In this document: piece by piece, positions 1 to 64,000 of the stretch
Numbering within the stretch: the stretch's first letter is position 1
How the letters are laid out: each line of letters opens with the position of its first letter
DNA from: Staphylospora marina
GTDB lineage: Bacteria; Bacillota; Bacilli; Thermoactinomycetales; Thermoactinomycetaceae
DNA: 64,000 nt
Assembly (NCBI RefSeq): GCF_003856495.1
Contig: NZ_CP034118.1
Location: forward strand, 2,020,182 to 2,084,181
Direction of reading: 5' to 3'
Translations under genes and position numbers: made by a program
Notes under the pieces: model-generated
Told to the model about the DNA's origin: nothing
What the model saw: only the letters and a program-made list of their open reading frames with translations
Databases searched by the model: none

Positions 1-364
1 CGGGAACCTTGATCGACGGCGAAACCGAGCGGGCAATGATCAGGGAAACGGCGTTCAGCAGTTCATCCAATCGTTCTTCCGCCTCCAGAAACTCCCGGAT
101 GACGGGATGCGAATGAAGTTTGTTGCGAAACGAAAGAGCCCGCTCCTTCGCCTCATGATAGTCGGGGTGAAAGATGCCGAATCGGCTCGCCTCGTCAAAC
201 AGCTCTTTCACTTTGCCGAACTCCCGGATGAGCGCCTGGGCTTCGGCGTCCTGCTCGAGCTTTTGTTTGCATGCCAGATAGCGCTTCACTTCTTCGGATT
301 GATTGATGCTGTCGGCCAGGTCGTAGGCTTCCAGCAGAATTTGCGACATGTCCAGCGATTCCAC
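1..364 (-). CDS. ylbF: YlbF family regulator (3' end outside window)
   Basis: The minus-strand reading frame runs off the left edge, so the C-terminus is missing. The visible 121 residues are almost all helical and charged and match the YlbF/YmcA family, including the segment LIREFGKVKELFDEASRFG followed by FHPDYHEAK. In B. subtilis the YlbF-YmcA-YaaT complex binds RNase Y and affects mRNA processing, competence and sporulation; that role is family knowledge. I chose the GTG at 364 because a GGGGGG run lies 7-8 bases upstream and the residues before the first ATG (349) resemble family N-termini. The ATG at 349 is the alternative. Confidence 0.8.
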   Translation of the reverse strand, partial: MESLDMSQILLEAYDLADSINQSEEVKRYLACKQKLEQDAEAQALIREFGKVKELFDEASRFGIFHPDYHEAKERALSFRNKLHSHPVIREFLEAEERLDELLNAVSLIIARSVSPSIKVP

Positions 365-387
365 ATCCCATCCCCCCAACTTCCATT

Positions 388-2265
388 TTACCGGAAATCG
401 CCGGCCAAATCTTCCGTTTTTTGTTCGTCGCGGATGCGAATCCGCCCGATCTCTCCCAGGCGCACCCTCACTTTTTTCCCTTGCTCCCTGGCTTCCAGCA
501 ACCAATCTCCTTGTGTCCTTGACAGGTTTTCGGGGGAAAGCCGCCTTGTCTTTCCTCTGATTTCCACCTCGAGATCCAGGCAAAGTTCCAGGCTTTTCCT
601 CACCATTTCCCTGATCATCGCCGGCGGATAGGAACGGAAGCCGGCGGTCCAGACGGCCGGGAGCGTCCCTTGACGCAACCGGCGATCCGTCGCCGGCCCA
701 TCCGGCAGGATCGCGGAGATCTCCCCGGTGGTTTTTTCCCGGATCTCATCGGCACGGAACCGCCGGTGCCGAACCCGTTCCGCATGCAATCCGGCCCGAT
801 GAAGACATTCCCCGACCGTTTCCGCATCAGCGCCAACCACCGCGAGACCCCCGTCCCCCAGCGGCATCACCTTGTACCCCTCCGCCACAAGCAAGTCTTC
901 CGACCGCTTGGCGGCCGCGGGATCACCGGTCCGGACCAGGACCGCTTCCTCCAAGCGGACGGCCCCGTCCGCCTCCGCCCATTCCCTGATCTTTCTCTCC
1001 GCCCAGTCCGGAAGCGGATGCCCCGTCCATGCGGAAAGCATTTCGGAGAGCTCCTGCGGTTCCAACCCGCAACGAAGGGCACGGGCGACGGAAGAGGCGG
1101 TGACCGCATAGGAGAGCATCCTCTCCCCGCCGAGGAAATCGGCCATTTTCATCAGTTCCAGTCGGTCCCTCAGAGGGAAGTGGGACGGGACCAACAGCTC
1201 CATGCCCGGCTCCAGAAACATCACCGGTTCGTCGGCAGGACCGTCCGTCCACGGAGGCTCCCCCGTCCGCTTCACCCACCGGTCGTTGGCGGTACTCCCC
1301 GTCCACAGCCATCCGGCTTCCCGCAACCAAGCGGCCGTTTTCTCCCACGCGCACTTGGCGGCCCGGGGCACGGTCACGTTCCAGCATTTGTTCAGATTGC
1401 GCTCGAGGTCCTTCAGCGACAGCCAACCGTCCCATTCGGCCGTTTCGAGAACAAGCCAAAAGCCCGCACTTTCCGGAAACCGGCAAATCCACCCGTCTCT
1501 GCAGCATCGATACAGCCACCCGGTCATGCCGGACCAGGAGTGGTTGAGCCATTCGGCAAAGCGGGCCTCGTTCACATCCAGCCGGTCTCCGCACCGCCGG
1601 AGGAGTCCGGCCGTTTCCGCGATGTCCGTCAAAAACAGGATCCAGGGCGGTACATCGTCACTGTCCCAGCGCGTTCCGGAAAACACGTCGCCGTCCAGGT
1701 CCATTTCCACATCCAGCTTCTTCGCTTCCCGAAGCGACAGCCGTCCCCCGGATGTGAGGGGCAGCGGTTCCAAAGCGCAACTGGCGACAAAATGGAAAAA
1801 CGCCTGGCTCAGCCCGGCATGCCGCGGGCCGGCGGGTCCCTCCTCCGGCTGATCCTCACGAAACACGTCCATATGGTCCAGCCAAAAGGACATGAGCGCC
1901 CTTCGCACCTGTTCGGGGACCAACAACACCCTCTCCCCGCCGAGGGCGCGTGCAACATGAATCCACCCTTCTTCGGCCAGAATCTTCACGGCTCCGTGAA
2001 TTTCGGTGTAGCCGGGCAGTGCCCGCAAAAATCTTCCCAACTCCCGTTCCCGGATCCAACCGGAAGAAAACCAGATCCACTCCAGCATCAATGTCCTGGC
2101 ATCTTCGCCGATGCGCTCCCAGGATGTTCGGATCCTTCCCTTGTCCGTGAGAAGCCCCGCCAATGACTCCGCATCGGTCGCGGAAGATGAAAACCGCTTG
2201 GCCAACCGCTCCCGATGCGCCTGAGGAAGCCGTTGCAGAACATCGATCAGATCGGGAGTCGTCAT
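388..2265 (-). CDS. Helicase-associated protein, partner of XPB-like helicase
   Basis: This 625-residue protein begins MTTPDLIDVLQRLPQAHRER and is rich in Trp, Arg and Leu. It resembles the bacterial helicase-associated (XPB/Ssl2 N-terminal-like) proteins usually encoded beside XPB helicases. Its ATG overlaps the stop of the upstream XPB gene by four bases (2262-2265), so the two are almost certainly translationally coupled and probably act in one DNA-repair or remodelling complex. No nuclease motif is evident. The family assignment rests on general resemblance plus context, so the exact function is uncertain. It is followed within 25 bases by ylbF on the same strand. Confidence 0.72.
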   Translation of the reverse strand: MTTPDLIDVLQRLPQAHRERLAKRFSSSATDAESLAGLLTDKGRIRTSWERIGEDARTLMLEWIWFSSGWIRERELGRFLRALPGYTEIHGAVKILAEEGWIHVARALGGERVLLVPEQVRRALMSFWLDHMDVFREDQPEEGPAGPRHAGLSQAFFHFVASCALEPLPLTSGGRLSLREAKKLDVEMDLDGDVFSGTRWDSDDVPPWILFLTDIAETAGLLRRCGDRLDVNEARFAEWLNHSWSGMTGWLYRCCRDGWICRFPESAGFWLVLETAEWDGWLSLKDLERNLNKCWNVTVPRAAKCAWEKTAAWLREAGWLWTGSTANDRWVKRTGEPPWTDGPADEPVMFLEPGMELLVPSHFPLRDRLELMKMADFLGGERMLSYAVTASSVARALRCGLEPQELSEMLSAWTGHPLPDWAERKIREWAEADGAVRLEEAVLVRTGDPAAAKRSEDLLVAEGYKVMPLGDGGLAVVGADAETVGECLHRAGLHAERVRHRRFRADEIREKTTGEISAILPDGPATDRRLRQGTLPAVWTAGFRSYPPAMIREMVRKSLELCLDLEVEIRGKTRRLSPENLSRTQGDWLLEAREQGKKVRVRLGEIGRIRIRDEQKTEDLAGDFR

Positions 2266-3926
2266 CTCTCTTCACACTCCTCCACCGACGTCACGCGATA
2301 ATCATACCCGCGTTCCCGAAGCCAGGATTGCCGCTTCCAGGCGAAATCCAGTTCCACGCTGTCCTCCGACACCAGGTGATAAAACCGGGCCTTTCTTCCT
2401 CCCGGGACGGGTCTCAGGATTCTCCCGAGCCTTTGGGCTTCTTCCTGTCTGGATCCGAATGTTCCCGATACCTGAATGGCCACTCCCGCTCCCGGAAGAT
2501 CCACCGCCATGTTGGCAATGCGCGATACCGCGAGCACCTTGATCGCTTTTTCCCGGAAGAGGCGGTAGCACTCTTCACGGCGCTCACGGGGGGTCCGGCC
2601 GGTAATGACCGGAATGCCGAGCGTTTCCGAGAGATGCTCCAGCTGGTCCAGGTATTGGCCGATGATCAGGACCTGATCGTCCTCGTGCTTCCTTAACAGC
2701 TTGCGCACCGCTTCCAGTTTGCGCGGATTTTCGGCGGCCAACCGAAATTGTTCCCGCTTGCCGGCTTTCAGGTATCGCTCCCGCAACGAAGCATCCATGG
2801 GAACCCTGACTTCGTTCAACTCGGCTTCGGCGATCCATCCGTCCCTCTCCATCTCTTTCCATGAAGCCTCCATGATCCGGGGACCGATCAGGGTGAAGAC
2901 ATCCCCTTCCCGTCCGTCTTCCCGCACCAGGGTGGCCGTCAATCCCAGGCGCCGTTTCCCCTGAATTTGAGAAGTGGCCCGGAACACGGGTGCCGGCAAC
3001 AGATGGACTTCGTCATAGATGATCAGTCCCCAATCCCTTTTCATGAACAGGCTCATGTGCGGGAACGTCCCGTCCCTGTCGCGGTAGGTCATCATCTGGT
3101 ACGTTGTGACGGTCAACGGTCGGATCTCTTTGCGTTCACTCGAATACTCCCCGACCTCATCTTCCGTCAGGGACGTTTTTTGCAGGATTTCGCGAATCCA
3201 CTGTTTGCTGCTGGTGGAACCGGGCGTGAGGATGAGCGTTTCCCGGCCCAGCTTGGCCATCACGGCAAGCGCCGTGACCGTTTTTCCCGCTCCGCACGGA
3301 AGAACGATGACGCCCCCGGCCGAGGGACAGCGCCGCGGATCGCAAAACGCCTCGGCCGCCTCCCGCTGATACTCCCGAAGACCCGGAAAGTGGTTTCCCG
3401 TCGCCAGCCTCACGGAGAGCGGCCGTCCGTCTTCCGTTCCGATCCGGTCCAGAGCGGGCGCTCCCAATTCCAGACAGATTCGCTTGACTTCCCCGCGCCA
3501 TCGGTTCGGAATGAGAAGTCCGCGCTCCGTCCGCTTCGCCTGACCTTCCAACCGCGGATGTGAAACCAGCTTGTCCAGCCACCCCTCCTTGCGGGAGACA
3601 AGCAGGAATCTGTCGGACTCCCCTTCGGCAGGAAGAAGCAGGATGTTCCCGAAATTCTCCATGGATTCCCGGATCAGCCGGATGAGCGGTTCGGGGGGTG
3701 GCAGTTTGGCGTACCGTTCCAACACGTTCAGCACATCCCCGGATGTCAGGCCACGGGCGGCAGCCTCCCACAGGGAGAACCGGTCGATCCGATACGTCTC
3801 CAACGTGCCTCCCGTGCGAAGCTTCCGGGCGAAACCGTCCAGGAGACGGCAAATGTCCTCCGCCTCCTCCGTCCGTTTGTCCACGTAGAGCGTACCGTCA
3901 GACTGCGGCAGGATCCATGTTCCCAT
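2262..3926 (-). CDS. XPB-type DNA repair helicase (SF2)
   Basis: The 554-residue protein carries ordered SF2 helicase motifs: Walker A PCGAGKT at 210-216, DEVH box at 305-308, TAT at 330-332, an XPB-type RED motif at 335-337, and motif VI QRLGRILRP at 498-506. A damage-recognition-like N-terminal region of about 180 residues precedes the ATPase core. Bacterial XPB homologues are ATP-dependent 3'-5' DNA helicases thought to work in nucleotide excision repair or transcription-linked repair. The gene is first in a coupled pair with the helicase-associated protein at 388-2265. The bacterial role is inferred from the family. Confidence 0.9.
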   Translation of the reverse strand: MGTWILPQSDGTLYVDKRTEEAEDICRLLDGFARKLRTGGTLETYRIDRFSLWEAAARGLTSGDVLNVLERYAKLPPPEPLIRLIRESMENFGNILLLPAEGESDRFLLVSRKEGWLDKLVSHPRLEGQAKRTERGLLIPNRWRGEVKRICLELGAPALDRIGTEDGRPLSVRLATGNHFPGLREYQREAAEAFCDPRRCPSAGGVIVLPCGAGKTVTALAVMAKLGRETLILTPGSTSSKQWIREILQKTSLTEDEVGEYSSERKEIRPLTVTTYQMMTYRDRDGTFPHMSLFMKRDWGLIIYDEVHLLPAPVFRATSQIQGKRRLGLTATLVREDGREGDVFTLIGPRIMEASWKEMERDGWIAEAELNEVRVPMDASLRERYLKAGKREQFRLAAENPRKLEAVRKLLRKHEDDQVLIIGQYLDQLEHLSETLGIPVITGRTPRERREECYRLFREKAIKVLAVSRIANMAVDLPGAGVAIQVSGTFGSRQEEAQRLGRILRPVPGGRKARFYHLVSEDSVELDFAWKRQSWLRERGYDYRVTSVEECEER

Positions 3927-4144
3927 GCTCTCGCATCCCCCTTCCCGTCCGGTCGTCTTCCGATGCCGGCGAACCGACGGGGTTGAACGCCTTCCGCCGG
4001 ATCGCCGGGATTCACCTGCTTATTTTTTCCTGAACGGACGAGGTGATGCGCCGGATTCCGGAAACGGGGCATCCCGCAACATCCGGCCGGGTTGATTCGT
4101 CCGATTCTTATGAAGGAGATTTGTTCCGGGAAGGAGAACATGTC

Positions 4145-4612
4145 ATGCGAAAATGGTTGTTGTTGTTCCTGCTGGTCACCGTGCTGACAGGATGTGGAGA
4201 AAATCAGGCAGAGAATCCGTCCGGCAAAGAAAGGGGCACATCGATGAACCAACAAGAGGAACGCCTTTCATTCAAGCAAATTCCCGTGGAAACCGCACCG
4301 CAGGCCGTCCGGGACAAAGCGGCGGAACTCCGGCAAAGAGGTTCGAAAGGACACGAGGTCGTCATTGAGCAAACCAAAACGTATGTGATCATTTCTCTCG
4401 GTGAGCGGAGCACGGCCGGATACCGGATGGAAATCCAGGAAGTGATTCGCCGCGGAGATCGGGTGGAGGTCCGCGTCCGGGAGATCAAACCCCCGAAAGA
4501 CGGATTCGTGGCCCAGGTGATCACCGTCCCCGTCATCGTGATCGAGCTTGAAACGGACACACCGCCGCGTGACGTCGACGTGGTCTTCAGCGAATCCCCG
4601 GACGTGCAGTGA
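4145..4612 (+). CDS. Lipoprotein with PrcB-like C-terminal domain
   Basis: The protein has 155 residues. A lipoprotein signal (basic MRKW, hydrophobic stretch, lipobox LTGC with Cys at about residue 18) predicts export and anchoring to the outer face of the membrane. The mature part, with VIISLGERSTAGYRMEI and a VIVIELETDT strand near the end, resembles the PrcB C-terminal domain found in secreted stress or protease-associated proteins. The ATG at 4145 is preceded by AAGGAG at about 4131, and longer upstream starts lack such a site. It is monocistronic and ends at a strong terminator. Its biological role is unknown. Confidence 0.75.
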   Translation: MRKWLLLFLLVTVLTGCGENQAENPSGKERGTSMNQQEERLSFKQIPVETAPQAVRDKAAELRQRGSKGHEVVIEQTKTYVIISLGERSTAGYRMEIQEVIRRGDRVEVRVREIKPPKDGFVAQVITVPVIVIELETDTPPRDVDVVFSESPDVQ

Positions 4613-4618
4613 CCAGTC

Positions 4619-4650
4619 AAAAAGAGCCTGCCGACATCGGCAGGCTTTTT
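4619..4650. terminator. Bidirectional rho-independent terminator
   Basis: A perfect 9-bp stem (GCCTGCCGA at 4626-4634, TCGGCAGGC at 4637-4645) with a 2-base loop is flanked by A-rich and TTTTT tracts. It can stop the lipoprotein gene on the plus strand and the small gene at 4652-4798 on the minus strand. Confidence 0.9.
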
Positions 4651-4651
4651 G

Positions 4652-4798
4652 TCATGACTTGCGCCGCGGAGAATCCGGTTTGCGGGGCTCTTCCCTCCGG
4701 GGCGGTTCCGGATCGCGCGGAGTCAGGATTTCCGGGAGCGACGGATGTTCGATTTCCGGAAAATCGGTGGCCGGGAAATCAATTCTGAACCGTTTCAT
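4652..4798 (-). CDS. Small proline/arginine-rich protein (48 aa)
   Basis: The ORF encodes MKRFRIDFPATDFPEIEHP and then a Pro/Arg/Glu-rich tail ending in RRKS. It has a near-ideal Shine-Dalgarno AAGGAGGT about six bases before the ATG, and its stop lies right before a bidirectional terminator; both support it being real. I recognise no family, membrane segment or motif beyond low-complexity basic/proline content. Its start codon sits in one arm of a perfect 17-bp inverted repeat (see the repeat entry), suggesting translational control. Confidence 0.55.
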   Translation of the reverse strand: MKRFRIDFPATDFPEIEHPSLPEILTPRDPEPPRREEPRKPDSPRRKS

Positions 4799-4847
4799 GT
4801 CGGTGACCTCCTTTCCACCGATAGCATCCCCCGACATGAAACGGTTC
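4787..4847. repeat. 17-bp perfect inverted repeat around a start codon
   Basis: GAACCGTTTCATGTCGG at 4787-4803 is the exact reverse complement of 4831-4847, with 27 bases between. In minus-strand mRNA the ATG of the 48-aa gene lies in the 3' arm and the AAGGAGGT site lies in the loop, so folding would hide the start codon. Confidence 0.85.
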
Positions 4848-4852
4848 CACAC

Positions 4853-4887
4853 AAAAAAATTCCCGATCCGAAAAGACGGACCGGGAA
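4853..4887 (-). terminator. Rho-independent terminator or attenuator
   Basis: In the minus direction a 10-bp stem (arms 4878-4887 and 4859-4868, one G-U pair) with a short loop is followed by seven Ts. It would end transcripts from the small Trp-rich ORF upstream, or act as an attenuator in front of the 48-aa gene. A weaker hairpin (gggaagctg/cagcttccc) lies at about 4903-4925. Confidence 0.65.
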
Positions 4888-4947
4888 TCGCAGCAAGGAA
4901 GGGGGAAGCTGTCTGCAGCTTCCCTTACTATGTATGCTTGCATTCCT

Positions 4948-5241
4948 TCAAATATCCCTCTCCCCCTCCCCTTCCTCCTCGTCATCCACCCACAGCCACT
5001 GCGATTCCGGAGATTCCGGGGAATCCCAGATTCTGCGAAATGTCTCCGTCCGGGATTGATAAGGTCCCGTCCCGCGAGGAAACCTAACAGCGGAGACGAC
5101 GGATTCGGCTCCTTCCGACCGTGGACGGACGGGCCACGGAGTTCCGGGCGGCCAAGCGCTCCATCCCCGTGCGGCGGGAACCCACCAAGGCCAATACCAC
5201 CACGCCATGTGACACCGGCAGGGACACCAAGCGGGGTACAT
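4948..5241 (-). CDS. Small Trp-rich hypothetical protein (97 aa)
   Basis: The ORF starts MYPAWCPCRCHMAWWYWPWW, continues with a Pro/Arg/Ser-rich middle, and ends in an acidic tail with WLWVDDEEEGEGE. The ATG has GGGGAGGA five bases upstream and the ORF is followed by two hairpins, the second with a T-tract, which argues for expression. The Trp/Cys-rich start with an acidic end is unusual. I recognise no family. The region lies between two transcription units and chance coding cannot be excluded. It diverges from mgtE. Confidence 0.45.
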   Translation of the reverse strand: MYPAWCPCRCHMAWWYWPWWVPAARGWSAWPPGTPWPVRPRSEGAESVVSAVRFPRGTGPYQSRTETFRRIWDSPESPESQWLWVDDEEEGEGERDI

Positions 5242-5338
5242 CCGAATCCTCCCCCCTCGCAATCGGATCCGTCATCCCACAATATATTCCCCCCCGATTC
5301 TGCTCATGACAGCCCGGGGAAAGGAGTGGGCGGATTTG

Positions 5339-6697
5339 ATGAAATCCGGAGACAACAGGCAATCCATGAAGGAATGGGCAAAACGCCTCATCTTGTCGGA
5401 GGATCGCCGCAAAGCCTCGGAAGAGTTGACGGGCCGGCACCCGTATGACCTTCGCCGGATGTTCTTCGAACTGACCCCGGATGAACGGCGTCGTTTTCTG
5501 GACTGGCTGGAACCGGAAGTGATCGCCCTGATCCTCGAGGAATCGGAACCCCGTGAGCAGACCGAACTGCTGGAAGCGCTGGGGCCCCTGAAGGCGGCTT
5601 CGGTGCTGGAGCATATGTCCCGGGATGACGTGGCCGACCTGCTGGGCGGGATGGAGCGGTTGGAGGCGTTGGCATTTCTCCGGCACATGGAGAAAGTGGA
5701 GGCGGACCGGATCCGGGCTTTGCTCCGTTATCCGGAAGACACGGCCGGCGGATTGATGACCGATGAATACGTCACCGTCCGCAGCGAACATACGGTGGAG
5801 GAAGCCATCGCGCATTTGCGGCGGGAAGCCCGCCAGGCGGAAACCATTTATTACGTCTATGTGCTGAATGAACGGGACCGCTTGGTCGGTGTCGTGTCGC
5901 TTCGCGATTTGCTGGTCGCCAATCCCTCGGATTCCGTGAAACACATCATGACGGACCGGGTGATATCGGTGCCGGCGGACATGGATCAGGAAAAGGCGGC
6001 ACACATCCTGGGGCGATATGACTTGCTGGCTTTGCCCGTCATCGACGAAGACCGCCGGTTGCTGGGGATCATCACGGTGGATGACGTGATCGACGTGCTC
6101 ATCGAAGAAGCGGGAGAAGATCTGGAGCGCATTGCCGCGGTGGGAAAAGGAGAACGCTGGCCGGCCAACGCCCTCATGGCGGCGGCCAAGCGGATCCCCT
6201 GGCTGGTCCTCCTTCTCCTGATCGGCACGTTCACGGCCAATCTGCTCGGCTGGTTTGAACCGACCATCCAATCGCTCCCGATCCTCACCGCGTTCATGCC
6301 GATGATCGCCGGAATGACCGGAAACACGGCCACCCAATCTCTGGCGCTGGTGATTCGGAGACTGTCGGAGGATTCACTGCCGGAGAAAGGATACCGGATG
6401 TTGCTCCGAAGAGAAGTGTGGACGGGATTCTGGATCGCTCTCGTTTGCGGACTGCTCATCACGGGCTGGGTGGTCTGGTGGAAAGAGGATGTCATGCTTG
6501 GCGGCATCATCGGTCTTTCCCTGTTCACCTCTTTGTTCATCGGCACGCTGGTGGGCACGTTGGTGCCGATTCTGCTGGATTCTTTCGGAACGGATCCGGC
6601 GGTGGCTTCCGGCCCCCTGATCACCACCCTGAACGACGTGTTCTCGCTCATGATTTATTTCGGCCTGGCAAGCCTGTTCCTGTACTCGCTCTCTTAA
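5339..6697 (+). CDS. mgtE: Magnesium transporter MgtE
   Basis: The product is about 452 residues, the usual MgtE length. It has a cytoplasmic MgtE N domain (residues about 1-130 with repeated LLxxLxPxE-type helices), a CBS pair (about 130-250, each ending near a GVVS or GIIT strand), and a C-terminal membrane domain of about five helices containing the PMIAGMTGNTATQSL segment typical of the pore region. MgtE is a Mg2+-gated Mg2+ channel in the plasma membrane. AAGGAG at 5321 favours the ATG at 5339 or the TTG at 5336; an in-frame ATG at 5306 lies before that site. I see no M-box riboswitch upstream. Confidence 0.93.
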   Translation: MKSGDNRQSMKEWAKRLILSEDRRKASEELTGRHPYDLRRMFFELTPDERRRFLDWLEPEVIALILEESEPREQTELLEALGPLKAASVLEHMSRDDVADLLGGMERLEALAFLRHMEKVEADRIRALLRYPEDTAGGLMTDEYVTVRSEHTVEEAIAHLRREARQAETIYYVYVLNERDRLVGVVSLRDLLVANPSDSVKHIMTDRVISVPADMDQEKAAHILGRYDLLALPVIDEDRRLLGIITVDDVIDVLIEEAGEDLERIAAVGKGERWPANALMAAAKRIPWLVLLLLIGTFTANLLGWFEPTIQSLPILTAFMPMIAGMTGNTATQSLALVIRRLSEDSLPEKGYRMLLRREVWTGFWIALVCGLLITGWVVWWKEDVMLGGIIGLSLFTSLFIGTLVGTLVPILLDSFGTDPAVASGPLITTLNDVFSLMIYFGLASLFLYSLS

Positions 6698-6727
6698 CCC
6701 CGTTTCCGGCAAGGAGGTGAATTCCGC

Positions 6728-8101
6728 ATGGCCGGGGAGATCCTCGGGATGCTCTTGAACGGCTCGCTCATTTTGCTGCTGGTGCTGCTGAACGGCTTTT
6801 TCGTGGCCGCGGAATTCGCGATCGTCAAGGTCCGGGCAACCCGGATCGCCCAATTGAACGAGGAAGGAAACCTCCGGGCGAAAACGGTGCAAAAAATCCT
6901 GAGCGATCTCGACTCGTATCTGTCCGCCACGCAACTGGGCATCACGCTGGCCTCGCTGGGACTGGGGTGGGTGGGCGAACCCTTCCTGGCCCGTCTGTTC
7001 GAACCGTTGCTCATCCGGTTTGGCATCCACGGCCAGTGGATCCACGTGATCTCATTCGGAGCCGCATTTTCCCTGATCACCTATCTTCACATTGTCATCG
7101 GAGAAATGGCCCCCAAATCGCTGGCGATCCGGAAGGCGGAGCAAACGGCCCTGACGGTGGCCAAGCCCCTTCATTGGTTTTTCGTGCTGTTTCGCCCGAC
7201 CATCCGCCTCCTCAACCGGACGGCAATCCGCCTGCTTCGGTGGATCGGTGCGGAAATGGTTCCCGATCACCAACAGGCCCACACGGAAGACGAAATCCGC
7301 ATGCTGGTCGAGCAGAGCCACAAAAGCGGCATCATCGACCAAACGGAGCTGTCTCTGTTCGACAACATCTTCGAATTCACCGACCGGATCGCCCGGGAGG
7401 TGATGATCCCCAGAGTGCGGATGGTTTGTCTGTACGCCGCGCGCCCGTTTGAAGAAAACATGGAAATCATCTACGCCCATCCGTACACCCGGTATCCTTT
7501 GTGCGGGAAAGACAAGGATGACATCCTGGGCATCATCCACATCCGGGACGTGTATCAAAGGCTTCATCGCGGCGAACCGGCGGATTTGAAGCAACTGGTC
7601 CGGCCTGCGGTCTTCGTGCCGGAAACGATGGAACTGAAAGACATTCTTCGCGTGCTTCAGAGACATCGGACGGAAATGGCGATTGTCGCCGACGAATACG
7701 GGGGAACGTACGGTTTGATCACCATCGAGGACATCGTGGAGGAAATCGTCGGAGAGATTCAGGATGAATTCGACGATGAGCGGCCCGCCATTCAGCAGGA
7801 ATCCGGCGGAACGGTGATCGATGCGGGGCTGTTGATCGAAGACGTCAACGAACACTTCGGGTTGAGAATCGAAGACGAAGAAAATGACACCATCGGAGGC
7901 TGGATTTTTTCCAGACTGAAGGAGATTCCCCAACCCGGAGCATTCGTTGACGTGGGGGATTTCCGGTTTGTCGTACAGGAAATGTCCGGTCGCAGAATCA
8001 CCCGCCTTTTGGTGCGTGAACGCTCCGACCCCGGAACCCCGAAAACGTCAAAACAGGCTCCGGACGACGATCCGGAAGTTCCGGCTGATCCGCATCCGTG
8101 A
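6728..8101 (+). CDS. CNNM/CorC (HlyC)-family transporter protein
   Basis: This 457-residue membrane protein has a DUF21/CNNM transmembrane domain (about 1-190, with LLNGFFVAAEFAIVKVR near the start), a CBS pair (about 210-340) and a C-terminal CorC_HlyC domain with DEYGGTYGLITIEDIVEEIVG. Family members are linked to Mg2+ or other divalent cation efflux and resistance. AAGGAGGTGA lies 7 bases before the ATG, and the gene starts 30 bases after mgtE, so the two are probably co-transcribed and act on the same ion balance. Confidence 0.88.
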   Translation: MAGEILGMLLNGSLILLLVLLNGFFVAAEFAIVKVRATRIAQLNEEGNLRAKTVQKILSDLDSYLSATQLGITLASLGLGWVGEPFLARLFEPLLIRFGIHGQWIHVISFGAAFSLITYLHIVIGEMAPKSLAIRKAEQTALTVAKPLHWFFVLFRPTIRLLNRTAIRLLRWIGAEMVPDHQQAHTEDEIRMLVEQSHKSGIIDQTELSLFDNIFEFTDRIAREVMIPRVRMVCLYAARPFEENMEIIYAHPYTRYPLCGKDKDDILGIIHIRDVYQRLHRGEPADLKQLVRPAVFVPETMELKDILRVLQRHRTEMAIVADEYGGTYGLITIEDIVEEIVGEIQDEFDDERPAIQQESGGTVIDAGLLIEDVNEHFGLRIEDEENDTIGGWIFSRLKEIPQPGAFVDVGDFRFVVQEMSGRRITRLLVRERSDPGTPKTSKQAPDDDPEVPADPHP

Positions 8102-8141
8102 ACCTGTGAAGGGTTTCCCCGTATGGTCGACCGAAGCGAGT

Positions 8142-9218
8142 TCAACGCACCCGCACCAGACCGTGTCCGGTCCAACCGTCCACGCCGGCCGGAGGCAAAT
8201 CGATGGCGCGCGCAAACAGAACTCTTTTCAACTCCTGCGCCGACAGCTTGGGCAGCGCTTTTTTGTAGATGGCGAGCGCGCCGGTCACATGGGCGGTGGC
8301 CATGGACGTTCCGCTGAGGTAGGCGTAACGCCCGCCGGAATACGTGCTGAGAATCTTGGAACCCGGTGCGGCAATGTCCACCTTCCCCGTGCCGGAGTAC
8401 CATTCCCGGCGATTCCTCTTGTCCACCGCCGCCACCGAGATCACTTGAGGCAAACGGGCCGGCACCTCCACCGTGTCCCCGTACCCCGAAGGTTGCCCCG
8501 AATTGCCGGCGGCCGCGACGACCAGAATTCCCCGTCTGACCGCCGCCGAGATGGCCTGGCTGAGAGCGGGCGGAATTCTTTTTCCGCCGCTGATGCTGAT
8601 GTTCAGGATGTGCAATTTCCGGGAAATGGCCCATTCGATGCCCTTGATCAGATGGATCATGCTTCCGGTCCCGGAACCGTCCAATACCTTGATGGCGTAC
8701 AACGAAACTCTGGGAGCCACGCCGAGCAATCCGGCATGTTGCGCGTACGCCCCGATGATTCCGGCAATGTGCGTGCCGTGACCGTTGTCGTCCTGGGGGG
8801 GACGACTCGGGGAAATGATGTTGATGCCGCCTTTGATGTTCGACGCAAGGTTGGGATGATTCAGATCGATGCCGGTGTCAAGTACCCCCACCCGGATCCC
8901 CTGGCCTTGATTCCACCTCTTGGGTCCCACGACCCGGGCAATGTTCCAGGGGGTCACCCGGTTCTTGAATCGGCTCCCGCTGGTCGCCGGCTTCGATTGG
9001 GCCATGATCCGTTCCACCCGGTAATAGGGAAGCGAGCATTTCGATTCACTGTTGACATGAATCACATCCGGATCTTCGAGCAATTTGCCGATCTTCGATT
9101 TGTCGGGAACGGACGCGATCACCATGGGGGAATACCTGCTCACGTGATGGATGGTGCCGCCGATCCGTTCGATCTTCTCCGGCATCGCTCTTGAACGGAA
9201 CACAAAGGAATACAACAT
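8142..9218 (-). CDS. S8 subtilisin-like serine peptidase
   Basis: The product is 358 residues. The catalytic triad is intact: Asp114 in VLDTG, His147 in NGHGTHIAG and Ser305 in SGTSMATAH, with oxyanion Asn239 in AAAGNSG. An N-terminal part of about 100 residues resembles an inhibitor I9-type propeptide. There is no clear hydrophobic signal peptide at the chosen start, so it may be intracellular or exported by a non-standard route. The ATG at 9218 is preceded by AAAGGGGTGAT, which lies in a 13-bp inverted repeat. It converges with the CorC gene. Confidence 0.88.
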   Translation of the reverse strand: MLYSFVFRSRAMPEKIERIGGTIHHVSRYSPMVIASVPDKSKIGKLLEDPDVIHVNSESKCSLPYYRVERIMAQSKPATSGSRFKNRVTPWNIARVVGPKRWNQGQGIRVGVLDTGIDLNHPNLASNIKGGINIISPSRPPQDDNGHGTHIAGIIGAYAQHAGLLGVAPRVSLYAIKVLDGSGTGSMIHLIKGIEWAISRKLHILNISISGGKRIPPALSQAISAAVRRGILVVAAAGNSGQPSGYGDTVEVPARLPQVISVAAVDKRNRREWYSGTGKVDIAAPGSKILSTYSGGRYAYLSGTSMATAHVTGALAIYKKALPKLSAQELKRVLFARAIDLPPAGVDGWTGHGLVRVR

Positions 9219-9220
9219 GA

Positions 9221-9260
9221 GATCACCCCTTTGTTCTGAAATATGAGCAAAGGGGTGATC
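9221..9260. repeat. 13-bp inverted repeat covering the subtilase ribosome-binding site
   Basis: GATCACCCCTTTG at 9221-9233 is the exact reverse complement of 9248-9260, with a 14-base loop. In minus-strand mRNA the Shine-Dalgarno of the peptidase gene is the 3' arm, so the hairpin would block ribosome access. Confidence 0.85.
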
Positions 9261-9289
9261 TTGACTGGACATTCTTTCAAAATTGGCGG

Positions 9290-9988
9290 CTATCCTGATA
9301 GATTCACGGAGGGAACCGGAGTCGATCCGGCGGTGTGTTCACGGGTTCCCTCCCACGTTTCCTGAACGTTCGCTCCGCTTAAGAACAGCTCCGAAATCTC
9401 GTCGTGTCCACGCTGATTGGGATGAACCTCGTCACAGAACCACTCATGGCGGTTCAAAAACCGGTAGAACGGATTGATGAACGTGACCCCGTACCGTTCG
9501 CAAATGCGGGTGTACATGCGGTTCATCATTTTCACCGCCATCGCCGCTTTCTGAAAGCCCAGCTCATAGGCGGGAGGGGGAAGATAAAATCCCAGCAGAT
9601 AAATGGAAACCGTCGGATTCGCGCCGCGGATCAAGGACAGAATCCGGCAGAGCCGCTGCTGGATCTCGCGGGCCGTCTTGACGACGTCCCGCAAGGTGAG
9701 AGTGCCTGCCTCATACAGCCGGATGAAATCGCATCCTCCGGTGGTCAACGAAATGTGCGTCATTTTGGGCAGCATCCGAAGGATGGCCGGATTTTCCACA
9801 AAATGCAACAGCTCGGCACTCGTCATTCCGGACACACCCCAATTGCGGAAACGGCAGTCATCGGAATGGCGCAACTTCCGGAACAACCGGACGACAAAAT
9901 GCCTGTCGGGACTTTCCGCGCCGATTCCCTCGGTGAGCGAATCCCCCAGAGCCAGATAGGCAACCGGTCGCAACTGCTCATCTCGCAT
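9290..9988 (-). CDS. SGNH/GDSL hydrolase family protein
   Basis: A 232-residue esterase-like protein with block I GDSLTEG (Ser17) and block V DEVHPN (Asp186, His189). The block III motif, normally GxND, reads GGCD (84-87), so the usual oxyanion Asn is replaced by Cys. It follows spoVAD by 32 bases on the same strand, with GGAAAGGAAGAG upstream of its ATG, so it is probably expressed in the forespore with spoVAC-spoVAD. A role in spore lipid or peptidoglycan chemistry is possible but is inference from context. Confidence 0.8.
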   Translation of the reverse strand: MRDEQLRPVAYLALGDSLTEGIGAESPDRHFVVRLFRKLRHSDDCRFRNWGVSGMTSAELLHFVENPAILRMLPKMTHISLTTGGCDFIRLYEAGTLTLRDVVKTAREIQQRLCRILSLIRGANPTVSIYLLGFYLPPPAYELGFQKAAMAVKMMNRMYTRICERYGVTFINPFYRFLNRHEWFCDEVHPNQRGHDEISELFLSGANVQETWEGTREHTAGSTPVPSVNLSG

Positions 9989-10020
9989 GGGTTCTCTTCC
10001 TTTCCATGATTGATCGCCGC

Positions 10021-11034
10021 TTAGTCCATTTCCATCGAAACGGCATGAGCGATGCAAGGAATCGATTCTCCCTGCTGGTAGGAAACCGGACTGAGCAGTG
10101 CACCGGTGGCCACCACAAGAATTCTCCGGTATTTCCCCGTTTGAAGTTTCCGGATCAAGTGTCCGTACGTCACGATGGCACTGCTGGCACACCCGCTTCC
10201 TCCCGCAAACGTGTCCTGTTCGGCGGTGTAGATCATCAATCCGCAATCATTGAAGCGGTCGCCCATTTCATATCCTTCCGCCCCCAGCAGTTCACGGGCG
10301 ATCGGCAGACCCACCGAGGCAAGATCTCCCGTGACGATCAGGTCATAGTCGGTCGGTTTCCTGCCCGTATCCTCGAAGTGGGCGGCGATGGTTCGTGCCG
10401 CCGCCGGAGCCATGGCCGATCCCATGTCAAAAGGATTTTTCACCCCGTAATCGGTGACGGTTCCCACCGTGGCATAACGAATTCTCGGCCCTTCATGGCC
10501 GACTCCCAGCACGCAGGCGCCGGCTCCCGTGACGGTCCACTGGGCGGTGTCGGGCTTTTGCCCTCCGTATTCGGTCGGATAGCGGTACTGCTTTTCCGCC
10601 GTGCAGTTGTGGCTGCTGACACCGGCAACCGCTTTCCGGGCATATCCGGCGTCCACGAGAGCGGCGGCCAACGTCAGCGACAACATGGAAGTGGAACAGG
10701 CTCCGTACACGCCGATGAAAGGAAGCTGCAAGGTGCCGGCGGAGAAAGCAGCGGTGATGTTCTGGTTGAGGAGATCTCCCGCCAAAAAGATGTCGATGTC
10801 ATCCGGGGTCAGCTCGGCTTTCCGGACGGCGATGTTCACCGCGTCTTCCATCATTTTGCGCTCCGCTTTCTCCCACGTGTCTTCTCCGCAATAAAGATCG
10901 TCGTAGACCTTGTCATAGGAATCTTTGAGCAGCCCCTGGCCTTCCATCGGCCCCGCCACGGCGGATGAGGACAAAATCCGGAGGCTCTCGCTGAAGGTCC
11001 AGGTATGTTTGCCGACCCGTTTCAAATCACCCAT
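10021..11034 (-). CDS. spoVAD: Stage V sporulation protein AD
   Basis: The 337-residue protein matches SpoVAD closely: HTWTF near the start, EDIDIFLAGDLLNQN-like and YGACSTSM segments, YPTEYGGQKP, DMGSAMAPAAA and GGSGCASSA. SpoVAD has a thiolase-like fold, binds dipicolinic acid and is part of the inner-membrane SpoVA channel that loads and releases Ca-DPA. I chose the ATG at 11034 (AGGGGGAG 8 bases upstream, family-like length); an ATG at 11055 overlaps the spoVAC stop as ATGA. It is second in a spoVAC-spoVAD operon. Confidence 0.95.
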   Translation of the reverse strand: MGDLKRVGKHTWTFSESLRILSSSAVAGPMEGQGLLKDSYDKVYDDLYCGEDTWEKAERKMMEDAVNIAVRKAELTPDDIDIFLAGDLLNQNITAAFSAGTLQLPFIGVYGACSTSMLSLTLAAALVDAGYARKAVAGVSSHNCTAEKQYRYPTEYGGQKPDTAQWTVTGAGACVLGVGHEGPRIRYATVGTVTDYGVKNPFDMGSAMAPAAARTIAAHFEDTGRKPTDYDLIVTGDLASVGLPIARELLGAEGYEMGDRFNDCGLMIYTAEQDTFAGGSGCASSAIVTYGHLIRKLQTGKYRRILVVATGALLSPVSYQQGESIPCIAHAVSMEMD

Positions 11035-11051
11035 CGTCAGTGCTCCCCCTC

Positions 11052-11525
11052 TCATCGGATCATCCCCAGCAACGTGTGAATGACTCCGACCACAAAGGCA
11101 GCCACCGTTCCGAACACGATCACGGACCCGGCCAGTTTGAACATGTTTCCGCCGACACCGAGAACCCATCCTTCGGACTTGTGCTCAAGCGCCGCGGAAG
11201 CGATGGAGTTGGCAAAGCCGGTCACCGGCACGGCCGTGCCCGCGCCGGCCCACTGACCGATCCGGTCAAACACCCCGAGGCCGGTCAGAAGACAGGACAG
11301 AAAGATCAGCGTGGCGGTGGTGGGCTCGCCCGCCTTTTGCGGTTCGAAACCGAACCACCTGACATACATCATGGAAATGGCCTGCCCCAGCATGCAGATC
11401 GACCCGCCGACGAGAAATGCCTTCACGCAGTTGGCCAATACTTTCGGCCTGGGACGATGTTTGTCTGCAATCTTGGCGTAAAATTGGTCTCTTTTTTTTC
11501 CCTTCATGGATGAAAGCACACTCAC
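11052..11525 (-). CDS. spoVAC: Stage V sporulation protein AC
   Basis: SpoVAC is a small membrane protein (157 residues from the GTG at 11525). The family segments NCVKAFLVGGSIC, RIGQWAGAGTAVPVTGFANS and SAALEHKSEG are all present. It forms a mechanosensitive channel for Ca-DPA in the spore inner membrane. The GTG is favoured by GGAGGAG 9 bases upstream; the first in-frame ATG at 11567 lies inside the predicted promoter. A forespore-type promoter lies directly upstream. Confidence 0.93.
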   Translation of the reverse strand: MSVLSSMKGKKRDQFYAKIADKHRPRPKVLANCVKAFLVGGSICMLGQAISMMYVRWFGFEPQKAGEPTTATLIFLSCLLTGLGVFDRIGQWAGAGTAVPVTGFANSIASAALEHKSEGWVLGVGGNMFKLAGSVIVFGTVAAFVVGVIHTLLGMIR

Positions 11526-11560
11526 GCTCTTCGTCTCCTCCGCATGCAAGATGGATGATG

Positions 11561-11591
11561 TTATCATGCGAAAGATTGAATCGGTTTATGC
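11561..11591 (-). promoter_or_regulatory. Sigma-G/F-type promoter of spoVAC
   Basis: On the minus strand GCATA (11587-11591) and CATGATA (within 11561-11568) are separated by 18 bases, fitting the forespore consensus GHATR-N17/18-CATNHTA. Transcription would begin near 11553, about 28 bases before the spoVAC start. Confidence 0.75.
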
Positions 11592-11642
11592 GAAAACCGG
11601 GTCCGGATGGGACCGGTGAAAGAGAACGAAGAAGGGGCGGAT

Positions 11643-12008
11643 TCACGCCCGGTCGAAACCGGCATATGCCTCCAATTGTTTCACGCACTCGGCTTTCAAC
11701 CATTCATTCAACCATTTTTCCTTGCGGATTGTCCCTTTCCATCGGCAACGCACTTCCCTGGCTTCCTCCGATTGAACCGTCTCCAGAATCTCAACGCCCA
11801 GTCGCCTCAATTCCATGCGCACGGACCGAAGATCCCGCTCCGCCCGCTCCGTCAACCGGTCGGACAGGCTGACCCAAAAGCCGGCAAACCGGACCGGCGC
11901 CGCGGCAAGCCGCTTCCGGTCGGCCAGCAGGGCGGCAACCAACACTTCAAGCACCACGGATTTCTTGAGCGTTTCCAGAAAATGAATCGTCTCTTCGACG
12001 GTTTCCAA
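11643..12008 (-). CDS. Conserved hypothetical, YhjD-like helical protein
   Basis: A 121-residue, mostly helical, basic protein with a TTG start preceded by AAGGAGGA 9 bases upstream. The pattern of a hydrophobic first helix (VVLEVLVAALLADRKRL), a central coiled segment and a C-terminal aromatic/basic helix (WKGTIRKEKWLNEWLKAECV) recalls B. subtilis YhjD, a small uncharacterised protein. No catalytic motif or membrane segment is evident. It lies between the spoVA operon and the CBS gene, separated from the latter by a terminator. Confidence 0.6.
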   Translation of the reverse strand: METVEETIHFLETLKKSVVLEVLVAALLADRKRLAAAPVRFAGFWVSLSDRLTERAERDLRSVRMELRRLGVEILETVQSEEAREVRCRWKGTIRKEKWLNEWLKAECVKQLEAYAGFDRA

Positions 12009-12035
12009 GGCCGTTCGTCCTCCTTGCCACTGCCC

Positions 12036-12069
12036 GAAAAGAAACCTGCCGGCTGTTTGCCGGCAGGTT
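12036..12069 (-). terminator. Terminator of the CBS-domain gene
   Basis: An 11-bp stem (12043-12053 with 12059-12069) and five-base loop is followed in the minus direction by TTTCTTTTC. It sits between the CBS gene stop and the start of the YhjD-like gene. Confidence 0.85.
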
Positions 12070-12075
12070 CGGGGG

Positions 12076-12519
12076 TCATTGCAAATCGTTGGAAGCATGC
12101 GGGTTGTGGGTTTCGGAGATGACCTGGAGCGCCTCGCCCGCCTCGTCCTGGTAAGGTTGGTGCACCGCCAGGTCTCCGAGCGAAACCATGCCGATCAACC
12201 GGTTGTTTTCCACGACCGGAAGTCGGCGAACCTGTGCTTCCGCCATCAGTCTGGCCGCTTCATCCACCGACATGTCCGGCGTGCAGTAAACCAGTCGGGT
12301 CGACATGATCTCTCCGACCGGCGCGGAGTTGGGCCTGCGCTCCGCGATGTTGCGGATCACCAGGTCGCGGTCCGTCACCATTCCGCGCAACTGTCCGTTC
12401 TCCACCACCGGAACCGCACCGATGTTGTGATCCTTCATCAGGACGGCCGCTTCAAAGACATTGTCCTGCGGCGACACATATTCAATATCGGTGGACATGA
12501 TATCCCTGACCTTGTGCAT
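12076..12519 (-). CDS. CBS domain-containing protein
   Basis: The 147-residue protein is a tandem CBS (Bateman) module: MHKVRDIMSTDIEYVSPQD opens the first domain and VGEIMSTRLVYCTPDMS the second, each closing with GMVTDRDL or GMVSLGDL. Such stand-alone proteins bind adenine nucleotides and act as energy or stress sensors. The ATG at 12519 follows GAGGGGGGA by 6 bases. That ribosome site pairs perfectly with CCCCCCTC farther 5' in the mRNA (at 12558-12565 on the minus strand). Confidence 0.88.
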   Translation of the reverse strand: MHKVRDIMSTDIEYVSPQDNVFEAAVLMKDHNIGAVPVVENGQLRGMVTDRDLVIRNIAERRPNSAPVGEIMSTRLVYCTPDMSVDEAARLMAEAQVRRLPVVENNRLIGMVSLGDLAVHQPYQDEAGEALQVISETHNPHASNDLQ

Positions 12520-12526
12520 GAAAAAT

Positions 12527-12565
12527 CCCCCCTCTGCCGTATATCGTTCCACCGGCCGAGGGGGG
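12527..12565. repeat. 8-bp inverted repeat covering the CBS-gene ribosome site
   Basis: cccccctc at 12527-12534 pairs with gagggggg at 12558-12565, with a 23-base loop. In minus-strand mRNA the Shine-Dalgarno GAGGGGGG is one full arm of the stem. Confidence 0.65.
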
Positions 12566-12587
12566 CATTCTCTCCACTTCCTGACAG

Positions 12588-13796
12588 TCATTGAGGCGAC
12601 GCAGATCCGTCCGTCTTCGGATCGGGAGCCAACTTGCCCAAGGCGATTCTGACCAGCCACTCCGCCCCGATTTTCAGCGACCGTTCATCGATGTCAAACC
12701 GGCTGTGATGATGCGGTGCGGTGATTCCCCGCTCTGTGTTGCCCGCCCCGACAAACAGGAACGCTCCGGGACGCTGCTGCAGATAGTAGGCAAAATCTTC
12801 CCCGCCCATCACTTTCGGGAGGGTGACCACCCGCTCCGGGCTCACGATTTGTTCCGCCAACCGGGCGGCGAACCGGACCTCTTCGGGAGGGTTGATCAGC
12901 GGCGGATAACCCGGACGGTATTCAAAGCGGCAGGAGGCCTGAAACATGGAGCAGGTGCTTTCGATCACTTCCCTCATCCGCTTGATGATTCTCTCCCGCG
13001 TCCCGAGGTCAAAGCATCTCACCGTTCCGCCCATCCGGACCGTGTCGGCAATGACGTTGAACCCGGTCCCGCCCTGGATGGTGCACACCGAGATCACCGC
13101 CGAGTCGAGCGGATCCGTTTCCCGGGAGACAAGGGCCTGCAAATTGATGACCACATGCGATGCCACCAGCACCGGATCCACCGTCTTGTGAGGCAAGCCG
13201 CCGTGACCGCCTCTTCCGATGATCTCCACCTCAAATCCGTCGGCGGCCGCCATGAACTCCTTTTCACAGATGCCGACGCATCCGACTGGCAACGGAGACC
13301 AAAGGTGCAGACCGAACACGCAGTCCACGCCGTCCAGCACCCCTTCCCGGATCATCCCTTGCGCTCCTCCGGGCAATTTCTCTTCGGCCGGTTGGAACAG
13401 AAACAATACTTGACCGGCCAGCTCTTCCCGGAAGGATGTCAAAGCCTTGGCGGCTCCCAGCAACATCGCCATGTGCCCGTCATGGCCGCAGGCATGCATG
13501 ACACCGGGCACCTCGGAACGATATTCCGTTTCATTTTCCTCCTGAATGGGCAAGGCATCCATGTCGGCCCGCAGTGCAATCGTCGGTCCGGGTTTCGCCC
13601 CGCGGAGCAAGCCCGTCACTCCGTACCCGGCAATTCCCGTCCGAACTTCCAGACCGAAGGATTCCAACAATTCCGCCACTTTCCGCGACGTTTCCTTCTC
13701 CTGAAACGAAAGCTCCGGATGACGGTGAAAATGCCGCCTCCAGGAGATCATTTCCTCATGCAGCCCGCCAACGATCCGGTGTACCCGATCGGTCAT
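12588..13796 (-). CDS. M20 family amidohydrolase/peptidase
   Basis: The product is 402 residues. Metal-site motifs of the M20D (hippuricase/N-acyl amino acid amidohydrolase) group are present: MHACGHDGHM (Cys103, His105) and PAEEK (Glu138/139), with a dimerisation domain in the middle (GRGGHGGLPH) and MGGEDFAYY near the C-terminus. It would hydrolyse N-acyl or N-acetyl amino acids or indole-type conjugates in the cytosol; the substrate is not decidable from sequence. AGGGGGA lies 4-5 bases before the ATG. Confidence 0.88.
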   Translation of the reverse strand: MTDRVHRIVGGLHEEMISWRRHFHRHPELSFQEKETSRKVAELLESFGLEVRTGIAGYGVTGLLRGAKPGPTIALRADMDALPIQEENETEYRSEVPGVMHACGHDGHMAMLLGAAKALTSFREELAGQVLFLFQPAEEKLPGGAQGMIREGVLDGVDCVFGLHLWSPLPVGCVGICEKEFMAAADGFEVEIIGRGGHGGLPHKTVDPVLVASHVVINLQALVSRETDPLDSAVISVCTIQGGTGFNVIADTVRMGGTVRCFDLGTRERIIKRMREVIESTCSMFQASCRFEYRPGYPPLINPPEEVRFAARLAEQIVSPERVVTLPKVMGGEDFAYYLQQRPGAFLFVGAGNTERGITAPHHHSRFDIDERSLKIGAEWLVRIALGKLAPDPKTDGSASPQ

Positions 13797-13890
13797 ATGT
13801 CCCCCTCCCCGGAACGTGATGATGTTTTGGATTTTGCCGCCGACGGCGGCGCCTCATGCGGTTTCAAGCTTTGCCGCCGCTTTCGGCATG

Positions 13891-13919
13891 TTGTCATCGC
13901 GGTCTGAACGTACTATCAT
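13891..13919 (+). promoter_or_regulatory. Sigma-A-type promoter of the yugN-like gene
   Basis: TTGTCA (13891-13896) and TATCAT (13914-13919) are separated by exactly 17 bases, about 42 bases before the start codon at 13961. Confidence 0.7.
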
Positions 13920-13960
13920 AAAAAGAGTTCAACACGGTGCAACCAAAGGAGGCACTTGGA

Positions 13961-14308
13961 ATGATCTTCACCGATGTCAAAACCAAAGGCATCCGCAAAG
14001 AATTCGGCGAACTGGAGCGGATCATGACCAAAAAGCTGGGCTTTGTCCGTTGGTCCTGGGATTTCGGGAAAGTCACATATGATTTGAAATATACGCTGGA
14101 CGGTGTTGACTATTACCTCCGCCTCTCCGGCCGGGTCGTGAATGAAAAAAGACTGGAAAACAAGAAAGCCCTCGTGGAACTGGATCATCCCCGTTTTGCG
14201 CGTCATTTCTTCCCGCATGGTTTGGATGAAACCGTTGAAGTCCCGGAAGGATTGAGCGAAGACGTCAAAGCCAAGTTGACTGAGCTTGAAAACGCACTCA
14301 ACGAATAA
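13961..14308 (+). CDS. YugN-like family protein
   Basis: A 115-residue protein starting MIFTDVKTKGIRKEFGELER. It shows the YugN-like pattern: an N-terminal helix, GFVRWSWDFGKVTYDLKY, a YYLRLSGRVV strand and a FFPHGLDE segment. The family is widespread in Bacillales and of unknown function; it is probably cytosolic. AAAGGAGG lies 8 bases before the ATG. It is monocistronic, with its own promoter and a strong terminator. Confidence 0.8.
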   Translation: MIFTDVKTKGIRKEFGELERIMTKKLGFVRWSWDFGKVTYDLKYTLDGVDYYLRLSGRVVNEKRLENKKALVELDHPRFARHFFPHGLDETVEVPEGLSEDVKAKLTELENALNE

Positions 14309-14330
14309 GGATTCTATTCCCGACAAACAA

Positions 14331-14370
14331 AACCCTTTTTCCGATGGGATGGTCGGAAAAAGGGTTTTTC
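14331..14370. terminator. Bidirectional terminator
   Basis: A perfect 14-bp stem (14331-14344 with 14353-14366) has T-rich ends in both directions and lies between the convergent yugN-like and Asp23 genes. Confidence 0.9.
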
Positions 14371-14376
14371 GGGACA

Positions 14377-14763
14377 TCAGATCGACCGCCGATCTTCCGA
14401 TTTTTTCCCGTCCGTTGCACGGGATTCCTTGAATTCCAGTCCTTCCACCTTGACGTTGACTTCCACCACTTTCAAACCCGTCATCATTTCCACGGCATCT
14501 TTCACTTCCCGCTGCAGCCTCGCACACACTTCGTGGATCGGTCTCCCGTACTCGACCACCACCCGGAGATCGATGGCCGCCTCGGCCTGCCCCACTTCCA
14601 CCGTGACGCCTTTGGTCACGTTTTTTCCGCTGACCCGCTTGGCGATTCCTTCTGCCACTCCGCCGGACATGCCGGCAATGCCTTCCGTTCCGAGCGCTGC
14701 GAGACCGGCGATCACCGCCACCACATCATCCGCGATCCTTACCGTACCTTGCCAGGCTTCCAT
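14377..14763 (-). CDS. Asp23/Gls24 family envelope stress protein
   Basis: A 128-residue Asp23/Gls24 protein. Signatures are VRIADDVVAVIAGLAAL near the start, the DLRVVVEYGRPIHEV strand-helix, and VVEVNVKVEGL at the end. Family members are small cytosolic or membrane-associated proteins linked to cell envelope homeostasis and alkaline shock. GGGAGGAAGG precedes the ATG. It lies 25 bases after the NYN gene on the same strand, possibly one transcript. Confidence 0.88.
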   Translation of the reverse strand: MEAWQGTVRIADDVVAVIAGLAALGTEGIAGMSGGVAEGIAKRVSGKNVTKGVTVEVGQAEAAIDLRVVVEYGRPIHEVCARLQREVKDAVEMMTGLKVVEVNVKVEGLEFKESRATDGKKSEDRRSI

Positions 14764-14787
14764 GCGCCTTCCTCCCGTTTTCCGACT

Positions 14788-15600
14788 CTAGCTGACTTTG
14801 TAACCGGCAATCTTCACGATCGTCCGGACCTGGGGATGATCCAGATTCACTCTGTATCCGTAGTACGTCCGGCGATCGATTTCCACTTCCACGGGGGTAA
14901 TATATTTCCCTTTCAGCAACCGTTGAAACAATTGACTTGCCTCCAGTTCGTCCAAGCGGAACTTGCGCGCCAAATCTTTCTTGATCCAGGTGCTTCCGTA
15001 GCTTTTCCCCAGGTTTCCGGGATCCCTGTACCATTCATAAATATGCAGGACCGCTTGTTGAATGAGCCGATCCACGCCGGACATTTTTTGAAATTGATCA
15101 ATATTCAGAAACTTGAACAGATTGTGGGTATGATCGCAAAACTCATGATGGGCGGCGGATTTGGAAAGACTTTCATCCTGGAGACAAACGAGTTCCACCC
15201 GCTTTCCCCTGGACCACAACCGGTCCAGCAGCGGAATCATGTCCTGGTCCGCACTGACAATCACGAATGTCGCAATTTCCGGGATTCGGTGAAGCACATC
15301 GATCGCATCGATGCAAAGCTGGATGTCGGATGCGTTTTTGCGGTCTTTTCCTTTTCGGCCGTTTCCGTACACCTGGTGTATGTGCACTCTTTTTTTCTGC
15401 AGGCTCATCATCGACAGGTCCAGTTGTTCAAAATCGGCATACGCCTCGATCAATCGGATGGATTCCCTTCCGTAATGCTGTTGCAGCCGGAGAAAGAGAT
15501 TGTGCTTCTCATCCGGGTGGTCGGGATCAAAACAATATTTCTTCAAACCATAATATACATTCTCCAGATCAATGAAGATCGCCGTGTCTTTCGAGCCCAT
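14788..15600 (-). CDS. NYN (PIN-like) domain nuclease with C-terminal winged helix
   Basis: The product is 270 residues. The first 150 form a NYN domain: AIFIDLENVYYGL with the first catalytic Asp, KNASDIQLCIDAIDVL with the central acidic pair, and FVIVSADQDMIPLL with the third site. The last 100 residues (starting near STWIKKDLARKF) look like a LOTUS/OST-HTH-type winged helix, often RNA-binding. It is probably a metal-dependent RNA endonuclease. AAGGAGGG lies 7 bases upstream of the ATG. Confidence 0.82.
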   Translation of the reverse strand: MGSKDTAIFIDLENVYYGLKKYCFDPDHPDEKHNLFLRLQQHYGRESIRLIEAYADFEQLDLSMMSLQKKRVHIHQVYGNGRKGKDRKNASDIQLCIDAIDVLHRIPEIATFVIVSADQDMIPLLDRLWSRGKRVELVCLQDESLSKSAAHHEFCDHTHNLFKFLNIDQFQKMSGVDRLIQQAVLHIYEWYRDPGNLGKSYGSTWIKKDLARKFRLDELEASQLFQRLLKGKYITPVEVEIDRRTYYGYRVNLDHPQVRTIVKIAGYKVS

Positions 15601-15715
15601 GGGTTATGCCCTCCTTTCCACGGCAGCCCGTCCTCATATGGGTCTATTTCGATCTCCGGGAAGGATTTCCTGCCCCGGGCCAAATCAGACAGGTTTCTGC
15701 ACCCTGCGAGCGAAT

Positions 15716-15742
15716 TTGACAATATTCCGACTTTTGTATGCT
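15716..15742 (+). promoter_or_regulatory. Possible promoter of the cation exchanger gene
   Basis: TTGACA (15716-15721) and TATGCT (15737-15742) are only 15 bases apart, so the match is good but the spacing short. It lies about 90 bases before the exchanger start. Confidence 0.45.
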
Positions 15743-15832
15743 GAAAGTGAGTCGGATGGAATCCGCTTGCGTTGAATGGAGTCGGTTCCGCACCGAGAAT
15801 TCATTTCCCCATGCGCACAGAGGTGAACCGGA

Positions 15833-16894
15833 ATGAAAAATCGATGGTTTTCCCCGATGCTGCTGCTTACCACCCTGGGAAGTGCCGCGGCCCACTTTCT
15901 GACGGAGAATGAATCGCTCCGCTTCGCCGCCGCCTGTCTTTCGCTCGTTTTCTGGGCCGCGCTGCTCGGAAAAGCCACGGAAAACGTGGCGCATTACTCC
16001 GGTGAACGGCTCGGGGGGTTGCTCAACGCCACGTTCGGAAACGCCGCGGAACTGATCATTGCCATCTTCCTGGTCAAAGAAGGACTGTTTGACATGGTCA
16101 AAGCGAGCATCACCGGCTCGGTGATCGGCAACCTGCTTCTGGTCCTGGGGCTGTCCGTCTTTTTCGGAGGTCTCAAACACCGCATTCAACGATTCAATTC
16201 CATGTTGGCCGGGCACAACGCTTCCCTCATGATGCTGTCCGTGATTGCGCTGTTTGTTCCGGCGGCCTTCATGACGGGGCTTCCGACGAAAGAAAAACAC
16301 GGCGTCAGTCTGATCATCGCCGCATTGCTGATCATCGGTTACTTCCTCTGGCTGTACTTTTCGATGGTGACCCACAAAGAAGAATTGGGAGAAACCATCG
16401 ACGGCGTGCCGGATCACGTCCATGAAGAAAAACCGATGTGGTCCAAAGGGTTGTCCCTCCTGATGCTGGCCGTGTCCACCGCGTTTGTCGCCCTGCAATC
16501 GGAATGGTTGGTGCACAACGTGGAAGCCGTCGCCAAGACCCTGGGATGGTCCGAACTGTTCGTGGGGGCGTTCCTGATTGCCATCATCGGAAACGCCGCC
16601 GAACACAGCGCCGCCATCTTCCTCGCCATGAAAAACCGGATGGGTGCGGCCGTGGAAATCGCCGTGGGCAGCAGCTTGCAAATCGCATTGTTCGTCGCTC
16701 CCGTTCTGGTTTTCGTCAGTTGGCTCCTCGGACATCCGATGGACCTGATCTTCAGCAACCACGAGGTGGCGGCCATCGCCGTGTCGGCGTTCATCGCCGC
16801 TTCCATTTCCCGGGACGGATCCACCAACTGGTACGAAGGCATCCTGCTCCTTCTCGTCTATCTGATCTTGGGCACGGTGTTTTTCGTGGTCTGA
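15833..16894 (+). CDS. cax: Calcium/proton exchanger (CaCA family)
   Basis: The product has 353 residues and about eleven membrane helices. Two CaCA alpha repeats are seen: NATFGNAAELIIAIFLVKEG (about residues 65-84) and IAIIGNAAEHSAAIF (about 250-265), each with the conserved GNAAE acidic ion-binding signature. The N-terminus LLLTTLGSAAAHF matches YfkE/ChaA-type exchangers. It moves Ca2+ out of the cytosol in exchange for H+. GAGGTGA lies 6 bases before the ATG. Confidence 0.92.
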   Translation: MKNRWFSPMLLLTTLGSAAAHFLTENESLRFAAACLSLVFWAALLGKATENVAHYSGERLGGLLNATFGNAAELIIAIFLVKEGLFDMVKASITGSVIGNLLLVLGLSVFFGGLKHRIQRFNSMLAGHNASLMMLSVIALFVPAAFMTGLPTKEKHGVSLIIAALLIIGYFLWLYFSMVTHKEELGETIDGVPDHVHEEKPMWSKGLSLLMLAVSTAFVALQSEWLVHNVEAVAKTLGWSELFVGAFLIAIIGNAAEHSAAIFLAMKNRMGAAVEIAVGSSLQIALFVAPVLVFVSWLLGHPMDLIFSNHEVAAIAVSAFIAASISRDGSTNWYEGILLLLVYLILGTVFFVV

Positions 16895-17602
16895 CCGATG
16901 CCTTGGAATCGCTTCCCGGCCCTCCTTCCCGGCCCTCCCTTGAACATGCCGTGAACCGGGCCGGCCGATGCGGCCGGGCCCGCCGCACGGTGTCCCCTCT
17001 CCCCTTCTCCGGCCCCCTCTTCATTCACAACTTTTTTGCACAAGCGACAAGAATTTTCCACGTTGAACGGCTCGGAAACGGGAATGAACGGAAACAAAGC
17101 GTTCCCTCGGATGAAGACGATGCCCTTCCATCCAATCTTCAGCCGTCCAATTTCTCTCTGCTAAGGAAGGGATTTATTACTATTGTAATGAATTTATGAA
17201 ATATCGGCATTTGACATCAGGAACGGAACGAAACACCCACGACGGATTGTCGACGCGGACTCCTTCACATCGCAAGCGGGTTTCCGGATCACAAGGAAAC
17301 GCCGGTGCATGCGGATGAAGCGGCCTTGCCCGGACACGCAATGCCTCCTGTCATCGGAGCAGAAAAGGACCTGGTTGATCCAAAAATTAAACAAATCGTA
17401 AAATTTTCCAAACGCGGAATCGTCGTTTCATCCGCTTCCCGAGTCGATTCGATCAGACCCGCTTCGATCGCGGGGAGCCCGCCGGAGGGGCATGCCGCCC
17501 GTCCGGCCGCGAAGTCACCGGTTTTCGCATGTTCCACAAGTTCGCATCCCTTCGGGGACGCCGGGGGAAACATCCAACTCGGGAGGAGAAGGGGTCATCC
17601 GG
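16895..17602. other. 708-base region with no convincing gene
   Basis: It holds a G+C-rich inverted repeat near 16958-16980 (ggccggcc/ggccgggcc, no T-tract), an A+T-rich stretch at 17165-17215 with a TTACTATTGTAA dyad, and another at 17370-17420. ORFs on either strand lack ribosome sites and family features. It may hold the promoter of the LysR gene; nothing else is assignable. Confidence 0.5.
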
Positions 17603-18490
17603 ATGAATGAACAACAGTTGATCACCTTTGTCGAAGTGGCCCGGAAGCGGCATTTCCGACAAGCGGCGGAAGTGCTCAACCTGACCCAACCTGCCGTCAG
17701 TGCCCAAATCCGTAGCCTGGAGGAAGAATTGGGCACCAAACTGTTCATCCGCTCACAAGTCCGTCTGACACCGGCCGGAACCACCTTCCTGCCATATGCA
17801 AAAAAAATCCTGGACTTGATGGAGGAGAGCAAAGAAGCTGCCGGCGGATGGGAACGAAAGCCGAAAGGCCCGTTGACGCTGGGAATTCCCTCCGGTCTGT
17901 CGCAAGCGATCCTGCCGCGGCTGGCCAAATATTTCCGGACCCGTCATCCGGAACTGCCCCTGCGGTTGTTGACCGTGGATTCGACACGAACGGTTTCGCA
18001 TTTGTCCGAAGGACTGATCGATCTCGGGGTGATGTTCGATCTGGGGCCGGTACCCGCGCATCTGCGAACGCAGACGCTGTTTGTCGATTCTTTCGTCCTG
18101 ATCGCCGCCCGAAACCACCCGTCTTTCACGGACAAAAGCCACGTGTCGCCTGAAGAGCTGGAAAAGTGCCCGCTGATTCTGTTTGCGGCCGGTACGGCGG
18201 AACGGATGTTGCTGGATTCCCTGTTGGAGAAGCATCAAATCCGGGTACGGGGCGTCATGGAGATCACGGGGACGGAAGAGATCAAACAGTTGGTCGCGGA
18301 AGGGTTCGGCATGGCCCTCGTTCCTTCGGTCACCGTGGATGACACCGTTTCCGTCCGGAAGGTCCGCATCACCCGGTTCGAGCATTCGGTGACCATCAGC
18401 CTGTGCCATCCCGAACCGAAATACCTCACCCGCACCGCAAAACAAGTGATCGAAGACATCCGGGGAATCTATCCCGCGGACGGGCCATAA
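17603..18490 (+). CDS. LysR family transcriptional regulator
   Basis: The 295-residue protein has the LysR winged HTH at residues 1-60 (FVEVARKRHFRQAAEVLNLT then QPAVSAQIRSLEEELG) and a periplasmic-binding-like effector domain (about 90-290). It begins MNEQQLITFVEVA after GGGAGGAGAAGGGG. No gene is divergently transcribed from it, so its target is not obvious; the long non-coding region upstream probably holds its own operator. The effector is unknown. Confidence 0.9.
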   Translation: MNEQQLITFVEVARKRHFRQAAEVLNLTQPAVSAQIRSLEEELGTKLFIRSQVRLTPAGTTFLPYAKKILDLMEESKEAAGGWERKPKGPLTLGIPSGLSQAILPRLAKYFRTRHPELPLRLLTVDSTRTVSHLSEGLIDLGVMFDLGPVPAHLRTQTLFVDSFVLIAARNHPSFTDKSHVSPEELEKCPLILFAAGTAERMLLDSLLEKHQIRVRGVMEITGTEEIKQLVAEGFGMALVPSVTVDDTVSVRKVRITRFEHSVTISLCHPEPKYLTRTAKQVIEDIRGIYPADGP

Positions 18491-18517
18491 AAAAAGACTC
18501 CGCCATTTCGGGAGTCT
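18488..18517 (-). terminator. Terminator of ylaN
   Basis: In the minus direction a GACTCC/GGAGTC stem is followed by seven Ts. It also overlaps the end of the convergent LysR gene. Confidence 0.75.
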
Positions 18518-18524
18518 CCTGGTG

Positions 18525-18818
18525 TCATTCCCCTTCCGCCGGGGGGAGAATTCTTGTATACAGATCCGCCAGCTTTCGTTCGAGATCGTGAATGATTTGC
18601 TGTCCTTGGTCCCGGGTGATCAGTCCGGCGCGGACGGCAAAATCGATCTCCCTTGACAATCCGAACATCTGGGTGTCCAACACTTCTTCATACAACGGAC
18701 ACTTGGGCAACGTCAGGTTTTGAAGCTGGACGGCGATCAGCTGAGCGATCTTTTCGGCATCTTCCCTGAGCAGGGCGAGCGCCCGCAGATGCAGATCGGT
18801 CTGCGCCTTGGTGGTCAA
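18525..18818 (-). CDS. ylaN: YlaN family (DUF1507) protein
   Basis: The 97-residue protein shares the YlaN signature: [33 protein letters not shown] and [12 protein letters not shown]. subtilis and Staphylococcus YlaN are reported to bind iron and modulate Fur repression; that function is taken from the family. I chose the TTG at 18818 because GAGGGGGG lies 6 bases upstream and the length then fits the family; the ATG at 18839 would add seven residues. Confidence 0.88.
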
Positions 18819-18996
18819 TGCGAACCCCCCCTCGACCATGAGTGGCATCTCACGGATAAATCGGACCCGATGATACTAAAACCAGTTTATCACGTTCGCC
18901 CCCCGTTTGCAAAACATGCCCGTATGCACGGGCCTGATTGAGGTATAATGGAAGAGTTGGGATACAACCGGCCACGCGCGGAAAGGGGGTGCTTTG

Positions 18997-19365
18997 ATGC
19001 ATCCGGTTATTCCCGTCACCGGTTTGGTCACCTGGCGCATCACGCTCGACCCGTCGATCTGGATCATCGACGACCGGAAATTCCCTTTGTCCGACCGGAT
19101 TCCGGGCGAGGAAGGATTGGCGGTCGAGCTTTCCGCCTTTCTGAAAAACAGCGAACCTCTTCCCGAAGCCACCAAAGTGATCGTGCATCGCTCCACGGGA
19201 GATCCGGTCACCCTGAGTCTCGAAGAGGCCATGCGTGCACTCATGTGTTTCGCCAAAGACGGCAAGCCGATCCGGGAAGGCGGACCCGTCCTTCTCTATC
19301 TGGCGGACGGAAGCAACCGTCATGCGCCGATCGACGGCATCACAAAACTGGAATTGGCCGAATGA
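18997..19365 (+). CDS. Conserved hypothetical protein (122 aa)
   Basis: The protein starts MHPVIPVTGLVTWRITLDPS and contains IWIIDDRKFPL, a long acidic/basic middle and LLYLADGSNRHAPIDGI near the end. It resembles uncharacterised Bacillales proteins with a VWIFDDRK-like motif. It has no signal peptide or membrane helix. GAAAGGGGG lies about 8 bases upstream; TTG at 18994 is an adjacent alternative start. A TATAAT at 18944-18949 may be its -10 element, but no good -35 is visible. A terminator follows. Confidence 0.65.
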   Translation: MHPVIPVTGLVTWRITLDPSIWIIDDRKFPLSDRIPGEEGLAVELSAFLKNSEPLPEATKVIVHRSTGDPVTLSLEEAMRALMCFAKDGKPIREGGPVLLYLADGSNRHAPIDGITKLELAE

Positions 19366-19385
19366 TGCCGGGATTCACCCGTTCT

Positions 19386-19417
19386 CGCGCCGGAGGATGT
19401 TCTTCCGGCGCGTTTTT
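19386..19417 (+). terminator. Terminator after the 122-aa gene
   Basis: A CGCGCCGGA/TCCGGCGCG stem (19386-19394, 19404-19412) is followed by TTTTT. Confidence 0.85.
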
Positions 19418-19491
19418 CTCCGTCTTTTCTCTCCCCTCCGATCAACGCTCTTCGCCCTCCTTCTCCGGTTCGAAATTTTTTTGATTATTTC

Positions 19492-19535
19492 TTGACACGT
19501 ACTATTGACGTACCGAAAAATCAAATCAATAATAT
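19492..19535 (+). promoter_or_regulatory. A+T-rich promoter of the MFS gene with repeated ACGTAC-like motifs
   Basis: TTGACG (19505-19510) with AATAAT 17 bases on, or TAATAT 19 bases on, form a promoter in a strongly A+T-rich island unlike the surrounding DNA. A second TTGACA starts at 19492. The sequence GACACGTACtattGACGTACC holds two similar half-sites, suggesting an operator overlapping the -35 region. Confidence 0.55.
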
Positions 19536-19590
19536 AAATTAAATTTTTATTAATGTGAGTATTTTTCTGCATTTTCGAAGGGGGAGTCGT

Positions 19591-20871
19591 GTGAATTTTT
19601 TCGGTCTGCACCGGAACATCCGGATCCGACTGGTGAGCCTGTTCCTGACACGAACCGCAAACAACACCGTCTTTCCCTTTGTCGGCATCTATTTTGTGGA
19701 CAAGTTGGGCACGGACAAGGGCAGTCTTGCCCTCTTTCTCATTTCACTGGTCACCATGCTCGCCGGCTTCCCGGGCGGTTATCTGGCCGACCGGATCGGC
19801 CGCAAGAAGATGATTCTCATCTCGGAAAGCTTCATGTTTCTGGCGTTTGCGGGCATGACGCTGGCCAACTCGCCGCTGTTGGATTCCGTCCGTCTGACAT
19901 GGTGGATGATGATCCTGCACGGAGCGGGCCTGGGGCTCAGCCTGCCGGCCACCGACGCGATGATCATCGATTCAAGCAACAGCGAGAACCGGCGGACCGT
20001 GTATACCCTTCAATACTGGATCTATAACCTGTCCATCATGATCGGTTCCCTGATCGGCGGGTTGTACTTCCTGGACAAGCGTTTCTGGCTGTTTCTGGCG
20101 CTTTCCGTCGTTTCGCTCATCAATCTTCTTTTGTTTGCGACGTTGAGGGAACTGATGCCGGCGCCGACAAAAGCACCGGATTTGAGCGAATTTTTGAGCG
20201 ATTTCTCGGCTTCTTACCGGAAGGTGGCGGTTGACCGCCTGTTCATCCTGTATTGGATCGCCAGCCTTGCGGTGCTCTCGCTGGAATTTCAGTTTCCGTA
20301 CTATGTCACCGTTCTTTTGCATCGGACGTTTCCGGAACAAACCCTGTCCATCTCCGGTCTGTTCTCCGCCACGTTGGACGGCATCCAGGCCGTCAGTTGG
20401 CTTCGCATGGAAAATACCGTTCTGATCGTCGCGGGAGCGTTGCTTTTGTCTTCATGGATCAAAAAAATGAATGACAGAGCCGCTCTGACGGGCGGCATTG
20501 CCCTGTACACCGTCGGCAACGCCGCTCTGGTTCTGACCCAGGACATCGGACTCCTGCTTCTCGCCGTGTTCGTCTATACCCTCGGGGAAGTGATCTTTAT
20601 CCCGGTCAAACAGAGCATGCTGGCCGATCTGGCCGATGAACGTTCCCGCAGTGCTTACATGGCCGTTTACAATCAATTGTTTCATGTGGGCCGGCTGGCG
20701 GGAAGTCTCGGCATCAGTCTCGGTGCCCGCCTGACCCCCGGGTGGATGGCGTTTCTCTTCCTGATCACCGGTTTTGCGGGCCTGATGTTGTTTCGGACCA
20801 TTTGTCGCCGCATGGAACACCGGCTTTCCTCTCCTCCCCACGGAGAGAAGAAAATGGTCGGACAACCATGA
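19591..20871 (+). CDS. MFS transporter
   Basis: The 426-residue protein has about twelve hydrophobic helices. The loop 2-3 signature of the major facilitator superfamily is seen as GGYLADRIGRKKM (about residues 58-70), and the second half has a related GGIALYTVGNAAL region. It looks like a DHA1-type drug or metabolite efflux protein. The GTG at 19591 follows AAGGGGGAG by 4 bases. The gene is convergent with the GRDP-like repeat protein and has its own A+T-rich promoter, features of an accessory gene. Confidence 0.85.
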   Translation: MNFFGLHRNIRIRLVSLFLTRTANNTVFPFVGIYFVDKLGTDKGSLALFLISLVTMLAGFPGGYLADRIGRKKMILISESFMFLAFAGMTLANSPLLDSVRLTWWMMILHGAGLGLSLPATDAMIIDSSNSENRRTVYTLQYWIYNLSIMIGSLIGGLYFLDKRFWLFLALSVVSLINLLLFATLRELMPAPTKAPDLSEFLSDFSASYRKVAVDRLFILYWIASLAVLSLEFQFPYYVTVLLHRTFPEQTLSISGLFSATLDGIQAVSWLRMENTVLIVAGALLLSSWIKKMNDRAALTGGIALYTVGNAALVLTQDIGLLLLAVFVYTLGEVIFIPVKQSMLADLADERSRSAYMAVYNQLFHVGRLAGSLGISLGARLTPGWMAFLFLITGFAGLMLFRTICRRMEHRLSSPPHGEKKMVGQP

Positions 20872-20881
20872 ACAAACAAGA

Positions 20882-20912
20882 AAAGCGGTCGGGTTCGGAT
20901 CCCGGCCGCTTT
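20882..20912. terminator. Bidirectional terminator between MFS and GRDP-like genes
   Basis: A 12-bp stem (20882-20893, 20901-20912; one G-U pair) has a T-rich tail mainly in the minus direction (TTTTCTTG). Confidence 0.75.
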
Positions 20913-20931
20913 CTGCTTTCTCCGCCTTGCT

Positions 20932-21684
20932 TCAGCTTTTTGCCGTTCTGACCACACACAACTTCACGCCTTCGTTCGCTTCGGGTGCCACGACACACAA
21001 CTTCACACCCTCGTTCGCTTCGGGCCCCACGACACACAACTTCACGCCCTCGTTCGCTTCGGGCGCCACGACACACAACTTCACGCCCTCGTTCGCTTCG
21101 GGCGCCACGACGCACAGCTTCGCGCCTTCCTTCGCTTCGGGTGCATACACGCACCACTTCGCGCCTTCGTTCGCTTCGGGCGCCACGACGCACAGCTTCG
21201 CGCCTTCCTTCGCCTCAGGTGCCACGACACACAACTTCGTGCCTTCCTTCGCTTCGGGTGCGGACCCTTCCGATGCCACCGCCCGTTTGACGGCATCCAG
21301 CAGTCTTTTCACCCGAACAGCCGTCGCGGAAAAATATTCTTCCCCGTACTCCCGCTTCCAGTACTCTTCCGTTTCGTTTGCATAACGAATAAGCACGGGT
21401 CGTTCCTCTTCCGTGCTCCCAAACCCCCCGTTGTGATCCAGAATTCTTCCGAACAGATTCATGCAATCTTGAATATATGCCCGGGGATGCAGCATGTGCA
21501 GATGCCACATTTCGTCGATGTCACAGGCAGGAGACAGGGGGACGTCTGGATACTTCTGGACCAGTCGCAAAAACTTGCGGTAGCGGACCTCCATTTCCCC
21601 GAGTACTTCAACCGGCAACGACGAAAGAAGCTCGGAACTTTTGCGCGCGGCCTTAACCAAGTCCACACTGAGGCTGGGAAGCAT
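20932..21684 (-). CDS. GRDP-like domain protein with eight 13-residue C-terminal repeats
   Basis: The 250-residue protein has two parts. Residues 1-141 form a domain like the glycine-rich domain-containing protein (GRDP)-like family: YRKFLRLVQKYPDVPLSP, CDIDEMWHLHMLHPRAY and LDHNGGFG, then YWKREYGEEY. Residues 142-245 are eight perfect-length copies of a 13-residue unit, consensus APEANEGVKLCVV, one Cys per unit, ending RTAKS. There is no signal peptide or membrane helix. GAGGGGTG lies 6 bases before the ATG. A promoter with TATAAT lies upstream. The function is unknown; the repeats could be a scaffold, a metal-binding tail or a source of short peptides, all of which is inference. Confidence 0.8.
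   Translation of the reverse strand: MLPSLSVDLVKAARKSSELLSSLPVEVLGEMEVRYRKFLRLVQKYPDVPLSPACDIDEMWHLHMLHPRAYIQDCMNLFGRILDHNGGFGSTEEERPVLIRYANETEEYWKREYGEEYFSATAVRVKRLLDAVKRAVASEGSAPEAKEGTKLCVVAPEAKEGAKLCVVAPEANEGAKWCVYAPEAKEGAKLCVVAPEANEGVKLCVVAPEANEGVKLCVVGPEANEGVKLCVVAPEANEGVKLCVVRTAKS
20950..21261. repeat. Eight tandem 39-bp repeats (in-frame minisatellite)
   Basis: The units are exactly 39 bp, head to tail. Two adjacent units (5 and 6, counted from the protein N-terminus) are identical in DNA; the units nearest the N-terminal domain differ most. The array is open in more than one frame on both strands because the unit is a multiple of three. Confidence 0.95.
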
Positions 21685-21717
21685 GAATCACACCCCTCGG
21701 CGAATATATTCAATCTA

Positions 21718-21746
21718 ATTATAATTTATCTAATATTTAGCGTAAA
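21718..21746 (-). promoter_or_regulatory. Promoter of the GRDP-like gene
   Basis: On the minus strand TTTACG (21741-21746) and TATAAT (21718-21723) are 17 bases apart in A+T-rich DNA, 35 bases before the start codon. Confidence 0.65.
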
Positions 21747-21912
21747 TCAAGATTTTGTCATTCTCCAAGGGTTCCTGAAGAAACGGCCGGACATGGCGTA
21801 CCGGATGGGACAGGGAAATCCGGGGTTCGCCGGGCGGATCGCGTTCGGCACCATTTCGCGCGGGCTCCGCCCGGTCTTCCCGCAAATCGGTCGGCCGATG
21901 ATCATCCGGAGA

Positions 21913-22395
21913 TCATCTCTTTTTGTAGATATAGAAGGTTCCCGTGGCAAAACAGACGGGGGTATCCCGGTCCGTTTTGATTTCACAGGTGGCAATGGCG
22001 AGCGTTTTTCCCATCCGAAGCAATCGGGCCCGGGAGATGAGCATTTCCCCACGTCCCGGCTGCAGATAGTTGATCTTCAGCTCCACCGTCACGGCACCGT
22101 ACCCTTCAGGGAGATGCCGGTGAACGAGTGAACCGATCGTCGAATCGGCAAGCGTGGCCGAAATCCCGCCGTGCACCATGCCGGCCCGGTTCATCATGAA
22201 CGGGGTGACGGGAACCTGGAATTCATAGGAACCGTCTTCATTCAGTGAACCGGAAAGGCCCATGTATCCGGAAATCCAAGCGCTTTGTCTTTCGCGTTTC
22301 TGACGGATGGCCTGCAGCGTGAGCCGGAGGATCTCCCGCTCCTCGTCATTTCCTTCTTCAAGCACGCGCAGCAGTTCGTTGTGCAAATCCATCAT
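21913..22395 (-). CDS. PaaI-type hotdog thioesterase
   Basis: A 160-residue hotdog-fold protein with MVHGGISATLADSTIG (the HGG helix motif of PaaI/YdiI-type acyl-CoA thioesterases, about residues 73-88) and VTVELKINYLQPGRG. It probably hydrolyses acyl- or aryl-CoA in the cytosol. The ATG at 22395 has AAGGGAG 7 bases upstream and overlaps the end of the M42 peptidase gene by 38 bases, so the two are likely co-transcribed. A second thioesterase of this type is at 27754-28260. Confidence 0.85.
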   Translation of the reverse strand: MMDLHNELLRVLEEGNDEEREILRLTLQAIRQKRERQSAWISGYMGLSGSLNEDGSYEFQVPVTPFMMNRAGMVHGGISATLADSTIGSLVHRHLPEGYGAVTVELKINYLQPGRGEMLISRARLLRMGKTLAIATCEIKTDRDTPVCFATGTFYIYKKR

Positions 22396-23458
22396 TGACT
22401 GACTCCCTTGTGTCCGGCAGAGACGTCATCAAGTAAGCATCCAGAAGCCTCCAGGTCTGTTCCAATGCGTCGCGATGCGTCCGTTCGTACGCATGGGAAG
22501 CGTCCACTCCCGGGCCGCAAAGCGCATGCATCACGTCGTGACCCGCCCTCACCGCGGCACTGGCATCCGACCCGTAGCGGGGATAGATGTCCACCTGATG
22601 ACGGATGTCGTGCTCTTCGGCCAACCGGACAAGAAATTGGGTCAATCCGTAATGATACGGACCGGAAGAATCCTTGGCGCAAATGGATACGGAAAATTCG
22701 TCGCCGGTTTGTCCGCTTCCGAGCGCTCCCATGTCCACCGCCAAAAACTCGCGCACGTCGGGCGGGATGGCGCTGTTGGCTCCAAACCCGACTTCCTCGT
22801 AACAGCTGAAATAAAAATGGGTGGTGTGAGCCGGCCGGCGACCGCTCTTCGCAAACGCGGCGATCAGCTCGATCAGGACGGCGACGGCGGCTTTGTCGTC
22901 CAGATGGCGCGCCTTGATGAATCCGGTTTCCGTCCATTCAATCATCGGTTCAAAGGAGACGAAATCTCCCACGCGAATCCCCTGCTTCCGCACTTCCTCG
23001 GCACTGTTTGCCGCAAGATCCAACCGGACCTCCATCGTTTCGTCCGACCTGGGTTGTTTTTCCGCATCATGGTAGACATGAACGGACGTGTGGGAAGCGA
23101 GAATGGTTCCGGAATGTTCCCGGCCGTCCCGGGTATGAACGCGGCAATACGCCCCGTCCACGGAAAACCAGCCGAACCCGCCGATTTTGGTCAGCTTGAG
23201 TCGCCCGTCGGGTTTGATCTCTTTCACCATGGCTCCCAGCGTGTCCACGTGAGCGGTGATGTACCGGTGGTGTCTGTCATTTTTCCCGTTCAGCGTCACG
23301 CGAAGCCCGCCTTTGTTGTCCCGGACGGTTTCAAGCCCCAGTGACCCGAGCCGCTTCTCCACGAAGTCGACGGCCCGATGAGCATATCCCGTCGGACTGG
23401 GAATGGCCAGCAAATCCACCAACGTCATCTTTACCCGTTCTTCGGGAAATGCATGCAT
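22358..23458 (-). CDS. M42 family metallopeptidase
   Basis: The product is 366 residues. M42 (FrvX/glutamyl aminopeptidase-like) features are the AIPSPTGYAHRAVDF opening, the metal-site segment ITAHVDTLG, ARHLDDKAA with the bridging Asp, YEEVGFGA with the catalytic and metal Glu, and a final DASHAYERTH with a metal His. It is a cobalt- or zinc-dependent aminopeptidase of the cytosol. The ATG at 23458 has GGAGGGG 5 bases upstream. It lies 85 bases downstream of an M29 aminopeptidase, forming a peptide-degradation cluster. Confidence 0.9.
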   Translation of the reverse strand: MHAFPEERVKMTLVDLLAIPSPTGYAHRAVDFVEKRLGSLGLETVRDNKGGLRVTLNGKNDRHHRYITAHVDTLGAMVKEIKPDGRLKLTKIGGFGWFSVDGAYCRVHTRDGREHSGTILASHTSVHVYHDAEKQPRSDETMEVRLDLAANSAEEVRKQGIRVGDFVSFEPMIEWTETGFIKARHLDDKAAVAVLIELIAAFAKSGRRPAHTTHFYFSCYEEVGFGANSAIPPDVREFLAVDMGALGSGQTGDEFSVSICAKDSSGPYHYGLTQFLVRLAEEHDIRHQVDIYPRYGSDASAAVRAGHDVMHALCGPGVDASHAYERTHRDALEQTWRLLDAYLMTSLPDTRESVNDGFAQRTAARA

Positions 23459-23543
23459 GAAAACCCCTCCAATGAAGAGAAGCGGCTTCTCCCCCGACGG
23501 GAGAGAGCCGCGGATGTTTGTCCCGAATCCGGCCCCGGTCACA

Positions 23544-24683
23544 TCAGACGGTCTCAAACGAGCGGCTGGCCTTGAGGGCATCGGGATTGAGCCCTTTCAG
23601 ATCCTCGGTGACAAACAAACCGTCCTTGCGGATCAGTTCATCGTCAAACCAGATCTCTCCGCCGCCGTATTCCGGACGCTGAATGCAGACCAGATCCCAG
23701 TGAATCGAGGAGCGGTTGCCGTTGTCCGCTTCCTCGTAAGCCTGGCCGGGCGTGAAGTGGAAGCTGCCGTTGATCTTCTCGTCAAACAGGGTGTCTTTCA
23801 TCGGATGGTTGATGTGCGGGTTGACGCCGAGACTGAATTCTCCGATGTAACGGGCCCCTTCGTCCGCATCGAGGAGCTGGTTGATCCGTTCGGTGTCATT
23901 GGCCGTCGCTTTGACGATTTTGCCGTCCTTGAACTCGAAACGGATGTTTTCATAGGTGAAGCCCTGATACACGGAGGGAGTGTTGAACGTGATGTAACCG
24001 TTTACGGAATCACGGACGGGGGCGGTGAACACTTCTCCGTCCGGGATGTTGTTCTGTCCGGCGCATTTGATCACCGGGATGTCTTTGATGGAGAACGTGA
24101 GATCGGTTCCCGGTCCCTTGATCCGCACCTTGTCGGCCCGCTCCATCCGTTTGACCAGCGGCTCCATCGCTTCCGCCATGCGCTCGTAATCCACGTTGCA
24201 AACCCGGAAGTAAAAATCTTCGAATGCTTCCGTGGACATGCCGGCCAATTGAGCCATTGAATGGTTCGGATAACGGAGAACGACCCATTTGGTTTTCTTG
24301 ACGCGTTGTTCGCTGTGAATCGGGTGATTGTACAGCTTCATGAACAGGCGGATCTTCTCTTCCGGCACATCGCTGAGTTCGTTGACATTGTCGGAACCGC
24401 GGATGCCGATGTAAGCATCCATCTTCTTCATCCGTTCCAAATCCAGCTCCGACCAGACGGACAAATGTTCCTCGCTGGTTCCCATCAGCAGCTGGCGGGT
24501 GATCGACTGGTCATTGAGCTGGACGTGCGGATACCCTCCCGCCGCGTACACTTCCTTGACCAGCTCCCGCGCCAGTTCGCGCTCCTTGCCGAACACGTCG
24601 ATCAGGACGCGTTCCCCTTTTTGAACGCGGCATGAATGACGGACGAGGATTCGGGCCAGTTCCGACACTCGTTGATCTCGCAT
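23544..24683 (-). CDS. M29 family aminopeptidase (AmpS/PepS type)
   Basis: The 379-residue product matches M29 aminopeptidases: an N-terminal KGERVLIDVFGKERELARE segment and C-terminal metal-site regions GEFSLGVNPHI and EADNGNRSSIHWDLV (Glu, His and Asp ligands). It releases N-terminal residues from peptides in the cytosol and needs divalent metal. The ATG has AAGGGGATG upstream. Followed by the M42 peptidase and a thioesterase on the same strand. Confidence 0.9.
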   Translation of the reverse strand: MRDQRVSELARILVRHSCRVQKGERVLIDVFGKERELARELVKEVYAAGGYPHVQLNDQSITRQLLMGTSEEHLSVWSELDLERMKKMDAYIGIRGSDNVNELSDVPEEKIRLFMKLYNHPIHSEQRVKKTKWVVLRYPNHSMAQLAGMSTEAFEDFYFRVCNVDYERMAEAMEPLVKRMERADKVRIKGPGTDLTFSIKDIPVIKCAGQNNIPDGEVFTAPVRDSVNGYITFNTPSVYQGFTYENIRFEFKDGKIVKATANDTERINQLLDADEGARYIGEFSLGVNPHINHPMKDTLFDEKINGSFHFTPGQAYEEADNGNRSSIHWDLVCIQRPEYGGGEIWFDDELIRKDGLFVTEDLKGLNPDALKASRSFETV

Positions 24684-24870
24684 GGTTCATGCATCCCCTT
24701 TTCAGATTCTTTTGCTCGGTGTACAATGGCTCGAGACCGGATTGCGTCTTCGGGTCTGCCGACGTCATCTATTCTATCACGTTTTGTTGACGGGAGAAAA
24801 TCAGCGTCCGTCCGTTTCCGGCAGACGGCCCGGGACGTTCCGAATCATTCGGTGAAGAGGAGAGGGTGCG

Positions 24871-25374
24871 GTGTTCACGTTTGAGCGCGGGGAAGGAGAC
24901 AAAGCTTCCCGATATGAACTGATCTTGAAACAGCTCACCCACTTGCTGCACGGGGAGCGGGACTGGCTGGCCAACATGGCCAACAGCGCCTCGCATCTTT
25001 TTCATGTGCTCGACGATGTCAACTGGGTCGGCTATTATCTGATGAAAGACGGAGAATTGGTCCTCGGGCCGTTCATGGGCAAGCCGGCCTGTGTCCGGAT
25101 CCCCGTCGGCAAAGGGGTTTGCGGAACGGCGGTCGCCGAAAACCGTACCGTATTGGTCGAAGATGTGCACGCATTTCCGGGACACATCGCCTGCGACGCC
25201 GCATCCCGCTCGGAAATCGTCATTCCGCTGCGGGCGGGAGACACCTTGATCGGCGTGCTGGACATTGACAGTCCCGTTTTGTCCCGTTTTGACGAAACGG
25301 ACCGAGCCCATCTGGAACGCTATGCCTCCATTCTCCTGGAAAACACGGACTGGAGCCCGATCATCGGAAAATGA
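24871..25374 (+). CDS. Free methionine-(R)-sulfoxide reductase (GAF domain)
   Basis: The 167-residue single GAF domain carries the fRMsr cysteine pattern: PACVRIPVGKGVCGTA (two Cys) and HIACDAASRSEIVIPL (third Cys). This enzyme reduces free Met-R-sulfoxide in the cytosol using thioredoxin. DDVNWVGYYL near residue 48 is also typical. The GTG at 24871 follows GAGAGGG. It has its own terminator and appears monocistronic. Confidence 0.9.
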   Translation: MFTFERGEGDKASRYELILKQLTHLLHGERDWLANMANSASHLFHVLDDVNWVGYYLMKDGELVLGPFMGKPACVRIPVGKGVCGTAVAENRTVLVEDVHAFPGHIACDAASRSEIVIPLRAGDTLIGVLDIDSPVLSRFDETDRAHLERYASILLENTDWSPIIGK

Positions 25375-25406
25375 CCCCCCGCCGGCGACCGGTTCGCAAC
25401 ATCAAC

Positions 25407-25436
25407 AAGGCAGGCCCCCGGCGGGACCTGCCTTTT
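25407..25436 (+). terminator. Terminator after the fRMsr gene
   Basis: An AAGGCAGG/CCTGCCTT stem with a 12-base loop is followed by TTTT. Confidence 0.75.
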
Positions 25437-25473
25437 GAACTTGCTCAAGAATCCGCGTTCTTCTCCGGATTCG

Positions 25474-26013
25474 TCACTGATGGGGCATCTCTTTCATCTT
25501 CCAGATTCCCCGTTCATCTCTTCCCATCAACAGTTGCCCCGATTCTTCCCCGTTCATCAGGAACTCGATATATCCGGACCCTCTGTCCACTTCCACGAAT
25601 TTGACCGTTTGCACGCCGGAGAACATATCCTTGAATGCCTTTGCCGTTTTCCCGTTGTTTTGTCGCACTTCGCTGACAAACTGTTCCTTGGAGACGGGCA
25701 CGGCTTCGGGAGCATGCATCGTCAGTTCATACTGAGTTTCCGCATCCTGAGTGATCACGGCATGGACGTACAGTTTGGCCACCATGATCGGGTCGGCGTC
25801 TTTCAAAACCTCAAAATCATATTTTTCTTTGAATGAATCATACAACTTTTGCTCGTCCTGGTTCAAGGTCAGCATGTTGGTCTGCTCGGTCATCAGCACT
25901 TTGGGCTCATTGCCGACCACCGCTCCGGTTCCCAATTCGTCTCCCTGGCAACCCGCTGCGAGCAAACTTCCGAATACCATCAACGCCAGAACGGCTTTCC
26001 GCCATTTGTACAA
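25474..26013 (-). CDS. Putative lipoprotein
   Basis: The product has 179 residues. The N-terminus has a basic start, a hydrophobic stretch and lipobox LAAGC (Cys at about residue 22), predicting a surface lipoprotein. The mature part contains YDFEVLKDADPIMVAKLYVH and a C-terminal beta region (VKFVEVDRGSGYIEFLMNG); I recognise no named family. The TTG start at 26013 is chosen because GGAGGGGG lies 7 bases upstream. It follows nagA by 84 bases on the same strand. Confidence 0.75.
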   Translation of the reverse strand: MYKWRKAVLALMVFGSLLAAGCQGDELGTGAVVGNEPKVLMTEQTNMLTLNQDEQKLYDSFKEKYDFEVLKDADPIMVAKLYVHAVITQDAETQYELTMHAPEAVPVSKEQFVSEVRQNNGKTAKAFKDMFSGVQTVKFVEVDRGSGYIEFLMNGEESGQLLMGRDERGIWKMKEMPHQ

Positions 26014-26097
26014 TGCAAGACCCCCTCCCTGTGGTATTACCAAAAGAAATTATATCTGATACAACAAGATTTTTGTGAATATATTTGGATGGTTGGA

Positions 26098-27270
26098 TCA
26101 CCGGGAATAAGACACCACGCCGCGGCAAACCGTGACCGAAACGCGTCCGTCCGGCCCCAGCACGGTCAGATCCGCGTCCTTTCCATCTTCAATGCTCCCT
26201 TTGCGGTGTTCCATCCCCAAGATCCGCGCCGGATTTCCCGATGTCATCCATGCCGCTTCTTCCGCGTCGCACCCCGTGAATGCCCTCATGTTGGCCACCG
26301 CGTCACACATGGTCAGGACACTTCCCGCCAAGGTTCCGTCCTCAAGCCTGGCCTCGTTTCCGACCACCCGAACGCGTTGCCCGCCCAGCTCAAACACCCC
26401 GTCCCCCATGCATTTGGCCCTCATGGCATCGGTGACGAGCACCAATCTGCGGGCGGATGCCAACCGGTAAGCCAGTCCCGCCATCGGCGGAGACACATGG
26501 ACGCCGTCCGCGATCAGTTCGACCGTCAGTTCCTCCCGGAGCAACGCCGCCCCGGCGACACCCGCCTCCCGGTGATGCAACCCTCTCATCCCGTTGAACA
26601 AATGAGTGACATGGGACGCCCCCGCGGCGATGGCACGGTCGCACACTTCCCAAGTCGCGTCGGAATGACCGATGGACACGATCACGTCCAGATCCCGAAA
26701 ACAGGAAATCAGCTCCAACCCGCCCGGCCGTTCCGGAGCCAACGTCACCAAGCGAATCCTCCCTCCGGCCAGGTCCTGCCATCGGCGGGCCAAAGACGGG
26801 TCCGGCGGGAGAATGTGTCTCTTCGGCTGGGCACCTGCCCGATCCGGGTGAATGAACGGCCCCTCGAGATGAACGCCCAGGCACTCCGCGGAGCCCGGCG
26901 CGGACACAAAGCGGGCCACGTTCTCCAGCGCCCGCTCGATGGCCTCCGGTTCTCCGGTCATCGTCGTGGCCAAAAACGCCGTCGTTCCTTCGGCGGGAAG
27001 CGCCCGGGCGATGGTTTCCAACGCCTCGGGGACGGCATCCATCACGTCGGCTCCCGCGGCTCCGTGAATATGGAGATCGATGAATCCCGGAAACACCTGA
27101 CTTCCGTCGGGCAGCCGGATGACATCCGTTTCCGGCGGAATCCGCTCCGGGATCCTTCGTTCCAGCCGGGTGAATTTCCCGTTTTCCATCCACACGGTCC
27201 CTTGCTTCCAAATCCCCCGACCGGTCACCAACGTTCCCCTTTGAAGGCAAATCGCCAACCGCCGCCTCAT
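26098..27270 (-). CDS. nagA: N-acetylglucosamine-6-phosphate deacetylase
   Basis: The 390-residue protein has the NagA metal-site motifs: FIDLHIHGAAGAD (about residues 57-69), LEGPFIHP with the metal Glu, SIGHSDAT and VTHLFNGM with metal His residues, and LVTDAM with the catalytic Asp. It deacetylates GlcNAc-6-P to GlcN-6-P in amino sugar recycling. No nagB or nagR is adjacent. The ATG at 27270 follows AAGGAGG at a long 13-base spacing. A terminator of the upstream Nudix gene lies just before it. Confidence 0.92.
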   Translation of the reverse strand: MRRRLAICLQRGTLVTGRGIWKQGTVWMENGKFTRLERRIPERIPPETDVIRLPDGSQVFPGFIDLHIHGAAGADVMDAVPEALETIARALPAEGTTAFLATTMTGEPEAIERALENVARFVSAPGSAECLGVHLEGPFIHPDRAGAQPKRHILPPDPSLARRWQDLAGGRIRLVTLAPERPGGLELISCFRDLDVIVSIGHSDATWEVCDRAIAAGASHVTHLFNGMRGLHHREAGVAGAALLREELTVELIADGVHVSPPMAGLAYRLASARRLVLVTDAMRAKCMGDGVFELGGQRVRVVGNEARLEDGTLAGSVLTMCDAVANMRAFTGCDAEEAAWMTSGNPARILGMEHRKGSIEDGKDADLTVLGPDGRVSVTVCRGVVSYSR

Positions 27271-27298
27271 CCCGGTTCCCCATCCTCCTTTTCGGGTC

Positions 27299-27325
27299 AA
27301 AAAATCCCCCACCGACTGGTGAGGG
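27299..27325 (-). terminator. Terminator of the Nudix gene
   Basis: In the minus direction CCCTCACC-AGTC-GGTGGGGG is followed by TTTTTT, directly after the Nudix stop codon and 29 bases before the nagA start. Confidence 0.8.
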
Positions 27326-27757
27326 TCAACGGTCAATGCCGCGAAATTCCGTGTACACGCGATACGCCCGTCTGATTTCTTCTTTCATCCACTCGGGAAA
27401 CTCTCCCGCATCCAGGTCTTGCATGGAGACCCACAGATGGCTTTCATGTTCCGGACTCAGCACCAATTCTCCGCTGGGCTGGTCACAGGCAAACTTGATG
27501 ATGATCAGGTGCTTTTCTTCCTGAATTTCGTCGTAAATGTAAGCGGGGGCCACCACCTTGACGGACAGACCCGTCTCTTCCTTCACTTCCCGGGCGAGCG
27601 CGTCCATCAGCGGTTCGGCCGGCTCCAGCCCGCCTCCGGGAAAATCCCAGCCGTGGGAATCTTTCGCGCTCCGCTCTTCCCGGGATTTGCGAAGGATCAG
27701 CACGCGGTCCCGCTCAAAGATGATGGCCTTTGCGGCTATTTTGTACGGTTTGTTCAT
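27326..27757 (-). CDS. Nudix hydrolase
   Basis: A 143-residue Nudix protein with an intact box: GGGLEPAEPLMDALAREV then KEETGL (about residues 40-63). It probably removes a nucleotide diphosphate or sanitises oxidised nucleotides; the substrate cannot be told. Its ATG overlaps the stop of the thioesterase by four bases (27754-27757), so the two are translationally coupled. Confidence 0.88.
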   Translation of the reverse strand: MNKPYKIAAKAIIFERDRVLILRKSREERSAKDSHGWDFPGGGLEPAEPLMDALAREVKEETGLSVKVVAPAYIYDEIQEEKHLIIIKFACDQPSGELVLSPEHESHLWVSMQDLDAGEFPEWMKEEIRRAYRVYTEFRGIDR

Positions 27758-28260
27758 GGGGATTCCTCCACCTGCTTCAAGCGAAAAAAGGTTGAGGAAG
27801 CAGTTGCGATCAAGCGGTTTCGTTCATCCGTCACCCGCGTTTCCAGGAGCGTGACGGTTCTTCCGCGTTTGACCACCCGCGTCTCGGCCGTCAGCCTTCC
27901 TTCGGTGGCGGGAGCCAGGAAATGCACGTGCAAATTCATCGTGACGGCTTTGGCACCGTCCCCTTCCAGCTGCAAGACCACCGAGCCCATCGCCGTGTCG
28001 ATAAAAGTGGCCGTCACGCCTCCGTGCAACATGTGAAACCGATTTTTCAATTCGTCCGAAACCGTCATTCTGTGGACATACACATCCTGCTCCGGATCGT
28101 GGTCCAGCGTTTCGAACTTCATGATTTCTTCGATGTAAGCCAGCGGGCTTTGGCGTGTTCGCTTGAGCGCCTGAACCAGACGGGAAACGGTCTCGACTTC
28201 CGCCGGTTCAAGATCTTTCAGTTCCTGATACAACTGATCCGGTGTCATCCTCAGATCCAT
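27754..28260 (-). CDS. PaaI-type hotdog thioesterase
   Basis: The 168-residue protein has the hotdog motif MLHGGVTATFIDTAMGS (about residues 78-94) and VTMNLHVHFLAPATEG, typical of acyl-CoA thioesterases. A helical N-terminal extension of about 50 residues precedes it. The start is uncertain: ATG at 28260 or 28248, neither with an ideally spaced ribosome site. It is coupled to the downstream Nudix gene. The upstream region holds a large inverted repeat that could be part of its leader. Confidence 0.83.
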   Translation of the reverse strand: MDLRMTPDQLYQELKDLEPAEVETVSRLVQALKRTRQSPLAYIEEIMKFETLDHDPEQDVYVHRMTVSDELKNRFHMLHGGVTATFIDTAMGSVVLQLEGDGAKAVTMNLHVHFLAPATEGRLTAETRVVKRGRTVTLLETRVTDERNRLIATASSTFFRLKQVEESP

Positions 28261-28340
28261 CCTGCCTTATCCGCTTGAGTTTCACTTTCATCTTATCCGA
28301 TTCGGGCAGGGGACCGCAACTTTGCCCGCCTTCCCCGTTC

Positions 28341-28418
28341 GCCTGGTGTTATTGCCCGGGAAGATCCCTGCTCCGTTTCGTAGCCATCGCAAAGGCACTC
28401 GCAGGGATCTCCCCAGGC
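28341..28418. repeat. Nested inverted repeat of unknown function
   Basis: AGATCCCTGC at 28362-28371 is the exact reverse complement of 28401-28410, and GCCTGG at 28341-28346 matches 28413-28418. Together they predict a long interrupted hairpin in RNA from either strand. No known riboswitch or RNA family pattern is recognised. Confidence 0.65.
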
Positions 28419-28517
28419 TTTACCGTTTCCCTCGCCTGTTTCGGACCGGCGGAGGAATCATCCCGCCGTCCGTCCCGAAAAATTCATCAAATCAATATTT
28501 TTATGACCTAAATGTTG

Positions 28518-28526
28518 TGGTATCAT
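28518..28526 (+). promoter_or_regulatory. Extended -10 promoter of a candidate sRNA
   Basis: TGGTATCAT is an extended -10 element (TGn then TATCAT) in an A+T-rich island at 28480-28530. The -35 region about 17 bases upstream is only T-rich. Confidence 0.5.
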
Positions 28527-28532
28527 AAAACT

Positions 28533-28625
28533 GTTGATTCCGTTGACTCAGTCCTTCTCTCCTTTGCGAAGTTTCCTCCGTCATTCTCCTTTCCCACATT
28601 CGCCGGGTCTTCCCGGCTTTTTTTT
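28533..28625 (+). ncRNA. Candidate C/U-rich small regulatory RNA
   Basis: A stretch of about 93 bases from a predicted transcription start to a strong terminator contains no ORF with a ribosome site. It carries three C/U-rich blocks (TCTCCTTT, TTTCCTCC and TTCTCCTTTCCC) that are complementary to Shine-Dalgarno sequences, and ends in GCCGGG-TCTT-CCCGGC plus eight Ts. This is the layout of Gram-positive trans-acting sRNAs such as FsrA or RoxS, which block ribosome binding with C-rich motifs. The upstream plus strand has no gene to terminate. Identity and targets are unknown. Confidence 0.55.
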
Positions 28626-28643
28626 GTGCGGCGGATGAAGCTG

Positions 28644-28671
28644 AAAGGCAGCCGGATGAGCGGCTGCCTTT
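28644..28671 (-). terminator. Terminator of the 3-hydroxybutyrate dehydrogenase gene
   Basis: An 11-bp stem AAAGGCAGCCG/CGGCTGCCTTT with a six-base loop; the T-rich tail is short in the minus direction. Confidence 0.6.
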
Positions 28672-28728
28672 CTTGGTTGTCCCCATTGAAGGTTCTCCGA
28701 CTTCGGATGCCGTCTTCCGGGATGATCC

Positions 28729-29502
28729 TCACCATCCGCCGGAGACGCCGATGGCCTCACCGGTCACGGAAGCCGCCGTTTCCGATGCCAGCCACAGGCA
28801 GCATCCCGCAATCTCCTCCGGTTTGATGAACCGCTTCAACGCCTGCTTGTGGAGAAGATGCTTGTGAAGAGCCTCTTCTTCGCTGATGCCGTCGGCCTCG
28901 GACAACTTGCGCAGCTGATTTCGCACCAGAGGGGTATCCACCACGCCCGGCATGACGGCATTGCACGTGATTCCGTGTTCGGCGGTTTCCAGAGCCACCG
29001 TCCTGGTCAGCCCCACCAACCCGTGCTTGGCCGAAATGTACGCCGCTTTGTACGGAGAAGCCGTGCGCCCGTGTACGGACGCGATATTGATGATCCGGCC
29101 GAATCCCTGCCGTTTCATGACGGGAACCGCGTGCTTGATCAGGAGGAACGGCGCGGTCAGCATGACGTTGAGCAGATGATTCCACCGATCCGTCGGAAAA
29201 TCTTCCACGGGCGCGATGTGTTGGAGCCCTGCGTTGTTGACCACAACATCCACCCCGCCGCGTTCGGATGTCAAGTGCTGCACCAGCCGTCGGATCTCAT
29301 GTTCATCGGTCACGTCCATGCCGAATCCGGCGGCCTCTCCCCCTGTTTCGCCGGAGATGTTCCCGGCGGTCCGGGTGGCCCGTTCCCCGTCGAGATCCAC
29401 CACGGCCACGAAATCGCCGTTTTCGGCGAAAGCCCGGGAAATGGCGGAGCCGATCGTTCCCGCCGCTCCGGTGACGATGACGGTGCGAGGTTTGCGTTTC
29501 AC
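28729..29502 (-). CDS. bdhA: 3-hydroxybutyrate dehydrogenase (SDR family)
   Basis: The product is 257 residues. It is a classical SDR with TGAAGTIGSAIS (NAD-binding, residues about 10-21), NNAG (about 88-91), the catalytic Ser of NIASVHG, and YISAKHG (Tyr and Lys) followed by LTRTVALE. VHGRTASPYKAAYISAKHG and NAVMPGVVDTPLV match D-3-hydroxybutyrate dehydrogenases. It oxidises 3-hydroxybutyrate to acetoacetate with NAD. The GTG at 29502 follows GGGAGAGGA by 3 bases. It is downstream of the GntP permease and sigma-54 regulator, which supports the assignment. Confidence 0.83.
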   Translation of the reverse strand: MKRKPRTVIVTGAAGTIGSAISRAFAENGDFVAVVDLDGERATRTAGNISGETGGEAAGFGMDVTDEHEIRRLVQHLTSERGGVDVVVNNAGLQHIAPVEDFPTDRWNHLLNVMLTAPFLLIKHAVPVMKRQGFGRIINIASVHGRTASPYKAAYISAKHGLVGLTRTVALETAEHGITCNAVMPGVVDTPLVRNQLRKLSEADGISEEEALHKHLLHKQALKRFIKPEEIAGCCLWLASETAASVTGEAIGVSGGW

Positions 29503-29566
29503 GGATGATCCTCTCCCTTCAAATCCCGTTGTTGCCGGCGCGTCGGAAATCACGCCGAATCGCATC

Positions 29567-30976
29567 TCACACGATGCCCGTCCACATTGCCAACATGATC
29601 AGCAGCGGCACGGCCAGCGTCTTGATGACGGTGATGGCGAAAATGTCCGGGTATGATTGCTTGTGCGTCAGGCCGCAGATGGCCAGCAGGGTGATGACCG
29701 CGCCGTTGTGCGGCAATGTATCCAAGCCGCCGGCCGACATGGATGCAATCCTGTGCAGGAGTTCGGGATCGATCCCGGCGGTGGTGGCCCAGGCGAGGTA
29801 TTTTTCTCCCATGGTCTCCAGCGCGATGCTCATGCCGCCGGATGCGGAACCGGTGATTCCCGACAGGACGTTGATGGAAATCGCTTCGGAGACGAGCGGA
29901 CTGGTCTTCATGTTCAGCAGAACATCGGCCACGGTCTTGAACCCGGGAAGCGTGGCGATCACGTTTCCGAATCCCACCTCCGATGCCGTGTTCATGACGG
30001 CCAACAATGAGCCGGCCACGCCGGCCGTCAGGGCGTCGGCCAAACGTCCGCCTTTGTTCCTGCCGCCGGTCGCCTCGGACATCTTCCGCCCGTACACCGC
30101 CCAAATCCCCACCGCAAACAAAATTCCGGCCACCAAGGCGGGAATGAGCGCCCAGACGCCGAGCACCTGGTTGACGTTCGCGATCCCGTACGGCTTCAGC
30201 TCTTCGGCCGTGTACCACCCGGGAATCCAGCGGGTGAACGCGAAGTTCAAAGCCAACACCAAGACGAGCGGCACCAGCGACACCCAAAAATTCGGAAGCG
30301 CCTCCCGCTGCAAGCTTTCCGGTTCGTTCAGCGTGTGCTCTCCGTATCCTTCTCCCCTCAGCGCCAGGGAATGTTTCCGGCGGTAGAGCCACCAAATGCC
30401 GACAAAGAAAATGAAGGTACCGCCGATCAGACCGATCAGGGGAGCCGCCATGGTATCGGTATGAAAATACGTGGTGGGAATCACGTTCTGAATCTGCGGA
30501 GACCCCGGCAGAGCATCCATGGTGAACGTGAACGACCCGAGGGCGATGGCGGCCGGAATCAGCCGTTTCGGGATGTCGGCCTCCCGAAACAGCACCGCGG
30601 CGAACGGATAGACGGCAAAGGCCACGACGAACAGACTGACCCCTCCGTACGTCAGAACGGCGCAGGTCAGAACAACCGCGAGAATGGCATGTTTTGCCCC
30701 CAGAGCTCCGGTCAATCCCCTGGCAATGGAACGGGCTGCACCGCTGACTTCCATCACTTTGCCGAACACGGCACCCAACAGAAAAATCGGAAAGTACAAT
30801 TTCACGTAGTTGGTTGCCTTGACCATGAACACTTCCGTGTACGCGGGCAACAACTCCAGGCCGGACAGCACGGCCGCCAGGAGCGCGAACACCGGTGCGA
30901 ACAGGATGACCGAATAGCCCCGGTACGCCATGAACATCAGCAGACCGAGAGAAAGAAAGACGGCCAGGACTTCCAT
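29567..30976 (-). CDS. GntP-family permease, probably for 3-hydroxybutyrate
   Basis: The 469-residue, roughly twelve-helix protein has GntP family features: TYGGVSLFVVAFAVYPFA, SGITGSASGGMSIALE and GGLDTLPHNGAVITLL. GntP carriers take up gluconate or other hydroxy acids; with bdhA directly downstream the likely substrate is 3-hydroxybutyrate (inference). The ATG at 30976 follows AAAGGGGAG by 6 bases. It is the first gene behind a perfect sigma-54 promoter. Confidence 0.85.
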   Translation of the reverse strand: MEVLAVFLSLGLLMFMAYRGYSVILFAPVFALLAAVLSGLELLPAYTEVFMVKATNYVKLYFPIFLLGAVFGKVMEVSGAARSIARGLTGALGAKHAILAVVLTCAVLTYGGVSLFVVAFAVYPFAAVLFREADIPKRLIPAAIALGSFTFTMDALPGSPQIQNVIPTTYFHTDTMAAPLIGLIGGTFIFFVGIWWLYRRKHSLALRGEGYGEHTLNEPESLQREALPNFWVSLVPLVLVLALNFAFTRWIPGWYTAEELKPYGIANVNQVLGVWALIPALVAGILFAVGIWAVYGRKMSEATGGRNKGGRLADALTAGVAGSLLAVMNTASEVGFGNVIATLPGFKTVADVLLNMKTSPLVSEAISINVLSGITGSASGGMSIALETMGEKYLAWATTAGIDPELLHRIASMSAGGLDTLPHNGAVITLLAICGLTHKQSYPDIFAITVIKTLAVPLLIMLAMWTGIV

Positions 30977-31029
30977 GCTCATCTCCCCTTTCCGCAAGTG
31001 AGATCAACACCGTCTTGCCCTGTATTTCC

Positions 31030-31045
31030 TGCAAAATCGGTGCCA
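31030..31045 (-). promoter_or_regulatory. Sigma-54 (-24/-12) promoter of the permease-bdhA operon
   Basis: On the minus strand the sequence TGGCACCGATTTTGCA matches the consensus TGGCAC-N5-TTGCW exactly. Transcription would start near 31018, some 40 bases before the permease gene. Confidence 0.88.
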
Positions 31046-31076
31046 TGCGGAAAGTCGCGGGATTTCGCCCGGCAAA

Positions 31077-31094
31077 TGTCCGAAATTTCGAACA
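31077..31094. promoter_or_regulatory. Candidate activator binding site (palindrome)
   Basis: TGTCCGAAATTTCGAACA is a dyad matching at 8 of 9 positions around a perfect CGAAATTTCG core. It lies about 30-50 bases upstream of the -24 element, between the operon and its presumed activator. Confidence 0.6.
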
Positions 31095-31140
31095 CTCCGC
31101 CGGCGCATACGCCCATTCCCTTGAACGGAAGGGATTTCCG

Positions 31141-32583
31141 TCAGTCCGGATTTTTGGACGCATGTCCGGAATTTTGGACTCGCAGGCCGTGTTTTTTCAG
31201 CTTTTCGTAAAATCCGGAACGGCTGATCCCGAGCAGTCCGGCTGCTTTTTCCCTGTCTCCGGACGCCGCCGCCAGCGCTTTTTCGATCGCTTCCCGCTCG
31301 GCTCTCTGGACGGCTTCTTTGAGGGAAAACCCCGAATCCGTCGCTTGCCCGCGATCACGGAGATGATACGGAAGATGTTCCACGCCGATGACGGTCCCCT
31401 CCATCAAGTGCAGGGACCTTTCCAGCACATTCCTGAGTTCCCGCACGTTTCCCGGCCAATCGTACCGCATCAGGCGATCCATCGCTTCCGGTGACACGCC
31501 GCTTGCATGCACTCCCAGTTCGTGACACAGATCATCAAGCAGCCTGTCCACCAATCCGGGCAGATCTTCCTTGCGCTCACGAAGCGGGGGAATGGTCAAT
31601 GTTACCACGTGCAACCGATAATAAAGATCGGCCCGGAACCTGCTTTCCCGAACCATTTGTTCCAGATTCCTGTTGCTGGCGGCAATGATCCGCACATCCA
31701 CCGGAACCGGATATTCGGCCCCGACCGGCTCCACTTCCCTGTCCTGCAAAACCCTGAGCAACTTGGCCTGCATGGTGAGCGGCAATTCCCCGATCTCATC
31801 CAGGAACACCGTTCCTCCGTGGGCCAGTTCGAATTTTCCTTTTCTTCCTCCTTCCGTCGCGCCGGTGAACGCACCGTCCACGTATCCGAACAGGATCGAT
31901 TCGAGCAAAGCCTCCGGTATGGCGGCGCAATTCACTTTGACAAACGGCCCCCTCTTTCTCCGGCTCAGCTGGTGAATCGCGTGGGCAAACATCTCTTTGC
32001 CCGTTCCGCTTTCCCCGCCGATGAACACCGTCGAATCGCTGGTCGCCACTTTCCGCGCCATCTCCTTCACACGAAGCAGGGCTTCGCTTCGCCCGACGAT
32101 GTCCTCCAATCGATACCGGACGCCCATGTGTTTGAGATACTCCTCCCGGTAAAAATCCAGCTCTTTGTTGAGGCGAATCAGCTTTCGGGACAGATCATGC
32201 AGGTGATTCACGTCCTGGAATAGCACTTTTCCCACCACGGCTTTGGTTTCGCCGTCCTGCACGATGGGAATGCGATGAACCAGCATCTTGTCTTTCCCGA
32301 TTTTCTGGAGCTGGTTCAATTCCGCCTTTCCCGTACGCGCAACGATATGCATCCGCGTGTTTTCGATCACTTCGGTGACGTGTTTTCCGATGACATCGCG
32401 GGCATCCACGCCCAAAAAACGCGCGTAGGTCTCGTTCAACATCCGGATGCGACCGTTTTTGTCCGTAATCACGATCCCTTCGTAAGCGCTCTCAAAAGCG
32501 GCCTCGATCATGCGCATGGATTCCCGGCATTCCGCCAGTTCCCGCTCCAGTTCGCCGCACCTTTGACACTCCGGTTTCTTCAC
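31141..32583 (-). CDS. PAS-containing sigma-54-dependent transcriptional activator
   Basis: The product has 480 residues in three parts: an N-terminal Cys-containing segment and PAS domain (about 1-130), an AAA+ sigma-54 interaction domain with GESGTGKE (190-197), the intact GAFTGA loop (237-242) and FLDEIGELP Walker B, and a C-terminal Fis-type HTH (AAGLLGISRSGFYEKLKKHG). It probably senses a metabolite through PAS and activates the downstream sigma-54 promoter of the 3-hydroxybutyrate genes. The GTG at 32583 has AAGGGGGA 7 bases upstream. Confidence 0.9.
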   Translation of the reverse strand: MKKPECQRCGELERELAECRESMRMIEAAFESAYEGIVITDKNGRIRMLNETYARFLGVDARDVIGKHVTEVIENTRMHIVARTGKAELNQLQKIGKDKMLVHRIPIVQDGETKAVVGKVLFQDVNHLHDLSRKLIRLNKELDFYREEYLKHMGVRYRLEDIVGRSEALLRVKEMARKVATSDSTVFIGGESGTGKEMFAHAIHQLSRRKRGPFVKVNCAAIPEALLESILFGYVDGAFTGATEGGRKGKFELAHGGTVFLDEIGELPLTMQAKLLRVLQDREVEPVGAEYPVPVDVRIIAASNRNLEQMVRESRFRADLYYRLHVVTLTIPPLRERKEDLPGLVDRLLDDLCHELGVHASGVSPEAMDRLMRYDWPGNVRELRNVLERSLHLMEGTVIGVEHLPYHLRDRGQATDSGFSLKEAVQRAEREAIEKALAAASGDREKAAGLLGISRSGFYEKLKKHGLRVQNSGHASKNPD

Positions 32584-32709
32584 GTCACGTTCCCCCTTTT
32601 CCCGAATGTTTCGACTCCCCGTGGGGTTCATCTCCAAATGATAAATGAAAGCATTTTCTCTGTTATTGGATGAATGTCCGCCGAATCCTTGCCTTCTTTC
32701 CTGGCGACG

Positions 32710-32738
32710 AAAAAAACGGGTTCAATGCTTGAACCCGT
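32710..32738 (-). terminator. Terminator of the PAP2 operon
   Basis: A 10-bp stem ACGGGTTCAA/TTGAACCCGT with a three-base loop is followed by TTTTTTT in the minus direction. Confidence 0.88.
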
Positions 32739-32796
32739 GACAGTGATCAAACCATGGCTCATGGCGGCGGACGCTCGGTCGGTCACGCCGTTTCCT

Positions 32797-33489
32797 TCAC
32801 GCGTCCACCTTCTCCCGGTACGGGATCCCCGTTCGTTCACCGTGGATTTCCATGCCCAAGATCCCGAGCGAAAGGCAAAACATCCCCAGGCTGTACCCGG
32901 CGACGACATCGGAAGGGAAATGCACCTTCAGCAGAATGCGGCTCATTCCCACGATCCCGATGATCAACGTCAGCAATCCCGCGGCCCAAGTCTTTTGCCG
33001 CATGGAAAATGCCCGGGATTTGAACAGGAGATATATGACGAATCCGTAAAACGCCATCACCGCACTGGCATGTGCGCTGGGAAAACTGTATCCCACCCCG
33101 TCAACGGCCGGGTCCATGCCCGGCCTGATTCTCCGGAACGTTTGTTTGAACAGGGTGGTCAAAAGTCCGGTCAAGCCCATCACCATGAGGAGCCAAGCGG
33201 CGGCCACGCTTCGTTGCCGAACCAACAACCATGCGGTCAGCGCCAGCAGACACACGCTGATCCATTCCACGGACCCCAGATGCGTGACCATTTTCATGAA
33301 CCCGATCGCGTGAGATTGATTCATCGGAGCCAGCCATCCGATGATCCGGCCGTCCATGTGCAGCATCTCCGACTCGTTCAACTCTTTCGCAATTGCGGCA
33401 AACACCAGCAGGGACAAAATCGTCCAGACCGGAATCCACAGCAGCGAACGGCCACGTTTCCGAAACAACGCCTTGCCCGATTCGTTCAT
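32797..33489 (-). CDS. PAP2 family phosphatase (membrane)
   Basis: The product has 230 residues and about six helices. The three phosphatase motifs are KQTFRRIRP, SFPSAHA (catalytic His in PSAH) and SRILLKVHFPSDVVAGY. It is probably an undecaprenyl- or phosphatidyl-phosphate phosphatase acting outside the membrane. Its start overlaps the stop of the histidine phosphatase gene by four bases (33486-33489), giving a coupled three-gene operon. Confidence 0.88.
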   Translation of the reverse strand: MNESGKALFRKRGRSLLWIPVWTILSLLVFAAIAKELNESEMLHMDGRIIGWLAPMNQSHAIGFMKMVTHLGSVEWISVCLLALTAWLLVRQRSVAAAWLLMVMGLTGLLTTLFKQTFRRIRPGMDPAVDGVGYSFPSAHASAVMAFYGFVIYLLFKSRAFSMRQKTWAAGLLTLIIGIVGMSRILLKVHFPSDVVAGYSLGMFCLSLGILGMEIHGERTGIPYREKVDA

Positions 33490-34106
33490 CTCCGGCCGTC
33501 CTCCTCCCCCATCCGCTCCAGGTGGGGAGTTTCATTCACGCCCAACAGCGTCCATCCGGCTTCGGGATCTTTCCGCAGACGGGTCATCGAGGAGTTGTGC
33601 AGACGGGTTTTGCCGAATCCGTATTCTCCCCCGGTGAGCACCGACAATGCCGCGGCGATGCACATGCCGTGGGCCACGATGAAGATCTTTCCTTCCGGAT
33701 GAAGGTTCACCAGCTCTTCCAGTTTGGAGACAAACCGGTTCTGTACGGCCTCGGTCGGCTCCACTCCGTATTTGCCGCCGTTCCATCTGACTTCCTCAAA
33801 GTCCGGAAAATCCCGGGCCACTTCATGGTGAAGGCGTCCCTCCCACTCTCCGCCGCATCTTTCGCGGAATTCCGGAAAACAGATCACCTTCAGGCCATGC
33901 TTTTCGGCGATTTCCTGCGCGGTTCTGCGGGCACGGACCAAATCACTCGCATACACGGCGTCCGGCCGGTCCCCGGTCAAATGTTCGGCCAGGCTTTTCG
34001 CCTGACGGATCCCCTCCGCGGACAGGGGAATATCCCGTTGTCCCTGATAGCGCCCCTCCCTGTTCCACTCCGTCTCCCCGTGTCTGATCAAATACACCAG
34101 GGTCAT
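33486..34106 (-). CDS. Histidine phosphatase family protein
   Basis: The product has 206 residues. The RHGETEWN motif (residues 8-15; phosphorylated His9) and the second His in IFIVAHGMC define the phosphoglycerate-mutase-like phosphatases; the CobC/PhoE-type layout suggests a small-molecule phosphatase of broad specificity. The ATG at 34106 has GGGGGAAGG 6 bases upstream and overlaps the preceding gene by four bases. Confidence 0.87.
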   Translation of the reverse strand: MTLVYLIRHGETEWNREGRYQGQRDIPLSAEGIRQAKSLAEHLTGDRPDAVYASDLVRARRTAQEIAEKHGLKVICFPEFRERCGGEWEGRLHHEVARDFPDFEEVRWNGGKYGVEPTEAVQNRFVSKLEELVNLHPEGKIFIVAHGMCIAAALSVLTGGEYGFGKTRLHNSSMTRLRKDPEAGWTLLGVNETPHLERMGEEDGRR

Positions 34107-35218
34107 CCTGAACCTTCCCCCGTTCTCTTCCATGATCGTTTGTTGCCGTCCCATTCCCATTCGACGGTCCGAATCAGCGCATCCTCTTCCCCGAGAGCGT
34201 CCACCAGAACAAAGATCCGGTCAGCGCCCGCGGAAATGATGTCGATCCGGTACCGTTTCACCGTGTTCCGGCCTGAACCATGCCAGGTTCCCCGGTCGAG
34301 GAACCCCCGCTCCTCGCCGCGAAAAACGAGGGTTCCGTCCGCGGAAAAAACCGCGAACCGGTCGGTCACGGTCTGAAACCCGCCGGGCTCCCGAATCCGC
34401 TCTTCCTTACCGAAGACGACGAGCACCCAGCCCCCGGGCAGACCGTCTCTCCATACGATCCGGCACGGCTCCCGGAACAGGCGAAGGCATTCCTTCCCGA
34501 TCCGGCCGTCCGGAGCCAGCCGCTCCACATCGGCCGGAATCGCCCGGAGCATTTGAACCGCCCGAAGAGTCCTGTCGGTGATCGCCAGCCAACTTCCGGT
34601 TCCTCCGGAAGTTCCGACCAAATCCAATCTCAGGTTCCAACCGGCGGGAACGCGGGCCAACGTCCATGTTTCTTCCCCGCGGGCGAGAATCACCGAATCA
34701 TCTTCTTCGCTTCGGATCATCCGAAGTTCCGTCTCCGGGGAAAGATGCACCCCGTCTCCGGTCCGCAACCTCCGTGAGCGTACCGGAAAGCGGATCCCGT
34801 AACGACGGGAGACGATCCCGTGAACCCATTCCACCTGCTCCTGGATGTCATCCCGGTCCTCCTCCCGCCAAACATCCGGAAACATCCATGCCTCGACCGG
34901 ATCGCTGCCGCCGGATGTCCACACTTCGAACCGATGCGCCCCTCCGCTCATTTGCGGGGCAAACACCGCCGCATACCGCCCGTCTTCATCCGCACCGATC
35001 ACCACCGGCTCTTCCTCCGCACGGCTTTTGATGTCCGGACGATGGATCCATGAGAACAGAGATCCGTCGACAAACCCGTGGATTCCGCCCGTCCGTTCAT
35101 CCATCCGGGCGGACGCCGGCCAATCCCCGGTCCATGAAGAAGACGACGACATGAACAGGAACGGAACCAGCAACATCATCCATACAAACAGCTCACGAAT
35201 CCCATTGTGAAACGGCAC
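34103..35218 (-). CDS. Hypothetical exported or membrane-anchored protein
   Basis: A 371-residue protein, with a short N-terminal hydrophobic segment (FVWMMLLVPFLFM) that may be a signal or anchor. The rest is rich in beta strands with many Trp, Arg and Asp residues (for example SSWTGDWPAS, EQVEWVHGIVSRRYG, TGSWLAITDRTLR). I recognise no family. The GTG at 35218 follows GGGGG by 6 bases; other starts are possible because the frame is open upstream. It is coupled to the phosphatase gene by a four-base overlap, so it may work with the two phosphatases at the cell surface. Confidence 0.6.
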   Translation of the reverse strand: MPFHNGIRELFVWMMLLVPFLFMSSSSSWTGDWPASARMDERTGGIHGFVDGSLFSWIHRPDIKSRAEEEPVVIGADEDGRYAAVFAPQMSGGAHRFEVWTSGGSDPVEAWMFPDVWREEDRDDIQEQVEWVHGIVSRRYGIRFPVRSRRLRTGDGVHLSPETELRMIRSEEDDSVILARGEETWTLARVPAGWNLRLDLVGTSGGTGSWLAITDRTLRAVQMLRAIPADVERLAPDGRIGKECLRLFREPCRIVWRDGLPGGWVLVVFGKEERIREPGGFQTVTDRFAVFSADGTLVFRGEERGFLDRGTWHGSGRNTVKRYRIDIISAGADRIFVLVDALGEEDALIRTVEWEWDGNKRSWKRTGEGSG

Positions 35219-35332
35219 ACCCAACCCCCGAATTCTCTTTTTTTCATCTGTATTCCGCACTTGGAAACCGCAGACGCCATGTCCGGCCCTCAACTGTATT
35301 TCTTCTTCGGGTTTTCTCCGCTCCCTGCCGGA

Positions 35333-35358
35333 AAATGAAAGCCCGGCCTTGGCCGGGC
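35333..35358 (-). terminator. Terminator of the sugar ABC operon (second hairpin)
   Basis: GCCCGGCC/GGCCGGGC with a two-base loop is followed by TTTCATTTTC in the minus direction. Confidence 0.8.
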
Positions 35359-35371
35359 AATCATCCTCCGA

Positions 35372-35411
35372 ACAAAACAGGCCCCCGTGTCCGGTGCGCC
35401 GGAACGGGGGC
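35372..35411 (-). terminator. Terminator of the sugar ABC operon (first hairpin)
   Basis: GCCCCCG/CGGGGGC with an inner CCGG/CCGG stem and GTTTTG tail lies just after the last permease gene. Confidence 0.65.
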
Positions 35412-35429
35412 GGATGAACAAGACCGGAT

Positions 35430-36257
35430 TCACTCCTTGACCGCACCGGAAGTGATTCCGTCGATGATCCGTCTTTGGAAGATCAACACCATGATGACCA
35501 GCGGAATGGTGACAATGACGGAAGCCGCGGCGATTTCTCCCCACGGCACGGTAAACTGCCCCTGGAACAGGGCGATCCCGACGGGAACGGTTTTCCAGGC
35601 CTCTTCCGTGTTGATGGTCAAGGCAAACAGAAACTCGTTCCAGGCGGCGATGAACACCAGGATCGCCGTGGTGAACGTTCCCGGAACCGCGAGAGGGAAA
35701 AACACCTTCCAGAACGTTTGCATGATGGTGGCTCCGTCAATCTTGGCCGCTTCCTCCAAATCCGCCGGGATTTTGCGGTAGAAGGTTGTCAGATTCCAGA
35801 TCGCCAGCGGAAGGGCAAAGGTCGTATAAGGAATGACCAGACCGATCCAGCTGTTGGTCAGGTCCACGCTGTCCATGAACATGAAAATCGGAGCAATGGT
35901 GGCGATTTGCGGAAACATGGATACCGCCAGGACCAGCCCCAGCACCAGCGATTTGCCCGGAAAATGGAGCCTGGCGATCGCAAAAGCGGCGAAAGAAGCG
36001 ATCACGATGCAATACACCGTGGTGAGCACCGCAACCACCGTGCTGTTCCACATGTAAGTGGCAAAAGGCCTCAGGGTGAACACCAACTCGTAGTTTTCCA
36101 ACGAGGGATTGGAGGTGTAGAACCGGAACGCTTCGTCCCCGAACAGTTCCGACGGCGGTTTGATGGAAGCCACAAACTGCCAGAGCAGCGGAAACAGGAG
36201 CACCGCCAGCAAGAGGATCATTCCGGGATAAAATAAAATTCCTGTCCGTTTTTGCAT
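35430..36257 (-). CDS. Carbohydrate ABC transporter permease (MalG/AraQ type)
   Basis: The 275-residue, six-helix protein has the EAA loop EEAAKIDGATIMQTFWKVFF then PLAVPG, which contacts the ATPase. It is the second inner-membrane permease of the sugar importer. The ATG at 36257 has AAAGGAGGAGAA upstream. It starts 16 bases after the first permease. No ATPase gene is in the cluster, so a shared MsmX-type ATPase is likely used (inference). Confidence 0.92.
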   Translation of the reverse strand: MQKRTGILFYPGMILLLAVLLFPLLWQFVASIKPPSELFGDEAFRFYTSNPSLENYELVFTLRPFATYMWNSTVVAVLTTVYCIVIASFAAFAIARLHFPGKSLVLGLVLAVSMFPQIATIAPIFMFMDSVDLTNSWIGLVIPYTTFALPLAIWNLTTFYRKIPADLEEAAKIDGATIMQTFWKVFFPLAVPGTFTTAILVFIAAWNEFLFALTINTEEAWKTVPVGIALFQGQFTVPWGEIAAASVIVTIPLVIMVLIFQRRIIDGITSGAVKE

Positions 36258-36273
36258 GCAGGTTCTCCTCCTT

Positions 36274-37572
36274 TCACTTTCCGCGTCCGTCCGAGATGAG
36301 ATCGGCACCCAGCAGTTTCACGAACACGCCGCTGATGAGGGCCACGCAGAGGAAGACCACGACCGAGAGTGCGGAACCTTCCCCGAAGTTCATTTGGGCA
36401 AACATCGTCTTGTAGGCATAGATCGAAATGGTTTCCGTCGCGTTGGCGGGTCCGCCGCCGGTCAGCACGTAGACGAGGTCGAAGATCCGGAACGCGTCCA
36501 GCGTACGGAACAGCAACGCCACCAGGATGGTGGATTTCAGCATCGGAAGGGTGATGTGAATGAACTGACGGAGCTTGGACGCACCGTCCACGTCGGCGGC
36601 CTCATACAGGGACCGGGGGATGGTCTGAAGGCCGGCGAGCAGAAGAAGGGCCATGAAAGGCGTGGTTTTCCACACATCGGCAAAAATGATGGCGAACATG
36701 GATCCGAACTTGGTGGTCAACAATTCCCCCATGTCTGATACCAGTCCGATCGTTTCAAACCATTTGGCCACGATTCCGTTCTGACCGTCAAACATGAACT
36801 TCCACATCAGCGCGGAAATGACGGTGGGAATCGCCCAAGGAACCAGCACGGCTGCACGGACCATGCCGCGACCGAAAAACTTCCGGTTGATGAAAATGGC
36901 GATGGCCAACCCCAGAATCAGCTCAAGGGATACGGAAATCACCGTGAACACGAAGGTGTTTTCCAGCGCATCCCACATCCGCTTGTCCTTGATCAATTTG
37001 ACGTAGTAGCCCAATCCGACGAAGTTGGGCTCGATGACCGATTCCGAAAGCCCTCTGCCGAGTCCGGACAAGGTGTCGTCTTTCAATTTTTTCTCTTCCG
37101 CCAGCCGGGACAACACATCGCGGATTTCCTTCAGATCGGCCATGATTTCATCGGCCGTTTCCTTGGTCAGCGTGGCCGTCCGCAGCTCTTCCGGAACCGG
37201 GTCCCCTTCCAGCAGCAACTCGTCCACCTGTTCCAGTTTGCGGGCGATGTCCGGATCATTCATGAGGCGGCCGTTGACTTTTTCCGCCCGCTCTTTGAGC
37301 GCCGTGAGTTCTTGTTTCACGTCAGGTTCCGCTTCGCCCGCGGCGGCGTCCAGGTTTCGCTTCAAAACCGGGTAGACTTCCGAAAACTTCTCCAGGTTGA
37401 TCCCGTAATCCGCGTGCACCTGCGTCTTGGTCGGGTTGTTCAGGCGAACGTCGTGCAAACTGATCCAGAACGACCGGAGGACGGGCCATATGGCGATCAC
37501 CAGAATGGTGATGAGTGACGGAAACAACAACAGGGCTCCCATGCGCTTTTCGTCAAGAAGCGGCTTCTTCAT
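36274..37572 (-). CDS. Carbohydrate ABC transporter permease (MalF type) with large insertion
   Basis: The product has 432 residues, against about 290-310 for most of this family. Residues 10-40 form the first helix and 185-430 the usual remaining helices with the EAA loop YEAADVDGASKLRQFIHITL. Between them, about residues 45-180, lies an extra Glu/Lys/Leu-rich segment with heptad-like runs (for example ELTALKERAEKVNGRL and DLKEIRDVLSRLAEEKKL). It would sit outside the membrane after helix 1 and may form a coiled-coil. Partner of the permease at 35430. Confidence 0.92.
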   Translation of the reverse strand: MKKPLLDEKRMGALLLFPSLITILVIAIWPVLRSFWISLHDVRLNNPTKTQVHADYGINLEKFSEVYPVLKRNLDAAAGEAEPDVKQELTALKERAEKVNGRLMNDPDIARKLEQVDELLLEGDPVPEELRTATLTKETADEIMADLKEIRDVLSRLAEEKKLKDDTLSGLGRGLSESVIEPNFVGLGYYVKLIKDKRMWDALENTFVFTVISVSLELILGLAIAIFINRKFFGRGMVRAAVLVPWAIPTVISALMWKFMFDGQNGIVAKWFETIGLVSDMGELLTTKFGSMFAIIFADVWKTTPFMALLLLAGLQTIPRSLYEAADVDGASKLRQFIHITLPMLKSTILVALLFRTLDAFRIFDLVYVLTGGGPANATETISIYAYKTMFAQMNFGEGSALSVVVFLCVALISGVFVKLLGADLISDGRGK

Positions 37573-37590
37573 GTTGCGTGTTCACCCCCG

Positions 37591-37633
37591 AAAAAAACCG
37601 GGAGCCGGGCGAAAGCCGCCCGATGGCTCCCGG
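37591..37633 (-). terminator. Intra-operon terminator between binding protein and permeases
   Basis: A CCGGGAGCC/GGCTCCCGG stem with an inner GGGC/GCCC pair is followed by seven Ts in the minus direction. Partial read-through would give more binding protein than permease. Confidence 0.88.
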
Positions 37634-37655
37634 CACAGTTTCTTCCGCTGGACTC

Positions 37656-38933
37656 CTACTTCTTGATGATCTCCTTCAGTTTGCTTTCGATGTTTTTGAC
37701 GGTATCCTCCGCCGACTGCTTGCCGGTGACGGCTTTGGAGACCTCGATCTGAATCACGTCGGAGATTTCGGGATACACCGGAGACACCGGACGAGGAATG
37801 GCGGCGCTGATTCCGTCCACAAAGTTTTTGTCGGCGAACAGCGGGTTGGCCTTTTTGACATCCTCATCGTCATATACGGGCAACAGGGTCGGGCCGGAAC
37901 CGCCGTGAATGGCCGTCAGTTTCTGACCTTCCATGCCCGTGGCGAATTTCACGAATTCCCAGGCTTCTTTCTTGTGTTTGGAGTATTTGTTGATGCCCAT
38001 CATCCATCCGCCGAGTGCGGCCGCGGAACCTTTGTCACCGGACGGCAGCGGAGCCACGCCCACTTTGTCGACGATCTTGGATTGTTTGGGATCTTGGGCA
38101 AGCGCATATTGATACGGCCAGTTGCGGATGAAGACCGATTGACCTTCAATGAACGCGGTGTGCGATTCCAGCTCGGTGAAGGTGGAGATGTTGCTGGGCA
38201 CGAAGTCGGAGGTGGTGACCTCGATCATTTTCTTCAGACCCTTCACCGTTTCCGGGCTGTTGATGACGACGTTGCCGTTTTCGTCCAGAATGCGGCCGCC
38301 GTACGCGCCGATGAACTCGATGAAGTTACAGACAAGACCTTCGTATTGTTTGGCTTGCATCAGATAACCGAATTTGGTGTCGCCTTGGCCTTTGTTCTCC
38401 TTGGCCATTTTGACCAGCTCGTCCCACGTTTTGGGAGGCGTCTGCACCAAATCTTTGCGATAGAACAGGATTCCGGCGTCGATGAAACGGGGCATGGCGA
38501 ATTGCTGCCCGTCCACTTTTCCGGCATTCAGAGCACCCTGAATGTATTTGGACAGGTCCACTCCGTCACTTTCGATGTACCGGTCAAGCGGTTGGAGATA
38601 ACCGGCTTTGGCAAATTCGGCCGGCCAGATCACATCCAGATCGAACACGTCGATTTCGCTCGATTGGCTGGACAGCATGGTGACCAGCTGATCGTGGTTT
38701 TGCCCGGTATCGGCGGGCATTTCCTTGACCTTCACCTTGATGTTCGGATGGGCCTTCTCAAACGCTTCGATCAGCTTCTTGGTGCCCTCGGTCACATCCT
38801 TGCCGCGTGCGAAGGTGATGGTGACCGGACCTTCGTTTTTGCCCTCTTCGGTGGACGAAGAGGAGCAGGCCGCCGTCGTGAGGACCATGGCAAGTCCCAG
38901 CGTGGCTGCAAGCCACTTCTTCCAGCGTCTCAT
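37656..38933 (-). CDS. Sugar ABC transporter substrate-binding lipoprotein
   Basis: The product has 425 residues. A lipobox LTTAAC (Cys at about 23) follows a basic and hydrophobic signal. The mature protein has the family-1 solute-binding pattern: VTITFARGKD, IEAFEKAHPNIKVKV, and ALGGWMMGINKYSKHKKEAW near residue 310. It binds a sugar or oligosaccharide outside the cell. The ATG at 38933 has GGGAAGGGGA upstream. It precedes the two permeases, separated by a terminator hairpin. Confidence 0.93.
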   Translation of the reverse strand: MRRWKKWLAATLGLAMVLTTAACSSSSTEEGKNEGPVTITFARGKDVTEGTKKLIEAFEKAHPNIKVKVKEMPADTGQNHDQLVTMLSSQSSEIDVFDLDVIWPAEFAKAGYLQPLDRYIESDGVDLSKYIQGALNAGKVDGQQFAMPRFIDAGILFYRKDLVQTPPKTWDELVKMAKENKGQGDTKFGYLMQAKQYEGLVCNFIEFIGAYGGRILDENGNVVINSPETVKGLKKMIEVTTSDFVPSNISTFTELESHTAFIEGQSVFIRNWPYQYALAQDPKQSKIVDKVGVAPLPSGDKGSAAALGGWMMGINKYSKHKKEAWEFVKFATGMEGQKLTAIHGGSGPTLLPVYDDEDVKKANPLFADKNFVDGISAAIPRPVSPVYPEISDVIQIEVSKAVTGKQSAEDTVKNIESKLKEIIKK

Positions 38934-39027
38934 CGTTTTTCCCCTTCCCGTTGTCGAATTTTTTGGAATTTGAAATATGGTGGAACCGCTTTCCGAACTT
39001 TGTTCGGAAAGCGGGGGTTCACGAATT

Positions 39028-40089
39028 TCAGACAGGAACGGCGAACCGGACTTGGTCACCGGTTTTCGCGGACAAATAGGCCGCGTCGAGGATTTCCTGG
39101 ATCAGGATGCCCTCTTCCGGTTTGCAAACCGGATCCGCTTGTGAGAGGATCGCATCCGTGAAATTGGTGAGCAGAAGCAGGCGGTCGTCACCGGGGCCGG
39201 GCCGATACACGGTGTCCACCGGTCCGTCTCCGTTGTCTTCGAAGAGCGTGACGGTTCCGCGGTTGAAATCGACGGAAGCGCCCGCCTTGTCGCCGTACAG
39301 TTCCAGATACACCCGATCCTCGTTGATGTAACTGGCCCAGCTGGCTTCCAGCAGCATGGAAATGCCCTGTTCGAACTGGATCATCGCCAGCGCAAGATCT
39401 TCCACATCATAAATCCCGTTTTCCTGCACCTGTCCCCAACCGGACAGTTTCATCCTGCGGGGTCCGAACACGTCATAGGTTTTCCCCACGACGGAAACGG
39501 GTTTCGGATGGCCGATCACCCACAGCGCCAGGTCCAGCACGTGGACGCCCACATCGATGAGCGGTCCCCCGCCGGCCAGCTGCTTTTGCGTAAACCAGCT
39601 TCCCCAACCCGGGATTCCGTTTCTTCGAATCCATCCGGTCTTGACGTGGTAAATGTTGCCCAGACGCCCCGACTCCACCCAGCGCTTGACCAGTTGCGTC
39701 TCGGGCCGAAAGCGGTTGTTCTGAGCGACCATCAGCACTTTTCCGGCCTGGTCGGCCGCTTCTTTCATCTCGCGGGCCAAATGAACGTTCAGGGCCATCG
39801 GTTTTTCCGTGAGCACGTGTTTGCCCGCCCTGAGCGCGTCCACGGTCACCCGGGAGTGCAGGAAATTGGGCACGCATACGATGACGGCATCAATATCCGG
39901 AGACTCCAGCAAGCGAACATAATCCGCGTGGACTTCCGGGATGCGGTATTCCTCGGCCACGTTCCTCGCGGCATCCAGGGACACATCGGCAATGGCTTGA
40001 CACACCGTGCGGGGCTCTTTGGCGATTGCGGACAGATGTGCCCGGGAAATGCCGCCGGCTCCGACAATGCCGATCCGGACCTTCTGCAT
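39028..40089 (-). CDS. Gfo/Idh/MocA family oxidoreductase
   Basis: The 353-residue protein has an N-terminal Rossmann fold (GIVGAGGISRAHL) and the EKPMA motif (about residues 96-100) with active-site Lys. GGGPLIDVGVHVLDLALW carries the usual catalytic Asp-His region. It is an NAD(P)-dependent dehydrogenase, likely for a sugar or cyclitol. GAGGTGA lies before the ATG. It is adjacent to a paralogue and a TIM-barrel isomerase, a combination known from 3-keto-glucoside and inositol-type pathways. Confidence 0.92.
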   Translation of the reverse strand: MQKVRIGIVGAGGISRAHLSAIAKEPRTVCQAIADVSLDAARNVAEEYRIPEVHADYVRLLESPDIDAVIVCVPNFLHSRVTVDALRAGKHVLTEKPMALNVHLAREMKEAADQAGKVLMVAQNNRFRPETQLVKRWVESGRLGNIYHVKTGWIRRNGIPGWGSWFTQKQLAGGGPLIDVGVHVLDLALWVIGHPKPVSVVGKTYDVFGPRRMKLSGWGQVQENGIYDVEDLALAMIQFEQGISMLLEASWASYINEDRVYLELYGDKAGASVDFNRGTVTLFEDNGDGPVDTVYRPGPGDDRLLLLTNFTDAILSQADPVCKPEEGILIQEILDAAYLSAKTGDQVRFAVPV

Positions 40090-40232
40090 CCTGATTCACC
40101 TCAACAGACATTGCGTCTCATCTTCCGGGAAGCTTCCGTGAGACCGGTTGCCGGACCGTCACGGCGGTTTCCCGGGCCGTTCGCCGGGCGCTGCTCCCCG
40201 CGTGTGTTCCCGGCGAACGGACACTCCTTGCT

Positions 40233-41255
40233 TTACACGGTCACGCTGACCTTTTCTTCCGCGGAGCGGATCGCGGCCAGCACCACCCGGAGGGCGGACC
40301 ACCCTTCTTCGCCCGGAACGGCGTTTTCCCGCCCTTCCAACAAAGCGCCGACGAATTCGTCGATCACGCCGCTGTGGGTTTGACCGCCTTCTTCATTGGT
40401 GGCGATCTTTCCGGTGGAGTGGCGTTCCACGTTTCCGTCACGGAAGCGGACGATCACCTGGGACTCGGGATCCGTGCCGATTTCAAGGATGCCGTTTTCG
40501 CAGTACAGCACGGTGCTGTTGTCTTCTCCCGGGGCATGCGTCCATCCGGCCGTCACCGTTCCGATCGCTCCCGACCGTGTCCGGGCGACGATCACCGCGT
40601 TGTCATCCACGTCCGCCTTCTTTTGCAGCGTGGCGGTCATGGCGCTCACTTCCACGATCGGTTCTCCGATGAGCCACTGGAGCAAGTCGATCTTGTGCAC
40701 GCCGAGATCACCCAATGCTCCGACAAATGCTTCTTTTTTGCGGAAGAACCAACTGTCCGCTCCGTCCGCGCTCCAGCTTTCCGGGCCCCCGTGGGCGAAT
40801 GCCGTGCGGAAGGTGAGCACCCGTCCGAGCCGGCCGGATTCCAGAATTTCCTTGGCCTTCACATGGGGAGGCATCATCCGCTGATTGTGTCCGATCATCA
40901 GTTGGACCCCGTTTTCCTTGGCTTCGCGGATCATCGCCTCCGCCTCTTCGGCGCTGATGGCCATCGGCTTTTCACACAACACGTGAATCTTCCGACGGAT
41001 CGCCGCCAGCGACGCCGGGGCGTGGAAGGCGTTGGGGGTGCAAACGCTGACCGCGTCCGGCTTCTCGGCTTCCAGCATTTCCTCGTAGGATTGATATGCC
41101 CGGCCCCCGTACGTTGCCGCCATCTTTTCCGCCCGTTCTTTCACGATGTCGCAAAAGGCGACGAGCTCCACGTCCGGATGGGCCGCGTATTCCGGAATGT
41201 GGCGATGAACGGCGATGCTTCCGCATCCGATGACACCCACACGCAATTTGGCCAT
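40233..41255 (-). CDS. Gfo/Idh/MocA family oxidoreductase (second copy)
   Basis: The 340-residue protein has GVIGCGSIAVHRHIPEY (Rossmann nucleotide site), CEKPMA (about residues 94-99) and GALGDLGVHKIDLLQWL with the Asp-His catalytic region. It shares the family with the neighbour at 39028 but is clearly divergent, suggesting that the two act on different steps or substrates. It starts 17 bases after the isomerase stop. A G+C-rich hairpin without T-tract lies after it near 40175-40225. Confidence 0.92.
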   Translation of the reverse strand: MAKLRVGVIGCGSIAVHRHIPEYAAHPDVELVAFCDIVKERAEKMAATYGGRAYQSYEEMLEAEKPDAVSVCTPNAFHAPASLAAIRRKIHVLCEKPMAISAEEAEAMIREAKENGVQLMIGHNQRMMPPHVKAKEILESGRLGRVLTFRTAFAHGGPESWSADGADSWFFRKKEAFVGALGDLGVHKIDLLQWLIGEPIVEVSAMTATLQKKADVDDNAVIVARTRSGAIGTVTAGWTHAPGEDNSTVLYCENGILEIGTDPESQVIVRFRDGNVERHSTGKIATNEEGGQTHSGVIDEFVGALLEGRENAVPGEEGWSALRVVLAAIRSAEEKVSVTV

Positions 41256-41271
41256 GCTCCGACTCCTCCCG

Positions 41272-42240
41272 TCAAACCCACCAGATTTCTTTCAGTTGTT
41301 CGCGGGGCAACACCTGAAGAATGTGATCCACCGCTTTGCGGAATCCTTCTTCGATCGACAGCAGGGCATCTTCGTGCTCGATGCTCACCACGTAGTCGTA
41401 ACCGACCAAACGCAGCGCGCTGAAAATGTCCGCCCATTCTTTCAGGCTGTGACCGAAGCCCACCGTCCGGAACTGCCATGCACGGGTGGAAAGATTTTCG
41501 TATGATTGCATGTCAGTCAGTCCGTACATGTTGACGTGTTCCTGGTCGATGGCAGTGTCCTTGGCATGGAAGTGGTGGATCGCTCCTTCACGCCCCAGGA
41601 TCTTGATGGCCGCCACCGGATCAATGCCTTGCCACCAGAGATGGCTGGGATCCAGGTTGGCCCCGATCACTTCACCGACCGCTTCCCGCAGTTTCAGCAG
41701 GGTGTAGGGAGTGTGCACCGCGAAGCCCCCGTGAAGCTCCAATCCCACCTTCACTCCGCGCTCGGCGGCATATGCACCGGCTTCCTTCCAATAAGGAATG
41801 ATTTTTTCTTCCCACTGCCACTTGAGCAGCTCCCGGTATTCGTTCGGCCAGGGAGCCACCGGCCAGTTGGGATAGCGGGCGCCTTCACCGTCACCCGGAG
41901 TGCCGGAGAAGGTGTTGACCACGGGCACTTCCAGCTTTTGTGCAAGCTCCACGGTTTTCAGGAACGTCTCGTGGGACTCCTTGGCAAACGCCTTGTCAGG
42001 CGTCAGCGGGTTTCCGTGGCAGCTGAGGGCGCTGATGATCAGGCCGCGGGATTCCACCGCTTTTTTGAATGCTTTCAGTTTGCCCTCATCGGCCAGCAGT
42101 TCATCCGGATTGCAATGCGCGTTTCCCGGATAACAGCCGGTTCCGATTTCCACGGCTTCCACGCCGCTTTCTTTCACATAATCGAGCATTTCCTCGAAAG
42201 GCTTCCCGGAAAACAACACCGTAAAAACCCCGAGTTTCAT
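41272..42240 (-). CDS. Sugar phosphate isomerase/epimerase family protein (TIM barrel)
   Basis: The 322-residue protein begins MKLGVFTVLFSGKPFEEMLD and has the xylose-isomerase-like TIM-barrel metal residues: Glu in VGLELHGG, Asp in GANLDPSHLWW, His in IHHFHAKD and Glu in SIEHEDAL. It is related to YcjR/IolE-type enzymes. It is first in the operon and likely isomerises or epimerises an oxidised sugar produced by the Gfo/Idh/MocA enzymes. GGGGGGC lies upstream of the ATG at 42240. Confidence 0.9.
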   Translation of the reverse strand: MKLGVFTVLFSGKPFEEMLDYVKESGVEAVEIGTGCYPGNAHCNPDELLADEGKLKAFKKAVESRGLIISALSCHGNPLTPDKAFAKESHETFLKTVELAQKLEVPVVNTFSGTPGDGEGARYPNWPVAPWPNEYRELLKWQWEEKIIPYWKEAGAYAAERGVKVGLELHGGFAVHTPYTLLKLREAVGEVIGANLDPSHLWWQGIDPVAAIKILGREGAIHHFHAKDTAIDQEHVNMYGLTDMQSYENLSTRAWQFRTVGFGHSLKEWADIFSALRLVGYDYVVSIEHEDALLSIEEGFRKAVDHILQVLPREQLKEIWWV

Positions 42241-42349
42241 GAAACACGCCCCCCGTTTCCGAACATCGAACCATCTGATTGGAATCAATAATCAAAAAAC
42301 ATACCAAAGAAAATTGTCGGAATGCGCTTACAGCTTTTTGTCCAAATGG

Positions 42350-42399
42350 TGAAACCGTTTGACTACCATTAGCATAATGGAGAAAAACCATTCCTGCAA
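42350..42399 (-). promoter_or_regulatory. Promoter of the sugar operon with LacI-type operator
   Basis: On the minus strand TTGCAG (42394-42399) and TATGCT (42371-42376) are 17 bases apart. The dyad TGAAACCGTTTGA (plus-strand 42350-42362) overlaps the predicted start point near 42364 and resembles a LacI-family operator. Confidence 0.65.
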
Positions 42400-42523
42400 C
42401 CAGGTTTTTATGAGACAACCCACCGAAAATCATCATCATTTCACTCATATTCTTGCTAAAACGCGCAGGCGATTTTCAGAGAAAAACGGAGAAAACACCC
42501 CTTTTCCCGAGTGAAACCGGTTG

Positions 42524-42537
42524 CACAAACGTTTGTG
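42524..42537. promoter_or_regulatory. Perfect 14-bp palindrome, LacI-family-like operator
   Basis: CACAAACGTTTGTG is a perfect palindrome with a central CG, flanked by ACCGGT on both sides. It lies between the sugar operon promoter and the trmB promoter, about 160 bases upstream of the former. Confidence 0.6.
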
Positions 42538-42605
42538 AACACCGGTTCATTCCCTTTCCGTTCAGGCTTCGAAACGTCCTCCCGTGACCCGCCGCATCCG
42601 TGTTC

Positions 42606-42633
42606 TTGCATCCCTCTTCCAGCCGGATATAAT
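42606..42633 (+). promoter_or_regulatory. Promoter of trmB
   Basis: TTGCAT (42606-42611) and TATAAT (42628-42633) are 16 bases apart, about 40 bases before the start codon. Confidence 0.75.
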
Positions 42634-42674
42634 ATACCTCGAACCATTCAAACCAGACGTTTGGGGACAATGAA

Positions 42675-43364
42675 ATGAGACTCAGAAGAAATCCCGAAGC
42701 CAAACCGTTTTTGATCCGACATCCGCGGGTGTTCGTTCCCGCCGCAGAACATGTTTCAGAGTGGCGCGGCAAATGGAAAAGCCGGTTTGCCCGGCCCGAT
42801 CTGCCGCTTTATGTCGAACTCGGTACCGGAAAGGGACAATTCCTCGCCCAGGCTTCCCTGCGTCATCCGGACATCAACTGGATCGGGGTGGAACGCATCG
42901 AGGAGCCCTTGTTCCAAGCCGTGAAAAAAGCGGAACAAACCCGGGCCGAAGCCGGAGAAGACCCCGACAACCTCCTGTACATCTGGATGGACGCGGAAAA
43001 ACTTCCGGAGGTGTTTGCAAACGGGGAAGCGGATCGTCTGTATCTCCATTTCAGCGATCCATGGCCGAAAAAGCGTCATGCCAAACGGCGATTGACCCAT
43101 CGCAGGTTCCTGGACCTTTACGCCCGGTTGCTCTCTTCTTCGGGGGATCTCGTCCTGAAAACGGACAGCCGGTCGCTCTACGAGTTTTCTCTGGAAGAGT
43201 TCAAAGAAACCGGATGGACCGTGGTCGAATGGTCGGAAGACCTCCATCACAGTCCCTTTGCCGAATCCAACATCGCCACCGAGTATGAACAAAAGTTTGT
43301 TTCCAAAGGCATGCCCATCCATTACGTGCGTGCCGTCCCGCCCCGATTCCGGGATGATCGTTGA
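42675..43364 (+). CDS. trmB: tRNA (guanine-N7)-methyltransferase
   Basis: The 229-residue protein matches TrmB: YVELGTGKGQFLA (SAM-binding, about residues 45-57), LHFSDPWPKKRHAKRRL (substrate-site DPWPKKRH) and EYEQKFVSKGMPIHY at the end. It forms m7G46 in tRNA in the cytosol using SAM. GGGGA precedes the ATG by 7 bases. The -35 element of the rpsD promoter overlaps its stop codon. Confidence 0.93.
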   Translation: MRLRRNPEAKPFLIRHPRVFVPAAEHVSEWRGKWKSRFARPDLPLYVELGTGKGQFLAQASLRHPDINWIGVERIEEPLFQAVKKAEQTRAEAGEDPDNLLYIWMDAEKLPEVFANGEADRLYLHFSDPWPKKRHAKRRLTHRRFLDLYARLLSSSGDLVLKTDSRSLYEFSLEEFKETGWTVVEWSEDLHHSPFAESNIATEYEQKFVSKGMPIHYVRAVPPRFRDDR

Positions 43365-43388
43365 CTTTCGCGGGAAACAGTCTATAAT
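43361..43388 (+). promoter_or_regulatory. Promoter of rpsD
   Basis: TTGACT (43361-43366) and TATAAT (43383-43388) are 16 bases apart; the -35 overlaps the trmB stop codon. Confidence 0.82.
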
Positions 43389-43394
43389 TAATGT

Positions 43395-43599
43395 TTGTAT
43401 GGTCTTCGGTGAGAATTTGCGCTCCTGGGACCTGAGGATAGCATGCAAAGATCGGTGAAGAGGATTCACCCTCACCGGCCCGCCCCGCGTCACCGGCGGG
43501 TGTCCGTCCATTCGAAGCTATCCGGATGGACCGGGCAACACCAGCGGACCGGATCCCGACATTTGCTGCATCAAGCAAATGATGAGAGGAGCATGAACC
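43395..43599 (+). promoter_or_regulatory. Long 5' leader of rpsD, probable S4 autoregulatory region
   Basis: About 205 bases of non-coding leader separate the promoter from rpsD. It holds several G+C-rich pairing segments (for example tcaccggcccgcc with a later ggcgggtg) and ends in GAGAGGAGC before the ATG. In Bacillales S4 binds its own leader mRNA. The assignment rests on position and length, not on a full structure match. Confidence 0.55.
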
Positions 43600-44202
43600 A
43601 TGGCACGTTATACCGGCCCTCGTTGGAAGCTGAGCCGTCGTCTCGGCATCTCCCTGTCCGGCACCGGCAAGGAGCTGAAAAAACGTCCGTATGCTCCGGG
43701 CCAACACGGACCGGGTCAACGCAAAAAGTTGAGCGAGTACGGCATTCAGCTGCAAGAAAAGCAAAAAATGCGCTTCATGTACGGCGTGAACGAGCGCCAA
43801 TTCCGCAACCTGTTTGCGAAAGCGGGCAAAATGAAAGGGATTCACGGTGAAAACTTCATGAAACTGCTCGAATCCCGTCTGGACAACCTCGTGTACCGCC
43901 TCGGCTTTGCGCGTACCCGCTCCCAAGCCCGTCAGCTGGTCGTTCACGGTCACATCACCGTCAACGGCAAAAAAGTGGACCGTCCGTCCTACTCGGTGCA
44001 ACCGGGCGACGTGATCGGACTGCGCGAAAAAAGCCGCAACCTGAAAATCGTGAAAGAAGCGCTGGAAGATCGTCAATATCTGCCGGAGTTCCTGAGCTTC
44101 GACGAAAGCAAAATGGAAGGAACCTACCTGCGTCTGCCGGAGCGTTCCGAAATGCCGACCGAAATCAACGAAACGCTCATCGTCGAGTTCTACTCCCGCT
44201 GA
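43600..44202 (+). CDS. rpsD: 30S ribosomal protein S4
   Basis: The 200-residue protein is a complete S4: [16 protein letters not shown], the [13 protein letters not shown] loop, an S4 RNA-binding domain ([20 protein letters not shown], about residues 92-111) and the terminal VEFYSR. It is the zinc-free form without a Cys4 knuckle. It binds 16S rRNA early in 30S assembly. It is transcribed alone from its own promoter and ends at a terminator, as in B. subtilis. Confidence 0.98.
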
Positions 44203-44214
44203 TGACGAAGCAAA

Positions 44215-44240
44215 AACCGCCGGATCACCGGCGGTTTTTT
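44215..44240 (+). terminator. Terminator of rpsD
   Basis: AACCGCCGG/CCGGCGGTT with a four-base loop and a T-tract. Confidence 0.93.
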
Positions 44241-44361
44241 CGTTTCCGCACACGTTCGCCCGGAAAGGGTTCTTTCCGGCTCACCCACACGCATCCAAGG
44301 TTTCCTTGATATACTATGAAAAAATCCACGAAGGATTATAAATGAAAGTCTAGTGAATTTC

Positions 44362-44370
44362 TGGTAAAAT
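44362..44370 (+). promoter_or_regulatory. Extended -10 promoter of the Nudix-like gene
   Basis: TGGTAAAAT fits TGn plus a -10 hexamer in an A+T-rich stretch; a plausible weak -35 (ATGAAA) lies about 17 bases upstream. The 5' leader to 44530 is about 150 bases. Confidence 0.45.
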
Positions 44371-44529
44371 ATTCTTAAGGAGTAAAGTTCAAGGATTGCA
44401 AAATCCGGTGTCCGTTTCCCCCCATCGGGGACGGAAAAACGCCGGCAGCCGTTTGACGTCCGAAAGTGACCGTGAATCGGGAGATATTGGCCCCTGCCGT
44501 CCATCATCGCCAAAGGCAGGTGACTTCTG

Positions 44530-44937
44530 ATGGCTCCACCGAAGCACATTCTGACCGCCTACGTCGTGGTGATGAATTACAGCTCCGAAATCCTGTTGGT
44601 CAAACATCCGGAAAGCGGCTGGGAACTGCCCGGCGGCCAGGTTCGGGAAAAAGAATCGATCCGGCTTGCCGCGATCCGCGGCGTGAAGTCGATGTGCGGC
44701 ATTGACATCAAGCTGATCAGATTTTGCGGAATTTTCCAAAACGTAAGATCCGGCATTTGCAACACGTTGTTTATCGGCCGCCCCATCGGCGGCAGGATGA
44801 ACGTGGGAGACGCGGCGGAAGACGTCGGCTACTTTCCGGTCGAAACGGCCATGCGCCTCGTTTCCTGGAACAACATCAAACAGCGGATCGTCTATTGTCT
44901 TGACGAAAAAAAACATCCGTTTTTCGTGGAGTTCTGA
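44530..44937 (+). CDS. Nudix-fold protein with degenerate catalytic box
   Basis: The 135-residue protein has the Nudix fold pattern (ILTAYVVVMNYSSEILLVKH, WELPGGQVREKESIRLAAIR) but the box that should read REUxEExGU reads RGVKSMCGI, so the metal-binding Glu residues are missing. It is probably not a hydrolase of the normal type and may bind a nucleotide ligand instead. AGGCAGGTGA precedes the ATG. It is convergent with the WYL regulator gene. Confidence 0.72.
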   Translation: MAPPKHILTAYVVVMNYSSEILLVKHPESGWELPGGQVREKESIRLAAIRGVKSMCGIDIKLIRFCGIFQNVRSGICNTLFIGRPIGGRMNVGDAAEDVGYFPVETAMRLVSWNNIKQRIVYCLDEKKHPFFVEF

Positions 44938-45015
44938 ATAACGTCGGCACCGGTGTTGCCGCGGTCCCCGGCCGTCCCCCGGATGATCGGGAACCCCGCG
45001 AGACCGTGTGCCTCT

Positions 45016-46005
45016 TCATTGTTGCGACGGAACATACAGCTTGCCCATCTTGCCGATTTTTTCCCGGACTTTGTTGACCAGAGATTCCGGCCGGATGACT
45101 TTCGCATCTCCTCCCCATCCGAGCAACCAGGCCACCAGTCCGTCGCTGACCAACACTTTGGCTTTGAGCTCGAACCATTCATCGTCCACTTTTTTCAAAT
45201 CGACATCAAGTCCGAACTGGTCGATCACCACGTTGACCAGATGATTCCGGAAATGGATCGTCACCGTTTCGCGTGTTCCGGTGAACATGTGAAACACCTT
45301 GCCCAGATACTCCGCAAGGTTGAATTCGTTTTTCCGGAACCTTTGGTCCGTTACCGTGAGGTTCCGGATCCTGTCAACCCGATAATGGCGAATCATGTTC
45401 TCCGGGACATACGTTCCGATCAGGTAGTAAAACCCTTGGTTGAACACGAGTTCCACCGGTTCCACTTCGTAAAACTCACCGTTCCTGCGCAGCACGAATT
45501 CCTTGTTGACGTTGTAACTCCCGTATTGAAACAGCACTTTTTGCTGGCGGATCACGGCTTTTTGCAATTTTTCAATTTCATATCGGATGGTGCGATGATC
45601 CAACCTGACATACCCGTCGAAATGAACGTGTTTGCGAAGTTGCGCCCGCATGTGGCGGCTGGTTTGGGACAGAAGCTTTTCCACCAGTTTTTCGGCGTCG
45701 GAACGCGGAATGAACTTGGCGGTCAACACCGCATCCACCAGCATGCGGATCTCATGATGTTCAAAAGAACGCTCGATATGACTGTATCGATGAATCCCGC
45801 GGGGCCCGGTTTCCTGATACACCGGAAACCCGTTTTCGTCCAGCGCGGCGAGGTCCTCGCGGATCGCCCGGTCCCCCGCATGGCAGTGGGGGCCCACGTC
45901 CCGCTGCAATCTTTCTTTCAGTTCCGCCAGGGTCAGCTTGTGATCTTCATCCGTCTCTTCCCTGAGGATCTCCATGATCTTCAGCAGCCTCTCCCGGTTG
46001 GACAT
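45016..46005 (-). CDS. HTH and WYL domain transcriptional regulator
   Basis: The 329-residue protein has a DeoR-type winged HTH (residues 1-65, MSNRERLLKIMEILREETDE and DRAIREDLAAL), a middle region and a WYL domain (about 150-235, with GFYYLIGTYVPENMIRHYRVDRIRNL cut by variation: the WYL core here reads YYL), followed by a WCX extension. WYL regulators sense ligands or nucleic acid and often control stress or defence genes. No target is evident nearby. Confidence 0.87.
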   Translation of the reverse strand: MSNRERLLKIMEILREETDEDHKLTLAELKERLQRDVGPHCHAGDRAIREDLAALDENGFPVYQETGPRGIHRYSHIERSFEHHEIRMLVDAVLTAKFIPRSDAEKLVEKLLSQTSRHMRAQLRKHVHFDGYVRLDHRTIRYEIEKLQKAVIRQQKVLFQYGSYNVNKEFVLRRNGEFYEVEPVELVFNQGFYYLIGTYVPENMIRHYRVDRIRNLTVTDQRFRKNEFNLAEYLGKVFHMFTGTRETVTIHFRNHLVNVVIDQFGLDVDLKKVDDEWFELKAKVLVSDGLVAWLLGWGGDAKVIRPESLVNKVREKIGKMGKLYVPSQQ

Positions 46006-46056
46006 GCCTCATCTCCCTCTCCGTTGATTCGTACGTTGCTCCGCAAGCCCATTCTA

Positions 46057-46087
46057 GCAAAACAGGTCCGCCATTTTCGGCGGACCT
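46057..46087 (-). terminator. Terminator of tyrS
   Basis: AGGTCCGCC/GGCGGACCT stem with a six-base loop is followed by GTTTTGC in the minus direction. Confidence 0.75.
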
Positions 46088-46137
46088 TCCGGACACAAAT
46101 GCGGAAAGCGTGACGAATCATACGAAGATGGGCATGT

Positions 46138-47397
46138 TCAGCCGAGACGGATCCGGGCAAATTTCCGCTTGCCCACCTGAATCACCGTACCGTCCGTGAC
46201 GGGAATTTTTGCGGCGATGTCGGTCACCTTCTCCCGGTTGACGCGCACGCCTCCCTGTTGGATCATGCGCCGTGCTTCGCTGTTGCTCGAAACCAGGCGG
46301 GCCTGCACCAACAGCGGAACGATTCCCGCTTTTCCTTCCTCGAGAACTCCTGCGGGCAGCGTCACTTCCGGCAAGTCTTCCGGCAGATCCCGTTCCTGGA
46401 ACACCTTGCGGAACCGGTTCTCCGCTTCCCGGGCCGCTTCTTCCCCATGATACATTCTCACCAGCGTGAAGGCCAGTTTCATCTTGGCATCCCGCGGATG
46501 GATGTTGCCGTCCTGCAGCCCCCCTTGCAGGGCCTCCAATTCATCCACGGTCAGATCGGTGGCCAGCTCGAAGTATTTGTGCATCAATTCGTCCGGCACC
46601 GACATCGCCTTGCCGTACATTTCGGCCGGCTCTTCATCCACGCCGATGTAGTTGCCAAGGCTTTTGCTCATTTTTTTCACGCCGTCCAATCCCTCGAGAA
46701 GGGGCATGGTGAGGATGACCTGTTCTTCCTGTCCGAACTCCTTCTGCAACTGACGGCCCATGAGCAGGTTGAAGGTTTGGTCGGTCCCGCCCAGTTCGAC
46801 GTCGCTTTTCAGCGCGACGGAATCATACCCCTGCATGAGCGGATAAAAGAATTCATGAATGCTGATCGGCAATCCGCTTTTGTAGCGTTTGGAGAAATCG
46901 TCTCTTTCCAGCATGCGGGCCACCGTGCACTTGGACGCCAGTTCGACCACTTCGGCAAATGTGAGGGGACTCAGCCATTTGCTATTGAAATGCACTTCCG
47001 TCCGCTCGGGATCCAGCAGTTTGAAGAGTTGGTCGGTGTAGGTGCGCGCGTTTTCCAACACCTGTTCTTCGCTGAGCTGCTTTCGCGTTTCCGATTTGTC
47101 GGTCGGATCCCCGATCCGTCCGGTGAAATCGCCGATCACCAGCTGAACGACGTGTCCGAGATTCTGGAAATCTCTCAGTTTGTTGATCACCACGGTATGA
47201 CCGATATGAATGTCCGGAGCGGTGGGATCGAGGCCCAGTTTCACCCGGAGCGGTTCCCCGGTTTCCACGGACCGGCGGAGTTTCTCCCGGAGGCTTTCGA
47301 TGGGAAGGATTTCCGCCGCGCCCCGTTGAATCACTCGGAGTTGCCGCTCGACTTCGGCCATGACTTCAGGCCGAACCGCCGGCTTGTTTTCAGTCAT
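46138..47397 (-). CDS. tyrS: Tyrosyl-tRNA synthetase
   Basis: The product has 419 residues. Class I signatures are HIGH at 64-67 ([10 protein letters not shown]) and KMSKS at 242-246; the C-terminal S4-like domain begins near residue 350 ([18 protein letters not shown]). The HIGH/KMSKS contexts resemble the TyrZ-type enzyme. It charges tRNA-Tyr in the cytosol. The ATG at 47397 has GAGGG 6 bases upstream. A T-box leader with a TAC specifier controls it. Confidence 0.95.
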
Positions 47398-47705
47398 GTT
47401 CATCCCTCGCTTTCCATAGAAATAAAAAAGCCCGCCCCCTGTCAAGGGACGGAGCTGGTCCGCGGTACCACCCTTGTTGGAAACGGATCGTCACGAGTCC
47501 GTCTCCCTCTCTGGTCGGATAACGGGTGCTTCACCCGGGCAGAGACTGTCTGCCGGCTCCCAAGTGTAATTCATCACGCAGCGGACTGCCGGTTCACACC
47601 TGCCACCGGCTCTCTGTGAAGTCCCGTCTGCGGACTACTTCGCTTGTTCACAGCTTTTTCGCTGTTTTTCCCCGCCTTCCGGTACCCGGGGATTTTTGGG
47701 ACTAT
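47398..47705 (-). promoter_or_regulatory. Tyrosine T-box riboswitch leader of tyrS
   Basis: In the minus direction the leader holds the AG-box-like AGAGAGCCGGTGG (47603-47617 region), a specifier loop with TAC (47566-47568) and the T-box core AGGGTGGTACCGCG (47461-47474). It ends with a terminator stem (about 47424-47457) and TTTTTT. Uncharged tRNA-Tyr would stabilise the antiterminator and allow tyrS transcription. Confidence 0.93.
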
Positions 47706-47707
47706 GC

Positions 47708-47740
47708 TATAATATTAGCGGAGAATGAGGAGGGTATCAA
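47708..47740. promoter_or_regulatory. Overlapping divergent promoters of tyrS and PBP gene
   Basis: Plus strand: extended -10 TGCTATAAT with TATAAT at 47708-47713. Minus strand: TTGATA (47735-47740) and TAATAT (47712-47717), 17 bases apart. The two -10 hexamers share two bases, and the tyrS -35 overlaps the PBP leader next to its ribosome site. Confidence 0.82.
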
Positions 47741-47744
47741 GTGA

Positions 47745-50066
47745 ATGAAACGGTCTGACGCCCACCGTCCCGGGGGTTTCGGAAAATCCAGGACATTGAA
47801 GGTGGTCCTCACCACCCTCTATGTCCTGCTCATCGTTTCACTGGTGCTGGTCGTCGGTGCCATCGGAGTGGGGGCAGGCATCGTATCGGCCATGGTGAAA
47901 GATGAAAAAATCAGGACCCGGGAAGACTTCGAAAAAGATCTCAACAGTCTCTTCCAGAACAGTTACGCCTACTTCCGAAACAAGGACAAAGACAACAATC
48001 CGGTGAGAATCGGCGCCTTTCGCAACGACGGGGACGTGCGGAAACTGATCAAGTCCCTGGACGACGTCAGCCCGCACCTGATCGACGCATTCATCGCCAT
48101 CGAGGACCGGAAGTTTTACGAGCACAACGGGATCGTCCCCAAATCGCTCCTGCGCGCCGCCTGGCAGCAGGCCACCAACGCGGAAGTCACCACGGGCGGA
48201 AGCACCATCACCCAACAGTTGGTCAAAAACGTGATCCTGAAGAACTTCGACAAGGATCTGGAGCGAAAAGCCAAAGAAATCGTCTTGGCCATTCGTCTGG
48301 ATTCCATGTTCGAAAAAGATGATATCCTCGTCTATTATATGAACAGCGCATTCTTCGGAAACGGGGCCAACCGCAAGCAGCGTCTCTACGGCGTGCAGGC
48401 GGCGGCCCAGGGGCTCTTCAACAGGGACGCCAAAGACCTGCATCTCGCTCAGGCTGCCTATATCGCAGGAATGGTTCAGCGCCCCAACTCCTACAACCCC
48501 TTTTTCGGGAAAGACGGGGACAAAAATCTGGAGCGCGGTCTGAAGCGGATGAAGATGGTCCTGGACGCCATGCTGGAAACAGAGAAAATCACCCAAGCCC
48601 AATATGAAGAGGCGCTGAAATTCGACATCAAAAAGTCGCTGGCCAAACCGGACCACGTACAAAACTCGTATGCAAATTATCCGTTCCTGATGTACGCCCT
48701 GGAACAGGAAGCCGCGGAGATCCTCATGGAAAAAGACGGCCTGAGCATCGAGGAGCTCTCCAAACAGGGCAAGTACCGGAGCACGCTGGAAGAGTATATC
48801 GGCAAGGTGAAAACGCGCGGGTACCACATCTACAGCACGATCGACAAAAACATGTACGACGCGGTCGTCAAGGAAGCAACCAAAGGCCTCCGCTTCCGCA
48901 CCCGCACGTACGAGGGCCGCAAACTGCAGGAACAGCTCGGTGCGGTGGTGATTGACAACAAGACGGGAGACATCCTGGCGTTCGTGTCTTCCACCACCGA
49001 CGATGACGTGGACCATGCGTTCACGTCCCGGCAACCCGGATCGACGATCAAGCCGCTGCTTGTATATGCTCCGGCCATCGAGGAAAAAGTGATTTCCCCC
49101 AACACCATCGTGGTCGACGAGGAGCTTCCCAAAGCGGACGGATCCGGCATTTACAAAAACTCCAACAACAAATACAAGGGACCGGTCCGGGTGACCGAAG
49201 CCCTGAAATGGTCCTACAACATTCCGGCGATCAAGGTATTCCGGAAGCTGGGCTTTGAAAACGGGTTTGAATACCTCAGACAACTGGGGCTTCCCCCCCA
49301 TCCCAAAGACACGGAAGCATCCGCCATCGGCGGCATGACCCGCGGATATTCCGTTTCCAGAATGACCGCTGCCTTTGCCTCCCTGGCCAACGGCGGCGTC
49401 TATCACAAACCGCACCTGATCAACAAGATCACCGATTCGGACGGAAACGTGATCTGGGAACGCAAACAGGAACCGCAACAGATCTTCTCCCCGCAAACCG
49501 CCTACCAGGTCACCACCATGCTGAAATCGGTGGTGCGCGGCGGAACCGGCACCTACATCGGCAGCCGCATCCCCGGCTACGAGATCGCCGGAAAAACGGG
49601 AACCACGCAAAACGACAAGGACAAATGGTTCATCGGCTATACGCCGCAAGTGACCATCGGTGTGTGGAGCGGATACGACATCGAGAAATTCACCCTGAGC
49701 CACAACACCCTGATTGCCCAACAGGCTTGGGTGAACATCTTCAAAGCGGCGGCCGCGGCCAGCCCGCAGTGGTTTGACAAATCGGCCCGCTTCACCAATC
49801 CCGGCGGCCTGTTCTGGGGAGTTCCCTGCCTGGATTGCGACCGCCTCGAACAATGGAAGAAGAAAGAAGAAGAACAGAAGCAAAAAGAAGAAGAAGAGAA
49901 GAGAAAGAGAGAGGGAGAACCCCCCAATGGCCCCGGTGACCAGCCGGGCCATGATCCGAATGACTCCAAGCCGTCCGACCGTCCTCCCGGCGGCGACAGG
50001 GATGACGACGGGAACGGCAATCATGACAATCCCATCAAGCCTCAGTGGCCGCCTTCGCGGAATTGA
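47745..50066 (+). CDS. Class A penicillin-binding protein 1A type
   Basis: The product has 773 residues. It has a short cytosolic start, one membrane helix (about 18-48), a GT51 glycosyltransferase with catalytic Glu120 (IEDRKFYEHNG) and GGSTITQQ (151-158), and a transpeptidase with Ser433-x-x-Lys436 (GSTIKPL), SYN (490-492) and KTG (617-619). The tail is a Lys/Glu-rich stretch then Pro/Asp/Gly-rich. It polymerises and cross-links peptidoglycan outside the cell. GGAGGG lies upstream of the ATG. A paralogue follows. Confidence 0.94.
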   Translation: MKRSDAHRPGGFGKSRTLKVVLTTLYVLLIVSLVLVVGAIGVGAGIVSAMVKDEKIRTREDFEKDLNSLFQNSYAYFRNKDKDNNPVRIGAFRNDGDVRKLIKSLDDVSPHLIDAFIAIEDRKFYEHNGIVPKSLLRAAWQQATNAEVTTGGSTITQQLVKNVILKNFDKDLERKAKEIVLAIRLDSMFEKDDILVYYMNSAFFGNGANRKQRLYGVQAAAQGLFNRDAKDLHLAQAAYIAGMVQRPNSYNPFFGKDGDKNLERGLKRMKMVLDAMLETEKITQAQYEEALKFDIKKSLAKPDHVQNSYANYPFLMYALEQEAAEILMEKDGLSIEELSKQGKYRSTLEEYIGKVKTRGYHIYSTIDKNMYDAVVKEATKGLRFRTRTYEGRKLQEQLGAVVIDNKTGDILAFVSSTTDDDVDHAFTSRQPGSTIKPLLVYAPAIEEKVISPNTIVVDEELPKADGSGIYKNSNNKYKGPVRVTEALKWSYNIPAIKVFRKLGFENGFEYLRQLGLPPHPKDTEASAIGGMTRGYSVSRMTAAFASLANGGVYHKPHLINKITDSDGNVIWERKQEPQQIFSPQTAYQVTTMLKSVVRGGTGTYIGSRIPGYEIAGKTGTTQNDKDKWFIGYTPQVTIGVWSGYDIEKFTLSHNTLIAQQAWVNIFKAAAAASPQWFDKSARFTNPGGLFWGVPCLDCDRLEQWKKKEEEQKQKEEEEKRKREGEPPNGPGDQPGHDPNDSKPSDRPPGGDRDDDGNGNHDNPIKPQWPPSRN

Positions 50067-50106
50067 CCGGTTTCCGGTCGGCCATGGACACACCGGTCGG
50101 TTCACA

Positions 50107-50138
50107 CGTCCCCTGTCATACAGGGGACGCTTTTTTTT
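50107..50138 (+). terminator. Terminator after the first PBP gene
   Basis: CGTCCCCTGT/ACAGGGGACG with a three-base loop is followed by eight Ts. Confidence 0.95.
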
Positions 50139-50183
50139 CTATGTATTGTCATGAATTCACCGCCCGAGCAGGGATTCTCCCTG

Positions 50184-50192
50184 TGGTATAAT
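50184..50192 (+). promoter_or_regulatory. Extended -10 promoter of the second PBP gene
   Basis: TGGTATAAT matches an extended -10 element; no good -35 is seen. It lies 31 bases before the chosen start. Confidence 0.65.
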
Positions 50193-50223
50193 GAGTTTTG
50201 CATTGATAAAGGAGGGTATGGGT

Positions 50224-52539
50224 GTGTTCAGCCGAACCAAACCGTCTAAGGACAGCATGAACACAGGCAAAACGCCCAAACGCCGGCTCATTCGGTTTGC
50301 CGTCATCGGACTTTCCGCCGTCACCGCCGCCATGATGGTGGGCGCTGTCGGGGTCGGCGCGGGCGCAATGGCCGCCTTCGCGAAACATGAGAAACTTCGC
50401 GAAAAGGAAGATTTCGAAAAAGACCTGACCGGTTGGTCACAAACCAGCTACGCGTATTTCAGACCGGTGAACGGTCAACCCAAATTGATCGGCTCCATGA
50501 TCACCGAGGATGACCGGCAACTCGTCAAGGATCTGGACGAGGTCAGCCCTTTCCTGATCAATGCCCTCATTTCCACCGAAGATCGTGAATTCTTCACACA
50601 TAAGGGGATTGTCCCGAAAGCGATTTTCCGGGCCGTCTTGCAGCAGGTCTCCGGAAGTGACACACAGACCGGCGGAAGCACGCTCACGCAGCAGCTGGTC
50701 AAGAACGAAATCATCAACAGCCGGGAGAAAAGCTTCAAGCGGAAAGCTTTGGAAATCGTCAACGCCATCCGGATCGAAAAGTACTACGACAAAGAGGAGA
50801 TCTTGATCAAATACCTCAACAGCGTGGAATTCGGCCGGGGCGCCCACGGGACAAAAATGATCGGTTTCAAGGCTGCGGCGCGTGGCATTTTCAACAAGAA
50901 ACTGGATGAACTGAATTTGGCACAGGCCGCCTATCTTGCCGGAATGGTTCAGCGGCCGTACGACCTCAATCCGTTCGGGAAAGAGGAAAAGCTGAAAAAA
51001 GGCCTTCAGCGCATGGAACTGGTTCTCACCAAAATGGTGGAGAACGGCAAAATCACCCAAGCCGAGAAGGAAGAGGCACTGAAATTCGATCTGAAAGGAT
51101 CATTGGCCAAACCGACCGATTTTGTCAAAGGGTATGAGAGATACCCGTACATCATCTCCGCGGTGGAACGGGAAACGGCGGAAATCCTGAAACAGCTGGA
51201 CAAAGGCAATCCGGAAGCCGCCAGCAAGAAGGACAAGGACTACATCAACCAGGTCCGTCAGGGCGGCTACAAGATTTACACCACCATTGATGAACAGCTG
51301 TACAACGAGATGAACGATTCCGTCAAAAAGATCAATTTCCCGAAACGAAAGTATCGCGGAAAAGTCCTCAAAGAGCAGATCGGTGCCGTCCTGATCGACA
51401 ACAAAACCGGCGCGATTCTTTCGTTCGTGTCCGGCCGGGACTTCAAGGAGAACCAGCAGGATTTCGCCCTGGAAGAAACCAACCAGCCCGGATCCACCAT
51501 CAAACCGCTCCTGGTGTACGGACCCGCGATTCATGAAGGGATGATCTCCAAAGATTCCATCATCATCGACGAACCGGTTCCCAGAGCGGACGGATCGGGA
51601 ACTTACAAGAACTCCAACAACCAATATGCCGGTCCGGTGACGGCCACCGTTGCCCTGCAGAAGTCGTTGAACACCCCGGCGATCAAGATTTTCCAAAAGC
51701 TCGGGGTTCAACACGGGTTTGACTATCTGCGGAAAATGAACATGCACCCGCACAAATGGGACAGCGAAGCCTCCGCCCTGGGAGGCATGTCCGCCGGATT
51801 CACCCCGAAGCAGATGACGGCCGGATTTGCCATGATCGCCAATCACGGCATGTACAACAATCCCTATCTGGTGGAAAAAATCGTGGATGCGGACGGGAAT
51901 GTCGTCTATGAACACGCCAAAAATCATCAACCCAAGCAGATCATCAGTCCGCAAGCCGCGTTTGAGCTCACCCAGATGCTGAGAACGGTCCTGCTGCCGG
52001 GCGGTACCGCCAGCACCATCGGGGCCGAACTGGCCGGTTGGAACATTGCCGGAAAAACGGGAACCTCTTCCGGATACAACGATTTGTGGTTCATCGGTTA
52101 CACCCCGGAAGTTTCGCTGGGCGTTTGGACCGGATATGAATACAACCTTCCCGCGGACAAGGATCTGAGCAAAAAAGCTTGGACCCGCTTGTTCAAAACG
52201 ATCGTGAAAACGCAGCCCAATCTGGTCCCGCGCGGAAGCAACTTCACGAACCCGGGCGGCATGATCGAACCGAAGTGTTTCGAGTGTGACAAAGTGCCTG
52301 CCCAGCCGACGGATCCCGAATCACCGGGAGACGGCAATCCGCAAACCCAGCCCGGAACCCAGAATCCTCAACCGGGGAACACGCAGCCCGGACAAATCAA
52401 GAATCCGGGGATCACACCCCCGTCCGGTGATCCGTCCAATCAACCGCAACAAACCCCCGACGGATCAAATGACGGTCAGCAGACCGGCAACGCCGGAAAT
52501 CTTGGTTTGATCGGCGGACTGCTGCCGAAAAAACCGTGA
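50224..52539 (+). CDS. Class A penicillin-binding protein 1A type (second copy)
   Basis: The product has 771 residues and the same architecture as its neighbour: a membrane helix at about 22-50, GT51 with Glu119 (STEDREFFTHKG) and GGSTLTQQ, and a transpeptidase with GSTIKPL, SLN (in QKSLNTPAIK) and GKTGTSS. The tail is Pro/Gln/Gly/Asn-rich. The GTG at 50224 is chosen because GGAGGG ends about 8 bases upstream, while the ATG at 50218 is too close. It has its own promoter and terminator, so the two copies can be expressed independently. Confidence 0.94.
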   Translation: MFSRTKPSKDSMNTGKTPKRRLIRFAVIGLSAVTAAMMVGAVGVGAGAMAAFAKHEKLREKEDFEKDLTGWSQTSYAYFRPVNGQPKLIGSMITEDDRQLVKDLDEVSPFLINALISTEDREFFTHKGIVPKAIFRAVLQQVSGSDTQTGGSTLTQQLVKNEIINSREKSFKRKALEIVNAIRIEKYYDKEEILIKYLNSVEFGRGAHGTKMIGFKAAARGIFNKKLDELNLAQAAYLAGMVQRPYDLNPFGKEEKLKKGLQRMELVLTKMVENGKITQAEKEEALKFDLKGSLAKPTDFVKGYERYPYIISAVERETAEILKQLDKGNPEAASKKDKDYINQVRQGGYKIYTTIDEQLYNEMNDSVKKINFPKRKYRGKVLKEQIGAVLIDNKTGAILSFVSGRDFKENQQDFALEETNQPGSTIKPLLVYGPAIHEGMISKDSIIIDEPVPRADGSGTYKNSNNQYAGPVTATVALQKSLNTPAIKIFQKLGVQHGFDYLRKMNMHPHKWDSEASALGGMSAGFTPKQMTAGFAMIANHGMYNNPYLVEKIVDADGNVVYEHAKNHQPKQIISPQAAFELTQMLRTVLLPGGTASTIGAELAGWNIAGKTGTSSGYNDLWFIGYTPEVSLGVWTGYEYNLPADKDLSKKAWTRLFKTIVKTQPNLVPRGSNFTNPGGMIEPKCFECDKVPAQPTDPESPGDGNPQTQPGTQNPQPGNTQPGQIKNPGITPPSGDPSNQPQQTPDGSNDGQQTGNAGNLGLIGGLLPKKP

Positions 52540-52545
52540 ACGCAA

Positions 52546-52582
52546 AAACACCTTCTCCGATGTGGCGGAGAAGGTGTTTTTT
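52546..52582. terminator. Bidirectional terminator between PBP and acsA
   Basis: A 14-bp stem (52546-52559, 52566-52579) with T-tracts on the plus side and A-rich sequence on the other, between convergent genes. Confidence 0.92.
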
Positions 52583-52591
52583 GTTGCCGCT

Positions 52592-54328
52592 TCAGTCTTC
52601 CATCGTGGAAAGATCCCCGGTCGGCAGGCCCAGTTCCCAGGCTTTGAGCACCCGGCGCATGATTTTCCCGCTCCGGGTTTTGGGGAGTTTGTCGCGGAAT
52701 TCGATCTCACGCGGAGCAGCATGCGCGGCCAGTCGGGTTTTCACGAATTCCCGGATTTCCTCCTTCAACTCTTCGCTGGGTTCATATCCCGCGCGAAGCG
52801 CGATGAACGCCTTGATGATTTCACCGCGAACCGGATCGGGCTTGCCGATCACGCCGGCTTCGGCGACAGCCGGGTGTTCCACCAGCTTGCTCTCCACCTC
52901 GAACGGTCCCACCCGTTCCCCGGACGTGTTGATCACGTCGTCCAGTCGTCCCTGGAACCAGAAATAGCCTTCTTCATCCCTGTAAGCGGAGTCCCCGGAG
53001 ATGTACCAGCCCGGAATGCGGAAATATTCCTGATACTTTCCGGGATTTTTCCAAATCGCCCGCATCATGGACGGCCAAGGCGTTTTCACGGCCAGATGCC
53101 CCATGGTGTACGGAGGAAGTTCATTTCCTTCATCATCGAGGATGGCCGCTTCCACCCCGGGAATCGGACGCCCCATCGAACCGGGCTTCAATTCCATCTG
53201 CGGGAAGTTCGAGATCAGGATGCCCCCGGTTTCGGTCATCCACCAGTTGTCATGAATCCGTTTGCCGTAGACTTTGAGTCCCCAGCGCACCACTTCCGGA
53301 TTGAGCGGCTCGCCCACGCTCAGCACATGACGGAGGGAAGAAAGATCAAACCGTTTCGCCACTTCGTCCCCGGCTCCCATCAACATGCGAAACGCGGTGG
53401 GCGCGCTGTACCAGACGGTCACTTTGTATTTCTCAATGGTGGCATACCAGTCTGCCGGATCAAAGCGGCCGCCGCGGATGACGTTGGTCACCCCGTTGAG
53501 CCACGGAGCGAAAATGCCGTAGGAGGTGCCGGTCACCCACCCCGGATCCGCGGTGCACCAGTACACGTCATTTTCCTGCAGGTCCAACACCCATTTGCCG
53601 GTCTGATAATGCTGGATCATTGCATTGTGAACATGGAGGACGCCTTTGGGCTTGCCGGTCGATCCGGACGTGTAGTGGATGAGCATCGGATCTTCCCGGT
53701 CGACCCATTCTTTCTCCAGGTCCGGGGATGCCGATGCCATTTCCTCCTCAAAGCGGTAGAACCGTTTTCCCTCGTGGACCGGAAGCTCCCCTTCGGCTCC
53801 GACGAGAATGATGTGTTTGAGATGAGGGAGTTCACCGAGAGGAACCCGCGAAAGCAGACCGGGAACCGTCACCAGAGCAACCGCTTCGCTGTTTTCCAGC
53901 CGGTCTTTCACGGCTCCCTCCATGAACGCTTCAAACAACGGTCCCACAACCGCTCCGATTTTGATCGCTCCAAGGAAGGAAAAATACAGTTCGGGTGTGC
54001 GCGGCATGAAGATGAACACACGGTCTCCCTTATGTACGCCGATTCGGCGCAACACGTTTCCAAACCGGTCGGAACGCTCTTTCATCTCGGCGAACGTGTA
54101 GCGTTCATCCCGGACCGCGTCACTGTACATCAGCGCCGTCTTGTTTCCCCGACCTTCCTCGACGTGGCGATCGATCGCTTCATGGGCGGCGTTCACCTTG
54201 CCCGTTTTGGACCAGGTGAACTCGGATTCGACCTGCTTCCAGTCAAAGGAACGGACTGCTTCTTCGTAGTTTGCCAGGTTGTTGCCCGTCGTCATCACCG
54301 GGATCCGTTCTTCATGGTTCACGCTCAC
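52592..54328 (-). CDS. acsA: Acetyl-CoA synthetase
   Basis: The product has 578 residues. Adenylate-forming motifs are YTSGSTGKPKG (about 210-220), WWMTETGG (about 360) and the C-terminal PKTRSGKIMRRVLK with the catalytic (acetylatable) Lys. It activates acetate to acetyl-CoA in the cytosol. The GTG at 54328 is chosen because GGAGGAGG lies 8 bases upstream; ATG at 54346 would make that site part of the gene. A promoter and a perfect cre box control it. The acuABC genes found next to acsA in B. subtilis are absent here. Confidence 0.94.
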   Translation of the reverse strand: MSVNHEERIPVMTTGNNLANYEEAVRSFDWKQVESEFTWSKTGKVNAAHEAIDRHVEEGRGNKTALMYSDAVRDERYTFAEMKERSDRFGNVLRRIGVHKGDRVFIFMPRTPELYFSFLGAIKIGAVVGPLFEAFMEGAVKDRLENSEAVALVTVPGLLSRVPLGELPHLKHIILVGAEGELPVHEGKRFYRFEEEMASASPDLEKEWVDREDPMLIHYTSGSTGKPKGVLHVHNAMIQHYQTGKWVLDLQENDVYWCTADPGWVTGTSYGIFAPWLNGVTNVIRGGRFDPADWYATIEKYKVTVWYSAPTAFRMLMGAGDEVAKRFDLSSLRHVLSVGEPLNPEVVRWGLKVYGKRIHDNWWMTETGGILISNFPQMELKPGSMGRPIPGVEAAILDDEGNELPPYTMGHLAVKTPWPSMMRAIWKNPGKYQEYFRIPGWYISGDSAYRDEEGYFWFQGRLDDVINTSGERVGPFEVESKLVEHPAVAEAGVIGKPDPVRGEIIKAFIALRAGYEPSEELKEEIREFVKTRLAAHAAPREIEFRDKLPKTRSGKIMRRVLKAWELGLPTGDLSTMED

Positions 54329-54345
54329 GGAATCGGCCTCCTCCA

Positions 54346-54360
54346 TGCAAACGATTTCAA
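54346..54360 (-). promoter_or_regulatory. cre box (CcpA binding site) of acsA
   Basis: The minus-strand sequence TTGAAATCGTTTGCA matches the cre consensus WTGNAANCGNWNNCW at every defined position and lies just downstream of the predicted acsA start point, where CcpA would repress. Confidence 0.88.
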
Positions 54361-54370
54361 TTTTTTATTT

Positions 54371-54398
54371 ATTATAACATAAACAAAAATATATTCAA
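54371..54398 (-). promoter_or_regulatory. Promoter of acsA
   Basis: TTGAAT (54393-54398) and TATAAT (54371-54376) are 16 bases apart on the minus strand, in A+T-rich DNA. Confidence 0.82.
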
Positions 54399-54416
54399 TT
54401 TAGGTTTTTATTATGA

Positions 54417-54453
54417 TAAAGACAGCGCCTTCGCATTCGGCGAAGACGCTGTC
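54417..54453 (-). terminator. Terminator of the DUF1540 gene
   Basis: A 14-base stem (54421-54434, 54440-54453, one G-U pair) is followed by TTTATC in the minus direction, just before the acsA promoter. Confidence 0.7.
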
Positions 54454-54470
54454 CGGGAGTCGGTCAGTGC

Positions 54471-54626
54471 CTATTTCTCGGGACGAAAAGTTTTGCAATC
54501 CGTTTCCTTGCTTTCGGAAGCCTGTTTGCCGTGATGAGACACCACATAGATCTCTTTGGCGTTGCACAGGTTTCCGTCGCCCCAATAGGCACAGTTGTTG
54601 ACTTCGCACAAAACGCCCTTCGGCAT
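54471..54626 (-). CDS. DUF1540 family small Cys-rich protein
   Basis: The 51-residue protein MPKGVLCEVNNCAYWGDGN continues with four conserved Cys (7, 12, about 21 and 44) and an ESKETDCKTF end, typical of DUF1540. The Cys pattern suggests metal binding. The family is common in spore formers and of unknown function. AAGGAGGGAG lies 5 bases before the ATG. It lies downstream of mtnN on the same strand. Confidence 0.87.
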   Translation of the reverse strand: MPKGVLCEVNNCAYWGDGNLCNAKEIYVVSHHGKQASESKETDCKTFRPEK

Positions 54627-54732
54627 GCGAACTCCCTCCTTGATCGGGATGGGATTAGTTTGCGCATGCCGGCGGTTTTCAAACTTCCAAGAAAAGGATC
54701 GAATGAGACCGAACCGTTTTCCGCCCGCCTGT

Positions 54733-55446
54733 TCACTCCTGCCGCGGTGCGGCTGCAAGCATGCCCCGAACGATTGCGCACGAACGCTCGGCGGCCAGCT
54801 CGGTGAATTCAACGAAATTGACGTTTGCCGAATGATCGGCTCTGTCGGACATGGAACGGATCACCACATACGGCACACCGGCAAGATGACAAACATGGGC
54901 CACCGCGGCTCCTTCCATTTCCACGCACGCCCCGTCGAACATCTCCCGGAGCTCTTTCACTTTGGCAGGGTCGGAAATGAACTGATCCCCGGAAAGAACC
55001 CGACCGGTGGCCACGGTGACGCCTTCGATGCTTTCGCCCGCCTGCTTCGCACGTTCGATCAATGTTTCGTCCGCGGGAAACACGGAGACTTCCTGAAACG
55101 GAACCGTTCCCCTCGGAAACCCGAGCACGCTGGCATCGATGTCATGTTGCTGGCAGTCGGTGGAAATGACGATGTCTCCGATGTCCAGGTCCGGATGCAA
55201 AGCCCCGGCCACACCGGTAAAAATGACGGCATTCACGCCGAAACGGTCGATCAGCAGTTGGGTGCAGACGGCGGCATTCACCTTCCCCACTCCGGAGCGG
55301 GTGACCACCACCGGCACTCCTTCCAGCATGCCCCGGTGGTACGTGATTCCCTGGATGACATGCGTTTCTTTTTCTGTCATGACTTCAAGCAGTTTGGCCA
55401 CTTCCGAATCCATGGCCCCGATGATTCCGGTCACATGTGTGGACAT
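54733..55446 (-). CDS. mtnN: 5'-methylthioadenosine/S-adenosylhomocysteine nucleosidase
   Basis: The 237-residue protein has the MTA/SAH nucleosidase pattern: GIIGAMDSEVAKL at the start, SGVGKVNAAVCTQLLID, FTGVAGALHPDLDIGD and CVEMEGAAVAHVC with the catalytic region, then VIRSMSDRAD with the catalytic Asp. It cleaves MTA and SAH to adenine plus the thioribose, feeding methionine salvage. The ATG at 55446 has AAAGAGGGA upstream. Confidence 0.94.
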   Translation of the reverse strand: MSTHVTGIIGAMDSEVAKLLEVMTEKETHVIQGITYHRGMLEGVPVVVTRSGVGKVNAAVCTQLLIDRFGVNAVIFTGVAGALHPDLDIGDIVISTDCQQHDIDASVLGFPRGTVPFQEVSVFPADETLIERAKQAGESIEGVTVATGRVLSGDQFISDPAKVKELREMFDGACVEMEGAAVAHVCHLAGVPYVVIRSMSDRADHSANVNFVEFTELAAERSCAIVRGMLAAAPRQE

Positions 55447-55539
55447 GGGTGAAATCCCTCTTTCCGTGATCACTTGTTTGATGCAATCGCCGCCCGCGAT
55501 ACGGCGCGGGCGCCCGTTCGGTCGGGGCTCGGCGGGAGG

Positions 55540-56583
55540 TCAGTCATTCCGCTCCTCTTCCCATTCCTTGAGTCGGGTGGAACCGCGAAGCTCGATGGAA
55601 TACTGCAGGATGACCTGCCCGGACTCCACCGGCTCTTCATTCATGTATTTGGTCAACAGGCGCATGGCCACCGCTCCGATGTCGTACATCGGAACCGCCA
55701 CCGTTGACAGCAGGGGCCGCGTCCGGGAAGCCAGGGGGATGTTTTCAAAGCCCATCACGGACACGTCTTCGGGCACGTTCCTCCCCGCATCCATCAATGC
55801 GTGCATGGCTCCCACGGCCATTTCGTCGCTGGCGGCAAACACGGCGGTGATGTCGGGCACGGTCTCCAGCAACTCTTTCATGGCTTCATAACCGGAACGG
55901 TACCGGAAATCTCCGACCTTCACCAGTTTTTCATCGAGCGTGATGCCGTTCTCCTCCAACGCTTCCTTGTACCCCAGCCAACGCGGATATCCGCCGACCG
56001 GGTCGGTGAGCGGCCCGCTGATCATGGCCACTTGCCTGTTCCCTTCATGGATGAGCACGGAAACCGCTTCTTTGGCGGCCTGAATCTGGTCGATGCTGAC
56101 AAACGGCCATTCTTTCTTTTCATCGCGGGTGGCCGCCAGCACAACCGGAACGGTGGCCGCCGAAAAGAGTTCCCGATGCGCGTCGGTCAATTCGCCGCCC
56201 AAAAACAGGAGTCCGTCCACCTGTTTTTCCAGCAGCGTTCCGATCAATCCGAGTTCACGTTCGTTGTTGAGATCGGAATTGCAGAGAATGATGTTGTAAT
56301 GATACATGGAGGCGATGTCCTCGATGCCCCGCGCCAACTCCGCATAAAACATGTTGGAAATGTCGGGGATCACCACCCCGACGGTGGTTGTTTTCTTGCT
56401 GGCCAACCCCCTCGCCACGGCATTGGGACGATATCCGAGTTCGCGGATCACGTCCAGCACTTTCTTGCGGGTTGCCGGCTTGACGTTGGGATTGCCGTTG
56501 ACCACCCGGGAAACCGTGGCCATCGACACACCGGCCTCCCGGGCGACATCATAAATGGTGACGGTATCTTTCTTTTTCATCAT
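55540..56583 (-). CDS. ccpA: Catabolite control protein A
   Basis: The product has 347 residues. It is a LacI/GalR regulator whose HTH and hinge, TIYDVAREAGVSMATVSRVV (residues about 8-27) and YRPNAVARGLASKKTTTVGV, are nearly identical to known CcpA. PDISNMFYAELARGIEDIA and the end PMYDIGAVAMRLLTKYMN also match. With HPr-Ser-P it binds cre sites for carbon catabolite control. ATG at 56583 or 56580; GGGGGA lies 10 bases upstream. It is downstream of aroA, as in B. subtilis, with an extra gene between. Confidence 0.95.
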   Translation of the reverse strand: MMKKKDTVTIYDVAREAGVSMATVSRVVNGNPNVKPATRKKVLDVIRELGYRPNAVARGLASKKTTTVGVVIPDISNMFYAELARGIEDIASMYHYNIILCNSDLNNERELGLIGTLLEKQVDGLLFLGGELTDAHRELFSAATVPVVLAATRDEKKEWPFVSIDQIQAAKEAVSVLIHEGNRQVAMISGPLTDPVGGYPRWLGYKEALEENGITLDEKLVKVGDFRYRSGYEAMKELLETVPDITAVFAASDEMAVGAMHALMDAGRNVPEDVSVMGFENIPLASRTRPLLSTVAVPMYDIGAVAMRLLTKYMNEEPVESGQVILQYSIELRGSTRLKEWEEERND

Positions 56584-56632
56584 GTTTTTCACATCCCCCA
56601 AAAAACACGCTCGCGAACCGCCGCTGCCGGCT

Positions 56633-57925
56633 TCAGGTATTTCGGGCGGCTCCCTGTTCCATTTGTTCCTTCAGTTCCATGACGTACGGCAGTGTGTGTC
56701 CGGTGATGCTCGTCCATGCCTCTTCCGATCCCCGGTTGATCCAGACGATCGGCTTGCGGGGAGCGAGCGCCCTGTAGAGCTTCCTGGTGGAGATCAGACG
56801 GGGAGTCATCGGGGGCAAAGCGGGATTTTTCCGGCGGGCTTCCTCGATGAGCCGCCAGGCATGTGCTTCCGAAGTGAAAAAATCAACAATCGGACTTTGA
56901 TCCTGTCCGGCCAAAATCACCATGTTGCCTTCCTGATCAACCACCACCCAAATGCGTCTCAACTCCGCCAACGCTCTGGACACTTCCCAGCCGTTCCCCA
57001 TTCCCTGTCCTTCCAGCGTCGCCTTTTCCAACTTCCGGAGGCCCGCTTCGACATCCGGGTCGATCGGTCTGCCGGCCGATGAGGGAGCGGGACGTTCAGC
57101 GGGTTTTGAAGGCCTCTCCGGACGGGGACTGCCCGACGCGGGGGCGGGACGGGCCGTCGAAGCGGATTCATTCGGCGATGGGTTCGTTTCCGCTTTCGCC
57201 CGATCCGGTTGAGGAGCGGTCATGGAAGGCATGGGCGGTTCCTTGGGCGGCTGGGGCAAGGCCGCGTGTGCAGCCCCCAGAATCCTTTGTGCGTCTTGCG
57301 GCGACAGCGGCATCTGTTCGGGGAGCCCGAAATGAAGGTATGGCGCTTCCGCTCCCAACTCCCTGCAGCGCCTGAAAATGACGGACCATGGATGGTGCTT
57401 TGCCTGTCCTCCCGAACGACGGGCAATATGGGCGGCATCCGCCTCACTGACATACACGGTCACCGTGTATTGCTCGGGCTGCATCTCCACCAGGAGAAGA
57501 TTTTCATCCTGGGTGGGAACCCATGCCCCCGGCATGGAAGCCAAACGCTCCACGGAATATTCACGAATCATCGCGTGCAGTTCCTGTCTCCCGATCATCG
57601 CCATCGAAGGAAGTCCGGGATTGAAAGTCATCCCGTCCACTTCGGAGCGAAACACCCTGATCAAAAACGGAAGGGCCGGTTCTTCCACCAGCTTCAGCCA
57701 TTCCGGATGCTCCACCTGCACCCTGTCCACGGCCTCGCGATCCGTGAAGACGGCCACGTACCGGCTTCCCCGTTGTTTGCCTTTTGTCAGCACGGGCTTC
57801 TCGCCCGCTTCGGACACTTGATAAAGAACCCACCATCTCGTTACACCGGACGCAAAATTCCGGATGACGCTTGCAAAGTCCAGACTTCCGGACGTCCAAC
57901 GTTCCAACGATTCCCTGGCATTCAA
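56633..57925 (-). CDS. SseB-like domain protein in the aroA-ccpA operon
   Basis: A 430-residue cytosolic protein. Two segments resemble SseB N-terminal domains: SRYVAVFTDREAVDRVQ with NPGLPSMAMIGRQEL, and WVVVDQEGNMVILAG with FFTSEAHAWRLIEEAR. They are separated by a Pro/Ser/Ala-rich linker (about residues 245-310). The function is unknown. The TTG at 57925 has AGAGGGGGGA 7 bases upstream; an ATG at 58000 is the main alternative. It sits between aroA and ccpA, spaced 49 bases from ccpA. Confidence 0.7.
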   Translation of the reverse strand: MNARESLERWTSGSLDFASVIRNFASGVTRWWVLYQVSEAGEKPVLTKGKQRGSRYVAVFTDREAVDRVQVEHPEWLKLVEEPALPFLIRVFRSEVDGMTFNPGLPSMAMIGRQELHAMIREYSVERLASMPGAWVPTQDENLLLVEMQPEQYTVTVYVSEADAAHIARRSGGQAKHHPWSVIFRRCRELGAEAPYLHFGLPEQMPLSPQDAQRILGAAHAALPQPPKEPPMPSMTAPQPDRAKAETNPSPNESASTARPAPASGSPRPERPSKPAERPAPSSAGRPIDPDVEAGLRKLEKATLEGQGMGNGWEVSRALAELRRIWVVVDQEGNMVILAGQDQSPIVDFFTSEAHAWRLIEEARRKNPALPPMTPRLISTRKLYRALAPRKPIVWINRGSEEAWTSITGHTLPYVMELKEQMEQGAARNT

Positions 57926-58154
57926 CAGTCGTTCCCCCCTCTGTGTCCCCAAACTCGGATCACGGGCATCTGGCGGTGGATTCGCGTGTTCATGATTCAT
58001 GATACCAAATTTCCTGCAAAGAAAGTGTGCCCGACACCATGTTCCGAACCGTTCCGACCGGTCGGTCCAAGAAGGAGGACGGCATCCCCGCCCACGACCG
58101 TCAGGGGGATGCCCGGCTTCCTTTCGTGTCACGCACACTTCTTTCCGTTGCCGT

Positions 58155-59249
58155 TTATTTCCGGACCGGTAAGTTCACTTCCAGGAGACCGGAAGCGATC
58201 AAGTCATCCATGAATTGCTCGAACATGGGGAGATCCAGTTGCTGTTTGGCATCCGACAAGGCGACGGCCGGATTGGGGTGAACTTCCAGCATGATGCCGT
58301 CCGCTCCGGCGGCCAACGCCGCCTTGGCACAGGGAAGCAAAATGTCCCGTCGCCCGGTGGAGTGGGAAATGTCCACGAAGACGGGGAGATGGGTTTCGTT
58401 TTTCAATATGGGAACCGCCGAAATGTCCAGCGTGTTCCGGGTCCATTTCTCATACGTGCGAATGCCCCGTTCGCAGAGCATCACCCGGTCATTGCCGCGG
58501 GACATGATGTACTCGGCCGCATAGAGGAACTCCTCCAGCGTCGCGGCCAACCCCCTCTTCAGCAAGACGGGAATCCCGGATGATCCGGCCGCTTTCAGCA
58601 GTTCAAAGTTTTGCATGTTGCGGGCGCCGATCTGAATGATGTCCACGTACTTTTCGGCCATGGAAATATGGGCCGGATCCACGATTTCGCTGACCACCTT
58701 GAGACCGAACGCATCCGCCGCCCGTCGCAAAATGATCAGACCTTCTTCTCCCAGTCCCTGAAAATCGTAGGGAGAGGTGCGCGGCTTGAAAGCGCCGCCG
58801 CGCATGATCCGGATCCCCCGATCCCGGAGCACCCGGGCCACCGCGAATACCTGTTCCTCCGATTCAACGGAACAGGGACCGGCGATCACCAGTCCCGGAG
58901 GTTCTCCGATGCGGACATCCTCCAAGCGGATCACCGTTCCCCGCTCGTTCCGCTTGCGGCTGACCAGGAGTTCCCGCTGATCGGCATGGGTAATGAGATC
59001 CAGCGAAGCCTTGAAAATCTGCTTGAACAGATGACGCACCGTCTCGTCGGAGAAAGGGCCTTCATTGTGCTTCACCAGTCGGGCCAGCATTTCTTTCTCC
59101 CGTTCGGGATCGAATTTGTCGGTTCCCTGCCGCTTTTTGATTTCCCCGATTTCCTGTACCAATCCGGCGCGTTCGTTCAAAAGGCGCAGCAGGCGCAGAT
59201 TGATGTCGTCCAGTTGTTTTCTGAGCTCTTCCAGCTTTCTGTCACTCAC
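58155..59249 (-). CDS. aroA: Bifunctional chorismate mutase/DAHP synthase
   Basis: The 364-residue protein fuses an AroQ-type chorismate mutase (residues 1-85, [20 protein letters not shown]) to a type I-beta DAHP synthase (about 95-355, with [32 protein letters not shown] and DISHSTGRR). It makes DAHP, the first step of aromatic synthesis, with feedback control through the mutase domain. The GTG at 59249 follows GAGGAGA by 7 bases. It precedes the SseB-like gene and ccpA. Confidence 0.95.
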
Positions 59250-59340
59250 TCGACTGTCTCCTCTCGGCTCAACCCGTTGCGGGACCGGATGTCCCGAACA
59301 TTGGATTCTTTTCGTCCGATCATGCTGATGTTCCGCCCTT

Positions 59341-59694
59341 TCATTTCGTCGCCAAGCGCACGGCTTCCCTCAGAGCGTCGGCCGTCACGTTCCAATGGGA
59401 TGCATGCCACGTCACCCGGCCGTCCTTGACCAGAATGGATTGCGGAGACTCATGCTTCACCTGCAAGCGCTCCGCAATTTCATTGGAAACGGGTCGTTGC
59501 TCAATCACTTTGACATAAGCGATTCGCACCTTCCGGGCATCATCCGTCCGCGCGAAACGTTGAAGCTCCTCCATGGCGGCGGCGCTCACGGGACAGGCGG
59601 TGCTGTGTTTGAACAGGAGAACCGGACGCTCCGAAGCGTCCGTCAACAGCTCATTCAGCTCTCCGGAACCGGTCAGCTCCCGGATGGTCTCCAT
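59341..59694 (-). CDS. ytxJ: Bacillithiol system redox-active protein YtxJ
   Basis: The 117-residue thioredoxin-fold protein has [19 protein letters not shown] with the single active-site Cys (about residue 34) and the cis-Pro region [13 protein letters not shown]. YtxJ-type proteins are monothiol bacilliredoxins that reduce bacillithiol-modified proteins. ATG at 59694 chosen; GTG at 59706 has its AAGGAG site too close. It is downstream of ytxH and upstream of aroA, the order seen in Bacillus. Confidence 0.9.
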
Positions 59695-59740
59695 GTCGTC
59701 CTTCACGCTCCTTCCCGCATGTGTCTTTGTCTTTTCGGGA

Positions 59741-60100
59741 TCAGGCTTCGGGCTCCCGGCGGATGTTCAATTCAATGTAGGACGAGCGCTTTTCCCCGCT
59801 TTGCTCGTTTTCGCCCGTTCCTTTGCCGCTGTCTTCGCCTCCGGAGCCGGGCGGCGGAAGGGGAATTCCGGCCCAATGGGTCTCCGGTTCCTTTTCTTCT
59901 TCCGGCTTGTCCAGGAGAACCCCGGCCTGGCTTTTCACCACTTCCAAAAGCTCTTTCCCTTTCTCCCGCGCCTTGTCCAGGTCAATGCCCAGTTCTTCCC
60001 GGAGTTCGCGTCCCGGTCTGGGGGCCGTCAGGAGAGCCACCGCCGCCCCGACAATGCCACCGATCAATGCTCCGGCGAAAAACGCCCTGCCTTTACCCAT
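59741..60100 (-). CDS. ytxH: YtxH domain-containing protein
   Basis: The 119-residue protein starts MGKGRAFFAGALIGGIVGAA, one membrane helix typical of YtxH, followed by LLTAPRPGRELREELG and a charged helix, then a Pro/Gly/Glu-rich tail. It is anchored with the bulk in the cytosol and is linked to general stress genes in Bacillus. AAGGGGAG lies 9 bases before the ATG. Confidence 0.85.
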   Translation of the reverse strand: MGKGRAFFAGALIGGIVGAAVALLTAPRPGRELREELGIDLDKAREKGKELLEVVKSQAGVLLDKPEEEKEPETHWAGIPLPPPGSGGEDSGKGTGENEQSGEKRSSYIELNIRREPEA

Positions 60101-60251
60101 CCCATACCACTCCCCTTCGGTTCAATCTCATGACCGCTTCCGGGATCGCCGACGTCGTGCACGCCCGGGCGCTGACGTTCCGGGTTGATCACCCGCGGGC
60201 AACCGAAACGCCGGCTTCCTTCTTGACAAGTTTTTCATAACATCCCGTCGG

Positions 60252-60632
60252 TTATCCCTTGCGAAGTTTGTGGATCAGTTCAACTCCGGCACCGACCAGC
60301 GCAACCACATTGCCGAGTCGTTTCCGGTTGGCCTCGGCCGCTTGGGAGATTCCCTTCACGACTTCGCCCAGGCTTTGCCCAAGCTCATCGGCAGATCGAA
60401 GCAGTCGGTCCGCCTGTTGTGTTTTTTCCCGAAGTTCTCCCACGAAATGCCTGGTTTCCTGCAAGGTTTTCACGGATTCTTCCAGCGCGTCTTCCGCTTT
60501 CTCGCCGAGATCCCGCAGAGTCCGGTCAAAGGTGGCCGCCGTTTTCGAAAAGATGAGAAGGGTCCTGATGAAAAAAACGGTTCCGACGAGGATCGCCACC
60601 GCAATGGCAGCCACGCTGATTTCAATGATCAA
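60252..60632 (-). CDS. ytxG: DUF948 (YtxG-like) protein
   Basis: The 126-residue protein has one N-terminal membrane helix (IIEISVAAIAVAILVGTVFF) followed by a long amphipathic coiled-coil (LGEKAEDALEESVKTLQETR and on), as in DUF948/YtxG proteins. The TTG start at 60632 has GGGAGGGG 6 bases upstream. It is first in the ytxG-ytxH-ytxJ series. Confidence 0.83.
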   Translation of the reverse strand: MIIEISVAAIAVAILVGTVFFIRTLLIFSKTAATFDRTLRDLGEKAEDALEESVKTLQETRHFVGELREKTQQADRLLRSADELGQSLGEVVKGISQAAEANRKRLGNVVALVGAGVELIHKLRKG

Positions 60633-61063
60633 TATTTGCCCCTCCCTTGTTTTTGCGGCATGCACCCGCTCTGTAGAGAGATGCGCGGATTCCTCCATCC
60701 GAATGATGCCCCGGATGCCGGTTCCCGCGCACCGTGATCGGCCGGCTTGTCCCGTCGGCGAACCTCCTCCCGGGTTCATCCTCCTTCCCGGCGGGGTCGC
60801 CTGTTTCCGTGACTCCATTGTACTTCACCCGGCACGTGCCGAAAAGGGAAAGTGCCGCGGGAATGTTGAAAAATCCGTCACAGCCGGCGAAGAATTGCTC
60901 GTACACGAAAAAGATCCTGACGGAAATGCTTCTTAGAAATGAATGCATATTCACACGAACAAAACCTCTTTCGATTAGTCACAATTTTCAGCTTCTGGAA
61001 GTCATGATGACCACGGAGTATAATATACAGGGAATCCAACCATGCAGATCCGAGGTGAACAAC
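60633..61063. other. 431-base intergenic region between ytxG and the IDH-family gene
   Basis: It separates divergent genes. The right end holds TATAAT (61019-61024) preceded by a GTCATGATGAC near-palindrome (61000-61010), probably the -10 and an operator for the downstream gene. I see no convincing gene. Confidence 0.5.
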
Positions 61064-62146
61064 ATGAAGCCCAGATCCGTCGTAGTCATGAAAGGCGATC
61101 AAACCGGACAGGAACTTCTCGAAGAAGCCCTTCGCGTTCTGGATCCCGGTGTCATCGGTTTTGAGATAGACTTTCAAACTTTTGATTTAAGTCTTGAAAA
61201 TCGGCGCAAAACCAACAACGAGGTGGTTTACGAAGCGGCCCGCGCGATGAAACGCACCGGTTTCGGACTGAAAGCGGCCACCATCACCCCGGAAGAAAAA
61301 GGGGACGTGGGCAGCCCCAACGCCATCTTGCGCAAAGAGATCGACGGAAAGGTCATCATCCGCACCGGCCGGCGCATCCCGGGCGTCCGTCCCGTGGCGG
61401 GAACGTTTGCCCCGATTTCCGTCATCCGCATGGCCGTCGGCGATGCCTACGGAGCCAAGGAATGGCGCGAGGGAGAAGGCCTGGACGAAGTGGCTTACCG
61501 GACCGAAAAAATCGACCGGAAAACCTGCCGCGCCGTGGCCGAATTCGCCTTCCGTCATGCCAGAAAAACCAATGCCAAGGTGTTCGGAGGCCCGAAGTAC
61601 ACCGTCAGCCCGGTCTATGAAGGAATGCTGAAAGAAGAAATGGATGCCGCCAGCAAACGGTATCCCGAAGTTCGTTATGAGCCGCAGCTCATCGACGCGA
61701 CTTACGCTCTCTTGATCAACAGCACCGGTGAGCCGCTGGTGATTCCCGCCCTGAACCGCGACGGCGACTGCCTGAGCGACCTGGTACTGCAGCTGTTCGG
61801 CTCCATTGCCGGCTCCGAATCGATCCTGATGAGCTTCGACGAAGATTTCAACACCAACGTGGTGATGGCCGAGGCACCGCACGGCACCGCTCCGGCCCTG
61901 TACGGCAAGAACGTGGCCAACCCGATGGCAATGATCCTTGCAGGCGCTTCCCTGCTGACGTATTTCAATGATCCGAAAGCCTCCGCCGCTTCCCGCGCCA
62001 TCTACGAATCCGTGATCGAAGCCGTCCGGGAAGGCATTCGCACGGCAGATCTGGGTGGCAGCGCAAGCACCGACGAATTCACCAACGAAGTCATCCGCAA
62101 GGTGCAAACCAAGCTGGAAGTGTGGACCACGCTCCAAGGATTCTGA
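61064..62146 (+). CDS. Isocitrate/isopropylmalate dehydrogenase family protein
   Basis: The 360-residue protein belongs to the beta-decarboxylating dehydrogenases: GDQTGQELLEEALRVL at the start, KAATITPEEKGDVGSPNAIL (substrate loop), RTGRRIPGVRPVAG and the C-terminal EAPHGTAPALYGKNVANPMA with the cofactor site. The segments are closer to IDH than to LeuB, and no leu genes are nearby. It oxidises a 2-hydroxy dicarboxylate with NAD(P). The ATG at 61064 has GAGGTGA upstream; upstream starts are not supported. Confidence 0.87.
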   Translation: MKPRSVVVMKGDQTGQELLEEALRVLDPGVIGFEIDFQTFDLSLENRRKTNNEVVYEAARAMKRTGFGLKAATITPEEKGDVGSPNAILRKEIDGKVIIRTGRRIPGVRPVAGTFAPISVIRMAVGDAYGAKEWREGEGLDEVAYRTEKIDRKTCRAVAEFAFRHARKTNAKVFGGPKYTVSPVYEGMLKEEMDAASKRYPEVRYEPQLIDATYALLINSTGEPLVIPALNRDGDCLSDLVLQLFGSIAGSESILMSFDEDFNTNVVMAEAPHGTAPALYGKNVANPMAMILAGASLLTYFNDPKASAASRAIYESVIEAVREGIRTADLGGSASTDEFTNEVIRKVQTKLEVWTTLQGF

Positions 62147-62161
62147 GCCTTCCATGCCGCG

Positions 62162-62187
62162 GCTCCCCCGATTTACCGGGGGAGCCC
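62162..62187 (+). terminator. Terminator after the IDH-family gene
   Basis: GGCTCCCCCG/CGGGGGAGCC with a six-base loop, followed by a weak T-rich tail. Confidence 0.7.
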
Positions 62188-62254
62188 CTTCATTTACAAT
62201 GAGATGAGTGCCGTTCGGAGAAACCATACGCATCATGTGGAGGCTCGCAAAGAT

Positions 62255-62866
62255 ATGAACATCCTTGTCAAACGCTTGATCATCTATGTGTCGGGGCTGG
62301 TGTTGGTGGCTCTCGGCATCGCCCTGGCCATTCGCGCAGGCATCGGGACCGGGGCATGGGACGCGCTCAATGTGGGACTGGAAAAAAACGTGGGACTCAC
62401 CGTCGGTTCCTGGGTCATTCTCGTGGGTGTGATCATGGTGCTGATCAATGCCTTGTGGATGTGGACCAAACCGGAATTTTCCTCTTTAATCGCCGTCTTG
62501 ATCATCGGCCCGTTTGCCGATGCCTGGCTGTGGCTGATCTCCGTTGAACCCCGCCACTTTCTTGCGCAGTTGCTGTTGTTCCTGGCGGGGCTGTGCTCCA
62601 CCGCCCTGGGACTGGCCGTCTATCTGCAGGCCGGGTTGACCCCCACTCCCCTGGACCGGTTCATGTACGTGATTTCCGCCAAGACCGGGCTCAGTCTCGG
62701 CGCTTCCAAAACCCTTGCCGAATGCCTGGCTCTGGTGTTGGCCTGGTCGCTGGACGGTCCCATCGGTCTCGGCACGTTGTTGCTCACGTTTCTGGTGGGC
62801 CCTCTGCTCCAGTTCTTCATGTCCGTCGTTCCCCTCCGGCCGGACGACGCCAAACCGTCCCGATGA
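62255..62866 (+). CDS. YczE/YitT-type membrane protein
   Basis: The 203-residue protein has five to six hydrophobic helices with the YczE-type segments LGIALAIRAGIGTGAWDALNVG split over the first two helices and LQAGLTPTPLDRFMYVIS in the fourth. Such proteins are common in Firmicutes and lack a proven function. GGAGG lies 11 bases before the ATG at 62255. It is followed by a terminator with a long loop. Confidence 0.8.
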   Translation: MNILVKRLIIYVSGLVLVALGIALAIRAGIGTGAWDALNVGLEKNVGLTVGSWVILVGVIMVLINALWMWTKPEFSSLIAVLIIGPFADAWLWLISVEPRHFLAQLLLFLAGLCSTALGLAVYLQAGLTPTPLDRFMYVISAKTGLSLGASKTLAECLALVLAWSLDGPIGLGTLLLTFLVGPLLQFFMSVVPLRPDDAKPSR

Positions 62867-62909
62867 AAAGGTCCGCCGTCTTTTGGCGGCACAAGGAGGA
62901 AACCCGTCC

Positions 62910-62966
62910 CGTCCCGCCCCGATCGTTCCCGCTTGCCCTCCCCGGCATGGCGGGACGTTTTTTTTT
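62910..62966 (+). terminator. Terminator after the YczE-type gene
   Basis: CGTCCCGCC/GGCGGGACG with a 30-base loop is followed by nine Ts. Confidence 0.75.
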
Positions 62967-62995
62967 GCATGTTTTCCGCACACGGAACATTCAAA

Positions 62996-63021
62996 CAAAA
63001 AACACCCGGAACTCCGGGTGT
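62996..63021 (-). terminator. Terminator of the 92-aa gene
   Basis: ACACCCGGA/TCCGGGTGT with a two-base loop is followed by TTTTTTG in the minus direction. Confidence 0.88.
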
Positions 63022-63052
63022 CCCGAGCCGGGGGATTCATGCAACCCCCGCC

Positions 63053-63331
63053 TCACTTTTTTCTCGGTAGTTTTCTTTTTCCTTTCAGGATGTCCATGCC
63101 CATTGTGGGGTCCGCTTGCACCCTTTTGGCGAACTGTTGCAGCTCTTCCATCTCCACATCGGCCTGCGTCACCTTCATCAGATATTGAAGAACGGCTTCC
63201 ATTCCGCCTTTCTCGTGCGCCTGGCGAGCCCCGTGCAGGATCTTCTCCATCTTTTCCTCCGTGAGCACTTTTCCACCCATGATCGTGTTGATCATCTGAA
63301 CCAAATCTTTGATGGAAATCCCTTGGCCCAA
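63053..63331 (-). CDS. Small hypothetical protein (92 aa)
   Basis: A helical, charged protein starting MGQGISIKDLVQMINTIMGG with a Lys/Arg-rich end. The layout is vaguely like small sporulation proteins such as SpoVIF, but I cannot assign a family. The TTG start has AAAGGAGGGG 7 bases upstream, a very strong site. It is transcribed divergently from the tiny-protein array and has a clear terminator. Confidence 0.65.
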   Translation of the reverse strand: MGQGISIKDLVQMINTIMGGKVLTEEKMEKILHGARQAHEKGGMEAVLQYLMKVTQADVEMEELQQFAKRVQADPTMGMDILKGKRKLPRKK

Positions 63332-63456
63332 AACGACCCCTCCTTTTTCGACTCATTTTCCACTATATGGGGAGCGATGCACGGAGGGAACACGGAAAAC
63401 CGCCCAAGCCGAAATTGGATGAATACCCGTTTTGGCGGACCCGGGTAAAAGCCTTT

Positions 63457-63483
63457 ACCATTCGCGGGTACAGGACATAGAGT
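63457..63483 (+). promoter_or_regulatory. Mother-cell-type (sigma-K/E-like) promoter of the tiny-protein array
   Basis: AC (63457-63458), 17 bases, then CATAGAGT (63476-63483) resembles sigma-K (AC-N16/17-CATAnnnT) and, with one mismatch, the sigma-E -10. A GGTAAA/TTTACC dyad lies just before it. Confidence 0.5.
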
Positions 63484-63570
63484 GAACTAGCTGCCGATGA
63501 GGAATTGCCGCCTGCCCCATGGCCTGCGGCGAGAAATCATCCGGCAATCCAACAGCAAGGAGGGGTTCGG

Positions 63571-63693
63571 GTGAGCGGTTACGGAGGCTATGGATTCGGA
63601 TTCGGCTGGAGACAACTGCTGATCTTCCTGCTGGTCATTGCCACCATCTTCGTCTTTGTGGGCGGAGGATTCGGCAGAGGAAGATACTGCTGA
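63571..63693 (+). CDS. YjcZ-like tiny sporulation membrane protein 1 (40 aa)
   Basis: The 40-residue protein has a Gly/Tyr/Phe-rich start (SGYGGYGFGFGW), one membrane helix (RQLLIFLLVIATIFVFV) and a short Gly/Arg tail ending in Cys. This layout is that of YjcZ/YjcM-type tiny transmembrane proteins made in sporulation. The GTG start has AAGGAGG 7 bases upstream. It is the first of three paralogues in tandem. Confidence 0.8.
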   Translation: MSGYGGYGFGFGWRQLLIFLLVIATIFVFVGGGFGRGRYC

Positions 63694-63790
63694 GCACTCC
63701 CGCAAGGATGACCTGAACTTCCCGAGGAGGGCCGGCTGCGGCAAATGATGACGGACATCTTTCCGATTACCCCTGAGAGGAGGTGAGATC

Positions 63791-63907
63791 ATGAGCTACG
63801 GATACGGCGGTTTCGGCTGGAGACAACTGCTGATCTATCTGCTGGTCATCGCCACCATCTTCGTCTTTGCAACCGGCTGGCTGGGCTACGGCGGTTACAA
63901 ATGCTGA
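63791..63907 (+). CDS. YjcZ-like tiny sporulation membrane protein 2 (38 aa)
   Basis: The 38-residue protein starts MSYGYGGFGWRQLLIYLLVI, continues as a single helix and ends GYKC. The helix is nearly identical to that of copy 1. GAGGAGGTGA lies 4 bases before the ATG. The terminal Cys is shared. Confidence 0.8.
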   Translation: MSYGYGGFGWRQLLIYLLVIATIFVFATGWLGYGGYKC

Positions 63908-63940
63908 GCCCGGAAAACCAAACGAATGCGAGGTGAAATC

Positions 63941-64000
63941 ATGGGCTACTACGGAGGATATGGATTCGGCTGGAGACAGCTCCTGATCTTCCTGCTGGTC
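63941..64000 (+). CDS. YjcZ-like tiny sporulation membrane protein 3 (partial)
   Basis: The first 20 residues (MGYYGGYGFGWRQLLIFLLV) are visible before the window ends. GCGAGGTGA precedes the ATG. It is the third tandem paralogue, 33 bases after copy 2; more copies may follow outside the window. Confidence 0.78.
   Translation, partial: MGYYGGYGFGWRQLLIFLLV

Follow-up and report, generated by a model that had tools for sequence, protein, structure and literature searches.

Across bacterial relatives, a conserved GRDP-like domain recurrently carries C-terminal tandem units that are specific to each lineage and share a nucleophile centre, which is kept against synonymous change. The gene under study lies in a 64,000-nucleotide stretch of the Staphylospora marina chromosome (hereafter, the window), is present as a single copy in the 2.75-Mb genome and encodes a protein of 250 amino acids on the minus strand (20932..21684; ATG at 21684, stop at 20932). 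The protein begins with a compact helical GRDP-like domain, delimited by a Pfam match, the alignment and an AlphaFold2 model (residues 1-118; 21331..21684, minus strand), which is followed by a linker that is predicted with low confidence by AlphaFold2 to form a helix (residues 119-141; 21262..21330, minus strand). Next come eight units of 39 bp, or 13 residues, with one Cys each (residues 142-245; 20950..21261, minus strand) and a five-residue end, RTAKS, with the stop codon (20932..20949, minus strand). The coordinates agree exactly with those of the initial annotation, and so do the domain and the five-residue end.

Units 5, 6 and 8 share the sequence APEANEGVKLCVV, from which the remaining five depart at one to three positions; the earlier description of eight exact 13-residue units thus stands for their length and not for their sequence. 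All 8 units contain the Cys, encoded by TGT in five and TGC in three, with Leu before it in seven units and Trp in one. Units 5 and 6 (21028..21105, minus strand) have the same DNA at 39/39 bases, in line with the adjacent pair reported initially, and 2 bases distinguish unit 7 from this pair. Tandem Repeats Finder assigned the array a period of 39 bp, 7.8 copies and a score of 419 (threshold 50), while the protein self-match score was 69 compared with no more than 6 in 200 shuffles. The array has neither CXC nor CXXC clusters, and the protein lacks an RPx(L/F/M) motif near its end. There is one Gly per unit, except for two in unit 7, and a glycine-rich C-terminal region of the plant type is not present. 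No signal peptide is apparent when the N-terminus is read by eye, as had been claimed, and no transmembrane helix is apparent in the protein. A further short tandem repeat in the window, rich in AG, occupies positions 49856-49908.

A single-gene unit is suggested by a promoter-like site in front of the gene and a hairpin between its end and the neighbouring MFS gene. The putative promoter is of the sigma-70 type (TTTACG-17-TATAAT, 10/12 matches; 21718..21746, minus strand), and a ribosome-binding-site-like GAGGGGTG was recognized by eye ahead of the ATG (21691..21698, minus strand). The 12-pair hairpin lies between the convergent ends of the two genes (20882..20912) and is terminator-like on the plus strand. 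The region contains 4 promoter-like sites versus 0.4 expected and 3 such terminator-like sites versus 1.7 expected. A plus-strand open frame opposite the gene (20927-21385) is as expected from a repeat period divisible by three. Rfam gave no match in 19000-24000, and PHROGs gave none.

Among the seven window genes scanned on either side are an MFS transporter, a hotdog thioesterase and M42 and M29 peptidases, and Pfam detected among them no metal-transport, metal-resistance or maturase family. In 4/5 stretches from the same family (L128-L131), M29-, M42- and thioesterase-like genes lie within a few kb of each other, the fifth (L132) being without the thioesterase, and none of the five has a GRDP match. 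The site of the window gene is therefore variable, and the peptidases do not count as partners. A partnership with the MFS gene was rejected as well, since the window MFS and the MFS beside a Macrococcoides relative are unlike each other.

The domain matches PF07173 (GRDP-like) at residues 6-73 with an E-value of 9.1e-14 and 52.8 bits against a gathering cut-off of 22.7. Eight residues (D57, W60, H61, H63, Y70, D73, C74 and H84) are invariant in 64 aligned sequences. AlphaFold2 gave a confident helical domain for both proteins modelled, the window protein and a Trinickia relative, and Foldseek matched neither model to the PDB at E up to 0.001. The VIA comparison tested mainly the tail, and the domain may have a known fold. 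Sequence searches with the window protein returned nothing from the PDB and no NCBIfam family at E up to 1, hence no TIGR04222 match. A literature search, with most subscription papers and bioRxiv preprints outside its scope, returned no paper on bacterial GRDP-like repeat proteins or on a role of the domain in bacteria, and no description of an architecture joining a GRDP-like domain to a reiterated Cys unit.

Within the order, the PF07173 profile matches in 1/42 genomes, and a domain-profile search of 398 genomes found strong relatives (E below 1e-30) in two other genomes. One of these, a Bacilli genome (G516), encodes the two nearest relatives, whose domains are 51% and 57% identical to that of the window protein. 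In one G516 tail, seven Cys follow each other every 11 residues around the core PEAQAKICLG, and the other has six Cys spaced by 14, 14, 14, 14 and 15 residues with the core ADSNPAMIKCLYRK. The relative in the other genome (G543) has no repeats. The expectation of repeat tails in close relatives is thus borne out by the two nearest, both carrying units other than those of the window, and ceases to hold at the next, a tail-less Macrococcoides plasmid protein with 39% domain identity. All four sequences (window, two G516 and Macrococcoides) are grouped by the tree (SH-aLRT 100, quick search). Weaker matches in Bacilli are mostly longer proteins, and most of those read have an N-terminal transmembrane helix apparent by eye and a Ser/Gly/Cys tail. 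The genome of the window itself encodes a longer GRDP-like protein related to these, with an apparent transmembrane helix and a tail without Cys (L127, 444-1499, minus strand). The tail also gave matches in two Bacilli genomes, of which the one translated (L012) was rejected as a relative, being an unrelated Cys-Cys/His-rich repeat protein.

A wider sample was obtained by scanning genome contigs with an alignment of seven plasmid relatives and keeping the best 80 of 507 relatives; the scan of genome contigs with the window protein as query gave no relative. Phages gave one distant match and viral contigs no relative, while plasmid scans returned 18 and 36 matching records, 17 places of which were translated. 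A significant tandem tail, exceeding all of 200 shuffles, occurs in 53 of the best 80 of 507 relatives, a proportion that is not a general rate, as the 80 loci are the best matches to a Cupriavidus query. With the window added, such tails are found in 54/81 sequences, and the period is 9-14 residues in 49 of these 54; across the best 80 of 507, periods range from 7 to 19 residues. In the class to which the genome of L057 belongs, 24 of 274 genomes had a match and 29 loci were read. Six of these were flagged as repetitive, the sole unit array being that of the centre genome itself and the other five being low-complexity Gly/Cys-type tails; unit arrays may be a minority in this class.

Despite their varied sequence and length, the units retain the Cys, with a hydrophobic or aromatic residue before it and usually a small one after it. 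Among the best 80 of 507, an aromatic residue precedes Cys in 360/387 cases, and Ala, Val or Gly follows it in 341/387. Agreement between the units of 46 arrays, with positions counted from Cys and units without Cys therefore unscored, reaches 0.91, 0.96 and 0.97 at positions -2, -1 and +1, and 0.65-0.74 at -4, -3 and +3. Both Cys codons occur in 29/46 arrays, which thus hold on to the residue despite codon change. In 8/54 arrays (window plus best 80 of 507), Ser takes the Cys position in a like setting (AYSA, AYSG, AHSG, AWSA, AFSA); more than one Ser codon is used in 7 of these 8, and one has both TCN and AGY.

The number of Cys per repeat tail ranges from 2, in an array ended by the contig end (L087), to 22 among the best 80 of 507. 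For instance, four Paraburkholderia tails have 5, 6, 11 and 22 Cys, and Trinickia tails have 5 to 16. The initial proposal that the array is expanding or being homogenised is supported by this variation in unit number and sequence among relatives, together with the identity of units 5 and 6. Many relatives without unit arrays also end in short Cys-bearing tails, and an RPx(L/F/M) motif is found within the last 25 residues of 20/93 sequences versus 1.1 expected. The repeat label requires 9 changes, at least three of them forced by starred branches, on a tree made by a quick search of 115 columns in which 39/90 inner branches are open; the repeat-tail architecture was thus gained or lost repeatedly. 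The repeats are probably functional, since relatives in distant bacteria have different repeats of a common design, and a sensor gene frequently adjoins them.

Two further arrangements were noted around GRDP-like genes. Three conserved genes and a ParE-like gene precede them in L085 (2486-4725), L092 and L098, where the tail is HACHxPxSCxCRVPGAC; the three conserved genes, checked in L085, have no Pfam match. In L010, L011 and L008, tail-less GRDP-like genes are directly followed by a gene of about 440 amino acids, with a weak MatE match in one.

In β-proteobacteria, the repeat gene usually adjoins a gene for a CHASE-domain (PF03924) sensor. Using a CHASE profile built from four of these neighbouring sensors, we found a CHASE gene within 500 bp of 45/53 repeat-tailed loci versus 1/27 others among the best 80 of 507 (Fisher 5e-13, common descent uncorrected). 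The adjacent gene is on the same strand as the repeat gene in 39/45 cases, and the sensors scanned end in GGDEF-EAL or histidine kinases. Four of the 8 repeat-tailed loci without CHASE at this distance have a CHASE match at 1.1-2.6 kb, three lie less than 2 kb from the locus start, and one, from a Thiomargarita draft genome (L056), has none. Among the 27 loci without a tandem tail, CHASE is adjacent in L034 and about 0.9 kb away in L032 and L035, all three with short AYC-type tails. In a distant Azospirillum relative with nine 9-residue units, a histidine kinase gene whose CHASE8 match is weak and under the cut-off ends 75 bp before the first possible start. Distances between tails go with those between CHASE domains once the GRDP domain is allowed for (partial r 0.39, p 0.001), and also once GGDEF-EAL is (0.30 versus 0.11 the other way, 26 loci), with the species tree still inside both tests; the slight advantage of CHASE over GGDEF-EAL in tracking tail similarity is a weak hint only. 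No CHASE match occurs in the window's genome or in G516, and the sensor link therefore cannot directly explain the window gene.

The initial annotation also suggested looking for modifying enzymes or peptidases beside homologues; no dedicated one was found beside the window gene, and the two aminopeptidase genes upstream of it are not partners. Searches with four MNIO and three YcaO queries, which found each other, gave no match in up to 5 kb of flanking sequence on either side of the 80 loci (best 80 of 507). At the genome level, 25 genomes were searched, comprising that of the window, G516 and 23 of those behind the 53 repeat-tailed loci. MNIO is present in 20/25 versus 2/14 controls, and YcaO in 15/25, including the window's genome, versus 5/14 controls. 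MNIO (PF05114) has no match in the window's genome, and YcaO is absent from G516, the home of the two closest relatives. Both are missing from the Cupriavidus necator genome of L025, which has a chromosomal tail with ten Cys, and from the Thiomargarita draft genome of L056. A substrate of MNIO enzymes is thus a weakened reading, given the window's genome and the 80 flanks, and so is a substrate of YcaO (azole) enzymes, given G516 and the same flanks.

The sole YcaO gene of the window's genome is inside a thiopeptide-like cluster about 420-460 kb from the window. This cluster (L162, 94-8361, plus strand, G000:C1) contains two pyridine-synthase-like genes below the model's cut-off, a ThiF-like gene, a SagD-type YcaO gene and two SagB-type dehydrogenase genes. 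Elsewhere, a GRDP-like gene with the short tail CGGETQARGCSPQRCP is followed by genes for a SAM methyltransferase, a TauD-type dioxygenase and a UvrA-like ATPase (Pfam; L082, 5400-10329). Short tails of this type are also present in L007, which is annotated with a methyltransferase and TauD, and in L096 and L101; by clustering, the methyltransferase is common to L096 and L101, and the UvrA-like ATPase to L007, L096 and L101. The L082-type locus looks like a biosynthetic cluster. A short Cys tail without a unit array is found beside a JmjC gene in L086. In a single γ-proteobacterial locus, from Marinomonas, a prokaryotic viperin gene, above the model's cut-off, comes just after the GRDP-like gene (L095, 5583-6599, plus strand).

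Our tentative preference, held at somewhat less than an even chance, is that the array serves as a substrate made of many peptide copies, borne by a folded domain that resembles a leader. The initial option of a substrate cut into 13-mers may hold. The protein would be cytoplasmic, with the helical GRDP-like domain working as a leader or recognition module and the C-terminal array presenting one nucleophilic side chain per short peptide (Cys, or Ser in certain relatives), flanked by a hydrophobic and a usually small residue. Units would be gained and lost by duplication while selection holds the Cys centre; the domain would be recognized, and each unit would be modified at its Cys, or released, by enzymes encoded elsewhere. 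We infer that the domain is the leader or carrier and the units are the substrates, and that the importance of the array lies in the units themselves and not in a fold or a metal cluster. In favour, the same domain carries unrelated units and yet one Cys per unit in the nearest relatives, the disordered tail predicted for the Trinickia protein fits linear peptides, and the short-Cys-tail relatives L082 and L086 adjoin modifying-type genes. Against it, neither an enzyme for modification nor a peptidase for processing turned up in linkage with repeat-tailed genes, the window gene stands alone, and the β-proteobacterial partner is a sensor, not an enzyme. The commonness of MNIO in repeat-bearing genomes counts the other way, though it is unlinked to the repeat genes. 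That the array is instead a multivalent tail used for docking or readout in signalling, with domain and motif binding a partner such as the CHASE sensor or its ligand, appears rather unlikely. The adjacency of CHASE genes with varied outputs, the kinase near the Azospirillum units and the distance correlations speak for docking, but the CHASE link is confounded by common descent in β-proteobacteria, the correlations still contain the species tree, and CHASE is missing from the window's genome and G516.

A structural β-solenoid with stacked Cys residues is a less probable explanation. AlphaFold2 places a strand at each unit of the window tail (E150-154, 163-167, etc.), a possible β-solenoid, and VIA finds its best matches in the tail, to β-rich structures led by a CARP domain at Z 5.9. 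However, the block pLDDT of 52-73 is moderate, models of this sort often score a Z below 8 according to the tool itself, and periods of 7 to 19 residues would not share one solenoid turn. As a conserved structure, the stack suggested initially is further weakened by the Trinickia relative, which also has 13-residue units and whose tail is predicted to be disordered (block pLDDT 28-49, the domain being mostly above 90). Metal binding, the other purpose proposed at the outset, would make the array a thiol or metal buffer, metallothionein-like or copper-binding. The constant spacing of one Cys per unit and the many Cys in most tails agree with it, as do the Cys-rich MNIO-modified bufferins, which bind copper (PMC12452194). 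The clusters expected of such a buffer are lacking in the array, the 8/54 arrays with Ser for Cys (window plus best 80 of 507) weaken metal binding as a general purpose, and neither MNIO in the window's genome nor a metal family among the seven genes scanned was detected, which leaves the buffer improbable. Least probable of all, in our estimate, is that the repeats expanded under little or no selection at the end of a protein whose domain is functional. Unit sequence and number do change freely between relatives, and the tail can be missing (L005) or truncated (L026), but the small motif recurs with unrelated units, and the Cys is kept with a varying codon in most arrays that have it.

A broader form of the substrate reading may also be considered, although we regard it as improbable. 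The GRDP-like domain would lead or carry the members of a new class of reiterated Cys/Ser peptide precursors that crosses phyla. In β-proteobacteria, the precursor would yield a multi-copy peptide signal, perceived by a CHASE receptor with c-di-GMP or histidine-kinase output, the Bacilli being a stand-alone branch. The GRDP-like domain is present in many bacteria, and this nameless family becomes testable in terms of the fate of the Cys and of whether the sensor reads it. Should the peptides be released or modified, genome mining that starts from maturases would overlook the system, as none was found beside the repeat genes.

Compared with known systems, the repeat-tailed relatives stand next to CHASE-domain sensors (PF03924) in 45/53 cases among the best 80 of 507, yet the window's genome has no match to them. 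The domain itself (PF07173, formerly DUF1399) is common to the window protein and plant members such as Arabidopsis GRDP2. Plant GRDP-like proteins have a low-complexity, glycine-rich tail after the domain; the window protein is alike in having a low-complexity tail there, which consists of 13-residue Cys units and is not glycine-rich. Metallothionein-like proteins have clustered Cys motifs such as CXC, whereas the window array has one Cys per 13 residues and some relatives have Ser arrays. A Cys-bearing low-complexity C-terminal tail is shared with TIGR04222 membrane proteins and with the longer Bacilli GRDP-like proteins with Gly/Ser/Cys tails. A Gloeothece protein combines a GRDP-like region and TIGR04222 in a single chain, and some TIGR04222 tails are partly similar to GRDP-repeat tails. 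Unlike the TIGR04222 proteins, the window protein has no apparent transmembrane helix or TIGR04222 match, and its tail is made of defined units. According to PMC12452194, MNIO enzymes are proposed to modify some TIGR04222 tails, and Buf_EGKCG/oxazolin precursors have 17-residue repeats. From these and from multi-core RiPP precursors the GRDP-like repeat proteins differ in that no maturase was found beside their genes, no signal peptide is apparent and Ser arrays exist. Multi-core RiPP precursors of the Nif11 and NHLP types have large leaders, and the window protein resembles multi-core precursors in carrying near-identical core-like units behind a conserved leader-like part.
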